A DNA stretch of 64,000 nt from NCBI RefSeq assembly GCF_017168235.1, contig NZ_JABFAO010000002.1, forward strand, positions 1 to 64,000, given 5' to 3'. Under the pieces are notes generated by a model. That model ran no database searches, was not told the DNA's origin, and worked only from the letters and a program-made list of their open reading frames with translations. The first letter of the stretch is position 1. Every line of letters starts with the position of its first letter. Position numbers and translations under genes: made by a program. This document shows positions 1 through 64,000 of the stretch, in pieces. The stretch comes from Rhodococcus sp. KRD197. Its GTDB lineage: Bacteria > Actinomycetota > Actinomycetes > Mycobacteriales > Mycobacteriaceae.

Positions 1-426
1 GATCCGAGCATAGGGCTCGGTGACGGCGCGCTCGTGGCAGACCGCGAGCTCCGGCGTCGTGAACTCGTCGAGGTGGTGAATCGTTCGGATGCACCTGCCG
101 ACCGCATTCGCCGAGATGCAATCCTGGGCGTGGACGATGTCGAAACGACCAGCTCGCGAGAATGCCTCGCCCAGAACATCTATGGATCGAAGGATCCGCT
201 CGCCCACGCTCTCGTCCACCCGCGACTCGAACGGCACCATCTCCACCGTCACCGCGTCATCCACCGGACGGAAGAACGCATCGTCCCCACCCCGACCGAG
301 CGAGAACACCGTGACCTCGGCACCAGCGCGTGCCAGCGCCTCCGCCAGATGCAGGGTATGCACCACCCCACCACGCGGCTTCGACGAATACGTCAGCAGG
401 GCAACGTGCAGCGACTCCACGGTCAT
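1..426 (-). CDS. MSMEG_0565-family glycosyltransferase, N-terminal part (cut by window edge)
   Basis: Only the first 142 codons are in the window; the gene runs off the left edge. The visible start has a GT-B style N terminus: a beta-strand (LHVALLTYS), then a Gly-rich loop (KPRGGVVHT) and the stretch IVHAQDCISA typical of group 1 glycosyltransferases. IHHLDEFTTPEL is characteristic of the glycosyltransferase conserved at the end of actinobacterial nitrogen-starvation clusters. The ATG overlaps the stop of the upstream nitrilase-like gene as ATGA, so it is the last visible gene of the operon that begins at 6709. The sugar substrate cannot be read from this fragment. Confidence 0.8.
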   Translation of the reverse strand, partial: MTVESLHVALLTYSSKPRGGVVHTLHLAEALARAGAEVTVFSLGRGGDDAFFRPVDDAVTVEMVPFESRVDESVGERILRSIDVLGEAFSRAGRFDIVHAQDCISANAVGRCIRTIHHLDEFTTPELAVCHERAVTEPYARI

Positions 427-1271
427 TGCAGTTCCTTCTCCAGCAGGTTCGGGTAGCTGTCCACCCGACGCTCCTGCAAGTGGTACAGGACCCGTCTGGC
501 GCGGTCGACCTCGGCGTCGATGTCGATGTCGCACACGGCCAGACCGCCTTTGGACCATGTCTTCGCCAGCACATCTCCACCCGGACCGACGATCTTCGCC
601 TGGCCCAGGAATCGAAGTGAACCCATGGTGCCGGTCTGGTTGGACGAGACGAGGACCACCTGATTCTCCGCGGCACGAGCTGCGTCGTACAGGTCGAACA
701 GTCTCGACTGACGATCGTTCGGCAGGCTGGACGCGCGATCGGTGACACTCGCGGGCCACGCCGACAACGCGGCGATGACACGCGCGCCGTCCAGCGCCAA
801 CGTGCGTGCGGATTCGGGGAAGGTCTTGTCGTAGTCGATCAACATCCCCATGCGGCCCACCGGAGTGTCGAAGGCATCGAACCGGTCACCGGCGGCGTAG
901 GCCAGAGATTCCCCCAGCGGCTGGTGGACCTTCCGGTGACTACCCAACACACCGTCACCGGTGACGCAGGCAGCCGCGTTGTAGCGCAGCCCGTTCGACA
1001 GTTCGGTGTATCCGATGCATACGGTCATCGCACCTGCGGCGAGCCGAATCGCAGTGATCTCCGGGCCATCCACGTCGAGAGTCGGAGGCAGCTCCGAAAC
1101 ATCGGGGTTCCGCAAACTGTCGATGTACCCGCCCAGCGACGCGTCGGGCAGCACGAGCAGGTCGATACCGTCCCGCTTCGCACCCTCGATGATCGTCGTG
1201 ATCTTGAGTACCGCGCGGTCGACGTCTCGACCGAAATGCGCGGCGAGCGCACCTATCCGAACCACAGCCAC
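423..1271 (-). CDS. Nitrilase-superfamily protein lacking the catalytic Glu and Cys (probable pseudoenzyme)
   Basis: About 282 residues with the full carbon-nitrogen hydrolase fold, closely similar to the product of 2836-3717 in the same operon (shared KVHQPLGE, FDTPVGRMGM, AKIVGPGG). The family triad is Glu-Lys-Cys. Here the Glu position is Asp43 (VLPDASLGGY), the Lys is kept (Lys114, HRKVHQPLG) and the Cys position is Asp146 (MLIDYDKTFPE). The intact neighbour has VLPEACLGGY and MQICYDKGFPE. The frame is open and otherwise well conserved, so this is not simple decay; a structural or regulatory partner is plausible but inferred. I chose the GTG at 1271, just after the upstream stop at 1276; a GTG at 1265 is possible. 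No amidase or nitrilase activity is expected by the usual mechanism. Confidence 0.85.
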   Translation of the reverse strand: MAVVRIGALAAHFGRDVDRAVLKITTIIEGAKRDGIDLLVLPDASLGGYIDSLRNPDVSELPPTLDVDGPEITAIRLAAGAMTVCIGYTELSNGLRYNAAACVTGDGVLGSHRKVHQPLGESLAYAAGDRFDAFDTPVGRMGMLIDYDKTFPESARTLALDGARVIAALSAWPASVTDRASSLPNDRQSRLFDLYDAARAAENQVVLVSSNQTGTMGSLRFLGQAKIVGPGGDVLAKTWSKGGLAVCDIDIDAEVDRARRVLYHLQERRVDSYPNLLEKELQ

Positions 1272-1275
1272 AGTC

Positions 1276-2556
1276 CTATACCGTAGACCTTTCCGGCTGC
1301 GCCGCACTGATCTCGAGCCCGATGGCATCGGCCAAGAACTCCGCGTCCCGGGAAACGGACGCGAAACGCCCCGAACCCCAGGTGTGTTGCCAGGGCAAGC
1401 CCAGGAAGTACAGGCCGGGCACCGCTGTCACACCACGATTGTGCGTCGGGTGTCCCTGGCCGTCGAAGGCGCCGACCTCGAGCCACGAGTAGTCGGTCCG
1501 GAAGCCGACCGACCACACCACCGCGGTGATTCCGGCGTCGGCGAGATCGAGTTCGGTGGTTTCCGTCTCGGGCCGCCACACCGGAACGTAGCGCGTTTCG
1601 GTAGGTGCCGAGATACCTTCGCGTTCGATGTAGGCGTCGATGCTGTCCTTGATCGACTCCGCGACGGCATCGGCCGAGTCGAGGGAAGCTTCGAGAGTCG
1701 GCGCGAACCGCAACACACCGTCGTCGACGCCCATCAGGCGCCCGTACAGGCGCATCCCCTCGGTGGCGAACGCGCGCAGGTCGATGTCTCGGCCACCGTC
1801 GCGACCGGTCACGTAGTGGTTGGTGTTCTCGCGTTTGCCGACGCCACCGGGTTGGTTTTCGATGGGAACATCATAGGTCCCCATGTCGTGCAACCAGGCG
1901 ACACAGTCACGGCCGCGGTAGAACCGCGCCACGCGCGGCGCAGTTCCCGCAACCAGGTGCACTCGTCGACCATCCACGTGCAAGTCCTCGGCGATCTGTG
2001 CGCCGGATTGGCCGGTGCCGACCACCAGCACGTCACCATCCGGAAACTGGTGCGAACCGCGGTATTGCGAGGAGTGGATCTGCGTGATGCTCGGCGGTAG
2101 TTTCTCCGCGAAGCGAGGAATGGTCGGAATGTGATAGCCCCCGATCGCCACCACGATGTGTTCGGCGTGCATCGGCCCGGCGGTCGTGTCGAGATCGAAT
2201 CCAGCTGCCTCGTCGGGATCGCCGAATCGGGGTTGCCCGCGGCGAGCAGCGAGCACCGAAACATGCTCCCGCACGGGCGCATCGAAGCTCTGCGCATACC
2301 GCAACACGAACTCGTAGACCTCGTCGCGTTTCATGAACCCGTCCGGGTCGTCGCCGTCGTAGGAGAAGCCCGGAAGCGAGCACTGCCAGTTCGGGGTGAC
2401 CAGGGTGAAGTTGTCCCAGCGAGAGTCCTTCCACTCGTGTGCAATCGTGTCACGTTCCAACACAACGTGTTCGACTCCGCGCTGAGTGAGGTGCCAACTG
2501 ATCGACAGGCCCGCTTGCCCGCCCCCGATCACGATGACGGTGTGATTGGCGGTCAT
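1276..2556 (-). CDS. MSMEG_0569-family flavin-dependent oxidoreductase (NitH-like)
   Basis: A 426-residue two-dinucleotide-fold flavoprotein of the FMO/TrkA-like group. The N terminus has an FAD-binding GGGQAG at residues 11-16, and a second Rossmann motif (VVGTGQSGAQ) follows near residue 180 for NAD(P)H. IHSSQYRGSHQF resembles the linker of flavin monooxygenases. Its place between the MSMEG_0570-like gene (ATGA overlap at 2553-2556) and the pseudo-nitrilase (4 bp gap) matches NitH of Nit1C clusters, which have been linked to cyanide assimilation in Pseudomonas and to nitrogen starvation in cyanobacteria and mycobacteria. The substrate is not known from sequence. Confidence 0.85.
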   Translation of the reverse strand: MTANHTVIVIGGGQAGLSISWHLTQRGVEHVVLERDTIAHEWKDSRWDNFTLVTPNWQCSLPGFSYDGDDPDGFMKRDEVYEFVLRYAQSFDAPVREHVSVLAARRGQPRFGDPDEAAGFDLDTTAGPMHAEHIVVAIGGYHIPTIPRFAEKLPPSITQIHSSQYRGSHQFPDGDVLVVGTGQSGAQIAEDLHVDGRRVHLVAGTAPRVARFYRGRDCVAWLHDMGTYDVPIENQPGGVGKRENTNHYVTGRDGGRDIDLRAFATEGMRLYGRLMGVDDGVLRFAPTLEASLDSADAVAESIKDSIDAYIEREGISAPTETRYVPVWRPETETTELDLADAGITAVVWSVGFRTDYSWLEVGAFDGQGHPTHNRGVTAVPGLYFLGLPWQHTWGSGRFASVSRDAEFLADAIGLEISAAQPERSTV

Positions 2557-2843
2557 AACAGTTCAGCTCCCGACATGCTCACTACCCGGACTGCGCCGGT
2601 GCGGAAGGCGGCGCCGGTAGCGGCGATCTCTTCCATTTGTTGCGCTGCTGACGTGCAACGCATTCCGAACTTCTCCAGCACTCGGTCACTGGCCACGGTC
2701 AGCGCTGTGGAGGCGCGTGCGAGAAAGTCTGCCACGGTGTACTCGGCTCCCGGTTCGAGATAGTCGTGCATCACCAGCGACGGGGAATAGCAGGACTGCT
2801 CGCGACCATCGGGCCACTGAACGACGAACTTCATCTCAGGCAT
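2553..2843 (-). CDS. MSMEG_0570-family nitrogen-starvation protein (NitG-like)
   Basis: A 96-residue conserved protein with no recognised catalytic motif. It begins MPEMKFVVQWPDG and has one Cys in the segment QSCYSPS, followed by a predicted helical half. Length and the opening strand match the small conserved protein that always accompanies the radical SAM and flavoprotein genes of these clusters. The ATG at 2843 lies inside the 3' end of the upstream hydrolase gene (8 bp overlap) and the stop overlaps the flavoprotein start as ATGA, so translation is probably coupled. Molecular role unknown; a carrier or chaperone for cluster enzymes is only a guess. Confidence 0.8.
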   Translation of the reverse strand: MPEMKFVVQWPDGREQSCYSPSLVMHDYLEPGAEYTVADFLARASTALTVASDRVLEKFGMRCTSAAQQMEEIAATGAAFRTGAVRVVSMSGAELL

Positions 2844-3717
2844 GGGCCGGCTCCTTCGTGATGGTGCGGTACACCGATGGCCGACGGTCGCGCAGGTTGT
2901 ACATACCGCCGCCGCGAGCGGCACCGATGAGTTCGGCCACGTCTACGGTCGCCGTGGCGAGCCCGGGTTCGACTCCGGTTCCCGCGAGAATCTCGCCACC
3001 CGGTCCGACGATCTTCGCGCTGCACACGAACCGCAACGAGCCGAAGGTGCCGGCCTGGTTCGCGGCCACCCAGATCACCTGGTTCTCCAGCGCGCGGGCT
3101 CGGTCGTAGATGTCGAACCGTTGCTTCCAACGGTCGTCCTCCATATTGGACACCGTGGCCGTGCGGGCGGTCGGCCACGCCGAGATGGAGGTGATGATCT
3201 CTGCACCGTCGAGGGCGAGTTCTCGTGCAGCCTCGGGGAATCCCTTGTCGTAGCAGATCTGCATACCCATTCGCCCGACCGGAGTGTCGAATGCTGCGTA
3301 GCTGTCACCGGCGTCGTAGCAGAGGTTTTCTCCGAGCGGCTGGTGCACCTTCCGGTACGAGCCGAGGATGCCGTCGCCGTGGAGCGTTACGGCAGCGTTG
3401 TACCGCGTATCACCGTCCTTCTCACAGAACCCGAGCGTCACAACCATGTCACCGGCCATGTCGGCGACGCGCTTCAGTTCGGGGCCGTCGAGTTCGAGTG
3501 CAGGCGGCAGGCTTTCGAGCCGGCGCCGACGCGCGGGTTCGGATTCGTCTCCGCCGCCGAGGCTGGGGAGGTATCCGCCGAGGCAGGCCTCCGGGAGCAC
3601 GAGCAGTTGGCTTCCTCGATTGCGTGATTCCTCGAGCAGTGCGGCTATGGTGCGGTAGCCCTGTTCCATGTCGCGGCCGAACTCGGCCGCGGCCACGGAG
3701 ATGGTCACGTCGTTCAT
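2836..3717 (-). CDS. Carbon-nitrogen hydrolase / nitrilase-superfamily enzyme with intact triad (NitC position)
   Basis: A 293-residue carbon-nitrogen hydrolase. The triad is Glu43 (VLPEACLGGY), Lys123 (YRKVHQPLGE) and Cys155 (QICYDKGFPE). It is shorter than cyanobacterial Nit6803-type nitrilases, which are near 340 residues, and its motifs around the Cys look closer to amidase/ureidopropionase-like branches, so nitrile or amide as substrate is open. It occupies the nitrilase slot of the Nit1C-type operon. The start at 3717 overlaps the stop of the GNAT-AIR synthase gene (ATGA). A close paralogue without the catalytic residues lies two genes downstream. Confidence 0.87.
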   Translation of the reverse strand: MNDVTISVAAAEFGRDMEQGYRTIAALLEESRNRGSQLLVLPEACLGGYLPSLGGGDESEPARRRRLESLPPALELDGPELKRVADMAGDMVVTLGFCEKDGDTRYNAAVTLHGDGILGSYRKVHQPLGENLCYDAGDSYAAFDTPVGRMGMQICYDKGFPEAARELALDGAEIITSISAWPTARTATVSNMEDDRWKQRFDIYDRARALENQVIWVAANQAGTFGSLRFVCSAKIVGPGGEILAGTGVEPGLATATVDVAELIGAARGGGMYNLRDRRPSVYRTITKEPAHA

Positions 3718-5114
3718 GCTTCTCCCAATCCGGTCACGGTGGACGTGACCGCGCGAGTGGTGATTCCGTCGGGCCATCGCAGTGCGACGCCCGGATGGTC
3801 GGTGAGTTCTCCGCATGCTGCGGATACTGCTGGTCCCGACGCGGCGAGTGGGGCGCCGGGACGGTCCGCGGTGATCATCGCGAACCCGGGAAAGCATGTG
3901 ACCCATTCACCCATGGATGCGGAGTCGGGCTTCGGTATGGATGCCACGTCGAGAACGGCCCCGGTTCCGCAGGCCTCGGCCAACATTCCTACCGTCCCGG
4001 CCAAACCTGCCATGCTGACATCCTTCGCCGCTCGAGGTGCAGTGCGAGCAACGAACGATGCCATCGTGGTGAGTTCTGTGGAGTTGCGCCGCGAGGACGA
4101 GTCCCATTGCTGACCGTGATAGCCGCGGCGCCAACGACCTTCGATGTCGACGGTGAGAGTCAGTCGGTCACCACTGGATGCACCGCCGGCTCGAATGGGT
4201 GCGACACTGCGGCCCAGCGCCGTGACCGACAGCGCGGACGGCACGCCCACCTGGGTGTGTCCACCCAGCACCGGTACCTGCCATGCGGTGGACGCTGCTG
4301 CCAGCCCCCTGATGATGCGAGTCAGCCTGGATCGGGTGGGCGCACCCACCGAGTCGAGCATGCCGACGGCGTGGGCGCCCATGGCGGAGAGGTCGTTCAG
4401 ATTCACCAGTGCGGCACACCATCCGGCCCATTCGGGGTCGCGGTCGACCATCGAGGGGATGATGGCGTCGCACGCGGCGATGACATCGCTGCCGGGGACC
4501 GGAACACCGTCGTCGCCGCGAAAACCTTTCGGACCGAGTCCGAGTGGTGCAGCCTTCAACGGCGCCAGCACGCTAGCCAGCATCGCTTTGGTCGATGAGA
4601 CCAGCCGGTCGATCCGGTCGATCGGCCACCACATGGACACGTGTGGTGCCCCTGCCACCTGAACGTCCTCGCGCCGGACCCACCCCAATGCGGCGAACAG
4701 CGATTCGTGCTGCTTCTGCACCACGGCATCGAAACGCAAGACGCCCTGGCTTTCTGCATACGCACATGCCGCGCGGACCAGGGCGGGTCCGACCCCGGAC
4801 GTTCGCGCCGCACCGGAGACCACGAGGCGGCTTCCCGCCCACCAGCCGAGATCGACGTCGGTACGGGGAGCGAGTCGAACGCCGCCGAGCAGGGTACCGT
4901 CGGGCGCGTTGGCCGTCAGCACGATGCAGCGCGGGTCGTCGTCGACATCATCGTGGTCGGTGCCTGCGAACAGACCCTGTTCGGCGACGAAGACATCGCG
5001 CCGCAGAGCCCGGTAGTGGTTCAATTGCTCGGCATCCGAACAGGGTTGAACGAGAAACTGCGGCTGCACCGTCGTGACTGTGCCCGAGAGTCCTGCCAGG
5101 TCCGTGGCGTACAT
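3714..5114 (-). CDS. GNAT acetyltransferase-AIR synthase fusion (MSMEG_0567/Sll0787-like; NitE-NitF fused)
   Basis: A 466-residue two-domain protein. Residues ~20-165 form a GNAT-like domain (RLVVSGAARTSGVGPALV is the acetyl-CoA loop region; QKQHESLFAALGW follows). Residues ~190-466 resemble AIR synthase/PurM and selenophosphate synthetase ATPases (GDDGVPVPG; NLNDLSAMGAHAVG like the PurM nucleotide region). In many Nit1C clusters these are separate genes (nitE, nitF). The start at 5114 has AGGAGG 8 bases upstream, inside the end of the radical SAM gene, so coupling is likely. The acceptor and the phosphorylated substrate are unknown. Confidence 0.85.
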   Translation of the reverse strand: MYATDLAGLSGTVTTVQPQFLVQPCSDAEQLNHYRALRRDVFVAEQGLFAGTDHDDVDDDPRCIVLTANAPDGTLLGGVRLAPRTDVDLGWWAGSRLVVSGAARTSGVGPALVRAACAYAESQGVLRFDAVVQKQHESLFAALGWVRREDVQVAGAPHVSMWWPIDRIDRLVSSTKAMLASVLAPLKAAPLGLGPKGFRGDDGVPVPGSDVIAACDAIIPSMVDRDPEWAGWCAALVNLNDLSAMGAHAVGMLDSVGAPTRSRLTRIIRGLAAASTAWQVPVLGGHTQVGVPSALSVTALGRSVAPIRAGGASSGDRLTLTVDIEGRWRRGYHGQQWDSSSRRNSTELTTMASFVARTAPRAAKDVSMAGLAGTVGMLAEACGTGAVLDVASIPKPDSASMGEWVTCFPGFAMITADRPGAPLAASGPAVSAACGELTDHPGVALRWPDGITTRAVTSTVTGLGEA

Positions 5115-5118
5115 GAAA

Positions 5119-6174
5119 TCAACCTCCTGCATTCTGCAGAACACTGCAGGCTCCGCAGGCCGCGCATCCCGCGTTCTGGTCGGAGCCGAGCATCGACGCC
5201 GCCTGCAGTTCCTTCGCGACGCGGCGCGTGACATCCTCGAGGATGCTCGACGGCGGTGCGATTGCCCGGTCGACCTCGACGGCGAGAGTTCCGCCGAGCG
5301 GGCGGAAGGGCACGATGAAGGGATAGACGCCCATTTCGATCAGTTCCACTGCACCCGATACCAATTCGTCGGGGTCCTCACCGAGCCCGACCAGCAGATA
5401 GGTGGAAACCTGGTTGCGTCCGAACACCCGCACCGCTTCCGCCCACGCTGCGCGGTACTCGGTCAGCGGCACGGACGCCTTACCCGGCATCCAGGCCCGC
5501 CGAACATCGTCGTCGAGCGATTCGACGTGAATCCCGATCGACTCGGCCCCCGCGTCGAACAGCTCGGTGATCGTCTCCAGGTCACCGGGAGGTTCGCACT
5601 GAACCTGGATCGGTAGATTCGGGACCACCGCTTTGATCGCGCGGACGCACCGGGCGAGGTGCCGGGCGCCTCGGTCCTTCGCCGCGGATGTCCCCGTCGT
5701 CATCACCATCTGGGTGACACCGTCGAGCCGGACCGCGGCCTCGGCGACCTCGGCCAGCTGCGCCGGCGTCTTGACCGCGATGGTGTCCCCTGCCTCCAGC
5801 GATGCCTCGATCGAGCAGAACCTGCACCGCTGATCTGCGTCGTATCTGATGCACGTCTGCACCACAGTCGTGGCCAGGACGCTCGATCCGTGCAGCTTGG
5901 CGATCTTCTCGTAGGCGATACCGTCAGCGGTTTCGAGGTCGTAGAACCGCGGCCGTTCCACGGGCTCGACATCGAGGCCGATGTCGTTGCCGTCGAGGAG
6001 AACTCGGCCGCCTTCGAGGACGTACGGACTCGACGGATTGCGCGGGATGGCTGCGCCCAGACCGTCGATTCGCATATGCCCGTCGTCGCTGGGCCCTGCG
6101 CCGGCCGTTCTGTTGACCGGTGGCGTTCCGCGGACTCCGAGCAACGCCAGGTCTACACGCGTACTGACCGACAT
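5119..6174 (-). CDS. MSMEG_0568-family radical SAM protein (NitD-like)
   Basis: A 351-residue radical SAM enzyme. The cluster-binding cysteines are Cys108, Cys117 and Cys120, spaced CX8CX2C rather than the usual CX3CX2C; this unusual spacing fits the family. The barrel follows (MVMTTGTSA, IQVQCEPPGD, IGIHVESLDDD, STYLLVGLGE). The C terminus has a second group, Cys337, Cys340 and Cys343 (CX2CX2C), a candidate auxiliary iron-sulfur site. It is the second gene of the operon, 10 bp after the MSMEG_0572-like gene. The reaction is not known; Nit1C clusters need this gene in cyanide-assimilating strains according to published work on the cluster. Confidence 0.9.
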   Translation of the reverse strand: MSVSTRVDLALLGVRGTPPVNRTAGAGPSDDGHMRIDGLGAAIPRNPSSPYVLEGGRVLLDGNDIGLDVEPVERPRFYDLETADGIAYEKIAKLHGSSVLATTVVQTCIRYDADQRCRFCSIEASLEAGDTIAVKTPAQLAEVAEAAVRLDGVTQMVMTTGTSAAKDRGARHLARCVRAIKAVVPNLPIQVQCEPPGDLETITELFDAGAESIGIHVESLDDDVRRAWMPGKASVPLTEYRAAWAEAVRVFGRNQVSTYLLVGLGEDPDELVSGAVELIEMGVYPFIVPFRPLGGTLAVEVDRAIAPPSSILEDVTRRVAKELQAASMLGSDQNAGCAACGACSVLQNAGG

Positions 6175-6184
6175 GGCTCTTCTC

Positions 6185-6709
6185 CTAGACCATGTAGGTC
6201 GAGTTGATGATGGCGCCCTTGCGGGCGTAGTGAATCAGCGCATCCTGCACGTCGAGCGGGTGCGCCGGAATCACACCCTCGATCAGGTCCTCTTCGCGTC
6301 CGCCGTGCAGTGCGAGACCGAACCGGCAGCAGAAGACGGTGCCACCTTCGGAGATGAACGTCGCAAGCGAGTCGTTGATGTTCTGCTCGCCGGGGAAACC
6401 CGAGTCACCTGTGGTCGGAAAGCCCCGAGTGGCAAGACAATTGATTGCGCCGGGGCCGTAGAAGTACATCGCGGACTCGAAACCCTTGCGTAGCGCGCGC
6501 GTCGCCTGGAGCACTGCGACGAAGCTCACCGAGGACTCGTGGGCGATGCCGTGCACCAACGTGAAGTAGCTTTCGCCGTTCTCGGCCTTGTAGTCGGGAA
6601 AGATCTTGGTGGAACCGTAGATGTTGCTGCCCTTGGGGAGCGACGGGTGCGGGATCTCTCCGAGGGACTTCGCGATGTTCTCGGCGATGGTCTTGTCGAT
6701 GTCTGACAC
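6185..6709 (-). CDS. MSMEG_0572/Sll0783-family nitrogen-starvation protein (NitB-like), first gene of operon
   Basis: A 174-residue conserved protein of unknown function, recognisable by the context and by segments such as HPSLPKGSNIYGSTK, TLVHGIAHESSVSFV and GVIPAHPLDVQDALIHYA. It has a DsrE-like feel (CCRFGLALHG) but I do not claim that fold. The start is GTG at 6709 with AGGAG about 10 bases upstream. It opens the minus-strand operon of eight genes that runs to the window edge; homologues are induced on nitrogen starvation in cyanobacteria and are named accordingly. Confidence 0.85.
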   Translation of the reverse strand: MSDIDKTIAENIAKSLGEIPHPSLPKGSNIYGSTKIFPDYKAENGESYFTLVHGIAHESSVSFVAVLQATRALRKGFESAMYFYGPGAINCLATRGFPTTGDSGFPGEQNINDSLATFISEGGTVFCCRFGLALHGGREEDLIEGVIPAHPLDVQDALIHYARKGAIINSTYMV

Positions 6710-6944
6710 TGGTGGATGCTCCTGTGTTGTGAAAACGATGGAGGAGTCGGCGGACTGACGTTGGCCACCGGCGAAAGAGTGTGATCAGGCCTCCTCGGCC
6801 ATGGAACAAGTACAGGCCTCGTCGATTTCCGATTGGTCACGGTCGGAATAACGCCCTGTTTCGAAGGCCTCACGGCTGTGGGGGCCGTCACCCCGATACT
6901 CTTGGGTGGTGTCCCACCGTCCGCACGCTCAGTAAGAGGGATCG
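6710..6944. promoter_or_regulatory. Divergent intergenic region driving the nitrogen-starvation operon and a membrane-protein pair
   Basis: This 235 bp region separates the minus-strand Nit1C-type operon from the plus-strand membrane genes and must hold both promoters. I see no clear GlnR-type half-site pair and no strong hairpin. The operon side carries an AGGAG ribosome-binding site just before 6709. Nothing else can be supported by eye. Confidence 0.4.
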
Positions 6945-7325
6945 ATGATCGGCGCCGTCACCGGCTTGTTGTATGCGCTCTCGCTTGTCGTCGGCCTGTG
7001 GGTTCTGCTCAAGCTCGCCAGAAACAGTCCGGTTCTGCTGAAGAACAGATCGGACCGAGCCCTGTTCTGGACGATCTCGGCGACCGAGGCAGTCGTGCTC
7101 GCACAGGCCATCATCGGGTTCGTCATGATGTTCACCAGCGATCGCGATATCCACCGGATCACATTCGGTTCATATCTGATCGGGTTGCTGTTACTGCTGC
7201 CCATCGGCACCTGGTGGTCGCTGGGCGATCGCTCCCGCGGCGGCACCGCCGTCCTGCTCGTCGCCGTCGCCACCCTCGCGGCCATGGTGCTGCGCCTCAG
7301 CCAGATATGGGCCGGATATGCCTGA
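6945..7325 (+). CDS. Small integral membrane protein, unknown function
   Basis: 126 residues, mostly hydrophobic, with about four predicted transmembrane segments (residues ~2-23, 43-65, 72-90 and 98-118) joined by short charged loops (ARNSPVLLKNRSDR, SDRDIHR). No catalytic or binding motif was recognised. It overlaps the next gene by 8 bp, and both are small four-helix membrane proteins, so they probably act together. Divergent from the nitrogen-starvation operon, but nothing in the sequence ties it to that pathway. Confidence 0.7.
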   Translation: MIGAVTGLLYALSLVVGLWVLLKLARNSPVLLKNRSDRALFWTISATEAVVLAQAIIGFVMMFTSDRDIHRITFGSYLIGLLLLLPIGTWWSLGDRSRGGTAVLLVAVATLAAMVLRLSQIWAGYA

Positions 7326-7731
7326 CACTCTGCAACAAGCGACGCGCACCGGTTTCGGTCGCTTTCTCATCGCTGTCTACGCAGTGTTCGCCGTCGCCGC
7401 GACGTCGCGGTCGATCGTGCAGCTGACAACCCGATTCGAGGTTGCGCCGCTCGCGTACATCCTGTCCGCGGTGGCAGCGGTGGTGTACATCATCGCCACC
7501 ATCGGGCTCGCCCGTGCCACCGAGGCCTCGCGACGCGTCGTGACGGTCTCCTGCATCATCGAACTCGTCGGGGTGCTCGCCATCGGGGCGCTCAGCTACA
7601 TCGCACCCCAGGATTTCCCGGACGCCACCGTGTGGTCGCACTTCGGCCAGGGGTACCTGTTCATCCCTGTCATCCTGCCCATCGCCGGACTCTGGTGGCT
7701 GCGGCGTACCCGGGAAGCCGGGGAAGGTTGA
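7318..7731 (+). CDS. Small integral membrane protein, partner of the preceding gene
   Basis: 137 residues with about four hydrophobic helices (residues ~16-36, 45-66, 76-96 and 108-128) and an Arg-rich C terminus (RRTREAG). The motif FARFLI-type start (GFGRFLIAVYAVFAVAATSRS) resembles a family of uncharacterised actinobacterial membrane proteins. It starts inside the preceding gene (8 bp overlap), which implies coupled translation. It converges on the SRPBCC gene with only 12 bp between and no visible terminator. Function unknown. Confidence 0.72.
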   Translation: MPDTLQQATRTGFGRFLIAVYAVFAVAATSRSIVQLTTRFEVAPLAYILSAVAAVVYIIATIGLARATEASRRVVTVSCIIELVGVLAIGALSYIAPQDFPDATVWSHFGQGYLFIPVILPIAGLWWLRRTREAGEG

Positions 7732-7743
7732 TTCAGTCCGGCC

Positions 7744-8175
7744 CTATGCAGGAAGCGCCGCGAGATTCGCGACCGACTGCTTGACGTCGCTGTCCAGTGT
7801 GCGCGCGACGACGCTGCCGACGGGTCCGAAGAGAACGCCGCCGCCGAAGTACGCGTCGAGGGTGAGCTCGGAGCCCTCGGAGTGCTCGCGGACGTTGATG
7901 GTCAGCGAAATCTTGACGCCGCCTTTGCCCCGCCCGGCCATCTCGATGAGCTGCGGCTCCTGGTACTCGGTGAACGTCCAGGAGATGGTGTTCTTGAATC
8001 CCTTGACCCTCACCAACGACTGCACCTCGGTGCCCTTTTCGAGGGTCTTCGGCGGCGGACTGCACCACCCTCCGTGAATGGTCATCCACTCGTGAAAGCG
8101 ATCGAGCGCCGACGCTTTGTCCCACGCACCTTGTGGATTTTCGGGCATCTGCACGGTGACGCTGATCGTTGCCAT
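7744..8175 (-). CDS. SRPBCC-fold protein of the Rv0910 family
   Basis: A 143-residue START/SRPBCC domain protein. The opening strand, the segment FHEWMTIHGGW, TLEKGTEVQSLV, and the C-terminal helix region GPVGSVVARTLDSDVKQSV closely follow mycobacterial Rv0910. Rv0910 has been described as the toxin of a type II pair with Rv0909, but no small antitoxin gene lies beside this copy, so a lipid or hydrophobic-ligand binding role is at least as likely. It is divergent from ligD with 59 bp between the starts. Confidence 0.8.
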   Translation of the reverse strand: MATISVTVQMPENPQGAWDKASALDRFHEWMTIHGGWCSPPPKTLEKGTEVQSLVRVKGFKNTISWTFTEYQEPQLIEMAGRGKGGVKISLTINVREHSEGSELTLDAYFGGGVLFGPVGSVVARTLDSDVKQSVANLAALPA

Positions 8176-8234
8176 ACCTTCGAGCTTGACACAACCGGAG
8201 CACGGTGCGCCCCGGCGGCAACTAACCTGGGCTG

Positions 8235-10541
8235 ATGGCGACGCTCGACATCGCAGGCCGAAAGGTCTCGGTGACCAATCTGGACAAGGTGTTGTTTCCG
8301 GAAACGGGCACCACCAAACGCCAGGTGATCGAGTACTACGTCGCCATTGCCCCCGCTATGCTTCCGCACCTGGCCGGCCGGGCTGTGACACGCAAGAGGT
8401 GGCCGAACGGCGTCGAGCAACCGTCGTTCTTCGAGAAGAACCTCGCGGCTTCGGCACCCGATTGGCTGGATCGACGGCGAATGCAGCACTCCGATCGCGT
8501 GGTGACGTATCCCCTCTTCTCGACGGCGGCAGACCTGGCCTGGCTGGCCCAACAGGCATCCATCGAGGCACACGTCCCGCAGTGGCGGTTCGACGGCGAC
8601 TCACCGGGCCCGGCGACGAGAATGGTTTTCGACTTGGACCCGGGTGACGATGTCGATCTGGCGCAATGCGCGGAGGTCGCCTGCGAGATCAGGGACATGA
8701 TCGCCGAGATCGGATTCACGGCCTTCCCCGTCACCAGCGGTAGCAAGGGTATTCACCTGTATGTCCCGCTGGAGAAGCCCCCGCTGGAGAAACCGTTGAC
8801 ACCGGCCGGGGCGTCCACCGTCGCCAAGCGTGTTGCGACGCTGCTCGAAGAACGCGATCCGAGCCGGGTGACCGCGACGATGGCCAAGGCCAAACGCACC
8901 GGCCGGGTCTTCGTGGACTGGTCGCAGAACAACGGAAAGAAGACGACGGTTGCGCCGTATTCGATGCGCGGTCGGGCTACGCCGACCGTCGCTGCACCGA
9001 GATCGTGGGAGGAGCTCGAGGCGCCGGGGCTGACGCAGCTGCGCTTCGAGGATGTGCTCGAGCGCTTCGAGGAACACGGCGACCTGCTGGCCGACCTGGA
9101 CCCGCCTCTGCCCATGGAAAACCGACCCGACAAGCTCTCGACGTACCGCAGTATGCGCAGCGCCTCCAGGACTCCGGAGCCGATCCCGGTGGCCACCGAA
9201 CCCCGGGGTGAGGACGATACGTTCGTCATCCAGGAACACCATGCGCGGCGTTTGCACTACGACTTCCGGCTCGAACACGACGGAGTGTTGGTCTCGTGGG
9301 CAGTCCCGAAGAACATTCCGGACGACCCCGGCCAGAACCGGCTCGCGGTGCGCACCGAGGACCATCCGTTGGAATACGCCACGTTCGAGGGCAGCATCCC
9401 CAAGGGTGAGTACGGCGGCGGCGAGGTCAGCATCTGGGACTCGGGTAGCTACGAGCTCGAGAAGTGGCGCGAGGACGAGGTGATCGTGGTGCTGAGCGGC
9501 GAGAAAGCCCAGGGCAGGTTCGCACTCGTCCGGACCAAGGGTGATCAGTGGTTGATGCATCGAATGAAGGATCAGGGAGCATCCGGCGAGCTACCCAAGA
9601 GCGAGCTACCGAAGAGCGTTGCGCCGATGCTGGCCACGGCCGGCGACATACGAGACCTTCCCGACGGAGACTGGGCGTTCGAGGGCAAGTGGGACGGCTT
9701 TCGGGTGGTCGCGCGATTGTCCTATGGCGAGTTCGCATTGGCGTCACGTTCGGGCAAGGACCTGACCGAGCGCTTTCACGGTCTCTCCGCTCTCGCCGAT
9801 GATCTCGCCGAACACGAGGCGGTGATCGACGGCGAGGCCGTCGTCTACGGCGCCGATGGAAACACGAGTTTCGAACTCTTACAGGGCAGTTCAGGCAAAG
9901 ACGTGCGATTCATCGCGTTCGACCTGCTGCACTTGGACGGGACGTCACTGCTGAAGAAGAAGTACTCCGACAGGCGCCGACTGCTCGAACTCCTCACCAC
10001 AGGACTCGATTCGGTCATCGTCCCGGACGCACTCACCGGCTCGGCGGAGGAGGCGCTCGCCGCCAGCGTCGAACGTGGCTGGGAGGGCGTGGTGGCCAAG
10101 CGCGTCGATTCCATTTATCAGCCCGGCCGAAGAGCACGCACCTGGATCAAGACCAAGAACTGGCTCACTCAGGAGATCGTCATCGGGGGCTGGCGACGCG
10201 GTCGGGGCCGCCGTACCGGTGGGCTCGGATCCCTGCTCGTCGGCGTCCCCGGACCGGGCGGCCTTCGCTATCTGGGGCGCGTGGGCACAGGCTTCTCCGA
10301 CCGCGGTTTGGACGCCCTGGCAGAGATGCTCGAGCCGCTCGAGACCGAGGACTCTCCGTTCGTCGAAGAACTCCCCGCTGCCGACCGCAACGACGCCGTG
10401 TGGGTCTCGCCGACGCTCGTCGGAGAGGTGAGATTCTTCGAATGGACGGATTCGATGCATCTGAGGCATCCGAGTTGGCGCGGGCTACGTGAGGACAAAC
10501 AACCGGCCGATGTGGTGCTCGAGATTGATCCCAAAGCTTAG
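8235..10541 (+). CDS. ligD: ATP-dependent DNA ligase D (polymerase-phosphoesterase-ligase)
   Basis: A 768-residue LigD with the mycobacterial domain order. The N-terminal primase/polymerase domain (about 1-290) has the metal-binding Asp133 and Asp135 (FDLDPGDD) and Asp228 (VFVDWSQNN). The 3'-phosphoesterase domain (about 325-450) contains HARRLHYDFRLEHDG with His341 and Asp343. The C-terminal ligase domain has the adenylated Lys485 in FEGKWDGFR and later nucleotidyltransferase motifs (DGEAVVYG, WEGVVAKR, TWIKTKN). Acts with Ku in non-homologous end joining; no ku gene is adjacent here. The start ATG follows TAACCT by a few bases, so the message may be leaderless. Confidence 0.97.
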   Translation: MATLDIAGRKVSVTNLDKVLFPETGTTKRQVIEYYVAIAPAMLPHLAGRAVTRKRWPNGVEQPSFFEKNLAASAPDWLDRRRMQHSDRVVTYPLFSTAADLAWLAQQASIEAHVPQWRFDGDSPGPATRMVFDLDPGDDVDLAQCAEVACEIRDMIAEIGFTAFPVTSGSKGIHLYVPLEKPPLEKPLTPAGASTVAKRVATLLEERDPSRVTATMAKAKRTGRVFVDWSQNNGKKTTVAPYSMRGRATPTVAAPRSWEELEAPGLTQLRFEDVLERFEEHGDLLADLDPPLPMENRPDKLSTYRSMRSASRTPEPIPVATEPRGEDDTFVIQEHHARRLHYDFRLEHDGVLVSWAVPKNIPDDPGQNRLAVRTEDHPLEYATFEGSIPKGEYGGGEVSIWDSGSYELEKWREDEVIVVLSGEKAQGRFALVRTKGDQWLMHRMKDQGASGELPKSELPKSVAPMLATAGDIRDLPDGDWAFEGKWDGFRVVARLSYGEFALASRSGKDLTERFHGLSALADDLAEHEAVIDGEAVVYGADGNTSFELLQGSSGKDVRFIAFDLLHLDGTSLLKKKYSDRRRLLELLTTGLDSVIVPDALTGSAEEALAASVERGWEGVVAKRVDSIYQPGRRARTWIKTKNWLTQEIVIGGWRRGRGRRTGGLGSLLVGVPGPGGLRYLGRVGTGFSDRGLDALAEMLEPLETEDSPFVEELPAADRNDAVWVSPTLVGEVRFFEWTDSMHLRHPSWRGLREDKQPADVVLEIDPKA

Positions 10542-10732
10542 CGTTGCGCATCAACTGCCACTGGTCAGCAGGGCGGTGTTGCCATAGGGTCGGGCTTGCG
10601 TAGCGATTCGGACATTTTTCGAAACGGACGTAACGGGAGGGGTTCGATCTCGGATATCGTCACATGGCGGGGTATCCGAAGTGTCGGTTTTTTTCCTGAA
10701 TTCGACGATTTGTGCGGGAGGGGTTCGACGCA

Positions 10733-11944
10733 ATGCGCTTAACCAAGTTGGCCGGGGCGGCATGTCTGACGGCGGTAGCGGTCGCATGTTCGGCGCTGGT
10801 CGCCGCACCCGCGACGGCGTTTCCGCTGGAGCCGACGCCTATCTCGGACGCGTTCTACGCGCCTGTTCCAGACCTCGAGGCCACGAACCCGGGCGACATC
10901 ATCTCCAGTCGCATGATGCCACCGCCCCCGGGCTTCTTCGATTCCGATGTGTGGCAGCTTCGATTCCGCTCGACCAACTCCGCGGGCGAGCCCATCGCCG
11001 CCGTCAACACGGTGCTGGTCCCGAGAGACAAAGCCCCCAACGGCCCGCTGCTGTCCTACCAGCACATCATCAACGCCCTGGGTCTGGAGTGCGCACCGTC
11101 GCAGGCACTGTGGTCGCAGGACCCAAATCTGGTGATCCGTGAGGCTCCGGCGCTCAACGTTGCACTGCAGCGTGGGTGGACCATCGCCATCGCCGATCAT
11201 CTCGGACCGAACAGCGCGTACGGTGCCGCCAAGCTGGGCGGCCAGATCGTCCTGGACAGCATTCGAGCGACGCAGCGCTTCGAGCAGCTGCAGCTGCAGG
11301 AGAGTCCGGTCGCGCTCGCCGGTTACTCCGGTGGCGGTATGGCCACGGCATGGGCCGCGGCACTACACAACGACTACGCGCCCGAACTGAACATCGTAGG
11401 CAGCGCCACCGGCGGTGCCCCGATGAACCTCGAGCGCATGGCTCGTGACCTCGGTTTCAGTCCACATCCGGCGTTCGGGCTCGCCTTCGCGGCCGCGATG
11501 GGCCTCGAGCGTGAGTACCCGACCCGTATCCCGATCAGTCAGCAGCTCAACCCGCTGGGCCAGCAGATGGCGACAGAGCTTCAGGACGCCTGCACCAACG
11601 ACATCCTCGCCGTTGGCGCCGGGAAGAGTGCGATGCAGGTAGCCGGATCGTTGTCTCTGATCGAGAGCCCGGAGATGATCGCCGCCGTCAACGAGAACAG
11701 CGTCGAGCTCTATTCCGGCGTGCCGAAGGCACCGTACTTCGAGTGGCACAGCCCCACGGACGCGCTCATTCCCGTGTCCTCTATCGACAACACGATCGCA
11801 CGGTACTGCGCGGCGGGCGTCCCGGTCACCCGACTGATCGTGCCGAGCAACGACCACCTCACCGCCGCCCTGCTCGGACTCCCACAGGCGCTCGACTGGA
11901 TCGACGCGCGCTTCAAGGGAGTCCCCGCACCGAGCAACTGCTGA
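10733..11944 (+). CDS. Secreted lipase (LIP family, PF03583-like)
   Basis: A ~403-residue exported lipase. The start at 10733 is preceded by GGGAGGGG about 9 bases upstream and opens a typical signal peptide (MRLTKLAGAACLT, hydrophobic core, cleavage near ATAFP). The catalytic Ser lies in AGYSGGGMA, the acid is probably the Asp of SPTDALIP, and the His is in SNDHLTAAL. Spaced cysteines (ECAPS, DACTND, ARYCAAG, PSNC) suggest disulphides. The family hydrolyses triacylglycerols outside the cell. In the 191 bp upstream, CGGGAGGGGTTCGA occurs twice (10634-10647 and 10715-10728), the second copy being the ribosome-binding region. Confidence 0.9.
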   Translation: MRLTKLAGAACLTAVAVACSALVAAPATAFPLEPTPISDAFYAPVPDLEATNPGDIISSRMMPPPPGFFDSDVWQLRFRSTNSAGEPIAAVNTVLVPRDKAPNGPLLSYQHIINALGLECAPSQALWSQDPNLVIREAPALNVALQRGWTIAIADHLGPNSAYGAAKLGGQIVLDSIRATQRFEQLQLQESPVALAGYSGGGMATAWAAALHNDYAPELNIVGSATGGAPMNLERMARDLGFSPHPAFGLAFAAAMGLEREYPTRIPISQQLNPLGQQMATELQDACTNDILAVGAGKSAMQVAGSLSLIESPEMIAAVNENSVELYSGVPKAPYFEWHSPTDALIPVSSIDNTIARYCAAGVPVTRLIVPSNDHLTAALLGLPQALDWIDARFKGVPAPSNC

Positions 11945-11946
11945 GT

Positions 11947-13827
11947 TCACTCCGCAGGCTCGACAGTCCCCGACGCGAACTGCGTCCGATGGAGCTCCTC
12001 GTAGCGGCCTCCCGCCGCGAGGAGCTCCTCGTGCGTTCCGCGTTCGATGATGGTTCCGCCTTCCACGACGAGGATGATGTCAGCGGCCCGGATCGTCGAC
12101 AGACGGTGCGCGATCACCACCGACGTCTTCCCAGCGAGCGCCTCGGCCAAAGCCGCCTGCACCGCCGCCTCCGACGTAGAGTCCAGCGAGGCAGTGGCCT
12201 CGTCGAGAATGACCACTCGAGGTCGAGCTATCAGCAACCTAGCGATGGTGAGCCGCTGCCGTTCGCCACCGGAAAGCCGGTAACCGCGCTCTCCGACGAC
12301 GGTGCCCAGACCGTCGGGTAGCGACTCCACCAGATCCTGCAGCCGCGCGCGTCGAAGTGCATCCCACACTTCATCGTCTCGTGCGTCGGGCCGGGGTAGG
12401 ACAATGTTGGCCCGCACTGTGTCGTGGAACAGATGCCCGTCCTGGGTCACCATCCCTACGGCGGAGCGTATGGACTCGGCCCGGAGGTCCCGAACGTCCG
12501 TTCCACCCAGCCGAACAGCGCCGCTGTCGACGTCGTACAACCGCGCGATCAGCTGAGCGATCGTCGATTTGCCTGCACCCGAGGTTCCGACGAGCGCGAC
12601 CATGCGGCCGGGCTCGGCCTTGAACGACACCCCGTGCAGCACTTCCTCACCGCCGCGCGTGTCCAGAGTCGTGACTTCTTCGAGCGATGCGAGCGAAACC
12701 CTGTCCGCCGACGGGTAAGCGAAGCGGACGTCTCTCAACTCGACCGAAACCGGGCCGTCGGGTACGTCCACGGCGCCTGGCTTGTCCTGGATCAGCGGGA
12801 CCAGATCGAGGACCTCGAAGACCCGCTCGAAACTGACGAGTGCGCTCATCACTTCGACGCGTGCACTGGCGAGTTGGGTCAGCGGTGAGTACAACCGGGC
12901 GAGCAACAAGGACAGGGAGACAACCGAACCGGCGTCGAGTTGCCCTCGGAGAGCATAGAATCCGCCGAGCCCGTACACCACTGCGAGAGCCAGAGCCGAC
13001 ACCAGCGTCAGCGCTGTCACGAATACGGTCTGCACCATGGCCGCCCGCACCCCGATGTCGCGGACACGGCTGGCGCGGACCGCGAACTCCCTCGATTCGT
13101 TATCCGGTTGCCCGAACAGTTTGACCAAGGTCGCGCCCGGAGCCGAGAACCGTTCGGTCATCTGCGTACTCATGGCCGAATTATGTTCGGCCGCTTCGCG
13201 TTGCAGACGTGCCAGCCGGTGACCCATACGGCGAGCCGGGATTACGAAAATGGGAAGCAGCAGCAACGCGAGCAGCGTGACCTGCCACGAGATACCGAGC
13301 ATGACGACAAGCGTCAACCCGAGCATGACCAGATTGCTCACCACTCCGGAGAGCGTGTCGCTGAATGCTCGTTGGGCGCCGAGCACGTCGTTGTTGAGCC
13401 TGCTGACCAACGCACCGGTGCGGGTACGGGTGAAGAACGCGATCGGCATCTTTTGCACGTGATCGAACACCGCGGTGCGCAGGTCGAGAATCAATGCCTC
13501 ACCGATGTTCGACGACAGCCACCGGTTCAGCAGTCCGAATGCCGCATCGACGACTGCGATCGCTGCGATGGCGGCGGCCAGCCTCAGAACCACATCGAAC
13601 GGATCACCGTCGACGATGGCATTGACCACCCGCCCCGCCAGCACCGGCGTCGCCACCGCCAACGCAGCCAGCACGACGCTGAGAATCAGGAATCCGACCA
13701 GTTTGCGCCGATGGGGTCGCGCGAATGTCAGAATTCGCTGCGCGGTCTCCTTGGAGAACTGCGTCTGCTGCGTCGACGCGTTCATGGTCCGATACAGCTG
13801 GGACCGGGCGGTGACTTCCATACTCAT
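11947..13827 (-). CDS. ABC exporter, fused permease and ATPase (multidrug/lipid type)
   Basis: A 626-residue half-transporter. Residues ~30-330 form the six-helix exporter domain (GALVSRLNNDV is a conserved coupling-helix region). The nucleotide-binding domain has Walker A GTSGAGKST, the Q-loop in VTQDGHLFHD, signature LSGGERQR, Walker B VVILDEATASLD and the H-loop VIAHRLST. It would work as a homodimer. Its stop is 2 bp from the stop of the convergent lipase gene. The substrate cannot be told from sequence. The start could be the ATG at 13827 or at 13821. Confidence 0.93.
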   Translation of the reverse strand: MSMEVTARSQLYRTMNASTQQTQFSKETAQRILTFARPHRRKLVGFLILSVVLAALAVATPVLAGRVVNAIVDGDPFDVVLRLAAAIAAIAVVDAAFGLLNRWLSSNIGEALILDLRTAVFDHVQKMPIAFFTRTRTGALVSRLNNDVLGAQRAFSDTLSGVVSNLVMLGLTLVVMLGISWQVTLLALLLLPIFVIPARRMGHRLARLQREAAEHNSAMSTQMTERFSAPGATLVKLFGQPDNESREFAVRASRVRDIGVRAAMVQTVFVTALTLVSALALAVVYGLGGFYALRGQLDAGSVVSLSLLLARLYSPLTQLASARVEVMSALVSFERVFEVLDLVPLIQDKPGAVDVPDGPVSVELRDVRFAYPSADRVSLASLEEVTTLDTRGGEEVLHGVSFKAEPGRMVALVGTSGAGKSTIAQLIARLYDVDSGAVRLGGTDVRDLRAESIRSAVGMVTQDGHLFHDTVRANIVLPRPDARDDEVWDALRRARLQDLVESLPDGLGTVVGERGYRLSGGERQRLTIARLLIARPRVVILDEATASLDSTSEAAVQAALAEALAGKTSVVIAHRLSTIRAADIILVVEGGTIIERGTHEELLAAGGRYEELHRTQFASGTVEPAE

Positions 13828-13887
13828 GCCCGCAACGCTAGAACCTCGAGGTAGGTCGAGGTCAATCGGCCGGGGCGGCTGATGCTT

Positions 13888-14664
13888 CTACGGATCCGAT
13901 CGTGCCGACACGACCGTGGCGTCGAACTCGTCCGAATGCACGACGGTCGGCTCGAAACCAAGTGCGGCGACGATAGCTGCGGTGTCATCTGCCTGGCGGA
14001 CGCTCGTCTCGATCAGCAGGGTTCCACCAGGTGCAATCCACTCGGCCGCCTCCGCGGCGATGCGGCGGTGCAGGGCAAGTCCATCCGGCCCACCATCGAG
14101 AGCCACCCTGGGCTCATGGTCCCTCGCCTCCGGAGGCATCGAGCTGATCGCGGCGGTCGGCACGTACGGCGCGTTGGCGACGATCACATCGGCGTGGCCA
14201 CGAATCGATTGCGGCAGCGGAGAATAGAGATCACCCTCGTACACGTGGCCGCCGATGGGTGCCAGGTTGCGACGCGCACATCGCGCTGCAGCAGCGTCGA
14301 TGTCGGCGGCATGCACCTCGATGTCGGCGACGCTGTGTGCGAGCGCGAGACCGACTGCACCCGATCCGCAACAGATATCGATCACCACGTGCGGATCACA
14401 TTCGACGGCCTTCGCAACGAGCAGGGACGTCCGGCGACGGGGGACGAACACACCAGGTTCGACGAGAACGCGGAGGCCACAGAACTCGGCCCACCCGAGA
14501 AGTTGCTCGAGTGGCGTACCTGCGACGCGCTGCGCTACGGCCTGCTCGAGTTCTTCACCGGCGAAGGCGTCGAGAAGAAGACCGGCTTCGATCTCGGCGT
14601 ACACGCAGCCTGCAGCGCGCAGCCTCTCGGTGATGCGAGAGGTGGTGCTGGGCTCTTCTGGCAT
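13888..14664 (-). CDS. HemK/PrmC-like protein N5-glutamine methyltransferase
   Basis: A 258-residue class I SAM-dependent methyltransferase. The SAM-binding motif is VIDICCGSGAVG, and the PrmC-type substrate motif NPPY appears here as NAPYVP, a known variant in the actinobacterial 'putative N5-glutamine methyltransferase' subfamily. FVPRRRTSLLV precedes the Rossmann fold as in PrmC. It is likely a paralogue of the release-factor methyltransferase rather than PrmC itself, which normally sits next to prfA; the target is unknown. It lies 31 bp after the transporter gene on the same strand, so they may be co-transcribed. Confidence 0.82.
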   Translation of the reverse strand: MPEEPSTTSRITERLRAAGCVYAEIEAGLLLDAFAGEELEQAVAQRVAGTPLEQLLGWAEFCGLRVLVEPGVFVPRRRTSLLVAKAVECDPHVVIDICCGSGAVGLALAHSVADIEVHAADIDAAAARCARRNLAPIGGHVYEGDLYSPLPQSIRGHADVIVANAPYVPTAAISSMPPEARDHEPRVALDGGPDGLALHRRIAAEAAEWIAPGGTLLIETSVRQADDTAAIVAALGFEPTVVHSDEFDATVVSARSDP

Positions 14665-14695
14665 TTCTGCCTTTCACGACGCCGGCAACTGCGAC

Positions 14696-15826
14696 TCACG
14701 GCAGAAATATCCGGCCGCTGATCGATCCTCGCACGGTGTGTGCGGCAACCACGACCCAAGCAGAAAGCAACGCCGCATACAACACCACCGCTAGCGCAGA
14801 AACTGCGCCGAGGCCGAGTGCCGCGCCCAGTGCGGTCGCGCCCGTGACACACGTGCCAACCGGGAAGGTGAAGCTCCACCAGGTGAGCGAAAACCTCAGC
14901 CCGTTGCGCATCGCCTTGGCTGTCACCGTGCAGGCGACCGTGACAGCGCCGATAGCGAGCACCCCGACGAACAGTCCATATCCGATTCCGAACGCGTGCA
15001 GATCACGCGCGAGGCTCGCATGGGCGCTGCCCAGCACGAGGCCGGCGTCGGCGCCGAGCAGGTTGGCCGCGGTGATGGATTGCCCTACCAGCCCGAGCGT
15101 GATCCAGACCGTCGGTGCCGCTTGCAATGCCGGTCCGCCCCCGCGCAGCAGATCGCGGTAGATCAGCGTCATCGCTGCAGCTCCCAGCGCGAGGCTGAGC
15201 GCGAACAGTGCGTAACACAGCGCGAGCAGCCAGACTCGAAGGCCGTCGTCTCCGATGTAGGGCAGCAACAGAGCACCACCCGTGGCGGACACCATCGGCG
15301 GAACCACCGGCATCAGCCACGCCGGCAATGCGTTCGAGCGTCCCAGCCGCAGCATTCTGTACGGCATCCACACCGAGGTCGCCACCCCGGTGATCGTGCC
15401 CAGCACCCACAGGGTCGCCGCGATGTGCAGGGCCGCGGTGTCGCCGATGACGTCCTTGCCGAGCAACAACGTGCCGGCTCCCACCGTCAGCATGGCCATC
15501 GGTGGTGCGCCGTAGAAGAGGGACACGACAGGGTGCTCGGCGTATAAACGGGCGTTCGCAGGGTGAAGTATCCAATGCGCTGCGAACGCCACCGTCAGCG
15601 CGAGGAGTGCGAAGGACGCGAGTGCCCAGACGACCGTTGCGAAGGCACGCAATTCGGCCGAGTGCACCGGCAGGGTTGCCGCGGCGTTGGCGACGATGCC
15701 GGTGCCCATCACGGACGCGAACCAGTTCGGCGTGATGTGTTCGATCAGCTGCCCGGGACGTTCGAGCTCGCTAAGCAGGCGAGTTCGCTTGTGCTCGAAG
15801 GCTGCGCCGACAGTTCCTGCGGTCAT
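14696..15826 (-). CDS. TDT-family transporter (tellurite-resistance/dicarboxylate type)
   Basis: 376 residues with about ten transmembrane helices. PNWFASVMGTGIVANAA near residue 35 is the signature of the TehA/Mae1/SLAC1 fold, and WWSFTFPVGTCVTGA near the C terminus is the second family motif. Members move malate, sulfite or chloride-like anions. The ATG at 15826 faces the DUF222-HNH gene across a 120 bp gap that holds an SOS box placed for the other gene. Substrate not determined. Confidence 0.88.
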   Translation of the reverse strand: MTAGTVGAAFEHKRTRLLSELERPGQLIEHITPNWFASVMGTGIVANAAATLPVHSAELRAFATVVWALASFALLALTVAFAAHWILHPANARLYAEHPVVSLFYGAPPMAMLTVGAGTLLLGKDVIGDTAALHIAATLWVLGTITGVATSVWMPYRMLRLGRSNALPAWLMPVVPPMVSATGGALLLPYIGDDGLRVWLLALCYALFALSLALGAAAMTLIYRDLLRGGGPALQAAPTVWITLGLVGQSITAANLLGADAGLVLGSAHASLARDLHAFGIGYGLFVGVLAIGAVTVACTVTAKAMRNGLRFSLTWWSFTFPVGTCVTGATALGAALGLGAVSALAVVLYAALLSAWVVVAAHTVRGSISGRIFLP

Positions 15827-15916
15827 GCACTCAGCGTCGTCCGCGCAGACTGTCGCCGGAAGTGGTGTCACACTTGTGCGGCCACAAGCAATTTTTGTAG
15901 CAACGAACTGTTGTGT

Positions 15917-15932
15917 TCGAACATCTGTTCGA
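15917..15932. promoter_or_regulatory. SOS box (LexA operator)
   Basis: TCGAACATCTGTTCGA is a perfect 6-4-6 palindrome matching the mycobacterial/actinobacterial LexA consensus TCGAAC-N4-GTTCGA. It ends 14 bp before the ATG of the DUF222-HNH gene at 15947. Several 13E12-family genes of M. tuberculosis are LexA-controlled, so this fits. Confidence 0.92.
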
Positions 15933-15946
15933 GTATCGTTGGTGGC

Positions 15947-18028
15947 ATGACGCAGCCGGGGGGCTCTACGTACATCAGACGCGAGGCGGACATCGCCGCT
16001 TCGGAGTCGCTGGCGCGCCTCGCCGATGGTCGACGGGCCGACAACGTTGCGGCTGCGGCCGTGGTTCACGAACTGCATCGCCTGTCCGAAATACGGCTGG
16101 GCGAGGAGATGGACATCCATCTGCTCGGATCATCTCGTGACGACGAGCAGCCGGATACTGCCCGCGCGAGGCACATCACCGAATGCGAAGCAGCTGTAGC
16201 ACTTTCCCTCTCACGTACCGCTACTCGCGAGATGATCACGGTGGCGGGCCATCTGGCCTGGCGGCTCCCCGCCGTAGATGCCGCATTCACGGTGGGCGAT
16301 ATCGACTACCCGCGCGTTCGAGCCATCGCGAATACGCTGTCCCGCGCTTCCGATTCGACCGTTTCTGCCATCGAACAGGATGTCCTCGCTGCAGCCCTGC
16401 GATGCAACGTCCGCGCATTGACCAGCAGCATTTGGCGAGAGTGGATGGCCCACGATCCAGCTGAAGCCACTGCCGCGCAGAAGGCGGCAGTGACAGAGGA
16501 ACGCTGCGCAGACATCCGACGGGGTGACGACGGCATCGCAACCCTGGTCGCAAAAATGTCGATGCTCGAGGGAGCCGAATGCGATGCACTTCTCGAAGAG
16601 ATGGCCGGCACTGTCTGCTCGCGTGATCCTCGAACGAAGAAGCAACTCCGCGGTCATGCGCTGCTCGCTCTGTTTCATCGAGAAGAGTCCCTGACGTGCA
16701 CGTGCGGATCGGATATTTGCCCGATGGCTGCAGCGGGCGCGTTGAACCCGCCGCGCCGCAAAGCCCTGCTGGAAGTGCACATCGACATCGAGACCCTTCT
16801 CGGGCTCGGTAGCAATCCAGCCACTCTCGCAGACGGGACTGTGCTGGATCCAGAGACCGCCCGCCTACTTGCTACCGACGCACGATGGCAGGGTCTGCTC
16901 ACCGAGATGCTGGACGCGATGAACGAGTACCGAGCTCAGGTGCCGAACAGCCCCGAAAACAACAACAGCGAGGCCGGCAGCACTGGGCCTAGAAACACTG
17001 GATCCGACAACACTGGATCCGACAACACTGGATCCGACGACACTGAGCACGAGCCCAGCGCCGGACATGGCGCTATTCGGCCGTGGGTCGCGAAGCGGGG
17101 CCGCGCGAGGCGCCTTCTCAGTCGTGGTCGCCGTCGTTCCGCTGCACCTCTACCCACGCGTTCAGCGGCTTCTTGTCGACCCGAACACAAGAGAGGGGCA
17201 TCGACGCTCGGTGCGGAAGCTGCGCTCTCGAGAAGTATCGCGAAATTCCTGGCGGCGGCCGCGTCGGATCCGACACTGACCCGAGGCCGATATCCCGACG
17301 GGCACGGCGGCTTCGCCGAACCTCCACCCGGGGCGCTGACTTATCGGCCGAGCGCCGAGCTCGTGGCGTTGACCCGAGCCACATACTGCACCTGCACATT
17401 CCCGGGGTGCAGCGTGCCCGCAGCTCGGTGCGACATCGACCACATCGTTCCGTTCGATCACGAGGATCCGCAGTCGGGTGGGTGGACCGTCCTCGACAAT
17501 CTCCAACCGTTGTGCGGTTACCACCACCACGCGAAGACGCTTCGCCTATGGGCGTGCGCGAAACTCGAAGGTAGTGCGATCTACTGGCGTTCGAGCTCGG
17601 GTCTGCACCGGATCACCCCGCCGATGTTCGGAACGGTTGCGTTACCCGACGAGTTCGTCCATAACGGCCGGTACAACCCCGCTGTGCCGATGCATGTGTC
17701 GCCAGCGAAATCCCAGTCCGGCGGAGGACCCCACTTCGACAGTGCAGTTCACGAACACGTCCATACCGACGCCAAGACAGCCGAGCCCTCGGACGAACTC
17801 TACGAACCCACCTGGTGGGAAACGCACATGAGCGACCGCGACACAGACTGGCATCGACTGCTGCGCAACGACACTGTCGGTGGGGCGCCCTCGCTCGGCG
17901 ATATCGCAGGGCGTGTGGGTCCGGAGGACGCTCGCGCCCTTGCCGATGCCGCCTACCTACGCGAGAGATTTCTCGAGCACCGTGCGATCGTGGCCCAGCG
18001 CGAGAAGTTCCGACCCCCGCCGTTCTGA
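15947..18028 (+). CDS. DUF222-HNH endonuclease protein (13E12-repeat family)
   Basis: A 693-residue protein: an N-terminal DUF222 region (about 20-330), a linker, and a C-terminal HNH domain with CTFPGCSVPA, DIDHIVPFDH and NLQPLCGYHHHAKT, in which the Cys pairs and His residues form the zinc/metal site. The family is typical of mycolic-acid bacteria and occurs in many copies; its targets are not known. The linker has three tandem 15 bp repeats and an Arg-rich stretch. The start at 15947 follows GGTGG and a perfect SOS box, so expression is probably induced by DNA damage. I considered a frameshift in the Arg-rich linker but the frame stays open and the HNH end is in register. Confidence 0.9.
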   Translation: MTQPGGSTYIRREADIAASESLARLADGRRADNVAAAAVVHELHRLSEIRLGEEMDIHLLGSSRDDEQPDTARARHITECEAAVALSLSRTATREMITVAGHLAWRLPAVDAAFTVGDIDYPRVRAIANTLSRASDSTVSAIEQDVLAAALRCNVRALTSSIWREWMAHDPAEATAAQKAAVTEERCADIRRGDDGIATLVAKMSMLEGAECDALLEEMAGTVCSRDPRTKKQLRGHALLALFHREESLTCTCGSDICPMAAAGALNPPRRKALLEVHIDIETLLGLGSNPATLADGTVLDPETARLLATDARWQGLLTEMLDAMNEYRAQVPNSPENNNSEAGSTGPRNTGSDNTGSDNTGSDDTEHEPSAGHGAIRPWVAKRGRARRLLSRGRRRSAAPLPTRSAASCRPEHKRGASTLGAEAALSRSIAKFLAAAASDPTLTRGRYPDGHGGFAEPPPGALTYRPSAELVALTRATYCTCTFPGCSVPAARCDIDHIVPFDHEDPQSGGWTVLDNLQPLCGYHHHAKTLRLWACAKLEGSAIYWRSSSGLHRITPPMFGTVALPDEFVHNGRYNPAVPMHVSPAKSQSGGGPHFDSAVHEHVHTDAKTAEPSDELYEPTWWETHMSDRDTDWHRLLRNDTVGGAPSLGDIAGRVGPEDARALADAAYLRERFLEHRAIVAQREKFRPPPF
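16994..17038 (+). repeat. Three 15 bp tandem repeats inside the DUF222-HNH gene
   Basis: AACACTGGATCCGAC is repeated three times without mismatch, encoding NTGSD units in the linker between the DUF222 and HNH domains. A partial fourth unit (GACACTGAG) follows. In-frame copy-number change would alter only linker length. Confidence 0.95.
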
Positions 18029-18071
18029 GTGCACGCCGTTCTGAGAGCACACAGGTCAGCTCGTCCGAAGA

Positions 18072-18302
18072 TCAAGGCGCCAGTTCGAGCCCTCGCTCGG
18101 CGAGGGCAGCTTTCACGATGCCGATCGCCCGCGGCCCGACACCGTGCAGCTGGGCCAACTGTGCCTCGGACTCGCCGGCGAGGTCCTCCAGCGAGTGATA
18201 GCCGGCTGCGACAAACGCGCCAGAAGCCGGTCGACCCGTGCCCTTGGGAAAGTGGTCCACGGGCTCGCCGGGGCGCTGATTGTCGGACACCTCGTCAGGC
18301 AT
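18072..18302 (-). CDS. Small helix-hairpin-helix protein
   Basis: 76 residues. The C-terminal half, with HSLEDLAGESEAQLAQLHGVGPRAIG, is a helix-hairpin-helix motif of the kind that binds DNA backbone without sequence preference (LHGVGPRAI is the hairpin). The N-terminal half (DNQRPGEPVDHFPKGTGRPA) is typical of a family of small actinobacterial proteins related to DNA-binding tails. Divergent from the SDR gene with only 35 bp between starts. Role unknown; a nucleoid or repair accessory is plausible. Confidence 0.75.
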   Translation of the reverse strand: MPDEVSDNQRPGEPVDHFPKGTGRPASGAFVAAGYHSLEDLAGESEAQLAQLHGVGPRAIGIVKAALAERGLELAP

Positions 18303-18337
18303 GGGCAGATTCTAACCGCGCAGGTACCCTCGGACCC

Positions 18338-19270
18338 GTGTCTGACAACAAGCAGCGCCGTGTACTTGTCACCGGCGGAAACACCGGAATCGGTTACTTC
18401 ACTGCGCTCGAGTTGGTGAAGCAGGGTGACCACGTGACCTTGGCTTGCCGCAACCTCGACAAGGCGAATGCGGCCGCGGACAAGATCCGGGACACCATCG
18501 CCGATGCGGCAGCTTCCGGTGGTGCCGACTCGGACCGGACGGGCACCGTCGACACCGCGCATCTCGACCTGGCCGACCTCGGATCCGTTCGAGACTTCGC
18601 CGAATCCGCGCCCGAGAAGGTCGATGCGCTCATCAACAACGCCGGCGTGATGATGCCCGCCAAGCGAACTGAGACCAAGGACGGCTTCGAGCTACAGTTC
18701 GGCACCAACCATCTCGGTCACTTCGCGCTCACCGGTCACCTTCTACCCAAGCTGCGCGCAGCCGACAACGCCACTGTCGTCACGGTCTCCTCCGTCGCCC
18801 ACAAGCAAGCTCCCAAGCTCGACTTCGACGATCTACAGGCGACGAAGGGATACCAACCCCAGCGCATGTACGCCAACTCCAAACTTGCCAATCTGCTGTT
18901 CGCCCTGGAACTGCAGCGCCGACTCGACAGCGCGGGCATCCCGATCACCAGCAATGCCGCGCACCCCGGCATCTCCGAGACCGCGCTGTACACGAGCCCG
19001 GACGGGTTGGGCAGCTCCAAGATCGCATCCATCGGCGCCTCCATCGGTCTCAAGTTCATCTCGCAGTCCGCCCGCGCGGGCGCGCTCCCCACGCTGTATG
19101 CGCTCGAGAACGGCGGCCCCGGTTCCTACACAGGACCGAAGGCGTTGTTCGAGTCACGTGGTGCGCCGGGACCAGCCAAGATCTCCGCCAAGGCCAAGGA
19201 TCCCGCGCTGGCCGAACAGTTGTGGGTTGCCAGCGAGAAGCTCACCGGCGTCGTCTACGACATGAGCTGA
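18338..19270 (+). CDS. Short-chain dehydrogenase/reductase (retinol-dehydrogenase-like)
   Basis: A 310-residue SDR. The cofactor motif is VTGGNTGIGYFT, DLADL follows, NNAGVMMP is the NNAG motif, the catalytic Ser is in VTVSSVAHK and the YxxxK is YANSKLANL. LQFGTNHLGHFALT is typical of the retinol-dehydrogenase/WW-oxidoreductase-like branch, which uses NADP(H). GTG at 18338 is taken as start because the fold begins 7 residues later; the upstream gap is short. Substrate unknown. Confidence 0.9.
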   Translation: MSDNKQRRVLVTGGNTGIGYFTALELVKQGDHVTLACRNLDKANAAADKIRDTIADAAASGGADSDRTGTVDTAHLDLADLGSVRDFAESAPEKVDALINNAGVMMPAKRTETKDGFELQFGTNHLGHFALTGHLLPKLRAADNATVVTVSSVAHKQAPKLDFDDLQATKGYQPQRMYANSKLANLLFALELQRRLDSAGIPITSNAAHPGISETALYTSPDGLGSSKIASIGASIGLKFISQSARAGALPTLYALENGGPGSYTGPKALFESRGAPGPAKISAKAKDPALAEQLWVASEKLTGVVYDMS

Positions 19271-19286
19271 TTGCCCGAATCGCAAT

Positions 19287-19823
19287 TCAGGACTTCCGGG
19301 CGCCCCTCAGATAGGTGACGATCGGAACTCGCAAGGCCTCTGACGTTGTCCCTGCTTCCAGACCCGTCACCACCAGTCCCTCACACAGAGCCACGAACCC
19401 TGCAGCGAGCAGACGGTCACCGAAGAGTTCGGTGGCGCGGTCGAGGGAGAACAGGCACTGTCCGAGCTTCACACGCTCTTCGAGTCCGATGCCGGCGTCG
19501 ATCAGCAGCGAGTGCCGAGCACGAAGTTGCTTCGGGCGCTCGGACAGTAGGTGTGCAAGGTACTGGACGGAGACCTCTACAACTGACTCATCAAATACTG
19601 ACTCATCGGAACGGCTGGTGACGCGCTCGAACGCTGCTCTCGACGACTCCGTGACGCGGTCGACGATCGCCGTCAGGAGCTCGCTTCTAGTCCTGAAGTA
19701 GTACGACGTCGAACCGGCAGGGAGGCCGGCCGCCGCATCGATGCCGCGGTGCGTCAGTGCGCGCAATCCCTCGTCGGCCACGACAGCTATGGCTGCGTCG
19801 GCAATCACAGCTCTACGGTCCAT
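19287..19823 (-). CDS. TetR-family transcriptional regulator
   Basis: 178 residues. The N-terminal helix-turn-helix is LTHRGIDAAAGLPAGSTSYYF, followed by RTRSELL, the usual end of the TetR DNA-binding domain. The rest is the variable ligand-binding helical part. The ATG at 19823 lies 5 bp from a perfect 10-2-10 palindrome shared with the divergent zapE-like gene, so it probably represses itself and that gene. Ligand unknown. Confidence 0.9.
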   Translation of the reverse strand: MDRRAVIADAAIAVVADEGLRALTHRGIDAAAGLPAGSTSYYFRTRSELLTAIVDRVTESSRAAFERVTSRSDESVFDESVVEVSVQYLAHLLSERPKQLRARHSLLIDAGIGLEERVKLGQCLFSLDRATELFGDRLLAAGFVALCEGLVVTGLEAGTTSEALRVPIVTYLRGARKS

Positions 19824-19828
19824 TCCAC

Positions 19829-19850
19829 AGACTCTACATCTGTAGAGTCT
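19829..19850. promoter_or_regulatory. Perfect inverted repeat, probable TetR operator
   Basis: Arms AGACTCTACA and TGTAGAGTCT are exact complements separated by TC. It sits between the divergent starts at 19823 (tetR) and 19857 (AFG1/ZapE-like), overlapping where both promoters must lie. Location and symmetry fit a dimeric TetR repressor site. Confidence 0.85.
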
Positions 19851-19856
19851 GAGAGC

Positions 19857-20732
19857 ATGAGGCCAGCTGCCACTCCCCACGCCTTCGAGGCTTCCTTCGA
19901 ACTGGACGCCGCCCAAACAGCCGCCGTCGACCTGCTCACGCAGCCGGACGCGTTGGGTGTCTACCTGTGGGGACCAGTGGGACGCGGAAAGACGTGGCTC
20001 TTGGATCGCTATTTCGCCGGGGTAGACATCGACGCGAAGAAGCGCGTGCACTTCCACAGCTTCTTCGCGGACCTGCACTCCGCCTACTTCCGGCAGAGAT
20101 TCTCGATAGATCGCGCGATCGACGAGGTGCTCGGCGAGTGTCGACTGCTCTGCTTCGACGAGTTTCACGTCCACGACATCGGCGACGGCACACTCATCGC
20201 CCGCATGCTCGACACCCTCTTCGCCCGCGGGACAGCGCTGGTTGTGACGTCGAACTATCCACCCGACGGCCTTCTCCCCAACCCGCTGTTCCACGAGAAG
20301 TTCGAGCCGACAATCGAGGTACTGAAGGCGCACCTCCGCGAAATACGCGTCGACGGCCCGATCGACTACAGGAGCGCGCATGCCGTGCGGCGTGGTTTCG
20401 CTGCCGGCACGTGGACAGTGGAAACCGAACTCGAGAACACCGACACCGAAGCAATTTCGTTCGCGGAACTGTGCACGGCACCTCGGTCGAGCAGCGACTA
20501 CCTGGCGCTCACGGAGGGCCTCACCATTCGCGGCATACCGAAACTGCATGACACCGATGCCGAGTCGGTGCAACGGTTCAGCAATCTGGTCGACATCTTG
20601 TACGACGGTGGCGTGGCGACGCACTTTCGCGCGAGCGTCGATCTCGTCCGCTTCGGCGAGGGATGCACCGGGATCGATATCGACCGCATGCTCAGCCGAC
20701 TGAGCACTCTGAGCACGCTGAGCTCCGGCTGA
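19857..20732 (+). CDS. zapE: AFG1/ZapE-family ATPase
   Basis: A 291-residue P-loop ATPase. Walker A is GPVGRGKT (residues 39-46), Walker B is LLCFDEFHVHD, and FFADLHSAYF and TSNYPPDGL are typical of the ZapE/AFG1 family; in E. coli ZapE regulates the FtsZ ring, and mitochondrial AFG1 works in protein quality control. It is shorter than E. coli ZapE (375 residues). Control by a divergent TetR regulator is unusual for a division protein. A direct-repeat-like Ser/Leu tail (LSTLSTLSS) ends the protein. Confidence 0.85.
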   Translation: MRPAATPHAFEASFELDAAQTAAVDLLTQPDALGVYLWGPVGRGKTWLLDRYFAGVDIDAKKRVHFHSFFADLHSAYFRQRFSIDRAIDEVLGECRLLCFDEFHVHDIGDGTLIARMLDTLFARGTALVVTSNYPPDGLLPNPLFHEKFEPTIEVLKAHLREIRVDGPIDYRSAHAVRRGFAAGTWTVETELENTDTEAISFAELCTAPRSSSDYLALTEGLTIRGIPKLHDTDAESVQRFSNLVDILYDGGVATHFRASVDLVRFGEGCTGIDIDRMLSRLSTLSTLSSG

Positions 20733-20747
20733 CCGCGAGGAGATAGG

Positions 20748-20799
20748 GAGACGCCCACAGCTGACGGCGGTCGGGGGCGACAGCAGCGGCGGGCGTCTC
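20748..20799 (+). terminator. Long-loop inverted repeat after zapE (possible terminator)
   Basis: GAGACGCCC (20748-20756) and GGGCGTCTC (20791-20799) are perfect complements around a 34-base GC-rich loop, 15 bp after the zapE stop. There is no T-run, so a terminator is possible but not certain. The rest of this 236 bp gap shows nothing clear until the AGGAG of the next gene. Confidence 0.45.
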
Positions 20800-20968
20800 A
20801 TCTTGCATTCGCCACAGGCGATGGGGTGGATGGGTGAAACTTCGAGAATATTCTTGGACGCCGGATTCGGTGAATACAGCGCCGAGGAATACCGGCGAGA
20901 CGGCCCCTGTTGAGCCAAAAGTCGATGCAAACGCATGAACATGTCGAGAACGAGCTCAGGAGCGGACC

Positions 20969-22060
20969 ATGCAGTTCGGAGTATTCACCGTCGGAGATGT
21001 AACGGTCGATCCGACCACAGGTCGTGCTCCCAGCGAACACGAGCGCATCAAAGCGATGGTCACCATCGCACAGCACGCCGAGGATGTCGGCCTCGACGTC
21101 TTTGCCACCGGAGAGCACCACAACCCACCGTTCGTCCCGTCGTCACCGACAACGATGCTGGGATTTATCGCTGCCCGGACCGAGAAACTGATCCTCTCGA
21201 CATCCACGACGCTCATCACCACCAACGACCCGGTGAAGATCGCCGAGGACTACGCGATGCTTCAGCACCTGTCGGATGGTCGCGTCGACCTCATCATGGG
21301 CCGCGGCAACACCGCACCGGTCTACCCGTGGTTCGGCCAGGACATTCGTCAGGGCATCCCGCTGGCACTGGAGAACTACCAACTCCTCCGGCGCCTGTGG
21401 ACCGAGGACGTGGTGACATGGAAGGGCGACTTCCGCACCCCACTCGACAACTTCACCTCTACACCCCGCCCACTCGACGACATACCGCCGTTCGTGTGGC
21501 ACGGCTCGATCCGCAGCCCGCAGATCGCGGAAATCGCCGCGTACCACGGCGACGGATTCTTCGCGAACAACATCTTCTGGCCGAAGGAGCACTACGCGGC
21601 ACTGATCAACCTGTACCGAGAACGTTACGAACACTACGGACACGGCCGCGCCGACCAGGCGATCGTCGGCCTCGGCGGTCAGGTGTTCATGCGCAAGAAC
21701 AGCCAGGACGCGGTCGCTGAATTCCGCCCGTACTTCGACAACGCCCCTGTCTATGGTCACGGACCGACGATGGAGGAGTTCACGGATCAAACGCCGCTGA
21801 CAGTCGGTTCCCCACAGCAGGTCATCGAGAAGACGCTCGCCTTCGCCGACTTCTTCGGCGACTACCAGCGTCAGCTGTTTCTCATGGACCACGCCGGGCT
21901 GCCGTTGAAGACGGTGCTCGAGCAGCTCGACCTGCTCGGCGAAGAGGTGGTGCCGGTGCTGCGCGCCGAGTTCGCTGCTCGCCGTCCGGACGGTGTGCCG
22001 GAGAACCCACCCACACACGCGAGCCTGCTCGCCGAGAAGAACGCAGCCCTTGCTATCTGA
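20969..22060 (+). CDS. LLM-class flavin-dependent oxidoreductase
   Basis: A 363-residue luciferase-like monooxygenase (F420/FMN TIM barrel). GVFTVGDVTVDPTTG opens the protein, GEHHNPPF carries a typical active-site His pair, and VDLIMGRGNTAPVYPWFG and WHGSIRSP are family segments. AGGAG lies 7 bases before the ATG. A MarR-type regulator follows 4 bp later, so the pair probably form a small self-controlled detoxification or oxidation unit. Substrate unknown. Confidence 0.9.
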   Translation: MQFGVFTVGDVTVDPTTGRAPSEHERIKAMVTIAQHAEDVGLDVFATGEHHNPPFVPSSPTTMLGFIAARTEKLILSTSTTLITTNDPVKIAEDYAMLQHLSDGRVDLIMGRGNTAPVYPWFGQDIRQGIPLALENYQLLRRLWTEDVVTWKGDFRTPLDNFTSTPRPLDDIPPFVWHGSIRSPQIAEIAAYHGDGFFANNIFWPKEHYAALINLYRERYEHYGHGRADQAIVGLGGQVFMRKNSQDAVAEFRPYFDNAPVYGHGPTMEEFTDQTPLTVGSPQQVIEKTLAFADFFGDYQRQLFLMDHAGLPLKTVLEQLDLLGEEVVPVLRAEFAARRPDGVPENPPTHASLLAEKNAALAI

Positions 22061-22064
22061 GCAG

Positions 22065-22529
22065 GTGGCATCCGACCAGGTGCGCTCGCGCACCGAACTC
22101 GCCGTCGACGCCTGGGAGTCTTTGTTCCGCTCCCAGGTCACGCTCATGCGACGCTTCGCCTCGGACGACATCTGGGACCCGATCAGCGTCCGCGAATACG
22201 ATGTGCTGTTCACCCTGAGCAGATGCCCGAAAAACAAGCTGCGCCTGCACGACCTCAACGACGAGATCCTGCTCAGCCAATCCTCGTTGAGCAGACTGTG
22301 CGACAGGCTCGTCGAACTCGGTTTTCTTGTCCGGCAGCCGGACCCGACGGACAAGCGCGGCACCCTGGTTGCGCTCACCGATGCCGGCCTCGCCGTTCAG
22401 CGAACGATCGGACGCAAGCATGCTGAGCGAATCCGGCGATACGTCGGCGATGCACTGACCGAGGACGAGATGACAACACTGACCGCGCTGTGCCGCAAGC
22501 TACGCCTCGCGCAACCGAATATCGACTGA
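22065..22529 (+). CDS. MarR-family transcriptional regulator
   Basis: About 154 residues from the GTG at 22065; a TTG at 22050 inside the preceding gene is an alternative start. The winged helix has LRLHDLNDEILLSQSSLSRL as the recognition region and DPTDKRGTLVALTDAG as the wing. It is 4 bp after the LLM oxidoreductase gene and probably controls that operon in response to a phenolic or oxidant-type ligand, which is inferred from the family only. Confidence 0.88.
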   Translation: MASDQVRSRTELAVDAWESLFRSQVTLMRRFASDDIWDPISVREYDVLFTLSRCPKNKLRLHDLNDEILLSQSSLSRLCDRLVELGFLVRQPDPTDKRGTLVALTDAGLAVQRTIGRKHAERIRRYVGDALTEDEMTTLTALCRKLRLAQPNID

Positions 22530-22540
22530 AGCCCCCAGTC

Positions 22541-23575
22541 CTACTCGGTCTTTTCGCGACCCTCGCTCGCCTCCGAAGGCGGCAGTACTCGCTTGATCAC
22601 ATCGGTGAGGGTAACCAGTCCGAGGAACGATCCCTCCGACTCCACGATCGCCAGCTGCACGCTCTTCGCCTGCATCTCACGCAGCACCTCGTATACCGGG
22701 GTGCTTCCCTCGATGGTGAAAGCCGGTCTCGCAAAATTCATGACCGGTTCGTCGAGATCGGCGAGCAGCGTGTCGCGGACGTGCACCACGGAGTGCATCC
22801 GACCATCAGGATCGACCAGCAGGACCCGCAAGTGGCCCGACCGCAGGGCCGCGGCCTGCACTTCGGACACTGCCGCAGCCGCCGCGACAGACGTAGGTTT
22901 GCGCCCGCGCACCGTGATCTGATCGACAGTCAGAGTCTGGAGCTCGATTACGCCAGTGATCTGCGTGCGCAGCTCGGGTTCTAGAACACCCACCTGAGTG
23001 GAGTACTCGACCAAATGCCGAATGGTGTCGGCGTCTCGCCCGCCGACGGCCGCACTCTCGACCGGCTCCACCCCTGTCTTGGCGACGAGAACGTTGGCGA
23101 TGTGATTGACCCAGGATAAGAATGGGCGGAACGGCAGGACAAATGCACGTGAAGGCAGGCCGATGATCTTCGCGGCGAGTTCCGGATGCGATATCGCCCA
23201 CGACTTCGGCGCCATCTCCCCAATCACCAGGTGCAAGAAGGTGACCACCAGCAACGACAATGCGAACGCCGCGCCTCCGGCAAGCCACGTCGGTGCGCCC
23301 AGGGACGCGAACACCGGGGAGAGCCAACTGTCGACCGCGGGCTTGGTGACGGCACCGAGAGCAAACGTGCAGGCAGTGATGCCCAACTGTGCTCCAGCGA
23401 GCATGACTGTCAGTTCGTTCATTCCGCGCAGCGCCGCCCGCGCGGATCGGCTCTCGGTAGCCTCGGTCTCCAACCGGTGACGACGCGCACCGAGCAGCGC
23501 GAACTCGATGACCACGAAGAATGCACTCAGAAAGATGAGCGCTATCGTCGCGAACACCACGATCAGGGCGCTCAT
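22541..23575 (-). CDS. CNNM/CBS-domain membrane protein (hemolysin C-like), short form
   Basis: 344 residues: an N-terminal CNNM (DUF21) transmembrane domain of about 180 residues (FFVVIEFALLGARRHRLE, LAGAQLGITACTFALG, VIGEMAPKSWAI) followed by a pair of CBS domains (TITVRG-like region, LGLVTLTDVI). It lacks the C-terminal CorC_HlyC domain that its neighbour has. Homologues are linked to magnesium/cobalt efflux. The start overlaps the stop of the upstream paralogue as ATGA, so the two are co-translated and may form a heteromer. Confidence 0.9.
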   Translation of the reverse strand: MSALIVVFATIALIFLSAFFVVIEFALLGARRHRLETEATESRSARAALRGMNELTVMLAGAQLGITACTFALGAVTKPAVDSWLSPVFASLGAPTWLAGGAAFALSLLVVTFLHLVIGEMAPKSWAISHPELAAKIIGLPSRAFVLPFRPFLSWVNHIANVLVAKTGVEPVESAAVGGRDADTIRHLVEYSTQVGVLEPELRTQITGVIELQTLTVDQITVRGRKPTSVAAAAAVSEVQAAALRSGHLRVLLVDPDGRMHSVVHVRDTLLADLDEPVMNFARPAFTIEGSTPVYEVLREMQAKSVQLAIVESEGSFLGLVTLTDVIKRVLPPSEASEGREKTE

Positions 23576-25011
23576 CGTTCGTTCCTACCTTCGCTCGTGG
23601 ACGGCTCCGAACCGACCTCAGAGACCTCACTCTCCGAAACCTCACCATCGCCGTCTGCCTCCTGCACGTGCACCCGCAGTTCGCTGGGCACGTGCCGGTC
23701 GAGCTGCAGTACTTCGACCACCAGAAACCTGCGCGGAGGCGTGTCTTCGATCAGCTCCGCGCTGTCCACCGCGAGATCGATCCGCAACACGTCACCCACA
23801 TCGGGAAGTTCGCGTTCCTCGGCAATGAGCAGGCCTGCCAGCGTCTCGTAGTCACCGCGGGGAAGAAGCAGATTGCGTCCGATCGTGCGCTCCACCTCAT
23901 CGACGTGGATGTCACCGTCCATGATCCATCCGCCGTCGGCTTCGTGCTCCATCCCGGTGAGTACGTCGGGATCGTGCTCGTCGGTGATTTCTCCTACGAG
24001 CTCCTCGGCCAGGTCCTCGATCGTCAAGACACCGGTGAATCCACCGTATTCGTCTATCACACAGGCCATTTCGTTGCGCGTGCGCGAGAGATGATCGAGC
24101 GCGTCCTGCATCGGCATGAGCTCCGGCAGCACGAGTGGCTCACGCATGATCTCGGTAACCGACCGCTGATCGTGCCGCTCGGCTGCCAACACCTCGGCGA
24201 GATGCACGACGCCAATAGGTTCGCCTCGCGCACCGAGCACCGGGTAACGCGTGTGTGCATTTCTCATGAGCACGCGCACATCTTCGATCGTCGACTGCTC
24301 GGAGACGACGTCGACCTGGACACGCGGGATCATCGCGTGCTCGACATCTCGATCCGGAAAATCCAGAATCCGATCCAACAGCAACGACAGCTCCTCGGTG
24401 AGATCGCCGCTGGCACGTGAATCACCGATGATGCGTTCGAGATCCTCGGCATTCGCGCTGCTGTCGACATCGTGAACAGGCTCCACATGCAGCAGCCGAA
24501 GCACCGCGTTCGAGGACTTGTCGAAGAACGTGATCAGCCACCCGAAGATCGCCATGTACACCAGGGTCGAACGCGCGAGTCCCTGCGCCAGCGGGCCCGG
24601 GTTGGCGATCGCCAGATTCTTGGGATACAGCTCACCGAAAATCATCTGCACGACGGTCGCGAGTACCAGTGCCAACACCGTTCCGACAGCGATGCCCGTT
24701 GCAGTGGGTACGCCGGCGCCACCCATCAGCTCGCCCAACGGCACACCGATGAACGGCTCGGCAACATAACCGACCAGCAGACCGGTCACCGTAATCCCGA
24801 GCTGCGCCCCCGACAGCATGAACGAGGTGCGCTTGGTGACCTTCAACGCGCGCTCGGCAGAGGCGTCGCCCTTCTCGGCCCGCGATCTCAAAGTTGCACG
24901 ATCGACCGACATGTACGCGAATTCCTGCGCGACGAAGTATCCGTTCGCAACAATGATGACGGCCGTGAGCAAGAGACCTGCCAGCAACAGCAGTAGCGCG
25001 GAGACGATCAC
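23572..25011 (-). CDS. CNNM/CBS/CorC-domain membrane protein (hemolysin C-like), long form
   Basis: 479 residues: CNNM membrane domain (about 1-200; FVAQEFAYMSVDRATL, LSGAQLGITVTGLLVG, IFGELYPKNLAIA), CBS pair (about 215-350; MIPRVQVDVV, EYGGFTGVLTIEDLAEELVG), and a CorC_HlyC transporter-associated domain (about 365-450; DGGWIMDGDIHVDEVERT). The acidic tail is rich in Ser/Glu. First gene of a two-gene operon. The family is implicated in divalent-cation export; direction and ion are not shown by sequence. Confidence 0.92.
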   Translation of the reverse strand: MIVSALLLLLAGLLLTAVIIVANGYFVAQEFAYMSVDRATLRSRAEKGDASAERALKVTKRTSFMLSGAQLGITVTGLLVGYVAEPFIGVPLGELMGGAGVPTATGIAVGTVLALVLATVVQMIFGELYPKNLAIANPGPLAQGLARSTLVYMAIFGWLITFFDKSSNAVLRLLHVEPVHDVDSSANAEDLERIIGDSRASGDLTEELSLLLDRILDFPDRDVEHAMIPRVQVDVVSEQSTIEDVRVLMRNAHTRYPVLGARGEPIGVVHLAEVLAAERHDQRSVTEIMREPLVLPELMPMQDALDHLSRTRNEMACVIDEYGGFTGVLTIEDLAEELVGEITDEHDPDVLTGMEHEADGGWIMDGDIHVDEVERTIGRNLLLPRGDYETLAGLLIAEERELPDVGDVLRIDLAVDSAELIEDTPPRRFLVVEVLQLDRHVPSELRVHVQEADGDGEVSESEVSEVGSEPSTSEGRNER

Positions 25012-25172
25012 ACGATCACCGCACGGCCGCGGACAACGCGCTCGGACTGCTCGACAAAACTATCGGATGATTCATTAGTGACGTTGGTGTGCACTGGGTT
25101 CTCGACGCCTCCGGGTGTGAATGCGACAAGTGTATCCACACTGGGCAGTATCCACACCGAGCAGGCGAACCG

Positions 25173-25700
25173 TCAGAAGAGCGTCGCCACCCCGTCGTCG
25201 GCGGTGGCATCTGCAGTGGGTGTGGGTGCGGCAGTGGGCACAGCAGCAGCCGCGGGAGAGGTCGAGGCACCCGCTGCGACGGCACGGGCAGCTTCACCGG
25301 CGAGGGCGTCGGCTGCTTCGTTGAAGTGGTTTCCCACGTGCCCACGTACCCAGCGGAATCGGACGGGACCGGTGCGCTCGGTGATCGCGCGATCGATGCC
25401 CTGAACCAGATCGAGGTTGCGTACAGGCGTGCCGCCCGCCGTCTTCCACCCCTTGCGCTTCCATCCGGCCAGCCATTCGGACGCGCATTTGATGGCGTAC
25501 TGCGAATCGGACTCGATGAGCAACGGCTCGTCCCCGGGATGCGCGAGCACTGCCTCGAGGAGGGCGCGAAGCTCCGCTATCTGGTTGGTGCCGGACTCTT
25601 CACCGCCGGACTTGCTCGGGCCTGTGTGATTGACCCAGGCCCACCCGATTGCGCCGCCCGGGTTGCGCAGACACGAGCCGTCGGTACTCACGATGATCAC
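25173..25700 (-). CDS. rnhA: Ribonuclease HI with Ala/Pro-rich tail
   Basis: 175 residues. The DEDD active site is complete: Asp7 (VSTDGSC), Glu41 (QIAELRA), Asp63 (ESDSQYA) and Asp129 (NEAADALA); RWVRGHVGNHFNE is the usual C-terminal region of RNase HI. It removes RNA from RNA-DNA hybrids. GTG at 25700 is the start because the fold begins immediately after it. The last ~35 residues are Ala/Pro/Thr-rich and probably disordered. The 161 bp between this gene and the CNNM operon shows no clear feature. Confidence 0.92.
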   Translation of the reverse strand: MIIVSTDGSCLRNPGGAIGWAWVNHTGPSKSGGEESGTNQIAELRALLEAVLAHPGDEPLLIESDSQYAIKCASEWLAGWKRKGWKTAGGTPVRNLDLVQGIDRAITERTGPVRFRWVRGHVGNHFNEAADALAGEAARAVAAGASTSPAAAAVPTAAPTPTADATADDGVATLF

Positions 25701-25797
25701 AGCGAGACCATACTTCGACGGACCGACAAACAACAGACGCCACGCCAAGCATGGGTACTGTTCGGACGAACCCCTCGAGTTCGAAAGGACACTCCTC

Positions 25798-26820
25798 GTG
25801 CCCCAGCCTGCGCCATCGTCGTTCGCGGCTCTCGTCGCCCGTGGAAGCGAGCAGATCACGCTCTCGCAAGAGACCGTCGACCACTCGTTTCTGCCGGCGA
25901 TCGACGGTCCGGCAGTGACCATCGCCGTCGAGTACTCGTCCGTCAATTTCAAGGACGCCCTTGCCATCACCCCGAAGGGTGGGGTGGTGCGCGAGTACCC
26001 GATCGTTCCCGGAATCGACATCGCCGGCACGGTCGTCGAATCGACCAGCGAGAACGTCGCTGTGGGGCAACGGGTCCTCGCGCACGGCTATGACATCGGC
26101 ACAGCGCAACACGGCGGCTATGCCGAATACGCTCGCGTGCCCGCCGACTGGGTCGTGCCGCTGACGACACTGACCACGCGCGAGGCGGCCGCAATCGGCA
26201 CTGCGGGATTCACGGCCGCGATGAGCGTCGAAGCACTGCTCGGCGCAGGAGTCACACCGGCCGACGGTCCGGTCCTTGTCACCGGAGCCAGCGGCGGCGT
26301 GGGGACGGTCAGCGTCGACCTCCTGTCGGCCGCCGGTTTCGAGGTGCACGCGTCCAGCGGAAAGCCCGAAGCCGCAGAGCTTTTGACCAGCTTGGGCGCG
26401 TCCAGCGTGATCGGCCGGTTGCCCGAGGACCCGGACGCCAAGCCGCGCCCCCTCGGCCGTGCCGAGTGGTCCGCGGCAGTGGACTGTGTCGGTGGCAAGA
26501 CGCTGGCGCACGTACTGAGCACCATCCGATACGGCGGCGCTGTCGCGGCCAGCGGTCTGACGGGCGGAGCCCAGTTGCACACCACGGTGCTCCCGTTCAT
26601 CCTGCGCGGTGTGTCACTACTGGGAATCGACTCGGTGCAGCTGCCCATCGACCGACGACGAGCTGTTTGGCACCAACTCGAATCCGAGCGGCGCCCGCAG
26701 CGCCTGGACACTCTCACCTCCGAAGTCGCCGTCGGCGATGTTCAAGCAAAGCTCGACGAAATTGCCGGCGGCAAGGTCATCGGCCGGACCGTCGTCGCCG
26801 TGGCCGGTGGTTTTCGCTGA
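25798..26820 (+). CDS. Medium-chain dehydrogenase, YhdH/AcuI (acryloyl-CoA reductase) type
   Basis: 340 residues from the GTG at 25798, with AAAGGAC 8 bases upstream. The zinc-free quinone-oxidoreductase fold is shown by YSSVNFKDALA, PGIDIAGTV, VTGASGGVGTVSVDLL (NADPH site) and GIDSVQLP. The YhdH/AcuI group reduces acryloyl-CoA and related enoyl compounds with NADPH. No linked pathway genes are next to it; a 3-methyladenine-type glycosylase follows 45 bp downstream. Confidence 0.9.
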   Translation: MPQPAPSSFAALVARGSEQITLSQETVDHSFLPAIDGPAVTIAVEYSSVNFKDALAITPKGGVVREYPIVPGIDIAGTVVESTSENVAVGQRVLAHGYDIGTAQHGGYAEYARVPADWVVPLTTLTTREAAAIGTAGFTAAMSVEALLGAGVTPADGPVLVTGASGGVGTVSVDLLSAAGFEVHASSGKPEAAELLTSLGASSVIGRLPEDPDAKPRPLGRAEWSAAVDCVGGKTLAHVLSTIRYGGAVAASGLTGGAQLHTTVLPFILRGVSLLGIDSVQLPIDRRRAVWHQLESERRPQRLDTLTSEVAVGDVQAKLDEIAGGKVIGRTVVAVAGGFR

Positions 26821-26865
26821 GCGGCAGGCCACCGAGACAAACTCACCGACATAAACTGAACGGCA

Positions 26866-27807
26866 ATGCTCACGTCAGTTCCTGCATCTGCCGGTGAATC
26901 GGTCTCGACTGTGTTCGAGTCCGATTCGCCGCTGGACGTTGCGATGACCCTGTCGGAGCATCGGCGCGGCAAGGGCGATCCGACGTACGAGCGTGACGCG
27001 GCAGGCAGTGTGTGGCGAACATCACGCATGAACTCGGGGCCGGTCACCTATCGGCTGACTCAGATTTCGCGGACGGCCGTTCGATGTATCGCGTGGGGCA
27101 GCGGAGGCGTCGAGTTCGCCGACACACTCCCGGCGCTCCTCGGCAGCGAGGACGACGCCTCCGGGTTCGAGCCCGAGCACCCGACCCTGCAGGAAGCGCA
27201 CCGGCAGTTCCCACATCTACGTCTGGGACGAACCGGACTCGTCATGGAGGCATTGGTCCCCGCGATTCTCGAGCAGCGGGTGCACGGGGTAGCCGCTTTC
27301 GCGTCCTGGCGCCTGCTCGTCACCAAGTTCGGTGAGCGCGCGCCGGGCCCGACGCCGCGGCCGATGTACATCACACCTGAGCCTGCGGTGTGGCGGCGCA
27401 TTCCGTCGTGGGAGTACCACCGGGCCAACGTCGACCCGGCTCGATCGAAGACCATCGTGCGATGCGCACAGGTGGCCGGCCGACTCGAGGAAGCCGCAGC
27501 CATGCCGCCCGCCGAGGCGATCACGCGGCTGCGGGCGGTTCCCGGTGTGGGCATCTGGACCGCCGCCGAGGTCGCGCAACGGGCCTTCGGCGATCCCGAC
27601 GCCCTGTCGGTCGGTGACTATCATCTGGCGGCCGTCGTGGGCTGGTCGCTTCTGGGTCGACCTCTCGATGACGACGGAATGGTCGACTACATGAGACCTC
27701 TGGCGCCGCACCGGTTTCGAGCCGTCCGGCTCCTGCAGGTCAGCGGCAAAGCAATCAAACCCAAGTTCGGGCCCCGGACACCCCTCGTCGACCACACCTG
27801 GCACTGA
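26866..27807 (+). CDS. AlkA-like DNA-3-methyladenine glycosylase (HhH-GPD)
   Basis: 313 residues. The C-terminal half holds the helix-hairpin-helix-GPD fold: LRAVPGVGIWTAAEVAQRA, then DALSVGDYHL with the catalytic Asp of VGDYH. VMEALVPAILEQRVHG is the conserved first helix region of the domain. The N-terminal ~110 residues are the AlkA-type beta domain. It removes alkylated bases, starting base-excision repair. No SOS or Ada box was seen upstream. Confidence 0.88.
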   Translation: MLTSVPASAGESVSTVFESDSPLDVAMTLSEHRRGKGDPTYERDAAGSVWRTSRMNSGPVTYRLTQISRTAVRCIAWGSGGVEFADTLPALLGSEDDASGFEPEHPTLQEAHRQFPHLRLGRTGLVMEALVPAILEQRVHGVAAFASWRLLVTKFGERAPGPTPRPMYITPEPAVWRRIPSWEYHRANVDPARSKTIVRCAQVAGRLEEAAAMPPAEAITRLRAVPGVGIWTAAEVAQRAFGDPDALSVGDYHLAAVVGWSLLGRPLDDDGMVDYMRPLAPHRFRAVRLLQVSGKAIKPKFGPRTPLVDHTWH

Positions 27808-27847
27808 CGCGGCTGACACTGGCCGAGCATGGCACATGGGTGTACTC

Positions 27848-27867
27848 TAGGTTGAAGGTTCAACTTA
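27848..27867. promoter_or_regulatory. Imperfect palindrome upstream of VOC gene (possible operator)
   Basis: GTTGAA-GG-TTCAAC (27851-27864) is a perfect 6-2-6 inverted repeat that extends to 8 of 9 matches per arm over 27848-27867. It ends 21 bp before the ATG of the VOC gene. Size and symmetry suit a dimeric regulator such as MarR type; the protein is not identified. Confidence 0.6.
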
Positions 27868-27888
27868 ACCCCCTGATTCGAGGTCACC

Positions 27889-28407
27889 ATGCCAATCCAA
27901 CGTCTCAACCACGCTGTCCTGTATGTACGGAACGTCGAGAAATCCGTCGCCTTCTACACCGAGGTCCTCGGGTTCCGAACCAAGATGCGCATGGGCAACT
28001 CGGCAGCGTTCCTCCAGGCGAGTGCCAGCAGCAACGATCACGACCTCGGACTGATGCAACTCGGAGACGGAGCCGGCGCCTCGGAAGCCGGACGCAGGAC
28101 GGTCGGCCTCTATCACCTCGCGTGGGAGGTAGAGAGCCTGACCGACCTGGCCGACGCCGGACGAAAACTATCGATCGCAGGGGCACTCGTCGGCGCATCC
28201 GATCACGGCACCACCAAGAGCTTGTACGCAAAGGACCCCGACGGCCTGGAGTTCGAGATCGTCTGGCTCGTCCCACTGCACCTTCTCGACGACGCAGCGA
28301 TCGAAGCGAGCAAGACCATCGCACCGCTCGACCTGGAAGCAGAGATCGAGCGCTACGGCGCCGACACCCTCAGCGGCATCGGCGTATCGAGCTCAGTGAG
28401 CCCCTGA
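27889..28407 (+). CDS. VOC-family (glyoxalase/extradiol-dioxygenase-like) protein
   Basis: 172 residues. The two beta-alpha-beta units are seen from LNHAVLYVRNVEKSVAFYTEVLG and LYHLAWEVESLTDLADAG, with candidate metal ligands His8, His~85 and Glu in GLEFEIVW. It resembles CatE/MhqA-like single-domain enzymes. KDPDGLEFEI is typical of the family end. A palindrome 21 bp upstream suggests it is regulated. Substrate not known. Confidence 0.85.
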   Translation: MPIQRLNHAVLYVRNVEKSVAFYTEVLGFRTKMRMGNSAAFLQASASSNDHDLGLMQLGDGAGASEAGRRTVGLYHLAWEVESLTDLADAGRKLSIAGALVGASDHGTTKSLYAKDPDGLEFEIVWLVPLHLLDDAAIEASKTIAPLDLEAEIERYGADTLSGIGVSSSVSP

Positions 28408-28413
28408 CCGGAA

Positions 28414-28782
28414 CTACCGCTTCAACTGCAAGCGCAGCTTGGCGCGGATGTCGTGGATGGTTCCGTCCGGAACGAAGAAGTGCTCCTCGACTCGGACGGT
28501 CAGCAACGGCCTGCCCCGCACGCCCGCATCGATGAGAAAACGCGCAATGACGGTATCGCCCATCTCGGTCAACTCGATGTCTCGGATAGCCAGGATGGCG
28601 CGGTAGTAGAAGGCGTTCTCGAGCGCCTTCGACATCCCTGGGCCGGAGCGACCAGTGGTGATGCCGTTCTCGACGCGGCGCGCACCCGGTGCGAATTGCA
28701 CAGCGCTCGCATCGTGTGAAGCCAGCGCATCGATGTATTGACGTACGACTACCTGACGGGGACTGTAGACCGAATCATGCAT
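28414..28782 (-). CDS. NTF2-like (SnoaL-fold) hypothetical protein
   Basis: 122 residues with a cone-like alpha+beta pattern: an N-terminal helix (VVRQYIDALASHDASAVQFAPGARRVENG), a middle helical part (MSKALENAFYYRAILAIRD), and C-terminal strands (GDTVIARFLIDAG, LLTVRVEEHFFV). The RRVENG segment is common in actinobacterial NTF2-like proteins of unknown function. It ends 6 bp from the convergent VOC gene. No catalytic residues can be assigned. Confidence 0.65.
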   Translation of the reverse strand: MHDSVYSPRQVVVRQYIDALASHDASAVQFAPGARRVENGITTGRSGPGMSKALENAFYYRAILAIRDIELTEMGDTVIARFLIDAGVRGRPLLTVRVEEHFFVPDGTIHDIRAKLRLQLKR

Positions 28783-28850
28783 GGGTCGGAACTCTAACTC
28801 GAATACATCACACCGGGAACATATCCATCCGTCCGATTGCTGTCCTGTTG

Positions 28851-30128
28851 GTGCCTCATGCCGCCGAACAGACAGTCACACCGACCGCTCGTGCGCTCGA
28901 CCAGCCGACCCCCGAGCCCACCCCTGAACCCACCTCGGCCGAACGGCTGAGGGTCATCCTGGTCCTCGGGGCACTGATCGCTCTCGGTCCGCTGACCATC
29001 GACATGTATCTGCCGGCGCTGCCGTCGATCGTCGACGATCTGAACACATCCTCGGCGGCTGTGCAGCTCACGCTCACCGGAACTCTCATCGGCCTGGCAA
29101 TAGGCCAGCTCATCATCGGCCCCCTCTCCGACATCGTCGGCCGACGCCTGCCACTCATCGCCGGTACCGCCGTTCACATCGCGGCCTCCCTGCTGTGCGT
29201 TGTGGCACCCAGCGTGGCGATGCTCGGCGTCTTCCGCGGCCTGCAGGGCCTCGGGGCCGCAGCCGCCGCCGTCGTCGCGATGGCCGTGGTGCGCGATCTC
29301 TTCACCGGACGGGCCGCCGCCACCGTCCTGTCGCGTCTGATGCTCGTCATGGGCGTCGCTCCCGTGCTCGCACCGTCCATCGGCGGCGGCATCCTGCTGG
29401 TCGGATCGTGGCGCTGGGTGTTCGGGGCACTGGCTCTGCTCGGCGTCGGCCTGCTCGTACTGGCCATCTTCTCGCTGCGCGAGAGCCTGCCGCCGGAACG
29501 CCGCCGGGGCCGGGGCGTCATGCCGATCGTTCGCACTTACGGCAGCCTGCTTCGCGACGGCCAGTTCCTCGTCCTCGTCTTCGTCGCTGCTCTCGCGATG
29601 TCGGCCCTGTTCGCCTATATCGCCGGCTCGTCGTTCGTGCTGCAGGAGGAGTTCGGGCTCAACGAGCAGCAGTTCGCCATCGTCTTCTCGCTCGGGGCCA
29701 TCGCGCTGATCGGCGCTTCGCAGTTCAACGTGGTCCTGCTCGGACACTTCACACCCGTGCGAATCGTGATCGCCGCGCTGGCCGCCGCACTCGCCTCGGC
29801 GGTGGTCATGGTGGTACTCGCCCTGGCCGGCCTGGGCGGAATTCTGGGGTTCCTGATCCCGCTGTGGTTCGTCCTCGGCGCGGTCGGTTTCGTCATGCCG
29901 AACGCTCCGGCACTCGCGCTGACGCGTCACGGCGAGGCGGCAGGCACTGCCGCGGCGCTGCTCGGCGCCGCCCAGTTCGGATTCGGTGCGATCATCGCGC
30001 CCGTCGTCGGGGTGCTCGGCAACGACGCCGTGGCAGTATCGGTGACGATGGTGGGTGTCTCCGCGACCGCCCTGGTCGCTTTGACTGCAGTGACCCTGAG
30101 AACTCGACGAGCAACGAACGAGGTGTGA
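28851..30128 (+). CDS. MFS drug transporter, Bcr/CflA type
   Basis: About 425 residues and 12 transmembrane helices. TIDMYLPALPSI in helix 1 and GPLSDIVGRRLPL in the first cytoplasmic loop are signatures of the Bcr/CflA group (bicyclomycin, chloramphenicol-type efflux). RDLFTGRAAATVLSRLMLVMG is another conserved stretch. GTG at 28851 is the likely start; no strong ribosome-binding site precedes it. The Pro/Thr-rich N terminus (PTPEPTPEPTS) is cytoplasmic. It is 7 bp from the following DUF309 gene. Confidence 0.9.
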   Translation: MPHAAEQTVTPTARALDQPTPEPTPEPTSAERLRVILVLGALIALGPLTIDMYLPALPSIVDDLNTSSAAVQLTLTGTLIGLAIGQLIIGPLSDIVGRRLPLIAGTAVHIAASLLCVVAPSVAMLGVFRGLQGLGAAAAAVVAMAVVRDLFTGRAAATVLSRLMLVMGVAPVLAPSIGGGILLVGSWRWVFGALALLGVGLLVLAIFSLRESLPPERRRGRGVMPIVRTYGSLLRDGQFLVLVFVAALAMSALFAYIAGSSFVLQEEFGLNEQQFAIVFSLGAIALIGASQFNVVLLGHFTPVRIVIAALAAALASAVVMVVLALAGLGGILGFLIPLWFVLGAVGFVMPNAPALALTRHGEAAGTAAALLGAAQFGFGAIIAPVVGVLGNDAVAVSVTMVGVSATALVALTAVTLRTRRATNEV

Positions 30129-30135
30129 TCCACAC

Positions 30136-30606
30136 GTGCCGGAACGCGAACGCGATGCCACCGGCAAACCGCTGAACGCACGGCCCCGCGACGGCCTGGG
30201 CAGACCGATGCCCAGAGGCGCCGACGGTGTGACCCGCATCCCCGACGACCTCCGGCTTCCGCCGGTGGAATCGATTGCCAGAGCACAGGAACTCCTCGAC
30301 ACCGGCATGCCGTTTCACGCCCACGAGATCCTCGAGGGCACGTGGAAGCAGGCGCCGGAGGCCGAGCGGATGCTGTGGCAGGGGCTCGCACAACTTGCAG
30401 TCGGGCTCACCCACCTGCTGCGGGGAAACCACGTCGGCGCCGTATCGCTGCTGCGGCAAGGGCACGATCGTATCCGCGGTTACGAGCTCGAACCGCCGTA
30501 CGGCCTCGATGTGGCGGGCTTACTCGCCTGGTCGGAGGGACTGCTCGACCGTCTGGACGCAGGCGAGACACCACAGGCTCCCTCCGTGCCGCGCTTGCTC
30601 GTCTGA
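30136..30606 (+). CDS. DUF309-family protein
   Basis: 156 residues. The core, GMPFHAHEILEGTWKQAPEA then LWQGLAQLAVGLTHLLRGN, is the DUF309 signature with its HEILE and WQGLAQ motifs, a small all-helical domain of unknown function. The N-terminal 40 residues are basic and Pro-rich. It starts (GTG) 7 bp after the MFS gene, so the two are probably one transcript. Confidence 0.85.
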   Translation: MPERERDATGKPLNARPRDGLGRPMPRGADGVTRIPDDLRLPPVESIARAQELLDTGMPFHAHEILEGTWKQAPEAERMLWQGLAQLAVGLTHLLRGNHVGAVSLLRQGHDRIRGYELEPPYGLDVAGLLAWSEGLLDRLDAGETPQAPSVPRLLV

Positions 30607-30652
30607 AACCGACACTCGCCAATTCGTCCGTTCACCGCTACCCTTGCGTAGG

Positions 30653-30671
30653 TTAGGTAAGGCTTGCGACA
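30653..30671 (+). promoter_or_regulatory. Possible iron box (IdeR/DtxR-type half-site) before the condensation-like gene
   Basis: TTAGGTAAGGCTTGCGACA matches 13 of 19 positions of the IdeR/DtxR consensus TTAGGTTAGGCTAACCTAA, with a strong left half (TTAGGT-AGGCT) and weak right half. It ends 18 bp before the GTG at 30690. An iron link would suit a siderophore-type locus. By eye only. Confidence 0.5.
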
Positions 30672-30689
30672 CAAGGTGGTGTGTAGACG

Positions 30690-31367
30690 GTGATTGCTTC
30701 GGCACAGACCGACCCTGCGGCCGTGGTCACACAGGTCCCGTACTGGATCGCGGTATTGACCCCCGAAGAGTGGCCGTTCGGCATGCGCCGCACCGATCCG
30801 CGGATCGACACCATCGACTCCTCCGTCGTCACCACCGCGCGCACCCAATGGACCGGCCCGGCGCATCCGTCGAGGACGACATTGCTGGCGGTATTGGCCG
30901 CGACCGTCGGAGCGTGGCAGGCCGACCGTTGCCGCAACAACACTTCCGGTGTCCTGATCGACATCGAAACACCAGCCGGGGACTACTTCCCAGTTCGGCT
31001 TCCGTCCATCGGTGATGCAGCCCTGCTCACCGAGGAGGTGCGGCGACGCGTCGCCGCGGCGCCCCACGGGGGCGTCGACTATCTCGCTGCCAGGAGCGTT
31101 CCCGCCCTCGCCCGCAAGGCGGGCGCCCAGATCGCATTCCACGACGGCTCCGATCGCAGCACCGCCGGCGCCACGGTCTCCGACGACGTGACCGCCTCCG
31201 ACGACGTCCCGCTGCCCCACAACCTGACCGTGACGTGCACGGTGACCGAAATCGACTCGGTCACCTTCGTCGAAGCCGAGTTCCGCTGGAACTACCGCGT
31301 TTTCACCCGTGCCGACGTCGACGATTTCGAGCGGTTCTGGGACAAGACCATCTCGAAGTTCGTCTGA
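30690..31367 (+). CDS. Stand-alone C-terminal half of an NRPS condensation-type domain
   Basis: 225 residues. The order of features follows the C-terminal subdomain of condensation/epimerization domains: PYWIAVL (the YW..L helix), TTLLAVLAATVGAWQ, then GVLIDIE and YFPVRLP (floor-loop region), and a C-terminal LTVTCTVTEIDS...VEAEFRWNYRVF with a final W-x-K helix (FERFWDKTI). There is no N-terminal half and no HHxxxDG motif, so it cannot catalyse condensation alone. It may be a structural partner of a synthetase or a relic. A putative iron box precedes it, and an ABC pair and an A-T-TE synthetase follow downstream. Start is GTG at 30690 with AAGGTGG upstream. Confidence 0.6.
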   Translation: MIASAQTDPAAVVTQVPYWIAVLTPEEWPFGMRRTDPRIDTIDSSVVTTARTQWTGPAHPSRTTLLAVLAATVGAWQADRCRNNTSGVLIDIETPAGDYFPVRLPSIGDAALLTEEVRRRVAAAPHGGVDYLAARSVPALARKAGAQIAFHDGSDRSTAGATVSDDVTASDDVPLPHNLTVTCTVTEIDSVTFVEAEFRWNYRVFTRADVDDFERFWDKTISKFV

Positions 31368-31400
31368 GGCGACGCCCGAGAATATCTGCCGCAGAACGAT

Positions 31401-32165
31401 CTACAGACTTTTCAGGAACCGGACGTCCTCGGCGAGCCCCTCGGCGGGCGTTTCCAGGATCACCGGGGCGCCCGAGGCCTGCGCCACCGCCGTCAAGACC
31501 TCGGCATCGATGGTCCCGTCCTCGAGATTGGCATGACGGTCCCGAGCCGAATCGAACTCGTCACGTGAATTGTTCAGGTGCACAAGGTCGATTCGACCGG
31601 TGATCGCCTTGATGCGATCGACCACACCGACCAACTCCTCGCCACCGGCCCAGGCATGGCAGGTGTCGAGGCAGAACCCGGCACCGAACTCACCGACTGC
31701 GTCCCACAGGCGCGCGATGTCGTCGAAGTGGCGCGCCATGGCGAAGTCACCGCCCGCGGTGTTCTCGATGAAAATCGGAACCCCGAATCCACCCTCGCCC
31801 ACCTGGCGTTCGAACAGCTTGCGCCAGTTCTCGAAGCCCTTCGCGGTGTCCTCTCCGTCACGGACGTGGCCCCCGTGCACCACCAAACCGATGGCGCCGA
31901 TCTCGGCGGCCGCGGCCGCCTGCTCGATGACAGCCTTGCGCGAGGGGATACGGATGCGGTTGTTCAGGCTCGCCACGTTCAGCACGTACGAGCTGTGCAC
32001 CACGACGTCGATGTCGCTGGCCTTCAGCTCTTCCCCCTGCGGGTGCGGCTGCAGCTTGTTCCATTTCTGCGGGTCGGTGAGAAACATCTGCACGAAATCG
32101 ACCCCGAGGCTTTCGGCCGAACCGATGGGGTCGGCACTGTCACGAACGTGTGCTCCGATGCGCAT
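31401..32165 (-). CDS. nfo: Endonuclease IV (deoxyribonuclease IV)
   Basis: 254 residues, a TIM-barrel AP endonuclease with three zinc ions. Metal-ligand segments are VVVHSSYVLN, GLVVHGGHV, IFIENTAGG, CLDTCHAWAGG, LVHLNNSRDEF and the final ILETPAEG. It cuts 5' of abasic sites in base-excision repair. Slightly shorter than E. coli Nfo (285). ATG at 32165 opens the barrel with MRIGAHV. It lies on the opposite strand inside the possible peptide-synthetase region and is probably unrelated to it. Confidence 0.95.
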   Translation of the reverse strand: MRIGAHVRDSADPIGSAESLGVDFVQMFLTDPQKWNKLQPHPQGEELKASDIDVVVHSSYVLNVASLNNRIRIPSRKAVIEQAAAAAEIGAIGLVVHGGHVRDGEDTAKGFENWRKLFERQVGEGGFGVPIFIENTAGGDFAMARHFDDIARLWDAVGEFGAGFCLDTCHAWAGGEELVGVVDRIKAITGRIDLVHLNNSRDEFDSARDRHANLEDGTIDAEVLTAVAQASGAPVILETPAEGLAEDVRFLKSL

Positions 32166-32238
32166 GATCCAATAGTAGGGGCGCACTCGGGGTCTTCCCC
32201 GATAGTGGCACCGCGAAAACACTGGAACACTGAAGCGC

Positions 32239-32970
32239 ATGACTGATACCGCCGCCCGCGCTACGGCGCTCACCAAGACGTATGGCTCCGGGGACACCCA
32301 GGTTCACGCATTGCGGGAGGTGAGCGTGACGTTCGACCGCGGCGAGTTCACCGCCATCATGGGCCCATCCGGGTCCGGCAAGTCCACGCTGATGCACTGC
32401 CTGGCCGGCCTGGACACCGCGACCTCGGGCACGGTCACGATCGGCGACACCGATCTGACCGACCTCGACGACAAGCAGATGACCGCGCTGCGCCGAGATC
32501 GGATCGGTTTCGTCTTTCAGTCTTTCAACCTGGTCCCGACGCTGACCGCGCTCGAGAACATCACCCTGCCGCTCGACATCGCGGGTCGAGCGGCCGATCA
32601 GGAGTGGCTCGATACCGTCGTCGACCGTCTGGGGTTGCGTGACCGCCTCGATCACCGTCCGAGCGAACTGTCCGGCGGGCAGCAGCAACGCGTCGCATGC
32701 GCGCGGGCTCTGGCCGGGCGGCCGGACATCGTGTTCGGCGACGAGCCCACCGGCAACCTGGACTCGCGGTCCTCGGGCGAGGTGCTGAGCATCCTCCGGG
32801 CGGCCGCAGACGAGTTCGGGCAGACGGTGGTCATCGTCACGCACGATCCGCGCGCCGCGGCCTACGCCGACCGGGTGGTCTTTCTCGCCGACGGAGCTGC
32901 CATCGACGAGCTCGCCAACCCGACCGCCGAGGGCGTCCTCGACCGGATGAAGCAACTCGAGACGGTCTGA
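32239..32970 (+). CDS. MacB-type ABC transporter ATP-binding protein
   Basis: 243 residues. Walker A GPSGSGKST, Q-loop FVFQSFNLVPTLTALEN (typical of the MacB/LolD group), signature LSGGQQQR, Walker B IVFGDEPTGNLDS, H-loop VIVTHDPRAAA. It pairs with the FtsX-type permease 2 bp downstream. Such pairs move lipoproteins, peptides or antibiotics by a mechanotransmission mechanism; the cargo here is unknown. Confidence 0.95.
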   Translation: MTDTAARATALTKTYGSGDTQVHALREVSVTFDRGEFTAIMGPSGSGKSTLMHCLAGLDTATSGTVTIGDTDLTDLDDKQMTALRRDRIGFVFQSFNLVPTLTALENITLPLDIAGRAADQEWLDTVVDRLGLRDRLDHRPSELSGGQQQRVACARALAGRPDIVFGDEPTGNLDSRSSGEVLSILRAAADEFGQTVVIVTHDPRAAAYADRVVFLADGAAIDELANPTAEGVLDRMKQLETV

Positions 32971-32972
32971 TC

Positions 32973-35552
32973 ATGCCGGCTCACGCAGCAACCACCACCG
33001 CCCGCCGGAAATCGACCCACCAGAACCCCATGCGCACCGTATCGCTGCGCAATCTCGCGGCCCACAAGGTTCGACTCGCGCTGACTGTCCTGTCGGTGGT
33101 GCTCGGAACTGCCTTCGTCGCAGGCTCTTTCGTGTTCACCGACACCCTGCAGCGCACCTTCTCGTCCATCTTCTCCGACACCGCGCAGGGCGCCGACGTC
33201 CGCGTCAGCGCCGAGGACGTCCGTTCGAGCGGAGTCCCCGTGGAGAACGCCGAGATCATCGCGGCACTCCCGAACGTCGATCGAGTGGTTCCATACGTCA
33301 GCGGGCAAATCGTCGTGATCGACGAGTCCGGTTCGGCGGTGCAGACTGGCGGCGCCCCCACGATCGGTGAGGTGTACACCCCGGAGGACCAACGTCTCGG
33401 CGTTCCCACGGTCTTCGCACAGGGCACTGCACCGACTGCACCCGGAGAAGTCGCCATCAACGAGGGCGGCGCCGAACGTGCCGGGCTCGGTGTCGGCGAT
33501 TCGACCCAGGTGCTGGTGCCCTCGAAGGGCACGGTGGACGTCACCGTGACAGGAATCTACGAGACGGCTGTCGAATCCGGTGGCTTCATCGGCGTCCAGT
33601 TCGTCGAAAGCCAAGCAGCCGAACTGTTCTCGGACGGCGCACACGTCGAGTACTACGACGTCGCCGGCAACGACCTCGCCACACGTGGCCTGACTCCCGA
33701 CGACCTGCGCGAGGAGATTGCTCTCGCGCTACCGGATCTGAAGGTTCAGACCGCCGACGAGGTTCGCGACGAGGCACAGTCCGAGATCGAGTCCGCGCTC
33801 TCCTTCGTCAACTACTTCCTCCTCGCGTTCGGCGGCATCGCGCTGCTCGTGGGGACGTTCATCATCTACAACACCTTCTCGATGATCGTCGCGCAGCGTG
33901 TACGCGAACTCGCTCTGCTGCGCGCCATCGGAGCGAGCCGCGGCCAGGTCAGCAGATCCGTCGTGCTCGAAGCGCTGGTAGTCGGGGTGATCGGCAGCGT
34001 GCTCGGCTTCGCCGGCGGTGTCGGTCTCGCGTACGGACTGCGGGCTCTGCTCAACGCGTTCGACCTCGGATTGCCCTCCGGCTCGTTGGCACTCGAACCA
34101 CGAACCGTCATCGTTGCCTTCGCAGTGGGCATCTTCGTCACCGTGCTGAGCGCTTACGCCCCGGCCAGACGCGCCGCGAAGATCCCACCGGTCGCGGCGA
34201 TGCGCGAGGAATTCGCCTCGGCCGGTGACAGTCTGCGTGTGCGCACACTCGCCGGGCTCGTCCTCGGCGCACTCGGCGCGGTAGCCGTCGTCGTCGGCGC
34301 CCAATCGACGGGTGGTTCAGCGGCAGCGACCGTCGGCGTCGGTGCCGTCGCGGTGATCATCGCTGTCGCACTGGCGGCGCCGTCGCTCTCGCGCCCCATC
34401 GTCGGGGCCCTGGGTGCGGTGCTGACCCGTCCGTTCGGAGCGATCGGGCGGCTGGCCCGCACCAACTCCGTTCGCAATCCGCGGCGCACCGCGGCCACGG
34501 CTTTCGCGTTGATGCTGGGCTTGATGCTCGTATCGGTGATCGCCGTACTCGGCTCGACCGCCAAAGCCAGCGTCGACGCGCTCGTGGACACCGGAGTCGA
34601 AGCCGACTACATACTCAGCGGCCCGCAGTCCATCGGCGTTCCGACCGGAGCAGGCCAGGCTGCGCGCGACGTCCCCGGCGTGGACAGCGTCGCCATCCTG
34701 CATCCGGTCTCGGTGGACATCGACGGCGAAGAGGCTTTCGGGGTTGCGCTCGATGGCAGCCCGGAAGGACTGTTCGACAACGCCGTGGTGGCGGGAAGCC
34801 GAGAACTGACCGGGGACAGCATGGCGGTTTCGGAGTCCGCGTCGCGCAACGAGGACTGGACTCTGGGCTCGGTCGTCGAGCTCGAATCCGTCGACGGCCG
34901 GACGGTGCCGGTCACGGTGACGAGCATCTACGAGGACAGCCCACTGGTCGGCGACTGGATGGTGTCCGAGGAGGTCTACCAGCAGGTCACACCGAGCTTC
35001 GTGCGCTCGGACATCGTCGTTCTCGTCGGGGCCGAACCCGGCACCGACCTCGACACCCTCCGCACCGATCTCGAAGCTGCCACGGCGACCTTCGTAGTCG
35101 TGCAGGTGCAGGACCGCGAAGAGTTCAAAGGCGCGCAGAGCCAACAGATCGACACCCTCCTCGCCGTTCTCTACGGCCTACTCGCACTCGCGGTGGTCAT
35201 CGCGATCCTGGGAATCGTCAACACGCTGGCACTCTCCGTCGTCGAACGACGCCGCGAGATCGGGATGCTGCGAGCCGTCGGGATGCAACGGGCGCAGGTG
35301 CGACGGACGATCTATCTGGAGTCGATGTTGATCGCCCTCTTCGGCGCCATCGTCGGCCTCGCGCTGGGAGTCGCGTTCGGGTGGGGGTTCGTGCGAACGC
35401 TGCGCGACGAAGGGCTGGACACGTTGACCATCCCGTGGGGGCAGTTGCTCGCGATGCTCGTGGGTTCGGCCGTGGTGGGGGTGCTGGCCGCGCTGTGGCC
35501 CGCGATTCGCGCCGCCCGCACCCCTCCGTTGGAGGTTGTCACAGAGGCGTGA
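32973..35552 (+). CDS. FtsX/MacB-type ABC transporter permease
   Basis: 859 residues. A short basic N terminus, a first helix (LALTVLSVVLGTAFVAGSFV), a large extracytoplasmic MacB-PCD-like domain, then an FtsX block (LLRAIGASRGQV), a run of helices, and a second FtsX block at the C terminus (MLRAVGMQRAQVRRTIY). This two-FtsX layout is the usual actinobacterial form. It starts 2 bp after the ATPase gene. Export is the likely direction. It immediately precedes the A-T-TE synthetase gene (117 bp gap). Confidence 0.93.
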   Translation: MPAHAATTTARRKSTHQNPMRTVSLRNLAAHKVRLALTVLSVVLGTAFVAGSFVFTDTLQRTFSSIFSDTAQGADVRVSAEDVRSSGVPVENAEIIAALPNVDRVVPYVSGQIVVIDESGSAVQTGGAPTIGEVYTPEDQRLGVPTVFAQGTAPTAPGEVAINEGGAERAGLGVGDSTQVLVPSKGTVDVTVTGIYETAVESGGFIGVQFVESQAAELFSDGAHVEYYDVAGNDLATRGLTPDDLREEIALALPDLKVQTADEVRDEAQSEIESALSFVNYFLLAFGGIALLVGTFIIYNTFSMIVAQRVRELALLRAIGASRGQVSRSVVLEALVVGVIGSVLGFAGGVGLAYGLRALLNAFDLGLPSGSLALEPRTVIVAFAVGIFVTVLSAYAPARRAAKIPPVAAMREEFASAGDSLRVRTLAGLVLGALGAVAVVVGAQSTGGSAAATVGVGAVAVIIAVALAAPSLSRPIVGALGAVLTRPFGAIGRLARTNSVRNPRRTAATAFALMLGLMLVSVIAVLGSTAKASVDALVDTGVEADYILSGPQSIGVPTGAGQAARDVPGVDSVAILHPVSVDIDGEEAFGVALDGSPEGLFDNAVVAGSRELTGDSMAVSESASRNEDWTLGSVVELESVDGRTVPVTVTSIYEDSPLVGDWMVSEEVYQQVTPSFVRSDIVVLVGAEPGTDLDTLRTDLEAATATFVVVQVQDREEFKGAQSQQIDTLLAVLYGLLALAVVIAILGIVNTLALSVVERRREIGMLRAVGMQRAQVRRTIYLESMLIALFGAIVGLALGVAFGWGFVRTLRDEGLDTLTIPWGQLLAMLVGSAVVGVLAALWPAIRAARTPPLEVVTEA

Positions 35553-35669
35553 AACCCATCGGTTGCGGACAAAAGGGTCACGGAGTTACCTTGTAGCGTG
35601 TAAAACAGACCCAACGACGGTTTTCACCCGAAAATCTGAATGGTCTGCAGGCACCTGCACGGGAGGGTC

Positions 35670-38261
35670 ATGTCGATCCACGGCCTCGATACGCGCCCCT
35701 ACCCCGCACTGGCTCCACTCTGTCGACCGGACACCCGGGACACGCTGCTCGCTCGGCTGCGCGAGGTCGCGCACGCTACGCCGAGCGCCACGGCGGTCGT
35801 TGCCGACGACGGAGCCGTCACCTTCGACGAGTTTCTGCACCGGGTGTACGCCGTAGCTCGCACGATCGCCGCCATCACGCCCGACGAGACCCGTCCGGTC
35901 GCCGTCGAGACTGCCTGCACCACCGGGGCCATCACTCTGATGCTCGCAGTGATGGCCTCGGGCCGGGCCCTGGTCCCGCTGGACCCGAACCTGCCCGAGG
36001 GTCGACAGGAGAACATCGTCGGCCAAGCCGGTGCGCGGCGCATAGACGTCGCCGATATCGAGCGCGCCCAGGAGTCGTCCGAGCCACTGCCCAGGGTCAC
36101 CGGCAGCCGGATCGCCTTGATTGCGTTCACCTCCGGTTCCACCGGCACCGCCAAAGGCGTTCTCCTGAGCCACCGCATGTGTCTGACCAAGGCGTACGAG
36201 GTCAGTTCCTCACTCGGCCTTTCGCCGTCGAGCCGGGTCGGGAACGCCCTGCCGATCAGTTTCGGCGCTGGCATCAACACCGTCTTCGCCGGAATCCTCA
36301 GCGGCGCAACCGTATACTGCCGAGACCCGCGTAACTCCCACTCCGACAATGTTATTGAGTGGATTTCGCAGCACGAGCTGACCACCCTGCACTGCTCGCC
36401 TTCGCTGGTACGCAGCATGGCGCCGAACTCGCGGAGCTCGCCGGTCCACGTGGTCCCCGACAATGCGGTGCCGTCCCTCAAACACGTCGTCACCTACGGC
36501 GAACCGCTGCACGCCAGGGACGTGCTCGCCATCCGCTCTGCCTCGGGCTCGGGCGCGATCATCGTGAACTGGTACGCCACCACCGAAGCGGGCGCGGTTG
36601 CACGCCAAGAGTACCGAGCAAGCGATGCGCTCCCGGCCGGATTCTTGGCCGCCGGTACGCCCCCACTCGGCAAGACACTCGATATCGTTCTCCCCGACGG
36701 CCAGCTCGCTCGGAGCGGTGAGGTCGGGCAGATCCGCGTCACCGCAGACTGTTTCGCCGACGGGTACCTGCATCTCACCGAGCAGACCGATGCCCGGTTC
36801 ACCACCGACTCGGGATTGCGCCGCTATTGGACGGGCGATCTCGGCCGTATCGATGACCACGGGGTGCTCCACCTCGTGGGCCGGGTCGACGACGCAGTGA
36901 AGATCCGCGGCTACCAGGTCGAACCCGCCGAGGTCGAAGGCGCCTTGCGTTCGATTCCCGGCATCACCGATGCATTCGTGACCTCCCGCTCCGACGATTC
37001 GGGGACCGAACTCGTGGCCTATTTCGCCGGCACGAAGGACGCCGAAGCCGGAGTTCGGCGAGCACTGCGCGAGGCGCTGCCCGAATGGATGATCCCTCAG
37101 CACATCAGCGCGTTGGCAGCGATTCCCCGGACCGACCGCGGCAAGGTCGATCGCGCTGCGCTGCCCGACGCCGTGCGCCTGCCCGAGGAAGCTTCGGAAT
37201 CGGTGCTGGTGGGGGCCACGGAGAACTGGCTCGCCAACATCGTGGCCCGCGAACTCGGCCGCACTGCCCTGCATCGCGATGCCGATTTCTCCGAGCTCGG
37301 TGCCACCTCACTGGCGATCACTCGAATTCTCGTCGAGATTCAGCAGGCATTCCATGTACAACTCTCACCGGCCGACGTGGTCGACGCGATGACCGTGCAT
37401 GCCCTGGCGGCCGTGATCGACGAGCGACATGCGTCGGTCGACCGCGCCAAGTCCGGGAGCAAGAACTCTATTCTGGTGCCGCTGCGAACCGAGGGTTCCA
37501 AGGCACCTCTGTTCGTCGTCGCGGGTGCAGGCGTGCCGGCGGTGGGACTGGCCACCCTGGCCAAACGTCTCGAGGATCGGCCCGTGTACGCGCTACAGGC
37601 GCGGGGTCTCGACACCAGGGCGCTGCCGCATCGCACACTGAGGGGCGCCGCGCGGGCGTTCGTCCGCGAGATCCAACGTGTACAGCCGCACGGCCCCTAC
37701 AACCTGGCCGGTCACTCGCTGGGAGCCTGGATCGCGCTGGCCATGGCCGAGATTCTTCGGTCACGAGGCGAGGTGGTCGAGCAGGTCGTCCTGCTCGACC
37801 CGCGGTTGTACCGGTGGCTGCTCGACAAACTGCCCGGTGGAGAACGGCTCGAAGCCGCGCCGCCCGACGTCGGCAATCCGCTCTATCAGAGGAATGCACG
37901 GGTGGTGCTGCGTCAGGCATGGCGGGTGGCCGCTGCAGGTTTGGTTCGATTCACCACCACCGAACGGTGGCTTGCATTCGCGATCATCGGCTCGATGGCC
38001 CTGCAACGCCACAAACCCACCCCCTACGACGGGCAGACCACCGTGATCGTCAGCGACAACAACACCCACGACCTCGCATCCTGGCAGGCCATAGCACCCG
38101 GCAGCGAGGACATTACGGCCGTTCCCGGCCCCCACCTCGGGTTGGTTCGCGAGCCCGTTGTCGCAACGGTCGCCCAGGTGATCGACCGCGCGCTCGATAC
38201 GCATTCCCGAGACACCCACACGCGAGCATCGGACAAGCAAGCATTGGACAAGCAACTGTGA
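35670..38261 (+). CDS. Single-module non-ribosomal peptide synthetase: adenylation-carrier-thioesterase
   Basis: 863 residues from the ATG at 35670 (GGGAGGG 3 bases upstream). Adenylation domain about 25-510: A3 TSGSTGTAKG (154-163), A5 NWYATTEAGA, A7 WTGDLGRID, A8 GRVDDAVKIRGYQVEP, A10 with Lys492 (TDRGKVDR). Carrier domain about 515-590 with the phosphopantetheine Ser547 (ELGATSLA). Type I thioesterase about 610-860 with Ser683 (AGHSLGAW). No condensation domain is present, so it would activate and release one acid, or act with a separate condensation protein. The amino-acid specificity code cannot be read reliably by eye. The preceding ABC pair suggests product export. Confidence 0.92.
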   Translation: MSIHGLDTRPYPALAPLCRPDTRDTLLARLREVAHATPSATAVVADDGAVTFDEFLHRVYAVARTIAAITPDETRPVAVETACTTGAITLMLAVMASGRALVPLDPNLPEGRQENIVGQAGARRIDVADIERAQESSEPLPRVTGSRIALIAFTSGSTGTAKGVLLSHRMCLTKAYEVSSSLGLSPSSRVGNALPISFGAGINTVFAGILSGATVYCRDPRNSHSDNVIEWISQHELTTLHCSPSLVRSMAPNSRSSPVHVVPDNAVPSLKHVVTYGEPLHARDVLAIRSASGSGAIIVNWYATTEAGAVARQEYRASDALPAGFLAAGTPPLGKTLDIVLPDGQLARSGEVGQIRVTADCFADGYLHLTEQTDARFTTDSGLRRYWTGDLGRIDDHGVLHLVGRVDDAVKIRGYQVEPAEVEGALRSIPGITDAFVTSRSDDSGTELVAYFAGTKDAEAGVRRALREALPEWMIPQHISALAAIPRTDRGKVDRAALPDAVRLPEEASESVLVGATENWLANIVARELGRTALHRDADFSELGATSLAITRILVEIQQAFHVQLSPADVVDAMTVHALAAVIDERHASVDRAKSGSKNSILVPLRTEGSKAPLFVVAGAGVPAVGLATLAKRLEDRPVYALQARGLDTRALPHRTLRGAARAFVREIQRVQPHGPYNLAGHSLGAWIALAMAEILRSRGEVVEQVVLLDPRLYRWLLDKLPGGERLEAAPPDVGNPLYQRNARVVLRQAWRVAAAGLVRFTTTERWLAFAIIGSMALQRHKPTPYDGQTTVIVSDNNTHDLASWQAIAPGSEDITAVPGPHLGLVREPVVATVAQVIDRALDTHSRDTHTRASDKQALDKQL

Positions 38262-38401
38262 CCTCAGCGCACGCACTGGGCATGCCACTGATGGCCTCCA
38301 TCGCAGCTCACAGGTCGACAGACTGTCCTCAATCGGGGCTACCGCGTAGGTTGGGCATCGATGCTGTTGTCGGCAACATGCAGCGAGGAGGCTCGACTTC
38401 G

Positions 38402-39271
38402 ATGAAAACCTATGAGCTCGACTCCGTCGAGCTGCACAAGGACACACTCCGCTACGTGGACATCGGCGACGGCCCGCCCGTCATCCTGGTCCACGGGCTG
38501 CTCGGTTCCCATATGTCCTGGGCGGGGCAGATCGAACGGCTATCCGAACGCTACCGCGTGATCGCACCCGATCTGTTCGGTCACGGCAGCTCGGACAAGC
38601 CCTCCGGGGACTATTCACTGAGCTCGCATGCAGCGACTATCCGCGACCTGCTCGATCACCTGGGAATCGATTCGGCACCCATGGTGGGGCACTCCTTGGG
38701 TGGGGGCATCGTCATGCAGACGGTGTATCTGTTCCCCGAGCGAGTCGAGTGTCTCGCTCTGGTGAGCAGCGGCGGCCTCGGACCGGAGGTCAGCCTGCTC
38801 CTCAAGGCCGCAACACTTCCCGGCAGCGAACTCGTCCTTCCGATTCTCGCCTCGGACTGGGTGCGCAAGAACGCCGAAAACGTCATCGGTCAGCTCGATA
38901 GATGGGGTCTGCCGGTCAAGCCCGGTGCGAGCATGGCCGAAACGTGGAGGTCGTTCCAAACCGTCGCGGATAAGGGCTCTCGCGGGGCTTTCTTGGCTTC
39001 CACTCGCGCCGTGGTCGGGCCGCGTGGTCAAACCGTCAGCGCAAAGCAGCATTTCGCGAAGTTCGAAACGATGCCTTCGCTCCTCATCTGGGGCAGCAAG
39101 GATCGGATGATCCCGGCTTCGCACGCGGACAACATTCGCCGCGAAGTACCCAACTCCAGGGTCGAGATCTTTCCCAGCGCCGGCCATTTCCCGCAGCTCG
39201 ACGAGCCGGACCTCTTCTTCCGCATCCTCGACGAGTTCCTGTCATCGAATCGGCCGGCCGACGCGCACTGA
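38402..39271 (+). CDS. Alpha/beta-hydrolase
   Basis: 289 residues. Oxyanion region VHGLLGSHMSW, nucleophile Ser98 in MVGHSLGGG, acid Asp in WGSKDRMIP, His in SAGHFPQLD. ATG at 38402 has GAGGAGG about 10 bases upstream; an ATG at 38378 is less well placed. It resembles mycobacterial hydrolases of the Rv2715 type. The preceding 140 bp gap holds nothing clear. One bp separates its stop from the Lon-N gene, so the two are an operon. Confidence 0.9.
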   Translation: MKTYELDSVELHKDTLRYVDIGDGPPVILVHGLLGSHMSWAGQIERLSERYRVIAPDLFGHGSSDKPSGDYSLSSHAATIRDLLDHLGIDSAPMVGHSLGGGIVMQTVYLFPERVECLALVSSGGLGPEVSLLLKAATLPGSELVLPILASDWVRKNAENVIGQLDRWGLPVKPGASMAETWRSFQTVADKGSRGAFLASTRAVVGPRGQTVSAKQHFAKFETMPSLLIWGSKDRMIPASHADNIRREVPNSRVEIFPSAGHFPQLDEPDLFFRILDEFLSSNRPADAH

Positions 39272-39272
39272 C

Positions 39273-39908
39273 ATGGCGATCACCCCGATGTTTCCGCTCG
39301 GCAGCGTTCTCCTACCGGGCGAAAAACTACCGCTGCACATCTTCGAACCGCGCTATCAGCAGATGCTGGCCGAATGCATGGCGATGGAGGACCCGAACTT
39401 CGGCGTCGTACTCATCGCGAGAGGACACGAGGCCGGCGGCGGGGATGTGCGTCACGATATCGCCGTGCGAGCTCATGTCGTCGCGCATCGCGAAATCGGC
39501 GATGGTCGGCACCTCGTCGAATGTGTTGCCGGTGAGCGGATTCGCGTCGACGCCTGGCTCGAGGACGAGCCGTATCCGCGCGCGGACGCCCGAGCCTGGC
39601 CCGACGAGGACGACGGAACACTGACGGAGTCCGAGTTCGACGAGCTTCGAGCCAAGATCACCGACCTGTACCGACTGGTGGGTTCACTCGCCGAGGCGGA
39701 GGGCAGTCAGCCGCCCAGCGATCCGGAGTTCTCCGACCTGCCCGCGGACCCCGGTGAACGACTGTTCATGATGGCCGCGCAGATTCCGATGGGGCAGTCG
39801 GACCGCCAGGACGTTCTGGAAGCTCCAGGCGCGGCAGCCAGGATGCAGGCGATATCGGAGGCCATCGAGAACGTCGCAGACATCGTCCGGTTCAGGCTGT
39901 TGCAGTAG
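39273..39908 (+). CDS. Lon N-terminal (substrate-binding) domain protein
   Basis: 211 residues. MFPLGSVLLPGEKLPLHIFEPRYQQM is the LON substrate-binding domain start, with no ATPase or protease domain. Such stand-alone proteins are common; their role may be in substrate recognition but is not established. Start directly follows the hydrolase stop. The stop codon lies in the first copy of a 23 bp tandem repeat. Confidence 0.88.
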   Translation: MAITPMFPLGSVLLPGEKLPLHIFEPRYQQMLAECMAMEDPNFGVVLIARGHEAGGGDVRHDIAVRAHVVAHREIGDGRHLVECVAGERIRVDAWLEDEPYPRADARAWPDEDDGTLTESEFDELRAKITDLYRLVGSLAEAEGSQPPSDPEFSDLPADPGERLFMMAAQIPMGQSDRQDVLEAPGAAARMQAISEAIENVADIVRFRLLQ

Positions 39909-39942
39909 CAGAAACAAGACTGTTGCAGTAGCAGAAACAAGA
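39897..39942 (+). repeat. 23 bp perfect tandem direct repeat spanning the stop codon
   Basis: The unit at 39897-39919 begins CTGTTGCAGTAG and is repeated exactly at 39920-39942. It contains the last codons and TAG stop of the Lon-N gene, so the second copy is a fossil of a local duplication. It runs into the terminator stem. Confidence 0.95.
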
Positions 39943-39974
39943 AAACCCCGAAGGCCGAAGCCTTCGGGGTTTTC
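39941..39974. terminator. Bidirectional intrinsic terminator (Lon-N gene / tRNA-fMet)
   Basis: A 15 bp perfect stem, 39941-39955 with 39960-39974, around a CGAA tetraloop; the right arm ends in GGGGTTTTC and is followed by TTCTTTT. A-rich sequence on the left gives a U-run for the other strand too. It ends the plus-strand Lon-N transcript and the minus-strand tRNA. Confidence 0.93.
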
Positions 39975-39982
39975 TTCTTTTG

Positions 39983-40056
39983 TAGCGGGGACAGGATTTG
40001 AACCTGCGACCTCTGGGTTATGAGCCCAGCGAGCTACCGAGCTGCTCCACCCCGCG
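39983..40056 (-). tRNA. tRNA-fMet (CAT), initiator
   Basis: 74 bases without encoded CCA. The anticodon loop is CTCATAA, closed by three G-C pairs (GGG/CCC) as in initiators. Position 1 is C and position 72 is U, the unpaired end of bacterial initiator tRNA. The start CGCGGGGTGGAGCAGC and the T-loop GGTTCAAATCC match the E. coli and mycobacterial initiators. No other tRNA lies in the window. Confidence 0.97.
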
Positions 40057-40107
40057 TCGGTGTTCCTCAAAGGTACATGCGTTGCGCCGCAAACCCCAAT
40101 CGCCTGG

Positions 40108-40701
40108 TCAGCCCGTAACTTTGCTGCGAGCGGACCGCAGCAGTGCCACTGCGGTCATCAGCTCCCACGCGACGAAGGTGTAGATCGGCGCCCGTTCGAC
40201 CGCTCCGATCGGCCCGATGCCGGCAACGAGCAGCGCCGACACCGCGAGTCCGGCCACACCCAGCGCGGTACTGGCCGTCCGGTACCACCGCGGACAGGAG
40301 GGCACTCCCGTTCCCACCGTCACCGCGATGACGTTGCCTGCCGCGATCGACAACACTGCGCCGACCACGTGGACAGCGCCGTCACCAGCAGGTACCACCG
40401 CGATCAGCACGCAGCCGGTGGAGTAGGCCGCCACCGATCCCAGGTACACCCGCTTGCGGCGTCCACGCAGCAGGCTCGCTGACAACGCGCCGGCAGCGGC
40501 CACGGACACCGCAGACAGGCAGAACGATGTGTTGACGACGTCGTGCCACGGCGATTGGCCGGAAACCCCGAGCTCGCTGACCGTCTGGCGTAGGTAGCTG
40601 TAGCCGTCGTACTTCGACGCGGTCAGAGCCTCGCCCACGAGGTACTGCACGGCAGCGAAGCCGAACAGCCCTGCTGCTGCGCGTGCACGAACGTTCGACA
40701 A
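40108..40701 (-). CDS. DUF998-family membrane protein
   Basis: 197 residues with six or so predicted helices. QTVSELGVSGQSPWHDVVNT is the DUF998 signature (the SELG and N-terminal loop). A TTG start at 40701 is chosen because GAGGAG lies 7 bases upstream and the hydrophobic region starts soon after. Divergent from the TetR gene with a perfect palindrome between. Function unknown; possibly regulated by that TetR. Confidence 0.75.
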   Translation of the reverse strand: MSNVRARAAAGLFGFAAVQYLVGEALTASKYDGYSYLRQTVSELGVSGQSPWHDVVNTSFCLSAVSVAAAGALSASLLRGRRKRVYLGSVAAYSTGCVLIAVVPAGDGAVHVVGAVLSIAAGNVIAVTVGTGVPSCPRWYRTASTALGVAGLAVSALLVAGIGPIGAVERAPIYTFVAWELMTAVALLRSARSKVTG

Positions 40702-40733
40702 GCTCGACTCCTCGGGTGCGAAGATGCGGGCGT

Positions 40734-40749
40734 TGTACCGATAGGTACA
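40734..40749. promoter_or_regulatory. Palindrome between DUF998 and tetR genes, probable TetR operator
   Basis: TGTACCGATAGGTACA has perfect 6 bp arms around GATA. It lies 33 bp from the DUF998 start and 51 bp from the tetR start, where both promoters would be. TAGGTACA may overlap a -10 element. Confidence 0.7.
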
Positions 40750-40799
40750 GTCGGAATCGTTCCGCGCAGTGTGGCGCGAAACATCCCCGAGGAGCAACT

Positions 40800-41423
40800 G
40801 TGACACGCGAAGCTCGAGCCCGCACAACTGGAACTCGAACGACAGGAACTCGAACGACAGGCGACCGGCGGGACGTGGTCCCACTGCTGGCCGGCGTCTT
40901 CGGCGATCACGGCTGGAACGGCTCGTCCCTGTCTCTCATCAGCAGCAAGACAGGCCTCGGCAAAGGCAGCCTCTACCATTTCTTTCCCCGCGGAAAGACG
41001 GAGATGGCGGAGGCGGTACTCGACGACGTGGACATGTGGTTCCAGGTCAACGTGTTCGCCCCGCTGCAGAGCGCCACCGACGCCAGGGCGCGCTCGCACG
41101 AGATGTTCGCGCAGACACTGAAGTACTTCCAGTCGGGTAGGCGCGTGTGCTTGTTCGGCGCGTTCGCGCTCGGCATGGAGCGTGGCCTGTTCGGGGGCCG
41201 CGTCGCCAAGTACTTCAGCGACTGGATCGACGCACTCACCCCGGTGCTGCGGCAACTCGGCCACGGCGAGGATGCGCGCGGACTGGCCGAGGAGATCGTC
41301 GCGGGAATCCAGGGCGCACTGGTACTCGCACGGGCATCCGAGGACGGAACCCGCTTCGAGCGCCTGCTGGCTCGTCTCGAAGCCGCAGCACTCGATACCA
41401 CCGGGATGGAGGCGGCACGATGA
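40800..41423 (+). CDS. TetR-family transcriptional regulator
   Basis: 207 residues from the GTG at 40800 with CGAGGAG 5-6 bases upstream. HTH: SLSLISSKTGLGKGSLYHFF, then PRGKTEMAEAVL; LLFG-type C-terminal domain (RVCLFGAFALG, EEIVAGIQGALVLARA) typical of the YcdC/AcrR-like group. The N-terminal RTTGTRTTG arises from two 15 bp repeats (40830-40859). Its stop overlaps the ABC1-kinase start (ATGA), so it probably controls that operon and, through the palindrome, the DUF998 gene. Confidence 0.9.
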   Translation: MTREARARTTGTRTTGTRTTGDRRDVVPLLAGVFGDHGWNGSSLSLISSKTGLGKGSLYHFFPRGKTEMAEAVLDDVDMWFQVNVFAPLQSATDARARSHEMFAQTLKYFQSGRRVCLFGAFALGMERGLFGGRVAKYFSDWIDALTPVLRQLGHGEDARGLAEEIVAGIQGALVLARASEDGTRFERLLARLEAAALDTTGMEAAR

Positions 41424-42757
41424 GCGCAACCCCCGCACCGCCGCTGCGCAAGTTCGGCCTCCGCGAATTCACGCGAATGCTGGTGATCGGCACTGTTCTA
41501 GTCGTCTACCAGATCGTCGCCATCGGTAAATGGATCCGCCGTCCAGGACGGGGATGGGCACAACACGCCTCCGAAGGTGTGGTCGACGCGTTCTTCTCGC
41601 TCGGCCCGACGTTCGTCAAGGTCGGGCAACTGATGGGGTCGTCCCCGGGCATGTTCCCGAAAGTCCTCGCCGATACCTGCCTGCGCTGCCTCGACGAGGT
41701 TCCCCCGTTCCCGGGAGCGCAGGCCCGCGCGATCATCGAAGCCGACCTGGGCCGCAGCACGGACGAGTTGTTTCAACGGTTCGACGACGAGCCGCTCTCC
41801 TCGGCTTCCGTTGCGCAAGTGCACCTCTGCATCCTCGCCGACGGACGTGAAGCCGTCATGAAAGTGCAGCGCCGAGGCATCTATCACCGGATGAAGGTCG
41901 ACCTGCGTATCGCCTACGTGTTCGCACGCGCTCTGGAGAAGTACATCGGTTTCTTCCAGACAGCCAACGCGTCCGCCATCATCGTCGACCTGCATGCGGC
42001 AACATTCGCCGAACTCGACAGTGTCGTCGAAGCGCGTCGACAAGCGGCGTTCCGAGAGGCGATCTCGGCGTTCGGCGACAACGAGTACGTCACCGCGCCC
42101 GAGGTGATCGGCGAATACTGCGGCAACCGCGTCATCTGTATGGAACGGATGCACGGCTCACCACTCGACCAGTGCACACCCGGGGACACATCCGAGCTGG
42201 TCGTCCGGCGTGCGGCCAAGGTATGGATGGAGGCGCTCGTTCTGCACGGACTGTTCCACGGCGACGTTCACGCGGGCAACGTGTGGGTACTCGACGACGG
42301 ACGAGTGTCGTTCCTGGACTTCGGCGTCATGGGCGAGCTCGACGAGCAATGGCGTTCGCTTCTGCAGGACTTGTTCCACGCCACCGTCATCGACGGAGAC
42401 TTCACCCGGCTCGCCACCAGCGTCAAGCGTCTGGGCATCATTTCCGAGGAGGTAGGCACCGACGCCGAGGTAGGCGCAATCCTGCAGACGGTATTTGCCC
42501 CGATGCTCTCCGATACCCTGGCGCACTTCAGCTTGACCGATTTCATCAAGGCACTCGTCGGCATGGGCCAGCAGTACCGGACGTCGAGTCCTGAGGAGTT
42601 GATCCTCGTCGGCAAGCAACTCGGCTACTTCGAGCGCTACGCGATCGAGCTGGCCCCGAACTGGGCACTCGGAACAGACCCGTTCGTGTTCAAGAACGTC
42701 TTCCCGGCAGAGGTCGCAGCCCTGTCCCAGGCCCGCGGGACGGAACTACCGGACTAG
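41420..42757 (+). CDS. ABC1/UbiB-family atypical kinase
   Basis: 445 residues. The KxGQ motif is KVGQLMGS, the Ala-rich loop is SSASVAQVH, the ATP Lys is in AVMKVQRRG, the catalytic segment is FHGDVHAGNVWV and the metal Asp is in FLDFGVMGEL. ABC1 proteins act in isoprenoid quinone and lipid metabolism with ATPase activity. Rhodococci use menaquinone, so a ubiquinone role is unlikely. The gene overlaps tetR and precedes a glutaredoxin-like gene by 31 bp. Confidence 0.93.
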   Translation: MSATPAPPLRKFGLREFTRMLVIGTVLVVYQIVAIGKWIRRPGRGWAQHASEGVVDAFFSLGPTFVKVGQLMGSSPGMFPKVLADTCLRCLDEVPPFPGAQARAIIEADLGRSTDELFQRFDDEPLSSASVAQVHLCILADGREAVMKVQRRGIYHRMKVDLRIAYVFARALEKYIGFFQTANASAIIVDLHAATFAELDSVVEARRQAAFREAISAFGDNEYVTAPEVIGEYCGNRVICMERMHGSPLDQCTPGDTSELVVRRAAKVWMEALVLHGLFHGDVHAGNVWVLDDGRVSFLDFGVMGELDEQWRSLLQDLFHATVIDGDFTRLATSVKRLGIISEEVGTDAEVGAILQTVFAPMLSDTLAHFSLTDFIKALVGMGQQYRTSSPEELILVGKQLGYFERYAIELAPNWALGTDPFVFKNVFPAEVAALSQARGTELPD

Positions 42758-42788
42758 CTCGACCGCACACCGACAAGAAGGAGCACCC

Positions 42789-43124
42789 ATGACAACACCC
42801 GCATATGTCGACGGAATCGAGGTCATGTGGAGACCGGGCTGCCCATTCTGCATGAAGCTGCGCGGTGCGCTCAAGCTTCGCGGAGTAACCACCACCGAGG
42901 TCGACATCTGGTCCACGCCAGAAGCCGCCGCGCGGGTCCGCGATGTCGCCGACGGCAACGAGACTGTCCCGACGGTGTTCATCGGCTCCCGCGCACTCGT
43001 CAACCCGAGCGTGCAGCAGGTGATCGCCACTGTCGAGCAGGAGTTGCCGGATCGCGCCGGTGACCTGCTGGGGTCGAAGGGCGGCCTGTGGAGCAGGCTG
43101 TTCGGTTCAGCGCGGAAGAACTGA
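42789..43124 (+). CDS. Glutaredoxin/mycoredoxin-like protein
   Basis: 111 residues. The active site is CPFC (Cys18, Cys21), and the cis-Pro loop is ETVPTVFIG; the C-terminal NPSVQQV is common to mycoredoxins. Actinobacteria use mycothiol, so mycothiol-dependent reduction is likely. The C-terminal 25 residues extend past the usual fold (GSKGGLWSRLFGSARKN). Third gene of the tetR-ABC1 operon, so possibly a redox stress unit. Confidence 0.85.
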   Translation: MTTPAYVDGIEVMWRPGCPFCMKLRGALKLRGVTTTEVDIWSTPEAAARVRDVADGNETVPTVFIGSRALVNPSVQQVIATVEQELPDRAGDLLGSKGGLWSRLFGSARKN

Positions 43125-43137
43125 ACCGACGCACACC

Positions 43138-44115
43138 TCAGTTGCCCAGTTGTAGCACCACTTTGCCGGCGGCAGTACGGTTCTCGAGCGATGCGATGGC
43201 CTCACCGGCCTTCTCCAGCGGGAACACCGACGGTTCGGGGGCGGTGAGCGTGCCGGTGGCCAGCAGCGGTTCGAGCTCGGCCCATTGCGTCGCGAGGTAG
43301 CCGGGACGCGTCATCCACCATGCACCCCAGCCCACTCCGACGATGTCGACATTGTTGAGCAGCAACCGGTTGACCTTGACCGTGGGGATCTCACCGCCCG
43401 TGAAGCCGAGCACGAGAATGCGTCCCGACGGCGCCAAGCTTCGGATGCTGTCGGTGAAACGATCGCCGCCGACCGGGTCCACCACAACATCGACGCCCTT
43501 GCCGCCGGTGAGCTCCTTGACCGCGTCCTTCCACCCGTCCACCAGCACTACGTCCGTGGCCCCGGCAGCCTTCGCGATCTCACCCTTCGCCTCTGTGCTG
43601 ACGACGGCGATGACGCGAGAAGCTCCGAGTACCGGTGCCATCCGCAGCGCGGAGGTTCCGATGCCGCCGGCGGCGCCGTGCACCAGCACCGTCTCACCCT
43701 CGGCGAGTCGGCCACGTTCCCGCAGCGCGAAGTGAACCGTCAGGTCGTTGAACAGAAGCCCAGCGCCGGCCGTCAACGACACCGCGTCGGGCAGCGCGAA
43801 GACGGTGTCGGGGGAAACCACGACCACCTCCGCCATGCCGTCGGACAGCCCGGTGAGTGCAGCGACCCGGTCACCGGCGGTCAAGCCCGAGCCCTCGGGC
43901 GCCGACCGCACGATTCCGGCGACCTCGCTACCCGGGACGAAAGGAAGCTCCGGCTTGTACTGGTACAACCCCCGCGTCAGCAGGGCATCAGGGAAGGCGA
44001 CACCCGCGGCGTGGACGTCGATGACCACGGCGTCGTCCCGCGTGGCCGGTTCGTCGACGTCGACGATCTGCACCGACTCGGGTCCGTCGAGGCTCGTGAT
44101 GTGTACCGCGCGCAT
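43138..44115 (-). CDS. NADPH:quinone oxidoreductase-type zinc-free alcohol dehydrogenase
   Basis: 325 residues. The NADPH site is LVHGAAGGIGTSALRMA, with FPDALLTRGLYQYKPELPFVPG at the N-terminal GroES-like domain and VVVDPVGGDRF in the Rossmann part. No zinc ligands are seen. This family reduces quinones and enones. Convergent with the glutaredoxin gene (13 bp apart). Divergent from an amidohydrolase gene. Confidence 0.9.
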   Translation of the reverse strand: MRAVHITSLDGPESVQIVDVDEPATRDDAVVIDVHAAGVAFPDALLTRGLYQYKPELPFVPGSEVAGIVRSAPEGSGLTAGDRVAALTGLSDGMAEVVVVSPDTVFALPDAVSLTAGAGLLFNDLTVHFALRERGRLAEGETVLVHGAAGGIGTSALRMAPVLGASRVIAVVSTEAKGEIAKAAGATDVVLVDGWKDAVKELTGGKGVDVVVDPVGGDRFTDSIRSLAPSGRILVLGFTGGEIPTVKVNRLLLNNVDIVGVGWGAWWMTRPGYLATQWAELEPLLATGTLTAPEPSVFPLEKAGEAIASLENRTAAGKVVLQLGN

Positions 44116-44262
44116 GTACTGTCCTCTCGCTGGCGTCCCTCGGTGCGTCAGACACGCGGGGGTGGGGCGTTGAACGTGTTGTGACCCACGGTACAAACCC
44201 GCCGAACCGTCGTTGTACCCGGCTGTGCTGGAATCGACGGATGAGCATCAGGGGCAACAGCC

Positions 44263-45180
44263 GTGTCGAGCACTGAAGCGTCGCAGATCCGGGCGTTCTG
44301 GGAGAACCTGGAGCTCCCCGGCATCTTCGACGTGCACACCCACTTCATGCCCAACAGCGTCATGGACAAAGTTTGGGCCTACTTCGACTCGGCCGGCGAA
44401 CAGTCCGATCCGGCCACTCCGCAGGCTCCGCTCCTGCCCACCGGGAAGCGATGGCCGATCACCTACCGGCACGATGAGGACGTGCGACTGAAAACGTTGC
44501 GCGAGTTCGGTGTACGAGGGTTCACCTCGATGATCTATCCACACAAGCCGGACATGGCGGCGTGGCTGAATTCTTGGGGTGCGGAGTTCGCGGAGCGGAC
44601 ACCGGACTGCGTTCGAACGGCCACGTTCTATCCGGAGGAATCGGCGGGCCGATACGTCTCGGACGCCATTTCCAGTGGGGCGCGGATCTTCAAGTCGCAC
44701 ATACAGGTCGGCAACTATGCTCCGAACGACCCGCTTCTCGATCCGGTGTGGGGCGCCATCGAGGACGCGGCAGTACCCGTCGTCATCCACTGCGGTTCCG
44801 GACCTGCCCCCGGTGCATACACCGGGCCGGACCCCATCGCGGAACTCCTGCGCAGATTTCCTCGGCTGCCCCTGATCATCGCGCACATGGGCATGCCGGA
44901 GTACCTGGATTTTCTCGCCCTGGCCGAGCGCTATTCGGAGGTGCGCCTCGACACCACCATGGCGTTCACCGACTTCTCCGAGGCCTCGGCTCCGTTCCCT
45001 CCAGCGGAGCTACCGAGACTCCGAGAGCTGCAGGGGCGCATCCTGTTCGGGAGCGACTTCCCCAACATTCCGTACCCGTACCTGCATGCTCTCGAGGGGG
45101 TGGCTCGACTCGGTCTCGGCGACGACTGGGTCCGCTCCGTCGTGCACGACAACGGAGCGGCGCTGTTCAGTCGCGAATGA
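44263..45180 (+). CDS. Amidohydrolase-2 family metal-dependent hydrolase
   Basis: 305 residues from the GTG at 44263 with AGGGGC upstream. Metal ligands: His25 and His27 in FDVHTHF, His in VVIHCGS, His in IIAHMGMPE, and Asp in LFGSDFPNIPY near the end. The PF04909 family includes decarboxylases and lactonases; the reaction here is not evident. Its end overlaps the convergent patatin gene by 14 bp. Confidence 0.88.
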   Translation: MSSTEASQIRAFWENLELPGIFDVHTHFMPNSVMDKVWAYFDSAGEQSDPATPQAPLLPTGKRWPITYRHDEDVRLKTLREFGVRGFTSMIYPHKPDMAAWLNSWGAEFAERTPDCVRTATFYPEESAGRYVSDAISSGARIFKSHIQVGNYAPNDPLLDPVWGAIEDAAVPVVIHCGSGPAPGAYTGPDPIAELLRRFPRLPLIIAHMGMPEYLDFLALAERYSEVRLDTTMAFTDFSEASAPFPPAELPRLRELQGRILFGSDFPNIPYPYLHALEGVARLGLGDDWVRSVVHDNGAALFSRE

Positions 45181-46024
45181 AGTCGCGCACGGTGCCCGCG
45201 ATGGTGCCGCCCTGGCGAAAACCGGCCTCTGCGCAGCGCGCCCGGACCGCCGGGTCGGTCGGATCCGGTCCGATCGCGGCCAGCGCATCGTCGTCGGGAC
45301 GAATGACCTCCACAGCCGACCCGCGAGAAATCAGATAGTCACGCTCACCCTCGAAGGGGTCTTCCTCCGGGGACGCGGCACCTACCTGCAGCACCAGTAC
45401 GCGCTCGAAACCCACTGCGAGGTCGGCATTCTCGCTCGACCGCACGCCACCGTCGATGTACCGGTGAACGCCGATGGTCACCGGAGGCCACATTCCCGGG
45501 ATCGCGCAACTCGCGGCTACGGCGTCGACCAGTCGCACGCCCGAGTTTCGGTCCAGGACGCGGTGGCGACCGGACTCGGCGTCGACCGCGACCACCCGGA
45601 GGTCGCGGGAGGGCCAGTCGTGCGAGGGCAACCGTCTCGCGATGACGGCCCGGCGCTCGGCCTCGGTCACCGTCGATGCCGCCAGCGCGGCCTTGCCGAC
45701 CAGGCGTGCCAGCTCCAATCGATCGCCGCCCGCGTTCTCTGCGGCACGATCGAGCATCTCGTTCAGTTCCTCGATGGACACCTCCGGCCGCGGCTCGTCC
45801 ACCTGTAGGTGCGGGTCCACCTGACGGTCGTACAGTTCGCCGAGCCTGACACCGCTGCTGACCTGCGCGACGACGGTCGATCCTGCCGATGTGCCGAGGA
45901 GCATGTGCGAGCAGTCGGGTGAAACGACGTCGACACCCGCTTGCGCCAGCCCGTGCAATACACCCGTCTGCCACGCGATACCGGCGACTCCGCCGCCGCC
46001 CAGAACCAACGCTGTTCGCGTCAT
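45167..46024 (-). CDS. Patatin-like phospholipase
   Basis: 285 residues. The Gly-rich oxyanion loop is LGGGGVAGIAW, the nucleophile Ser46 is in LLGTSAGST (GxSxG), and the catalytic Asp is in YIDGGVRS. The Ser-Asp dyad is complete. Cytoplasmic by lack of a signal peptide. Substrate probably acyl lipids. Confidence 0.9.
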   Translation of the reverse strand: MTRTALVLGGGGVAGIAWQTGVLHGLAQAGVDVVSPDCSHMLLGTSAGSTVVAQVSSGVRLGELYDRQVDPHLQVDEPRPEVSIEELNEMLDRAAENAGGDRLELARLVGKAALAASTVTEAERRAVIARRLPSHDWPSRDLRVVAVDAESGRHRVLDRNSGVRLVDAVAASCAIPGMWPPVTIGVHRYIDGGVRSSENADLAVGFERVLVLQVGAASPEEDPFEGERDYLISRGSAVEVIRPDDDALAAIGPDPTDPAVRARCAEAGFRQGGTIAGTVRDFIRD

Positions 46025-46095
46025 CTCCCACCCCTCCCGGTAAGCCCCAGAAATGAGAACCTACTAGGAAGGCCGCCCGGACGGCGGTGGACTGT

Positions 46096-46938
46096 TCAGG
46101 CCGACTCGACGCGCGGTGCCAGCCACGCGATCAGGTCGTCGAGGACCTTCGACTGCTCGGGTTCGTTGAATATCTCGTGATACAGCCCGGGGTACACCTC
46201 GAGCGTGAGATCTGTGGACCCGGCCTTCTCGGCGATCATCCGGCTGCCCGCGACGTCGGCGAGCTTGTCCTGGCTGCCGTGTTGCAGCAGGACCGGCAGA
46301 GTCAGCAACGGCAACCGCGCCGGGAAGCTCTCCATCGCGCCGACGAGGGCTGCAGCCAACCCGGCCGGGACCTTGCCGTGATGAACCAGAGGGTCGGCGT
46401 TGTAGGCGGCGACGACCGCCGGATCGCGCGAAACTGCATTGGAGTCGAGCGTCTGCACCGGCGCTCCCGGAGCGATCCGTCCCAGAATTTTGCCGATGGG
46501 GATGAGAATTTTCGGTGTCGAATCACCGAGAACCACCGCCGGGCCGGAGAGCATGAGCGCGTCGAGTTCGTCCTGATGGTCGAGTGCATACGACAACGCG
46601 ATCGCCCCGCCCATGCTGTGACCGAGCAGGAAGACCTTTGCTCCCGGGTGCGCGGTCTTCGCGATGCCGAGCAGCGAGTGCAGGTCGTCGGTGTAGTCGG
46701 ACCAGTTCTTCAGCTCGAGCCGCTTCCCGCCGGACCGTCCGTGGCCGCGGTGGTCGGGGGCGAACACCGCCAGCCCGAGCTCACCGAGCCGCTCGACGAC
46801 ATGGTCGTAGCGACGTGCATGTTCACCCAGCCCGTGGCAGAGCACCACGATGCCTCTCACCTCGGCTTCGGGTTCCCACACGTCGTGGACTATCCGTGTA
46901 CCGCGAACGCCGGTGAACGCCGATTCGGTGTGTTTCAC
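46096..46938 (-). CDS. Monoacylglycerol lipase-like alpha/beta-hydrolase (Rv0183 type)
   Basis: 280 residues. CHGLGEHARRYDHV, FAPDHRGHGRSGGKR and LLGHSMGGAIA (Ser108) follow mycobacterial Rv0183, the monoglyceride lipase. The acid is in HGSQDKLAD and the His in GLYHEIFNE. Start at 46938; its upstream region holds three hairpins. It follows the AAA ATPase gene on the same strand, but the hairpins probably separate the transcripts. Confidence 0.93.
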   Translation of the reverse strand: MKHTESAFTGVRGTRIVHDVWEPEAEVRGIVVLCHGLGEHARRYDHVVERLGELGLAVFAPDHRGHGRSGGKRLELKNWSDYTDDLHSLLGIAKTAHPGAKVFLLGHSMGGAIALSYALDHQDELDALMLSGPAVVLGDSTPKILIPIGKILGRIAPGAPVQTLDSNAVSRDPAVVAAYNADPLVHHGKVPAGLAAALVGAMESFPARLPLLTLPVLLQHGSQDKLADVAGSRMIAEKAGSTDLTLEVYPGLYHEIFNEPEQSKVLDDLIAWLAPRVESA

Positions 46939-46953
46939 GTGCTGTGCTCCTTC

Positions 46954-47027
46954 ACATGCGGCTCCGCCGCATGTGCGCGGTAATACATAGCGGGCTATGT
47001 ATTACCGCGCACATGGGCCGGAGGCCC
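46954..47027. repeat. Row of three hairpins, including a 20 bp perfect inverted repeat
   Basis: Hairpin 1: ACATGCGGC/GCCGCATGT (46954-46962/46966-46974, loop TCC). Hairpin 2: 20 bp perfect arms 46971-46990 and 46995-47014, loop CGGG; the arm is ATGTGCGCGGTAATACATAG. Hairpin 3: GGGCC/GGCCC (47015-47019/47023-47027). Hairpins 1 and 2 share 4 bp, so they compete. The block sits exactly between the ATPase stop (47028) and the lipase start, with no T-run. It could be a terminator, an RNA-processing site or a small mobile palindrome. Confidence 0.85.
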
Positions 47028-48218
47028 CTAATCGTCCGTCTGAGCCCGGAGGTACCGCCCGAAGTGCGGAACCGTGAACGCGATCGTCCCACGCTCAGCC
47101 GAATAGATGAGGCCTTTCTTGATCAGCCCGTCTCGCGCCGGCGACAGCGAGGCCGGCTTGCGCCCCAGCTCGGTGGCCACCGCGGATGTCGGTACGGAGG
47201 CGTCGTCGGTCGACAAGTCGGCCATCGCCCGCATGTACTCACGTTCCGACGGTGTTGCGCGCTCGTAGCGTGAGCCGAAGAATCCGACAGCCAGTTCCTC
47301 CTCGGCCGTCGGCGCCGCGACGCGCACGTCCTCGACCGTGATCGGTGACTCGGCGGCGAGATCCCACGTCGCTTTGCCATAGGCCTGCACGAAGTAGGGG
47401 TAGCCATCGGCGGCTTCGTAGAGCGCGTCGAGGGCCTCGATCGTGAACTCGACGTCCTCTCGGTCCGCCGGTGCGATGAGGGCGAGGTCGGCAGCGGTGC
47501 GTTCGAGACGACCGATGCGGTGATAGCTGAAGAGCCGCTCCGAGTAGCTCTTGGAGGCCGAGAGCACTGCAGGTAGGTGCGGTAGCCCGGCTCCGACGAT
47601 GATGAGCGGCGCGGCATCCTGGCTGAGCTCGTGGCATGCCGCGCACAGAGCGGAGATGTCGGCGGGTCCGAGGTCCTGCATCTCGTCGATGAAGATGGCA
47701 ATTCCGACGCCGACATCGGCGGCAAGGGACGAGGCGTCGAGCAGCAGTTCGACGAGGTCGATCTCGATGTCGCCGGAGTCGGCGCGGCCCGTTCTGGCCG
47801 GTACGTCGATGCCTGGCTGCCACCGCTCCCGCATGCCCTTGTCGGCAGTCGCGCGCAGCGCGAATGCCTTGAGTACCCCCAGGAACTCGTCGACTCGCTC
47901 CGGGTCTCGGTGCGCGGTCGCGATACCGCGGACCGCCATGTGCAACGCCGACGACAGTGGCCGGCGGAGCTCTTGATCGGGCCTCGCCTCGATCTTCCCG
48001 GTACCCCATCCTCGGGCGACTGCGGCCGAACGCAGCTGGTTCAGCAGAACCGTCTTCCCGACGCCCCGCAACCCCGTCAGTACGACGCTGCGTTCGGGTC
48101 GGCCGCGGGTGATCCGTTCGAGGACGACGTCGAAGGCGTCGAGCTGCTTCTTTCGGCCGGCGAGTTCTGGTGGGCGCTGGCCTGCGCCGGGAGCGTAAGG
48201 GTTACGCACGGGGTCCAT
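47028..48218 (-). CDS. Orc1/Cdc6-like AAA ATPase
   Basis: 396 residues. Walker A GLRGVGKT, Walker B IAIFIDEMQDLG, sensor region IIVGAGLPHLP, and a C-terminal winged-helix (LGRKPASLSPARDGLIKKGLIYS). This resembles archaeal Orc1/Cdc6-like AAA proteins that occur in actinobacteria, often of mobile origin. No clear ribosome-binding site precedes the ATG; the message may be leaderless. The role in this organism is unknown. Confidence 0.88.
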   Translation of the reverse strand: MDPVRNPYAPGAGQRPPELAGRKKQLDAFDVVLERITRGRPERSVVLTGLRGVGKTVLLNQLRSAAVARGWGTGKIEARPDQELRRPLSSALHMAVRGIATAHRDPERVDEFLGVLKAFALRATADKGMRERWQPGIDVPARTGRADSGDIEIDLVELLLDASSLAADVGVGIAIFIDEMQDLGPADISALCAACHELSQDAAPLIIVGAGLPHLPAVLSASKSYSERLFSYHRIGRLERTAADLALIAPADREDVEFTIEALDALYEAADGYPYFVQAYGKATWDLAAESPITVEDVRVAAPTAEEELAVGFFGSRYERATPSEREYMRAMADLSTDDASVPTSAVATELGRKPASLSPARDGLIKKGLIYSAERGTIAFTVPHFGRYLRAQTDD

Positions 48219-48384
48219 GGGGCCAAAGTAACAACTGCGATAGCAAACTATGCGTACATCTAGCGCGTGTCCTAGAGAGCCTTATCGACACCAATCGACT
48301 CGCTATCGAGTTCTAGGGGTTGCTACCGGTTTTGCTAGATACCGATAGACGCCAGAATAGTTGCCTCGACGGACGCGCTGGGGC

Positions 48385-48510
48385 TACATTGGTGTACGTG
48401 AAGCGCCTTCTCGTAGTACACCGCCGTAGCGGGGTCTAACTCGGACCGACCCCTCGCTGCGGGTCGTCGTGCTATCTCGGTCCTTCCTTCACATTCGGAA
48501 AGACCCCACC
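48385..48510 (+). promoter_or_regulatory. Putative amino-acid attenuator leader (LEU-element-like) before the LeuA-domain gene
   Basis: A -10-like TACATT at 48385-48390 precedes a short ORF (48398-48439) with consecutive Leu-Leu-Val-Val codons. Four complementary segments follow: GGGGTC 48431-48436, GACCCC 48448-48453, GGGTCG 48461-48466 and GACCCC 48502-48507; an outer pair GGACCGA/TCGGTCC lies at 48443-48449/48477-48483. The last segment is next to GGAAAG, the ribosome-binding site, and to the ATG at 48511. So alternative pairing could hide or expose the start. A conserved pseudoknot, the LEU element, has been predicted upstream of leuA in actinobacteria. The rest of this 292 bp gap is AT-richer and shows no gene. 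Confidence 0.6.
48398..48439 (+). CDS. Putative leader peptide rich in branched-chain codons
   Basis: GTG at 48398 to TAA at 48437-48439 gives 13 residues: MKRLLVVHRRSGV. An in-frame GTG at 48392 would add two. The codons CTT CTC GTA GTA lie in a row, which is what a Leu/Val-sensing attenuator would have. The -10-like TACATT ends 7 bases before, so the peptide may be leaderless, as is common for actinobacterial leaders. Confidence 0.5.
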   Translation: MKRLLVVHRRSGV

Positions 48511-48975
48511 ATGAACGCTCTCACCACCTCAACTTCTCCCGACTGCTTCGCAGCACGTTTCGGCACCCCGCTTCCGCGCGCACTACGCGCCGACGCCGAC
48601 ACTATGAGCTGGACAACATTCACGCACCGGTACAGCGCCGGATCGAGTCCGATCCGGCTGGGCACGTGGACCACCAGCGCCGCCCCCGGCGGCCGAACCA
48701 CTTTCGACGCCACCTTCGGTATCGGCGACACCATTCACACCGCATCGGCGACGACGCACGGGCCGATCGACGCGTTGACCTCGATGCTCTACGACGCCGG
48801 CTTCCACCTCGAGATCATCTCGTTCCACCAGCAGCATCTTGCTACGGGAACGCAGACCGCGACCTTCGTCCTGTGCGAGTTCGACGGCCGCCGCCGCTGG
48901 GCAATGGCCATCGACAGTGATGCCACACAGTCGTCCATCCGCGCACTCATCGGCGCCGCCAACATGCTCCACTAG
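48511..48975 (+). CDS. Free-standing LeuA C-terminal regulatory-domain protein
   Basis: 154 residues. The segment from about residue 70 onward follows the allosteric dimerisation domain of 2-isopropylmalate synthase: GPIDALTSMLYDAGFHLEI, then ISFHQQHLATGTQTATFVLCEF, then WAMAIDSDATQSSIRALIGAAN. There is no catalytic TIM barrel. The LeuA domain binds leucine, so this may be a leucine sensor, a partner of LeuA, or a stand-alone binding protein; inferred. The ATG at 48511 has GGAAAG about 9 bases upstream. A leader with LLVV codons lies upstream. Confidence 0.75.
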   Translation: MNALTTSTSPDCFAARFGTPLPRALRADADTMSWTTFTHRYSAGSSPIRLGTWTTSAAPGGRTTFDATFGIGDTIHTASATTHGPIDALTSMLYDAGFHLEIISFHQQHLATGTQTATFVLCEFDGRRRWAMAIDSDATQSSIRALIGAANMLH

Positions 48976-48979
48976 CACC

Positions 48980-49019
48980 TTCTACGGCACTCTTGCGTAA
49001 GAGATAGAGTGCCGTAGAA
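48980..49019. terminator. Bidirectional terminator hairpin
   Basis: TTCTACGGCACTC (48980-48992) and GAGTGCCGTAGAA (49007-49019) form a perfect 13 bp stem with a 14-base loop, between the convergent stops at 48975 and 49039. The T/A ends of the arms help in both directions. Confidence 0.85.
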
Positions 49020-49038
49020 AGCGCTATGGCATTTCCCG

Positions 49039-49506
49039 CTATGGCATCTCCATCGTCTGCGCCCGCTGAATCTCGGCGACAGCGCGCCTTAGATACACCT
49101 CGGCGGAGGCCTTCCTCCTGGCCAGCAGGTCCGCGATGATCAACACCGCATGTTGCGGCAGCGGTGGTCTCCGCACCTCCTCGGTATCGGCGACTCCCAG
49201 CGCACCGGTGAGGACCTCGACGAACCCGGGTACGTTCAGGTCGGGATGCCATTCGGCTGCCGAACGGACTGCCCGAGTGAGTGCGTCCTGCACATCCTCG
49301 CCGGTGAGCCCGTCGGGATGCAGTTCTTCGAGAAGCGAGCGGACCATCTCTGAATGAATCGCAGCCACCTGCGCCGAGTCCTGCGCGTGCAGCTCGGTGA
49401 CGGCCTCGGCGAACTCCGCGGTGGATTGCGATCGTGCGGCGTTCACGGCATCGTCGGTAGCTGTAGCTATCGCGCGCACTGCCGGTGGCCATTCGGGATC
49501 GATCAT
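49039..49506 (-). CDS. Hypothetical protein, mostly helical
   Basis: 155 residues from the ATG at 49506; a GTG at 49509 is also possible, with GAGGA upstream. The sequence is alpha-helical and acidic (AEFAEAVTELHAQDSAQVAAIHSEMVR region). No domain recognised. Its stop region shows a short duplication: ATGCCATAGCG occurs twice, with the second copy just after the stop. Confidence 0.65.
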   Translation of the reverse strand: MIDPEWPPAVRAIATATDDAVNAARSQSTAEFAEAVTELHAQDSAQVAAIHSEMVRSLLEELHPDGLTGEDVQDALTRAVRSAAEWHPDLNVPGFVEVLTGALGVADTEEVRRPPLPQHAVLIIADLLARRKASAEVYLRRAVAEIQRAQTMEMP

Positions 49507-49560
49507 CACGTGCCAATCCTCGCAGTTCCTACCGACAGAATGCATACATGTAACCGTCGT

Positions 49561-49584
49561 TCATACTAATATTGACCAGTATGA
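49561..49584. promoter_or_regulatory. Inverted repeat overlapping the epoxide-hydrolase start
   Basis: TCATACT (49561-49567) and AGTATGA (49578-49584) are perfect 7 bp arms separated by 10 bp. They overlap the ATG at 49581, so a bound repressor would block initiation. Confidence 0.5.
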
Positions 49585-50474
49585 GCGTCACCGAGCAGCG
49601 AACAACCGTGGTCAACGAGGGAATGCGGCTCGCCGTGTTCGAAACCGGCAACCCCGAGGGCGAACCGATCGTCCTCGTTCACGGTTGGCCTGACACGCAC
49701 GAACTGTGGAGCCACATTGTTCCGCTGCTGGCCGAGAAGTTCCGCGTCATCAGCTACGACTCCCGCGGCGCCGGCGCCAGTACCGTCCCACAGGAACGCG
49801 CCGCGTACCGCCTGAGCAGCCTGGCCTCGGACTTCTACGCCGTGATCGACGCCGTCAGCCCCGACCGACCGGTCCACGTACTCGCCCACGATTGGGGCGC
49901 TGTGGAGGTGTGGGAGGCAGCCGGCGAGCCCCGCGCAGTGGATCGCATTCGCTCGTACACCTCCATCTCCGGACCAAATCTCGACCACCTCGGCAAATGG
50001 TCGAGGTCGCGCCTGAAGAAGCCGACGTGGACATCGATCAAGCAGGTCCTCGCGCAGACGCGTGCGTCCTGGTACACCGTGACGTTCCACATCCCCGGGC
50101 TGTCGACGCTGCGCATCAAACGTCAGTTCGCCAAGGGATGGCCGGCGTTTCTGGAGGAATTCTCCGACGTAGACCCCGCTCTCGTCACCCAGAACCCCAC
50201 CCTGTGGTCCGACGCCACCAACGGCACCAACCTGTACCGGGCCAACATCATCCCGCGGCTGATGAAGCCACGCGAGCGCTACATCGACATTCCGGTGCAG
50301 CTGATCGTCAACACCGAGGACGTCGCGGTACGCCCGTTCCACTACGAGGACACCGGCAAGTGGGTGAAGAATCTGACGCGCAACGACATCCCCGCCGGCC
50401 ACTGGTCACCGATCTCGCATGCAGCCGAGATCGCCGAGCTCACCGAGAAATACATCGACAGTACGACCACGTGA
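49581..50474 (+). CDS. EphD-like epoxide hydrolase, alpha/beta-hydrolase part only
   Basis: 297 residues. Oxyanion loop VHGWPDTHELW, nucleophile Asp104 in LAHDWGAVEVW (the HDWG motif of epoxide hydrolases and haloalkane dehalogenases), and the His in IPAGHWSPISH. The sequence matches the N-terminal half of mycobacterial EphD, which also carries a C-terminal short-chain dehydrogenase; here the second domain is absent. ATG at 49581; a TTG at 49572 is in frame. No strong ribosome-binding site, so possibly leaderless. Confidence 0.85.
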   Translation: MSVTEQRTTVVNEGMRLAVFETGNPEGEPIVLVHGWPDTHELWSHIVPLLAEKFRVISYDSRGAGASTVPQERAAYRLSSLASDFYAVIDAVSPDRPVHVLAHDWGAVEVWEAAGEPRAVDRIRSYTSISGPNLDHLGKWSRSRLKKPTWTSIKQVLAQTRASWYTVTFHIPGLSTLRIKRQFAKGWPAFLEEFSDVDPALVTQNPTLWSDATNGTNLYRANIIPRLMKPRERYIDIPVQLIVNTEDVAVRPFHYEDTGKWVKNLTRNDIPAGHWSPISHAAEIAELTEKYIDSTTT

Positions 50475-50600
50475 GATCAGAGCACGGAAGCGCAAATTTC
50501 AGCTTCGTCGACTAAGATTTCCCGTAGGTTTGGAAAGAAGCCCGCCGTGCGTCGACTCGACACACGACAATCCGGGACAGCCCATTGTGGGAGACCCGTT

Positions 50601-50657
50601 GTGACCACCCTTGACCTTGTCAACACTGACCTCGTCGCTACCGGTTTCGCCGAATGA
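50601..50657 (+). CDS. Possible 18-residue peptide translationally coupled to the ANTAR gene
   Basis: GTG at 50601 to TGA at 50655-50657 encodes MTTLDLVNTDLVATGFAE. A GGGAG lies about 8 bases before the GTG, while the next gene has no ribosome-binding site of its own. The stop overlaps its ATG (ATGA), so ribosomes would pass from one to the other. It may be a coupling leader rather than a functional peptide. The rest of the 179 bp gap (50475-50653) shows nothing else clear. Confidence 0.45.
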   Translation: MTTLDLVNTDLVATGFAE

Positions 50658-51382
50658 CGGAGTCATTCGAAGTTCAGCGCCTGGTGGGATCCGTGCACGC
50701 AGTTTCGGACGACACCGAGTCGGAGATGCACCGTCTGGACTACCTCGTCGACCGACTTGTTGCCTCGGCCGCGCCTGCGGTGACGTTCACTTCTCTTGCC
50801 GAGGCATGTGTGCCGCTGCTCGGACCGCGGTGCATCGTCGATCTCGTCGAAGATTCAGGGGTCGCGTACAGCATCGAGCGCCCGCGCGGCTCGATGAGTA
50901 AATTGCCCGGTGAGCGCGGCGGGGCGGACCGGTGCACGGTGAGCGCCGCGGCGACGATCCCTTCTTCGACCCTCGCAGCCGCAGGTGGCTCCGGCTACTA
51001 CGCGCAGGTGAGCAGTTTCTGCCCGGTGGATCGAACTCCGACGGAGGAGCGAGAGTACCTCCTGCAACACCTCGTCGATTCCGCCGTCGAGTTGGTACGC
51101 CGTGAACGCATCCAAGCAGCTCTCGACGCCGAGCACGCAGTGTCCGCGCAATTGCGTCAGGCCCTCCAGGGCAGCCGCGACATCGGGATGGCCATCGGGA
51201 TCACGATGAATGCGTCACACCTCACCAGCGATCAGGCCTTCGAGGTGTTGTCGAGGGCCAGCCAGGACACCAATCGCAAACTCCGCGACATCGCGACCGA
51301 ACTCGTGCGCACCGGGGTGCTGCCCCACGTGGCCTCGGCCCCCGGCCTTGCCGTTCACGCGGCAGGCAGCGATTACCGATGA
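50654..51382 (+). CDS. ANTAR-domain RNA-binding regulator (first of four)
   Basis: 242 residues. The C-terminal three-helix ANTAR domain is at about 170-225 (QLRQALQGSRDIGMAIG, then SDQAFEVLSRASQDTNRKL). The N-terminal ~160 residues look like a GAF-like or degenerate sensor domain with several Cys (CVPLLGPRC, CTVSAA, FCPVD). ANTAR proteins bind dual-hairpin RNA and control antitermination. The start overlaps a small upstream ORF and the stop overlaps the next gene as ATGA. Confidence 0.85.
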   Translation: MTESFEVQRLVGSVHAVSDDTESEMHRLDYLVDRLVASAAPAVTFTSLAEACVPLLGPRCIVDLVEDSGVAYSIERPRGSMSKLPGERGGADRCTVSAAATIPSSTLAAAGGSGYYAQVSSFCPVDRTPTEEREYLLQHLVDSAVELVRRERIQAALDAEHAVSAQLRQALQGSRDIGMAIGITMNASHLTSDQAFEVLSRASQDTNRKLRDIATELVRTGVLPHVASAPGLAVHAAGSDYR

Positions 51383-52212
51383 GCCGACCACCGATGACCC
51401 GACCACCGATGACCGGACCACCGATGACCCGTAATGTCGACCCCGTGGGGGATGAGTTCGACGAAGTGGCGATTCGTGGGCTGGCCGACGAACAGGACGT
51501 CGATCTCCGCGAAAGCCTGGCCGCGCTCTCGCAGTTGTCCATGGGCCACGACGGTCTCGCGTCGATGCTCGTGCATGTTGCAGAGTTCGCAGTTCGGGCG
51601 ATACCCGGCGCCGATGGTGTCGGGGTCATGGTGGTGCACGACGACCGCCCCGACACTGTGGTTGCCAGCGCCGAGTTCGTGCGTTCGGTCGATGCGATCC
51701 AGTACGGCCTCGGCGAGGGTCCCTGCATCGAGGCCGCGGCGGACGCGAAGACGGTAGTCTCTGGTTCCTTGGGGGATGACCGGAGATGGCCTCGGTTCGG
51801 TGTGTCCGCAAGCAAGCTCGGTGTCCACAGCGTCCTGTCGCTACCGCTCCTGACTTCGAACGGTGTGATCGGAGCGCTCAACGTCTATGCCTACCAGGCA
51901 GAAACCTTCGATGAGCGCGCTGTGACGTTGGGTGAGTGGTACGCGCTCCCGGCCGCGATCTCGGTACAGAACGCCCAGAAACTCGATCATGCGCGACGCG
52001 TGACCGGGCAATTGGAAGCCGCGCTGACAAGCCGGGCGGTCATCGACCGCGCCGTCGGGATCGTGATGAGCCGCAGCGGATGCACCCCGGAAGAAGGCTT
52101 CGACGCGCTGCGCGCGATAAGCCAGAAGGAGAACCGGAAGTTGTCCGTGGTCGCGGTCCGCGTCATCGACGAGGCTGTGCGCCGCGCTCGTGCCCGGCGC
52201 ACCGAGCACTGA
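51379..52212 (+). CDS. GAF-ANTAR regulator (second of four)
   Basis: 277 residues. GAF domain about 45-190 (AIPGADGVGVMVVHDD, YGLGEGPCIEAAA, RRWPRFG, GVHSVLSLPLL), then ANTAR at about 215-270 (ALTSRAVIDRAVGIVM, then GCTPEEGFDALRAISQ). The N terminus encodes RPPMT repeats from near-identical 15 bp units (51385-51429), each with an in-frame ATG, so the true start may be any of four. Coupled to the previous gene by ATGA. Confidence 0.92.
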   Translation: MSRPPMTRPPMTGPPMTRNVDPVGDEFDEVAIRGLADEQDVDLRESLAALSQLSMGHDGLASMLVHVAEFAVRAIPGADGVGVMVVHDDRPDTVVASAEFVRSVDAIQYGLGEGPCIEAAADAKTVVSGSLGDDRRWPRFGVSASKLGVHSVLSLPLLTSNGVIGALNVYAYQAETFDERAVTLGEWYALPAAISVQNAQKLDHARRVTGQLEAALTSRAVIDRAVGIVMSRSGCTPEEGFDALRAISQKENRKLSVVAVRVIDEAVRRARARRTEH

Positions 52213-52242
52213 GGAACAACGCCACCGACGACCGAGATCCAG

Positions 52243-53001
52243 TCACACCTGGTTCTCACCCAGAACTCCGGCGACGCTCGCGAGAACGGTTCGAGCATCC
52301 AACTCCCGCTGTACGAGGTCATCCGTCACCTTGGACAGCGCCATCTCGTGATCGCGGGCGTATCGCCGCAACACCGCAAACGCTTGATCCATGTCCAGGT
52401 TGCCGACCTGAGCGAGGAGGCCCTTGGCCTGTTCGAGGCTGGCGCGGTTACGTAATGTCGAGCTGAGCTGACTACCGATCGCTCTCGCGTCGGGCATCGT
52501 CGGTCCATTGACGAGTGCGATGCTGGCGACGTGGGCGAGGGCCTGCGCGAGTTCGAGGTCTTCGTCATTGAGTGCACCGGACTGCGATCCGAACAATCCG
52601 AGAGTGCCCAGTGCCGTCTTCCGCAACCGCATGGGTACTGCATGCACGGAGGCGAACCCGGCTGACGTGGCGACCTCGACGAATTGCGGCCACCTCGTCC
52701 GATGCTCCTCGAGATCGGCGACGCTGATCGGCTGCCCGGTGTGGAAGCAGTCCAGGCAGGGGCCTTGCTCGCGCTGAAGTTGAAAGACCTCGAGCAATCG
52801 CGTTGTCTCCGAGGAGGCTGCGACGACATGCAGAACCTCGCGTTCGTCGGCCAACAGTAGACCTGCCGAGGCGATGTCGAGTAGCTGTGCACATTCGCTG
52901 GTCAACCCGCTCAGCAGTTCGATGACATCGAACTCACCGACCAGACTGTTGGCCAAGCGCACAAAGGCTTCGGTAACGCCGTGTTCGCGGTTGTTGTTCA
53001 T
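52243..53001 (-). CDS. GAF-ANTAR regulator (third of four)
   Basis: 252 residues. GAF domain about 15-165 (LLADEREVLHVVAASSE, REQGPCLDCFHTG, TRWPQFV, FASVHAVPMRLR, LGTLGLFG), ANTAR at about 190-240 (TLRNRASLEQAKGLLAQ, then LDMDQAFAVLRRYARDH). Start overlaps the stop of the next gene upstream (ATGA). It converges on the second ANTAR gene with 30 bp between the stops. Confidence 0.92.
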   Translation of the reverse strand: MNNNREHGVTEAFVRLANSLVGEFDVIELLSGLTSECAQLLDIASAGLLLADEREVLHVVAASSETTRLLEVFQLQREQGPCLDCFHTGQPISVADLEEHRTRWPQFVEVATSAGFASVHAVPMRLRKTALGTLGLFGSQSGALNDEDLELAQALAHVASIALVNGPTMPDARAIGSQLSSTLRNRASLEQAKGLLAQVGNLDMDQAFAVLRRYARDHEMALSKVTDDLVQRELDARTVLASVAGVLGENQV

Positions 53002-53786
53002 CCGATACTTCCCAAATTGTTCCCGGCGGCGGGGTGGTCGTCGGGGGTCAGTACGAGCCGACGTTCGACGATGTCCCATGCGACCTCGCTGGCGGTCTGC
53101 CCGGCAAGATATGCGTGCGCGCGCAGACGGGCGAGTGCCTCGACCGGACCGATATCGAGCTGTCCGATGATCATTCCCGTCGCTTGATACACCTCGACTC
53201 GTTCGAGGGAGGCAAGCTGCTCCCAACCGTCTCCGCCTTCGCTCGCGGCATTCCAGTCGAGATCCGAGGTCATCAGGTCCAGCAATGGCAGCGCAGCGAG
53301 TTCGGCTGCCCACATGCCCGCGTTCAATACAGTCTCCGACAGCGGCCCAGGGCTGGCGCGATAGAGATCGAGGACCCCGACGTGCACGGCCGCGATCGCG
53401 GTCGGAAGCGCGAAGACCGCCTGCACTCCCTCGTCGAGCACGGCAGGAGTGAATGCCGGCCACCGTCGCTCACCGGGATCGGCCAGGTCCGGCACCAGAA
53501 CAGGCGCACCGGTGGCGACCGCATCCAGGCATGGACCTTCACCGAACGTGAACTGAAACTCGTCCAAGCGCCTGCTGAATTCACCACTCGATCCGAACGT
53601 CCCGCGGGTTTCTCCATCGTGAATCACCGAGATCGCCGCACCATCGACGGGCAGCAGATCCACGCACGCCACACACAAGCGGTCGGCGGCGGATAGTCCT
53701 TGTCCGCCGCTCGCCATGGCCGACGCCAGATCCTCGCGCAACCGCGACTCCGCGGTCACTGCGGTGCCGCCGCGAAAGACAGGCAT
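52998..53786 (-). CDS. GAF-ANTAR regulator (fourth of four)
   Basis: 262 residues. GAF-like domain about 30-170 (VDLLPVDGAAISVIHDG, FTFGEGPCLDAVATG, RRWPAFT, VQAVFALPTA), ANTAR-like C terminus at about 190-245 (LERVEVYQATGMIIGQ, then GPVEALARLRAHAYLAG). First gene of the minus-strand ANTAR pair, coupled to the next by ATGA. FTFGEGPCLDA is shared among the four proteins, suggesting duplication. Confidence 0.9.
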   Translation of the reverse strand: MPVFRGGTAVTAESRLREDLASAMASGGQGLSAADRLCVACVDLLPVDGAAISVIHDGETRGTFGSSGEFSRRLDEFQFTFGEGPCLDAVATGAPVLVPDLADPGERRWPAFTPAVLDEGVQAVFALPTAIAAVHVGVLDLYRASPGPLSETVLNAGMWAAELAALPLLDLMTSDLDWNAASEGGDGWEQLASLERVEVYQATGMIIGQLDIGPVEALARLRAHAYLAGQTASEVAWDIVERRLVLTPDDHPAAGNNLGSIG

Positions 53787-53843
53787 ACGCTCATACCGAT
53801 CAACCCTAGCCGCCCGGATGCTTCGTTGGTGGGCAGCTACTGA

Positions 53844-55115
53844 TCAGCGCAGCATCTCCCGCAGGGTCGTCGAGGTGTATTCGCGTCGGAACGCCCCGCG
53901 CTGCTGCAGGATCGGCACGATGTGGTCGACGAACTCGGTGAGGCTCTCCGGATACAACGGAGGCATCAGATTGAATCCGTCGGCCGCGCTGCGGCGCACC
54001 CATTCCTCGATCTCGTCGGCGATCGACTCCGGGGTCCCGATCATCGTCGCGTGCCCGCCACCGGCGGCGAGGGTACCCAGCAGTTCGCGCACGGTCGGGG
54101 AGTCCTTGTCGATGATCCGCAGGATCGTCTCGTATCGACCGTGCGGACCGGTGAACTCCTCCAGCGGTGGCAACGGTGGCACCGGTGCGTCGAGTTCCCA
54201 CTCGCTGCAGTCCTGTTCGACGAACATCCCGAGCTGACGTAGCGACTGTGCCACCGGGAGCAGCGCATCCAACTCGGCCTTCTTGGCTCGGGCCTCGGCC
54301 ATAGTCGACCCGACGTAGGTCACCAGACCGGGCATGATGCCCACCGTCGCCGATTCCCGTCCGGCTCTGTCTATCCGTGCTTTGACATCCCTGTAGTAGC
54401 TCGCGCCGGACTCGATGTCGTACGCCACCGCGTAGATCGCCTCGGCGTATCGCGCTGCCAGATCTCGTCCCGGTCCCGACGCGCCTGCCTGAAACAGCAC
54501 CGGCCGCCCCTGCGGTGACCGCGGCACCGTCAATGGGCCGTCGACCCGAAAGTGCTTGCCCACGTGATCGATCGAGTGAACCGCATTGGGATCGGCGTAC
54601 ATGCCTTCTCGGTCGAGCACGAGCGCGCCCGCATCCCAGCTGTCCCACAGCGCGAGCGCGACGTCGACGAACTCCTCGGCCCGCGCGTATCGCTCCTCGC
54701 GAGAGGGGATCTCGTCGAATCCGTGATTGCGGGCCTCGGCGTCGAACATCGAGGTGACGACGTTCCATCCGGCTCGTCCGCCACTGATGTGATCGAGCGA
54801 GGCGAGCAACCGGGCGGCGTGAAACGGCGTGTAGAACGTGGTGGACACCGTGGTGACCAACCCGATGTGGGAGGTCGCTCGTGCCATGGCCGTCAGCGCC
54901 GTGATCGGTTCGAGGAACCAGGTTCCGGCACCGGCCGGATCGCGCACCGAGTGCCCGTCCGCGAAGAACACCGCATCGAACTTGCCTCGCTCGGCGGTAC
55001 GCGCGAGCTCGGAGTAGTAGCCGATGTCGCCGAGGTCCTCGACGCGGGAGCGCGGGTGGCGCCAGGCGGCACTGTGGTGTCCGCAGCCGAACAGAAAAGC
55101 GTTGAGATGCAGCAT
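53844..55115 (-). CDS. NtaA/SnaA/DszA-type FMN-dependent monooxygenase
   Basis: 423 residues, a long luciferase-like monooxygenase. Family segments: HLNAFLFGCGHHSAAWRHP, FDAVFFADG, TALTAMARATSHIGLVTTVSTTFYTPFHAARLLASLDHISGGRAGWNVVTS (split here across the barrel core), NHGFDEIPSREERYARA, and the FMN-loop RPVLFQAGASGPGRDLAAR. These enzymes need reduced FMN from a separate reductase and oxidise N- or S-containing compounds. It starts 3 bp after the SDR gene, and both lie behind a TPP riboswitch. So the substrate may be thiamine, a thiamine fragment or a breakdown product; inferred. Confidence 0.9.
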   Translation of the reverse strand: MLHLNAFLFGCGHHSAAWRHPRSRVEDLGDIGYYSELARTAERGKFDAVFFADGHSVRDPAGAGTWFLEPITALTAMARATSHIGLVTTVSTTFYTPFHAARLLASLDHISGGRAGWNVVTSMFDAEARNHGFDEIPSREERYARAEEFVDVALALWDSWDAGALVLDREGMYADPNAVHSIDHVGKHFRVDGPLTVPRSPQGRPVLFQAGASGPGRDLAARYAEAIYAVAYDIESGASYYRDVKARIDRAGRESATVGIMPGLVTYVGSTMAEARAKKAELDALLPVAQSLRQLGMFVEQDCSEWELDAPVPPLPPLEEFTGPHGRYETILRIIDKDSPTVRELLGTLAAGGGHATMIGTPESIADEIEEWVRRSAADGFNLMPPLYPESLTEFVDHIVPILQQRGAFRREYTSTTLREMLR

Positions 55116-55118
55116 GAT

Positions 55119-55874
55119 CTAGTCCTTGACCAAGCCGCCGTCGACGACGAGGTTCTGTCCGGTCACCGATCGCGACCAGGGTGAGGCGAAGAAGAGCAGG
55201 GCGTCGGCGAACTCCTCCGGCGTCACCACGCGTTGCAGCGGGGTCGACGCTGCGATGAGGTCGAATACAGCTTTCGGTGTCGCGGAGCTGGCGTCGGTGG
55301 TGCGCAGGAGGCCACCGGAAACCATGTTGACGGTGATGCCGTCGGCCCCGAGGTCGGCGGCGAGCGTACGAGTCAGCGACAGCAGCGCCGCCTTCGAGGC
55401 CGTGTAGTCGTGGTAGGGAACGACGGGGTTCTGGAAGAGGTTCGTGCCGACGTTGACGATGCGGCCGAATCCGATGGAGCGCATTCCGCCGAGGGCGCGC
55501 TGGGTGGTGGTGAGTGCGCCGCGGACCGCTCCCTGGAACTGGGCGTCGAACTCCTCCCAGGTGATGGTGTCAGCGGTGCTACGAGCGTCACCGTTGAAGG
55601 AGAAATCGGCGAGAGCGTTGTTGACGACCGTGGTGACGGGCTTTCCGAAGTGCTGCTGCGCTGCGGTGAACATCGTCTCGACCTGGTCGGCCTGCGTCAC
55701 GTCCGCCGCCACGGCGAGGCCGCCGATCTCTGCAGCGAGCCGTTCGGCGGACTGAACACTGCGACGGTAGTTGACCACGACATCGGCACCCTGGGCGGCG
55801 AATGCCCGTGCAATCGCGGACCCGAGTCCCCGCCCAGCGCCGGTAACCAGAACAGTCTGCTCGCTCAGTTTCAT
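55119..55874 (-). CDS. Short-chain dehydrogenase/reductase (FabG-like), first gene after TPP riboswitch
   Basis: 251 residues. VTGAGRGLGSAIA cofactor loop, DVTQADQ, VVNNALADF in place of NNAG, and the active-site Tyr-Lys in YTASKAALL; the usual Ser position lies in IVNVGTNLF, which is not a Ser, so the classical Ser may be replaced. The ATG at 55874 has GAGAGG 7 bases upstream; an ATG at 55880 is in frame. It precedes the flavin monooxygenase by 3 bp. Confidence 0.85.
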   Translation of the reverse strand: MKLSEQTVLVTGAGRGLGSAIARAFAAQGADVVVNYRRSVQSAERLAAEIGGLAVAADVTQADQVETMFTAAQQHFGKPVTTVVNNALADFSFNGDARSTADTITWEEFDAQFQGAVRGALTTTQRALGGMRSIGFGRIVNVGTNLFQNPVVPYHDYTASKAALLSLTRTLAADLGADGITVNMVSGGLLRTTDASSATPKAVFDLIAASTPLQRVVTPEEFADALLFFASPWSRSVTGQNLVVDGGLVKD

Positions 55875-55916
55875 ACACATGCCTCTCGCTCGTTGGCCGT
55901 CCAACGCGAAAGACAA

Positions 55917-55933
55917 TGCACCCCATGGGTGCA
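55917..55933 (-). terminator. Hairpin after the TPP aptamer (expression platform)
   Basis: TGCACCC/GGGTGCA arms around a 3-base loop, immediately after the aptamer's last base and 43 bp before the SDR ATG. On the minus strand it is followed by TTGTCTTTC, a weak T-run. It may terminate transcription, or control access to the ribosome-binding site, when TPP binds. Confidence 0.6.
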
Positions 55934-56014
55934 GACATCCCTACGCTGGTGTTGACCAGATCAGGTTCGACGGGTGTGTTCTCAGCCGCTTCATGAAAAG
56001 CGGCACCCCGTGTC
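55934..56014 (-). promoter_or_regulatory. TPP riboswitch (THI element)
   Basis: On the minus strand: GACA, then CGGGGTGCC, a variable P3 stem (GCCGCTTTTCATGAAGCGGC), then CTGAGA, ACACACCCG, GAACCTGATCTGG, the loop TCAA, CACCAGCGTAGGGA and TGTC. These are the conserved parts of the TPP aptamer, in order, with P1 formed by GACA/TGTC. P3 is short. It lies upstream of the SDR-monooxygenase operon. High thiamine pyrophosphate would switch the operon off. Confidence 0.95.
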
Positions 56015-56087
56015 AACGACGAGTGTACCTATCGGGCTCTGTACCTCTATCTAGCGCTAGCAGTAGAGATGGATATAGGCTCCTACG

Positions 56088-56390
56088 ATGCGCGAGCGAG
56101 AGTACGTCGAATACTGGTTGGACGAGAACGTCGTGCTCGTCCTCGACAACCGCATCGTCGAAATCTTCGACGCGACACAGCAGACCGTCTCGGGCCGACC
56201 CCGCTGGCACGTCGCGCACATCGGAGTCGACGCGAAGCCCCGTGGCGGCGGACTACGCGTCAAGATCGGTGCACGGTTGTCCGACGGCTCGATCTCGTAC
56301 CTCGGAGGTCAAGCGGTGTTCGACGTGCCGCAGGACAAGGTCCCGCACGTGCTGGCGTTCTTCGACCGCGCGAAGCAAGCCAGAGGCTGA
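56088..56390 (+). CDS. Small conserved protein, unknown function
   Basis: 100 residues, alpha/beta, starting MREREYVEYWLDENVVLVLD. No recognised motif; basic loops (KPRGGGLRVK) and a C-terminal helix (HVLAFFDRAKQ). Divergent from the TPP-riboswitch operon; the gap holds a CTAGCGCTAG palindrome at 56051-56060 and a TATAGG -10-like element before the ATG. It ends 24 bp from the convergent GH13 gene. Confidence 0.65.
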   Translation: MREREYVEYWLDENVVLVLDNRIVEIFDATQQTVSGRPRWHVAHIGVDAKPRGGGLRVKIGARLSDGSISYLGGQAVFDVPQDKVPHVLAFFDRAKQARG

Positions 56391-56413
56391 CCCTCGATCC
56401 GGTTGCCGGGCAG

Positions 56414-57724
56414 CTACTTCCTACCGAAGACAGCCCAGCCGTGCGGCGGCACGGTGACGCGGCCACCCTCGACGGTCGCTTGACCAGCCAGTACGTCGCC
56501 GCCGAGCGAGTAATCGATGGGGTCGTCACCGAGATCGAGCACGACGTGGACATGATCGTCACCGGCGTAGGCGCGGTACACCAACGCGGTATTGGTCAGC
56601 TCGAGAGTCTCGGTGCGTGCGTAGTGCAGCCAGGGATTGCGCCTGCGTAGACCGATCAACTCCTGATGCAGGTGATACGTCGGCCACCCCTCCGGTGCGA
56701 GTTCCTCCTTGGTCATGGGGAACTCGGGACGAACGTCGTCGTCGCCACCGACGCGCTCCTCCTTGACACCACGGAAGCCCTGCTCGTCGCCGTAGTAGAT
56801 CATCGGGGTGCCCCCGGTGGTGAAGAGAACGACCAGTGCGTGCGCGTGGTGCCGTTCGTCGGCGATGGTGCTCGCGATGCGGTTGACGTCGTGATTGCCG
56901 ACGAATGTGGCGGGCACGAACGTCTCCAGCCAGTCGTTGTGCCGACCCAGTGCGTGGGAGAGTTCGAAGAAGTTCGCCTCCGAGATAGCGCTCCATGTCG
57001 CTTTCCACAGCTCGTACTGCGTCACCGAGTCCACCGTGCTGTGCTGAACGAACTGCGCGTAGTCGCCATGGATGACTTCACCGAGAAAATATGCCTCGGG
57101 ATGCTGCTGCCGCACACGGGGGATCACCGAGGCCCAGAACTCCGTCGGCACAGCGTATGCCGCGTCCAGACGCCACCCGTCGGCACCGCGGCCCAGCCAA
57201 TGCGACATGACGTCGGCGACGTACTGCTGGACATCGGCATTGCCGTGGTTCAGCGTCACGAGGTGCTCGTGTCCCTCGAAGCTTCGATGCGTGGGGCGCT
57301 CGCCCGAGAAGTCCAGATGGAACCACTGTGCCGCGTCCGAACCGGGGCCTGATTCCAGCGCCTGTCGGTACTTCGAGAATCCTTGCGCCACATGGTTGAA
57401 GACACCGTCGAGCATGATCTTCAGTCCGCGGCCGTGAGCGGCCTCGACGAGGGTATCGAAGTCTGCGTCGGTACCGAGCCGCGTATCGATATGAAGGTAG
57501 TCGACGGTTTCGTATCCATGCCCCTCCGAGGCGAAGATCGGCCCCAGCGCGATCCCCGAGGCTCCGAGTTCGACTGCGTAGTCCAGCCATTCGACGACCT
57601 TGAGCAGTCGATGCTCCTCCGCCAGTGATGTTCCGTCCCAATCATGGACAGGTGCCCCGGCGAAACCGAGCGGGTAGACATGCCACCAGATCGAGTGGGC
57701 GACCCAGGATGGAGTTGCGCTCAT
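56414..57724 (-). CDS. Glycoside hydrolase family 13 enzyme
   Basis: 436 residues. Catalytic triad of GH13: nucleophile Asp187 (GWRLDAAY), acid Glu216 (FLGEVIHG), stabiliser Asp279 (FVGNHDVNR); the first conserved region is IMLDGVFNHVA. IYYGDEQGFRG follows, and a short C-terminal beta domain ends the protein. It is compact for an alpha-amylase, with no signal peptide, so cytoplasmic. Substrate probably alpha-glucans or trehalose-related sugars. The start overlaps the stop of the FMN oxidase gene as ATGA. Confidence 0.9.
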   Translation of the reverse strand: MSATPSWVAHSIWWHVYPLGFAGAPVHDWDGTSLAEEHRLLKVVEWLDYAVELGASGIALGPIFASEGHGYETVDYLHIDTRLGTDADFDTLVEAAHGRGLKIMLDGVFNHVAQGFSKYRQALESGPGSDAAQWFHLDFSGERPTHRSFEGHEHLVTLNHGNADVQQYVADVMSHWLGRGADGWRLDAAYAVPTEFWASVIPRVRQQHPEAYFLGEVIHGDYAQFVQHSTVDSVTQYELWKATWSAISEANFFELSHALGRHNDWLETFVPATFVGNHDVNRIASTIADERHHAHALVVLFTTGGTPMIYYGDEQGFRGVKEERVGGDDDVRPEFPMTKEELAPEGWPTYHLHQELIGLRRRNPWLHYARTETLELTNTALVYRAYAGDDHVHVVLDLGDDPIDYSLGGDVLAGQATVEGGRVTVPPHGWAVFGRK

Positions 57725-58881
57725 GCGGAGATCACCGACTCGCGTCCCAGTTCTGCAGCGCCGGTGTGACCGGACAGGCTGGTGACGAGATCGAATTCGG
57801 CAAGGATGCAGCGCAAGACGTGCTCCACGCCCGACTGGCCGCCGAGCGCGAGACCGTAGAGGAAAGGTCGGCCCAGCAGCACTGCATCGGCGCCGAGTGC
57901 GAGCGCTTTCGCCATGTCCGCACCTGTTCTGACGCCGGAGTCGAACAGCACGGTCAACCGATCGCCGACGGCATCGACGATACCGGGCAGGGCATCCAAT
58001 GATGCTCGTGCGCCGTCGATCTGGCGGCCACCATGATTGGACACCACGATACCGTCGACTCCATGCTCTGCCGCGGCACGTGCGTCCACCTCGGTGCAGA
58101 TTCCCTTCAGCACGATCGGACCGTCCCAGTGCTCGCGCAGAAAGCCGAGCTGCGACCAGTTCAATCCGGGATTGGGGAACATCTTCGCCCAATGCATCGC
58201 GGCAGCAACGGGGTTGGCCTCGACCGACTGCTCGAGCCCGGCCAGGAACGCCGGGTCGGTGAGGTAGTTCTCGATTCCGAGATTCGCCAGGAAGGGCAGG
58301 TAACCGCGATCGAGATCGGCGGGTCGCCAGCCGAGCATCGTGGTGTCCAGGGTCAGGACCAGCGTGGTGAAGCCGGATTTCTTCGCGCGGTCCAGAAAGC
58401 TGAGCAGCACCGATTCATCGGTGGGCCAATACAACTGGTACCACCGCGGGGCATCGCCACCGGCCTCGGCGATCTGCTCGAACGAGTGCGAGGCCTGGGT
58501 GGAGTGAATGTACGGCACCCCCAGTGACGCCGCTGCGCGTGCGGAGGCGAGCTCGCCCTCCGGGTGCGCCAAAGTCTGAACTCCCACCGGTGCGATCAGC
58601 AACGGCGCGGGCATCTCGGTGCCGAGAACTGTGGTGGAGTGATCACGTTCGGCGGCGCTGCGAAGCATCCGAGGAGCAATGCGCCAGCGGTCGAAAGCAT
58701 CCCGATTGGCGCGAGCGGTGGACCCGCTGCCCGCGCTCGCCACGATGTACCCCAGCGCCTCCGGCGTCAGCGTGGCAGCCGCCTGCTCCTCGAGCTTCGC
58801 AAGATTCGTCGTGATCTGCGGCCGCTGATCGGTGAACATGCCCTGCGCGTAGATGCCGATCTGGTGGTCACTGAAGTTCAT
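57721..58881 (-). CDS. FMN-dependent alpha-hydroxy acid oxidase (lactate 2-monooxygenase-like)
   Basis: 386 residues. The TIM barrel has LIAPVGVQTLAHPEGE, VLKGICTEVDA with the FMN Lys, the active-site His-Gly-Gly-Arg in VVSNHGGRQIDG, and FDSGVRTGADMAKALALGADAVLLG (the phosphate-binding region). LGWRPADLDRGYLPF is typical of the lactate monooxygenase branch. It lies between an amidotransferase (31 bp) and a GH13 gene (overlap). Confidence 0.9.
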   Translation of the reverse strand: MNFSDHQIGIYAQGMFTDQRPQITTNLAKLEEQAAATLTPEALGYIVASAGSGSTARANRDAFDRWRIAPRMLRSAAERDHSTTVLGTEMPAPLLIAPVGVQTLAHPEGELASARAAASLGVPYIHSTQASHSFEQIAEAGGDAPRWYQLYWPTDESVLLSFLDRAKKSGFTTLVLTLDTTMLGWRPADLDRGYLPFLANLGIENYLTDPAFLAGLEQSVEANPVAAAMHWAKMFPNPGLNWSQLGFLREHWDGPIVLKGICTEVDARAAAEHGVDGIVVSNHGGRQIDGARASLDALPGIVDAVGDRLTVLFDSGVRTGADMAKALALGADAVLLGRPFLYGLALGGQSGVEHVLRCILAEFDLVTSLSGHTGAAELGRESVISA

Positions 58882-58912
58882 GACCTCCACCGTAATAGCA
58901 GAGCCGGTCCGA

Positions 58913-59614
58913 TCAGCGCGATTGACGCCCGATCCACGCGTCGAGCAGGGCGCTGCAGCGGGCACGCGCGTCCCGTTCGCCTGCCTCGAGGTCTTCCCGA
59001 ATCGCCGCGACCAGCTGACGATCGTGTTCGACACCGTCGCGTGCCCACGCGTGCGCCCAGGAGTCGAAGGTATCGACGTCGATCTCGGGGTGGAACTGCA
59101 CTCCCAGGTGGGGACCTGCCGTGAAGGCCTGCTGGCCGGCATCGTTGCGAGCGATCACCGTTGCGCTGTCGGGGGCTACGAAGGTGTCGCCGTGGAACTG
59201 CATCCACGGACCGCTGCCGACCAACTCGGGGCAGTCGGACTCGATGTCTGTCATTCCGTGTTCCGGCCAGTCGGACTTGGTGACGGTTCCGCCGAGGATC
59301 TGCGCGAGCAGTTGGCCGCCGAAGCAGACGCCGAGAATGGGTACGTCGAGGCCGATGGCGCGTTCGAGGTAGGCGGTTTCGGGGCCGACCCATGGATTGA
59401 GGTCGTAGGCCGCATCGGGGGAGCCCATGACCACGACCATCGCGGCGTCGCCGAGTGGTGGTGGCGTCGATGCGGATGCGTAGTCGAAGGAGTGCACCTG
59501 CAACTGAAATCCGCGTTGCTGAAGTTCGGGTATGAACGTGCCGATGTTGCGGTAGCCCAGGGCCGGATCTCGGTCGTGGACCAGTACGACGGCTCTGCTG
59601 TTCGTCTCGGACAC
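58913..59614 (-). CDS. Class I glutamine amidotransferase-like protein
   Basis: 233 residues from the GTG at 59614, with GGAGGG 7 bases upstream. Catalytic Cys97 in LGVCFGGQLLA, and His-Glu in GVQFHPEID complete the GATase1 triad. It resembles GMP synthase-like free-standing amidotransferases. Partner synthetase not found here. First gene of the three-gene operon with the FMN oxidase and GH13 enzyme. Confidence 0.88.
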   Translation of the reverse strand: MSETNSRAVVLVHDRDPALGYRNIGTFIPELQQRGFQLQVHSFDYASASTPPPLGDAAMVVVMGSPDAAYDLNPWVGPETAYLERAIGLDVPILGVCFGGQLLAQILGGTVTKSDWPEHGMTDIESDCPELVGSGPWMQFHGDTFVAPDSATVIARNDAGQQAFTAGPHLGVQFHPEIDVDTFDSWAHAWARDGVEHDRQLVAAIREDLEAGERDARARCSALLDAWIGRQSR

Positions 59615-59660
59615 GGCACTCCCTCCGGTTCTGCTGCGCACGGTAACCGCAGACTACGGT

Positions 59661-61550
59661 GTGTCCGTGCCACCTCGTCGACGCAAGCCCACCACTAGGA
59701 AACCGGCACGCAAGAAACCTGTCCGCAAGACTGCCTCACCCGATCTGCGGCCACCGGATCCCGGTGAGCGCGTCTGGGTACTCGACGTCCCATTCGAGGA
59801 CCGCAGTCTCGCCTCGGCGTCGGGCGCGCGGTGGTACCCCGGGCCGCGAGTGTTCGCCTACTACGGAACCGAGCTGCCCGACGGTCTTGTCTCGTTCGAG
59901 TCGATGCCCTACAGCCTGCAGCGCTGGATCGAGGACGACTGCAACGAAAGCTGGCGGCCCGAGACAGTTCATGAACGGTCGATGACTCCTCGCGAGACGC
60001 AGCTGGAATCGGTGCGCCGTCAGCTGGGTGCCATGGCCGCCGGCTTCCCGTATTTTGCGCAGATGGACTCGACGGGGCTCGGGAAGACACTGGCCGTCTG
60101 CGAGGCCGTCCGCCAGATGGATGACGACACGACGAACACAGTCCTCGTCGTCGCTCCCAAGGGCGCACTTCCTGGCTGGAGGCGCACCATTGCCGACTCA
60201 GAGGCCGATCTCGATCCGGCCGACCGCAGGCGCTGGTTGCTGGTGACGTATCAGTCGACGAAGAAGCTGCTGACGGTTCCGGAGGACATCGACCTGGGCA
60301 AGCGCAAGAAGACCCAGAACAAGCGGACCATCGCGCTCGGTGAACTCCGCTTCGACATCGACGTCGTCATCGCCGACGAGTCGCACGCGCTGATGAACAT
60401 CGAATCGCAGCAGTCACAGATCGTATGGCGATATCAGGAGGCTGCGCGGGCGGTGGTGTGGATGTCGGCGACGCCGGGGTACCAGCCGATGCACTTCGCT
60501 TACATGGCACGGGCCATCGAACAGAGCCGCGGCACCACGATCATCGGCGACGAGGACACCCTCGGTTACGCCGTCACGACCAAGTGGGCGACGTTTCTGC
60601 AAGCGGAGGAGTTCGCGCTGAAGGAAGGCAAGGCTGCCGGCCTGAAGACCTGGAGGTGGGAGCCCGAGGACGCCGCCCGACGCGAACGCGACATCGGTGC
60701 CATCCACGGTTGGCTGGCGGGCGGGTCCGTGCCGTGGTCGATCTCCCGGCCATCACCGCCGACGCCCCGGGAGCCTCTCGGCCAGGAGCTGACCGCGGCT
60801 CAGAAGCGTCTGTACAACTCGGCGTGGGTGGACTATCGGCGAGAATTGGGCCTGCCGCTGTGGAAATCCGTCGGCGGTAGGCGCGTACTGCAGAAGAATC
60901 CCAGTACGCGCGCCGCTGCCCTTCGTTTCCGGCAGAAGTGCTCGTATCTTCGGATCCCGGCGACTGCCGACCAGGTTCGAGCCTGGATCCGCGAGGGCAA
61001 TCAGGTGTTCGTCTCGATGTTCTACCGCGAGTCCGTCGCTGCGCTGGCCGAGACGTTGCGCGAGGAGGGTCTCGTCGTCGCTGTCGTCGACGGCAGCATG
61101 AGCAGTAGTGATCAGGAACTGGAAATTCGACGGTTCCAGACCGGCGCGGCCCCGGTGATCGTCTCCACCACGACGAGTGCGATCAACCTCCACACCAACG
61201 AGCTGCTACTGCCGGACAAGCATCATCAGGTCACTCCGCAGGCTCCGCTCCAGTCCGTGTCGACCGCGGCCCCGCGCGTGACGCTCATTCATGATCCGCG
61301 GTGGACTCCCATCGACATCCGCCAGATCGAGGGCCGCGCGAACAGGATCGACAACGACCACAACCACACCACTTCGACCTGCTACTACGGCTACGCCGAG
61401 GGCACCGTCGAGGAGGAGATGGTGTTGACGGGTATCGAGCGGATCGCCGATCTGGGCTCCATCGTCGGACAGTCGGACCTCATCGATCCGGAAGCCTTCC
61501 TCGCTGCACGAGCGGACGACCGGAATGGGAACATACGTTCGATATCGTGA
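59661..61550 (+). CDS. SNF2-like helicase with DUF5710-like N terminus
   Basis: 629 residues (GTG at 59661; GTG at 59667 also possible). A basic N terminus is followed by a DUF5710-like segment (LDVPFEDRSLASASGARWYP, about 42-62). Helicase motifs: I STGLGKTLAV, II VIADESHAL, III WMSATPG, later QIEGRANRID as motif VI. HHQVTPQAPLQSV precedes a long loop. DUF5710-helicase proteins are known from actinobacterial plasmids and phages. No nuclease, methylase or phage gene is next to it, so its role is open. Divergent from the amidotransferase operon. Confidence 0.85.
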   Translation: MSVPPRRRKPTTRKPARKKPVRKTASPDLRPPDPGERVWVLDVPFEDRSLASASGARWYPGPRVFAYYGTELPDGLVSFESMPYSLQRWIEDDCNESWRPETVHERSMTPRETQLESVRRQLGAMAAGFPYFAQMDSTGLGKTLAVCEAVRQMDDDTTNTVLVVAPKGALPGWRRTIADSEADLDPADRRRWLLVTYQSTKKLLTVPEDIDLGKRKKTQNKRTIALGELRFDIDVVIADESHALMNIESQQSQIVWRYQEAARAVVWMSATPGYQPMHFAYMARAIEQSRGTTIIGDEDTLGYAVTTKWATFLQAEEFALKEGKAAGLKTWRWEPEDAARRERDIGAIHGWLAGGSVPWSISRPSPPTPREPLGQELTAAQKRLYNSAWVDYRRELGLPLWKSVGGRRVLQKNPSTRAAALRFRQKCSYLRIPATADQVRAWIREGNQVFVSMFYRESVAALAETLREEGLVVAVVDGSMSSSDQELEIRRFQTGAAPVIVSTTTSAINLHTNELLLPDKHHQVTPQAPLQSVSTAAPRVTLIHDPRWTPIDIRQIEGRANRIDNDHNHTTSTCYYGYAEGTVEEEMVLTGIERIADLGSIVGQSDLIDPEAFLAARADDRNGNIRSIS

Positions 61551-61583
61551 TAGTCTCGCAAAGCCGTCCGAGAGCGACCACTC

Positions 61584-61623
61584 GCGGACGGTCCAAACAA
61601 GATGCGGACGGTCCAAACAAGAT
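61584..61623 (+). repeat. Two 20 bp tandem repeats after the helicase gene
   Basis: GCGGACGGTCCAAACAAGAT occurs at 61584-61603 and 61604-61623 without mismatch, in the gap between the helicase stop and the small Cys-rich gene. Confidence 0.95.
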
Positions 61624-61656
61624 TCAGGGCGGTAGCGACCATGGCGGGTGCCGAGG

Positions 61657-61926
61657 ATGTCGACGCCAGATGCCGCCGGTGACTTCTCGTCGACCCTGCA
61701 TCGATCGGGCGATCGATGGATCGAGAGCGCGCCCTCGCGGTGCGCCCGCGGTCATGCCCTCGGCCCGCGAACCGTGCTGGTCGGTTCGAGGGCATGCTCC
61801 TGCGGCCGCGGACATCACCGCACCCACGTGTGCCGCAGGTGCGAGGACGTCACGTTCACTCCGCCCCTCGGCCCCGCCTGCTCCGACGCGAGTTTCGACT
61901 CCCGAGCGAGCGACCGGCCGACGTGA
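61657..61926 (+). CDS. Small Cys/His-rich protein (zinc-binding candidate)
   Basis: 89 residues from the ATG at 61657 (a GTG at 61648 is in frame). It has seven Cys/His-rich positions: CARGHALG, CSCGRGHHRTH and CRRCED, followed by TPPLGPAC. Similar short proteins with a GH...CSC...H...C pattern are found across mycobacteria and rhodococci. A zinc ribbon is likely. Function unknown. Confidence 0.65.
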   Translation: MSTPDAAGDFSSTLHRSGDRWIESAPSRCARGHALGPRTVLVGSRACSCGRGHHRTHVCRRCEDVTFTPPLGPACSDASFDSRASDRPT

Positions 61927-61953
61927 GGTCCGCGTAACGGTAGCGTCGAGGTC

Positions 61954-62691
61954 GTGCACACCCCTGAGGAGTTGCTTGCAGCCGCCCAAGGCTCACCCGC
62001 CGCTGTCGCGGTGCACGATCGTCGGGCGTGGGTAGACCTGTATGCGGACGCCGGCGAGGTCAATGATCCCGTCGGATCACGGCCACACCGCGGCCGCGAA
62101 GCCATCGAACGTTTCTACGACACCTTCATCGCGCCGAACACCATCGAATTCCACATCGAGAGCGAGGCCGTTTCCGGCATGTCCGTGGTACGCGACCTCA
62201 ACCTCGTAACCGTCATGTCCACCGGCGCGAGGCTCGAGGTGCCGATGCATCTTCGCTACGACTTCGTCGAGGAGAACGGAACGCTGAAAATTGCCCGACT
62301 CGCTGCGCATTGGGAACTCGCGACGATGATCGGGCAGCTGCTGCGCGCAGGCATTCCTGGGCTCGTCGCGTCCGCGAAGCTCACTCCGCAGCTGATCGGA
62401 AATCAGGGTCTGAGCGGCGCGATGGGATTTCTGGGCGGATTCCGTGGCGTCGGGAGAAAGGGCAAGACCGTCGCCGAGCATGAGCTGCGCGCATTGCACC
62501 GGCCCGCCGATGGAGCGGATGTTTCCGCCGAGGAGCTGCGCCGCGCACGCTTCAAGAAGTGGATCGCAGCAGGCAGAACAGTGAGTGTTTCCGCCGAATT
62601 CGACTCCGGCCCGGGCATCGTGTTCGTCGAATTCACCCAACGCGCCCTGCAGGTCGAGACCATCACGGTATTCAGAACGCACCCGGTGTGA
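61954..62691 (+). CDS. NTF2-like fold protein with C-terminal extension
   Basis: 245 residues from the GTG at 61954. The first ~130 residues are a SnoaL/ketosteroid isomerase-like domain (YADAGEVNDPVGSRPHRGREAIERFYDTF). The second half has a Gly-rich segment (LSGAMGFLGGFRGVGRKG) and ends with a strand-rich stretch (VFVEFTQRALQVETITVF). No enzyme assigned. The NTF2-like part often binds a steroid or lipid. Confidence 0.72.
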   Translation: MHTPEELLAAAQGSPAAVAVHDRRAWVDLYADAGEVNDPVGSRPHRGREAIERFYDTFIAPNTIEFHIESEAVSGMSVVRDLNLVTVMSTGARLEVPMHLRYDFVEENGTLKIARLAAHWELATMIGQLLRAGIPGLVASAKLTPQLIGNQGLSGAMGFLGGFRGVGRKGKTVAEHELRALHRPADGADVSAEELRRARFKKWIAAGRTVSVSAEFDSGPGIVFVEFTQRALQVETITVFRTHPV

Positions 62692-62716
62692 ATCGGTGAC
62701 GGCATAATCGACTGAC

Positions 62717-63820
62717 ATGCAGGCAGTCGGTCGGTACGCATTCGTTCTTGCGCTGACTTTCGCTGCGTCCGCGCTGGCCGCACCCCTGGGTCCAGGAGTC
62801 CTGGACGCGCCCGAACAAACCCCGCCGGCAACTGCCCCACCCGTCGCTCTGCCGCCACCGCCACCGCCGGCACCACTGACCCTCGAACAACTCTCCGCCC
62901 AAATCGATCCGACTATTGTCACCCTCTCCGCCGAGTTCGGGCTCTACGGCGTCGCGGGCACCGGCTTCGTCGTCGACCCCGACGGGTTGGTGCTCACCAA
63001 CTTCCACGTTGTCGAGGAGGCGACCGACATCACGGCCGTACATCAGGGCAACGGACTCATCTACGACGCGTCGGTGCTGGGCTACGACAGAACGCGCGAT
63101 CTCGCCGTGCTGCAGTTGGCCAACGCCTCGAACCTCCAGGTCGCGGCGATCGGCACCTCGGCGAACGTGGCGGTGGGCGATCCGGTGACCGCCGTCGGGA
63201 ACGCCGATGGCGCGGGCGCCCTGGTGCCTGCACCGGGCAAGATCGTTGCTCTCGATCGGTCGGTGCTGGCGCAGAGCTCGGTGAACGGCTCGCGCAACGA
63301 ACTGACCGGGATGATCCAGATCGATGCCGATGTGCGGTCCGGTGATTCAGGTGGCCCACTCGTCGATGCGTGGGGGAGCGTCATCGGCGTCGACGCTGCC
63401 GGTCTGTCCGAAGAGGCCCGCCAGACCCAGGCGCCCGAGGCGTACGCCATCCCCATCGACGACGCCATGGCTGTTTTCGAGCAGGTACGCACGGGCCGCT
63501 CGGGAGGCACCGTCCACGTCGGTCCGACGCCCTATCTCGGTATCGGAGTGCGCGACGTTTCGGCCTTCCGCGCAAGCGGGCCGACCCAGGGCGCAGTGAT
63601 CGCGTCCGTCGCATCCGACTCACCGGCAGAACGCTCAGGTCTCCTGAGGGGCGATGTGATCGTCTCGTTCGACGGTCGCGCTGTCCGCAACTCGGACGAG
63701 CTGACCGGAGAGATGATCGGACGTCGCCCCGGCGACCGCATCGATCTCGAATGGGTCAGTGAGCAGGGCGTACTTCAGCAGCGCACGGTCACTCTCGAAC
63801 AAGGCTCGCCCACCGCCTGA
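62717..63820 (+). CDS. Secreted HtrA/PepA-like serine protease with PDZ domain
   Basis: 367 residues. Signal peptide (MQAVGRYAFVLALTFAASALA), a Pro-rich linker (about 35-55), then a trypsin-like domain with His97 (LTNFHVVE), Asp128 (TRDLAVLQ) and Ser211 (RSGDSGGPL), and a PDZ domain about 268-360 (GVRDVSAF to EWVSEQGV). It resembles mycobacterial Mtb32A/PepA-type proteases, which act in the cell envelope. ATG at 62717. Confidence 0.92.
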   Translation: MQAVGRYAFVLALTFAASALAAPLGPGVLDAPEQTPPATAPPVALPPPPPPAPLTLEQLSAQIDPTIVTLSAEFGLYGVAGTGFVVDPDGLVLTNFHVVEEATDITAVHQGNGLIYDASVLGYDRTRDLAVLQLANASNLQVAAIGTSANVAVGDPVTAVGNADGAGALVPAPGKIVALDRSVLAQSSVNGSRNELTGMIQIDADVRSGDSGGPLVDAWGSVIGVDAAGLSEEARQTQAPEAYAIPIDDAMAVFEQVRTGRSGGTVHVGPTPYLGIGVRDVSAFRASGPTQGAVIASVASDSPAERSGLLRGDVIVSFDGRAVRNSDELTGEMIGRRPGDRIDLEWVSEQGVLQQRTVTLEQGSPTA

Positions 63821-63830
63821 GGGTGCACCT

Positions 63831-64000
63831 TCACGCTTGCAGCACGGACAGCACGTTGCCCGCCGGATCGGTGAACCAGGCGATCAGCGGACCACCCTTG
63901 CGGAAGATGCCCCGCTCGTCGGTACCCATCTCCGGATACTGCTGACAATGCACCCCTTTCGCATTCAATGCATCCACCGCCGCGTCGATGTCCGCGACGG
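63831..64000 (-). CDS. VOC-family protein, C-terminal part (cut by window edge)
   Basis: Only the last 56 codons are in the window. The end reads [20 protein letters not shown], the usual final strand and metal-ligand region of a glyoxalase-like domain. The gene continues beyond the right edge. It ends 10 bp from the protease gene stop. Confidence 0.75.

Follow-up and report, generated by a model that had tools for sequence, protein, structure and literature searches.

Aminopyrimidine salvage under TPP control is known from TenA, YlmB and ThiXYZ, where TenA and YlmB act as hydrolases on amines and amides; to our knowledge, few HMP salvage enzymes are known. The known members of the NtaA/DmoA/DszA monooxygenases cleave C-N or C-S bonds with an aldehyde as product, and DszA-type enzymes act on sulfur rings. 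We know of no TPP control for YtnJ/MoxC, NTA monooxygenase or DszA. The SDR family PRK08642, named "3-oxoacyl-ACP reductase", may be the oarX that Rodionov et al. 2002 reportedly placed under THI control; among the matches listed for oarX in the open-access literature, no title pointed to a thiamine paper. HMP is the commonest thiamine need of marine microbes, and SAR11 probably takes up HMP through ThiV, a TPP-linked symporter of the SSF family (PMC11452348). No paper on an operon of SDR and luciferase-like monooxygenase appeared among the matches listed in the open-access literature, and the accessible portion of PMC9666465 makes no mention of Rhodococcus.

A TPP riboswitch and the genes behind it

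The window, a stretch of 64,000 nucleotides from Rhodococcus sp. KRD197, carries such an operon behind a TPP riboswitch, with the following features.

53844..55115, minus strand: NtaA/DmoA (TIGR03860) FMN-dependent luciferase-like monooxygenase (LLM), by TIGR03860 match
55119..55874, minus strand: SDR of the NF006393/PRK08642 family, likely an HMP-aldehyde-type reductase by its presumed function
55880..55915, minus strand: second predicted hairpin (minimum-energy folds), pairing the likely ribosome-binding site
55917..55933, minus strand: hairpin TGCACCC-ATG-GGGTGCA with T-rich tail, a terminator-like match and possible expression platform
55921..56020, minus strand: TPP riboswitch aptamer (THI element), by RF00059 covariance-model match

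A sequence-only reading had placed a TPP aptamer at 55934-56014(-) and had named an RF00059 score below threshold as the sign that would speak against it. The aptamer falls within a covariance-model match at 55921-56020(-) that covers the full model (positions 1-105). Its 69.5 bits exceed the cut-off of 54.3 (E 1.3e-11 in the window) and make it the best of the three TPP elements found in this genome. The 55917-55933 hairpin is the sole terminator-like match in 53600-56300, where shuffled sequence averages 0.8, and was set aside as a conserved terminator switch because only some genus members have a similar hairpin at that place. In the predicted hairpin at 55880..55915 the probable ribosome-binding site, GAGAGG at 55887-55882, is paired, and the whole leader has a folding z of -3.43 in minimum-energy folds; riboswitch control may operate at the level of translation.

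The LLM begins 3 bases past the end of the SDR on the same strand, and a GAF/ANTAR gene follows, also on the same strand, 57 nt past the LLM. This gene was considered as a third member of the operon and rejected, since none was found behind the operon in 29 other genus loci followed for about 1.5 kb past the LLM; the conserved unit is therefore two genes. The proposal that the aptamer can only control two genes thus fits the conserved unit of SDR and LLM, with the GAF/ANTAR gene as a same-strand neighbour in the window. A flavin reductase partner encoded by the operon was likewise rejected: none fits among the five downstream neighbours scanned (NUDIX, ferritin-like, DctQ, lipid A acyltransferase and a fifth without a match).

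The frame for the SDR in the list of open reading frames (55119-55916) opens at an upstream TTG; judged by eye, the start is most likely the ATG at 55874, 7 nt past GAGAGG. The protein scores 427.4 bits against NF006393/PRK08642 (cut-off 292) and retains the catalytic Tyr and Lys. Its Ser place, 13 residues ahead of the catalytic Tyr, is occupied by Thr in the motif GTNLFQNPVVPYHDYTA, and relatives have Thr there in most displayed sequences and Ser in some (L102, L162). The suspicion of an altered catalytic Ser was correct in that Thr replaces Ser, but with Tyr and Lys kept this looks like a conservative exchange rather than a lost active site.

"NtaA/DszA-type" proves the right family name for the LLM, which matches TIGR03860 over residues 4-420 with 541.3 bits (cut-off 279.7). 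Its nearest solved proteins are YtnJ/MoxC (304 bits), NTA monooxygenase (288) and DszA (276), and it is likely an oxygenase that frees a pyrimidine aldehyde. One branch with support 98, from a quick tree method with long branches flagged, separates the SDR-linked LLMs from 23 paralogues. The TPP core was found at none of 20 paralogue regions checked, drawn from 29 listed paralogues, and none of them lies near any listed TPP element. Two loci, L161 and L101, have a split LLM frame. The Exiguobacterium locus L161 was rejected as an SDR-only TPP operon, as tblastn finds the LLM behind the SDR, split over two frames; this operon belongs to the window's type.

Conservation of the TPP link

Within the genus of the window the SDR is found in 36 of 37 genomes, and every copy stands behind a TPP element (36/36); 34 of these elements pass the Rfam cut-off and two reach 52.9 bits. 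The LLM is found in 30 of the 37 and is missing in 6 of the 36 with a TPP-linked SDR. Beyond the genus, 80 relatives were kept. Locus L110 is the same assembly as G009 of the genus sample, and L111 the same as G034 (identical thiG contig and coordinates). Of the kept loci, 64 hold a TPP element and 16 do not. The element precedes the SDR in 56 of the 80 (54 by pattern, 2 by cmscan), so the outcome that would have told against the link, homologues never standing behind a TPP element elsewhere, is not what the relatives show. The LLM adjoins the SDR in 62. The TPP link is present in L004, L005 and L006, that is, in Actinomycetota, Alphaproteobacteria and Bacillota, three phyla.

The two genes and the element can also part company. 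Outside the genus, 4/80 loci have a TPP-linked SDR without LLM, and since the LLM is missing from some such loci it is not the sole source of substrate for the SDR. At 14/80 loci, 12 of them in Lysobacteraceae/Lysobacterales, the SDR has neither TPP element nor LLM; because of these loci, and because genomes without a TPP element at the locus have thiC or a fragment of it, the SDR may serve a different or broader function. Two loci (L069, L092) have the LLM without a TPP element, and in 7 Achromobacter-like loci the element faces only a divergent symporter. An SSF-family symporter is found in 45/80 loci (two copies partial), with a TPP element of its own in 43; two examples gave PF00474 matches. 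No homologue of the L043 symporter was found in the window or in 30 genus loci.

SDRs of this family also occur in TPP operons of other composition. In all seven plasmid records with the upstream region in view the order is TPP element, LuxE-LuxC, SDR, with LuxE and LuxC Pfam matches in each; a Xan_ur permease occurs in two of the seven and a THI5-like binding protein in two. Plasmids with LuxE-LuxC and this SDR occur in Priestia and Azospirillum. The LuxE-LuxC-linked SDRs share only 39-44% identity with the Pseudochrobactrum SDR, and the two that were scanned are barely over the family cut-off (294 and 300 vs 292 bits). Because it stands behind LuxE/LuxC-type acid reductases, the SDR is more likely an aldehyde reductase than a dehydrogenase. 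The earlier picture of dehydrogenation thus probably has the wrong direction for the SDR. In L158, L160 and L118 the SDR is the last gene of TPP-thiM-thiE-thiD operons (with a tenA-like frame in between in L118), and the ThiW precursor transporter is the first gene of the Niallia operon L169. The presence of thiM or ThiW in some operons hints at thiazole and counts against a pyrimidine reading.

Thiamine gene content

The gene thiC is found in 0/37 genus genomes (13/14 in the control) and thiG in 37/37, so the half of thiamine missing in the genus is the pyrimidine, HMP; judged by this gene content, the genus would be a pyrimidine auxotroph. In the window's own genome thiD and thiG are present, and thiE and thiO are over their cut-offs. 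Its other two TPP elements stand before a tenA-like gene and before thiO-thiS-thiG (thiO and thiG assigned by family, thiS by eye). The former heads a row of tenA-like gene, THI5-like binding protein, permease and ATPase; the tenA-like gene has a PF03070 match of 117.7 bits and falls under the stricter TIGR04306 cut-off (114.5 vs 130). A thiamine need has been published for R. ruber ZM07 (PMC10269752, PMC7758286). Carrying it over to the genus was rejected, as the one locus titled R. ruber, L110, is the same assembly as G009 of the window's genus and its title is thus unreliable.

Most of the 80 kept genomes carry thiC. The 25 that lack it, at least five of them MAGs by title, are all among the 64 with a TPP element at the locus; genomes of the TPP-less loci have full thiC in 15/16 and a fragment in one. 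The difference (25/64 vs 0/16, p 0.0017) is confounded by taxonomy. Full thiG is kept in 19 of the 25 thiC-less genomes and missing in 0/24 sampled thiC-bearing genomes. Across the order, a comparison of LLM with thiC is hardly informative, as only 2/298 genomes have the LLM at E 1e-165.

A candidate route to HMP and its rivals

The suggestion of an uncharacterised step in making, salvaging or degrading thiamine is well supported as to thiamine, because the TPP link spans three phyla and the genus lacks thiC. Among the three, salvage is favoured, since an operon repressed by TPP should be active under TPP shortage; use of thiamine as a nutrient was rejected, as such an operon should be off under plentiful thiamine. 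The operon would salvage the pyrimidine half through an HMP-type aldehyde, a proposal about as apt to prove right as wrong. When TPP is short, the riboswitch would allow production of SDR and LLM. With FMNH2 and O2, the LLM would oxidise the 5-methylene carbon of a pyrimidine-CH2-X compound and release the pyrimidine 5-aldehyde, X possibly being a sulfonate, amine or thioether left by sulfite, thiaminase or other thiamine damage. The SDR would then reduce the aldehyde to HMP with NAD(P)H, and HMP would be phosphorylated by ThiD and coupled by ThiE to self-made thiazole.

Could the other half of thiamine be the one recovered? The SDR, with LuxE-LuxC where present, might form hydroxyethylthiazole by reducing thiazole acetaldehyde or acetate, and the LLM might act on damaged thiazole, in keeping with the sulfur-ring chemistry of its DszA-type relatives. 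The sharing of operons with thiM (L158, L160, L118) and the ThiW gene at the head of the Niallia operon fit this, but the genus has thiG throughout and no thiC, 19 sampled operon genomes without thiC keep thiG while the reverse occurs in 0/24, and neighbours such as the SSF symporter and the Xan_ur permease are a better match for pyrimidine; we regard thiazole salvage as unlikely. Thiamine acetic acid is a known catabolite, and a TPP-controlled acid reductase with an alcohol-forming SDR would also suit repair of oxidised whole thiamine (for instance with its side chain as aldehyde or acid) back to thiamine. Such repair leaves no role for the LLM, and the neighbours include the precursor genes thiM, thiE and thiD as well as precursor-type transporters, which makes it a rather improbable account.

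The thiC-less, thiG-bearing genus, with thiD, thiE and the TPP-SDR-LLM operon in the window's own genome, could also suggest that the operon is a TPP-controlled replacement for ThiC, making HMP with oxygen from a metabolite other than a thiamine fragment. This is very improbable: outside the genus, the kept operon genomes mostly have thiC, six thiC-less genus genomes have the SDR without the LLM, and the tenA-like gene and precursor-type ABC transporter of the window's genome suit uptake. Finally, both families are large and broad, and the 14/80 SDR loci with neither TPP element nor LLM would fit enzymes that serve general detoxification or nutrient breakdown, with TPP control incidental. A TPP link that spans three phyla and several gene orders, and is missing from 20/20 sampled LLM paralogue regions, makes that quite doubtful.

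If pyrimidine salvage is correct, it would be a new branch that reaches HMP through its aldehyde. Some bacteria would make the aldehyde with an oxygenase, others with a LuxE/LuxC-type acid reductase, and one reductase family would serve both. The proposal would also explain the pyrimidine supply of the thiC-less genus and give a widespread SDR family a more fitting name.

Comparison with known systems

The window SDR passes the PRK08642 cut-off and stands behind a TPP riboswitch, but SDRs of this kind share their operons with thi genes or with genes for aldehyde-forming enzymes, and no fatty-acid-synthesis genes are part of the conserved operon; "3-oxoacyl-ACP reductase" is probably the wrong name for this branch. 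The LLM shares TIGR03860 membership with NtaA, DmoA and DszA, yet the SDR-linked group has fixed residues of its own, such as H131, where 23/23 paralogues have F; M123, D125, D233 and W306 are likewise specific to the group. The SSF symporters behind TPP elements in 43/80 kept loci are candidate counterparts of ThiV of SAR11, by family and TPP element. Like TenA, YlmB and ThiXYZ, the SDR-LLM operon would recover HMP from thiamine breakdown products under TPP control, and the same genome has its tenA-like gene and THI5-like ABC transporter behind a TPP element. Whereas TenA and YlmB are hydrolases, the SDR-LLM operon would use an O2-dependent flavin enzyme and a reductase.

The TPP-controlled operon

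The sequence-only reading had placed a thiamine pyrophosphate (TPP) riboswitch ahead of genes for a short-chain dehydrogenase (SDR) and a luciferase-like flavin monooxygenase (LLM). The riboswitch is borne out: RF00059 matches over its full length at 55921-56020 on the minus strand, at 69.5 bits against a cut-off of 54.3. Behind it lie the SDR gene (55119-55874, minus strand), whose start by eye is the ATG at 55874, 7 bases past GAGAGG, and, after a 3-base gap, the LLM gene (53844-55115, minus strand). Profile searches put the SDR over the NF006393 cut-off at 427.4 bits and the LLM over that of TIGR03860 at 541.3 bits. Among proteins of solved structure, the LLM is closest in sequence to YtnJ/MoxC (304 bits), NTA monooxygenase (288) and DszA (276), with RutA distant at 35 bits. 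The same genome carries two further TPP elements, one ahead of a tenA-like gene and the other ahead of thiO-thiS-thiG (thiS by eye). Genes for GAF/ANTAR-like regulators cluster beside the operon on both strands at 50654-53786 (52998-53786 by profile scan, the rest by eye from translations).

The operon leader has a predicted fold more stable than shuffled sequences (z -3.43), and the ribosome-binding site lies in one of its paired regions. Downstream of the aptamer there is a hairpin ending in a T-rich tail, with counterparts in part of the genus only, and in three congeners (L143, L146, L149) the coding start comes almost directly after the aptamer. On these predictions, the riboswitch would likely control translation.

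Conservation of the association

Could the arrangement be a chance juxtaposition? The SDR occurs in 36 of 37 genomes of the genus, and each of the 36 copies has a same-strand TPP match whose end and the SDR start are -12 to 105 bases apart; 34 of these elements exceed the Rfam cut-off, and those of G004 and G025 score 52.9 bits. Orthologues of the LLM (81-100% identity) are present in 30 of the 37, with a TPP core found by text pattern at all 30 loci. The LLM orthologue is missing from G001, G002, G005, G012, G013, G017 and G035; the first six retain TPP-SDR and G035 lacks such an SDR. In three of these six (L143, L146, L149) the LLM was not found in the DNA either. As a control, the same pattern gave no TPP core in 20 regions of LLM paralogues (45-53% identity; 20 of 29 listed), and the covariance-model search likewise placed no TPP element near these paralogues. 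In a tree of 90 LLM rows, made by a quick method after removal of 24 of 30 near-identical genus rows and with long branches flagged, a branch with support 98 sets the 23 paralogues apart from all other rows. The pairing of TPP element, SDR and LLM is not chance.

The arrangement also extends beyond the genus. By cmscan, TPP precedes SDR-LLM on plasmids of Rhodococcus sp. DMU1, Pseudochrobactrum algeriensis and Mesobacillus foraminis (L004-L006), and Exiguobacterium L161 has TPP, SDR and an LLM spread over two frames. The LLM frame is split at L161 5806-6877 and, in Brevibacterium, at L101 6810-8079, by decay or sequencing error, with the SDR open. An SDR alignment scan of GTDB genomes gave at least 573 relatives, and since only the best 80 were kept, the counts that follow hold for a selection favouring relatives of the Pseudochrobactrum SDR. 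The LLM adjoins the SDR in 62 of the 80 loci (a contig end cuts L046 and L062; the LLM is split in L101), and TPP lies ahead of the SDR in 56 (54 by pattern, L068 and L071 by cmscan); the element of L084 falls below the cut-off at 49 bits. In seven Achromobacter-like loci (L070, L074, L075, L076, L080, L082, L085) the sole TPP element faces a divergent symporter. LLM without TPP is seen in L069 and L092, and neither in 14 loci: L089, L114 and twelve from Lysobacteraceae/Lysobacterales with a close SDR relative (L095, L097, L098, L100, L102, L103, L105, L109, L112, L113, L115, L116). An SSF symporter (PF00474, related to that of L043) accompanies 45 loci, with partial copies in L069 and L084, and has a TPP element of its own in 43.

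L041 (JAHREI010000003.1, titled Bacillus subtilis SK6B4) has an SDR 96% identical to, and grouping with, that of Pseudochrobactrum; a mislabelled record or a contaminated assembly is the probable cause. L110 (titled Rhodococcus ruber IEGM 1391) and L111 (Rhodococcus sp. G-MC3), both counted in the 80 loci, duplicate the genus assemblies G009 and G034, with identical thiG coordinates.

Operon settings of the SDR family

The SDR family is found in four TPP-controlled settings. Setting (a) is TPP-SDR-LLM. Setting (b), TPP-thiM-thiE-thiD-SDR, is seen in Neorhizobium (L158), Gemmobacter (L160) and, by eye, Rhizobium (L170); in L118 a tenA-like frame with one internal stop stands ahead of the SDR. 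Setting (c) is TPP, LuxE, LuxC, SDR, with TPP in all seven records whose upstream region is visible; an eighth, from Priestia (L168), ends before that region. Setting (d), TPP-SDR without LLM, comprises the six genus genomes and 4 of the 80 loci (L055, L091, L094, L107). The examples of (c) were chosen from 44 plasmid records, of which those named and L159 were inspected; the visible region of L159 holds no TPP and no thiamine neighbour.

TPP element with LuxE-like and LuxC-like acid-reductase genes and SDR on plasmids
Pantoea: L162 2140-5747; L166 2133-5771; L167 3229-6774
Azospirillum: L164 694-6830; L165 2663-8789
Niallia: L169 176-5768
Lactiplantibacillus: L171 843-5774

Both Azospirillum operons include an ABC transporter with a THI5-like binding protein, Lactiplantibacillus has a Xan_ur permease, Niallia has ThiW and a Xan_ur permease, and the three from Pantoea have no transporter between the genes. 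Setting (c) has the appearance of another salvage operon for thiamine precursors. In Niallia taxi, tandem TPP aptamers (176-284 and 363-472) precede thiW-permease-LuxE-LuxC-SDR.

Which half of thiamine

The pyrimidine (HMP) synthesis gene thiC was found in 0 of 37 genus genomes by a search positive in 13 of 14 control genomes, and thiG, of the thiazole branch, in all 37. The window's own genome has thiD, thiE, thiO and thiG, and a row of TPP element, tenA-like gene, THI5-like binding protein, permease and ATPase. Judged by gene content, the genus lacks the pyrimidine branch only. PMC11893733 connects the loss of thiC in R. equi and its relative with a requirement for thiamine. Across the order, thiC is present in 194 of 298 genomes, including 52 in genera of this family other than the window's own; the listing omits 84 genomes without a match, so presence in all relatives cannot be claimed.

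Among the 80 genomes, thiC is unmatched in 25, being 25 of 64 with TPP at the locus versus 0 of 16 without (Fisher p 0.0017, with taxonomy as a confounder). Genomes with a thiC fragment (L062, L093, L109) were scored as having the gene, and five of the 25 (L039, L049, L061, L065, L094) are MAGs by title, maybe incomplete. The thiG search covered 50 genomes: a full gene occurs in 19 of the 25 lacking thiC (the exceptions being L038, L039, L040, L041, L049 and L107) and thiG in all 25 others, L093 with its thiC fragment among them. According to PMC11452348, an HMP requirement is the commonest thiamine requirement, so part of this asymmetry reflects a base rate.

Inferred chemistry

The proposed role is salvage of HMP via an aldehyde. 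LuxE is an acid-activating enzyme and LuxC an acyl reductase that yields aldehydes, so the simplest chain in setting (c) would run through an aldehyde that the SDR then reduces to an alcohol. Enzymes of TIGR03860 free aldehydes from X-CH2-R, and setting (a) may thus enter the same chain from the other side. The nine rows that represent the eight setting-(c) SDR genes all retain the motif [PA]YHDY, whose last residue is the catalytic Tyr, as do the other printed SDRs; this suggests a common substrate. Yet the setting-(c) SDRs form a separate tree group (one change, support 68), only 39-44% identical to the Pseudochrobactrum SDR, so a shared aldehyde reduced by the SDR stands at about even odds. 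The wider claim of pyrimidine salvage is rated higher.

Comparison with known systems

ThiV is described as an HMP symporter in PMC11452348, and the main texts of two studies of TPP regulons (PMC3766115, PMC2211319), supplements aside, do not contain 'monooxygenase' or 'dehydrogenase'. Nothing on LLM or LuxE-LuxC operons was found in the open-access literature searched. Rodionov et al. are said to have named a THI-regulated SDR, oarX, in 2002, so the link of the SDR to TPP may already be in print.
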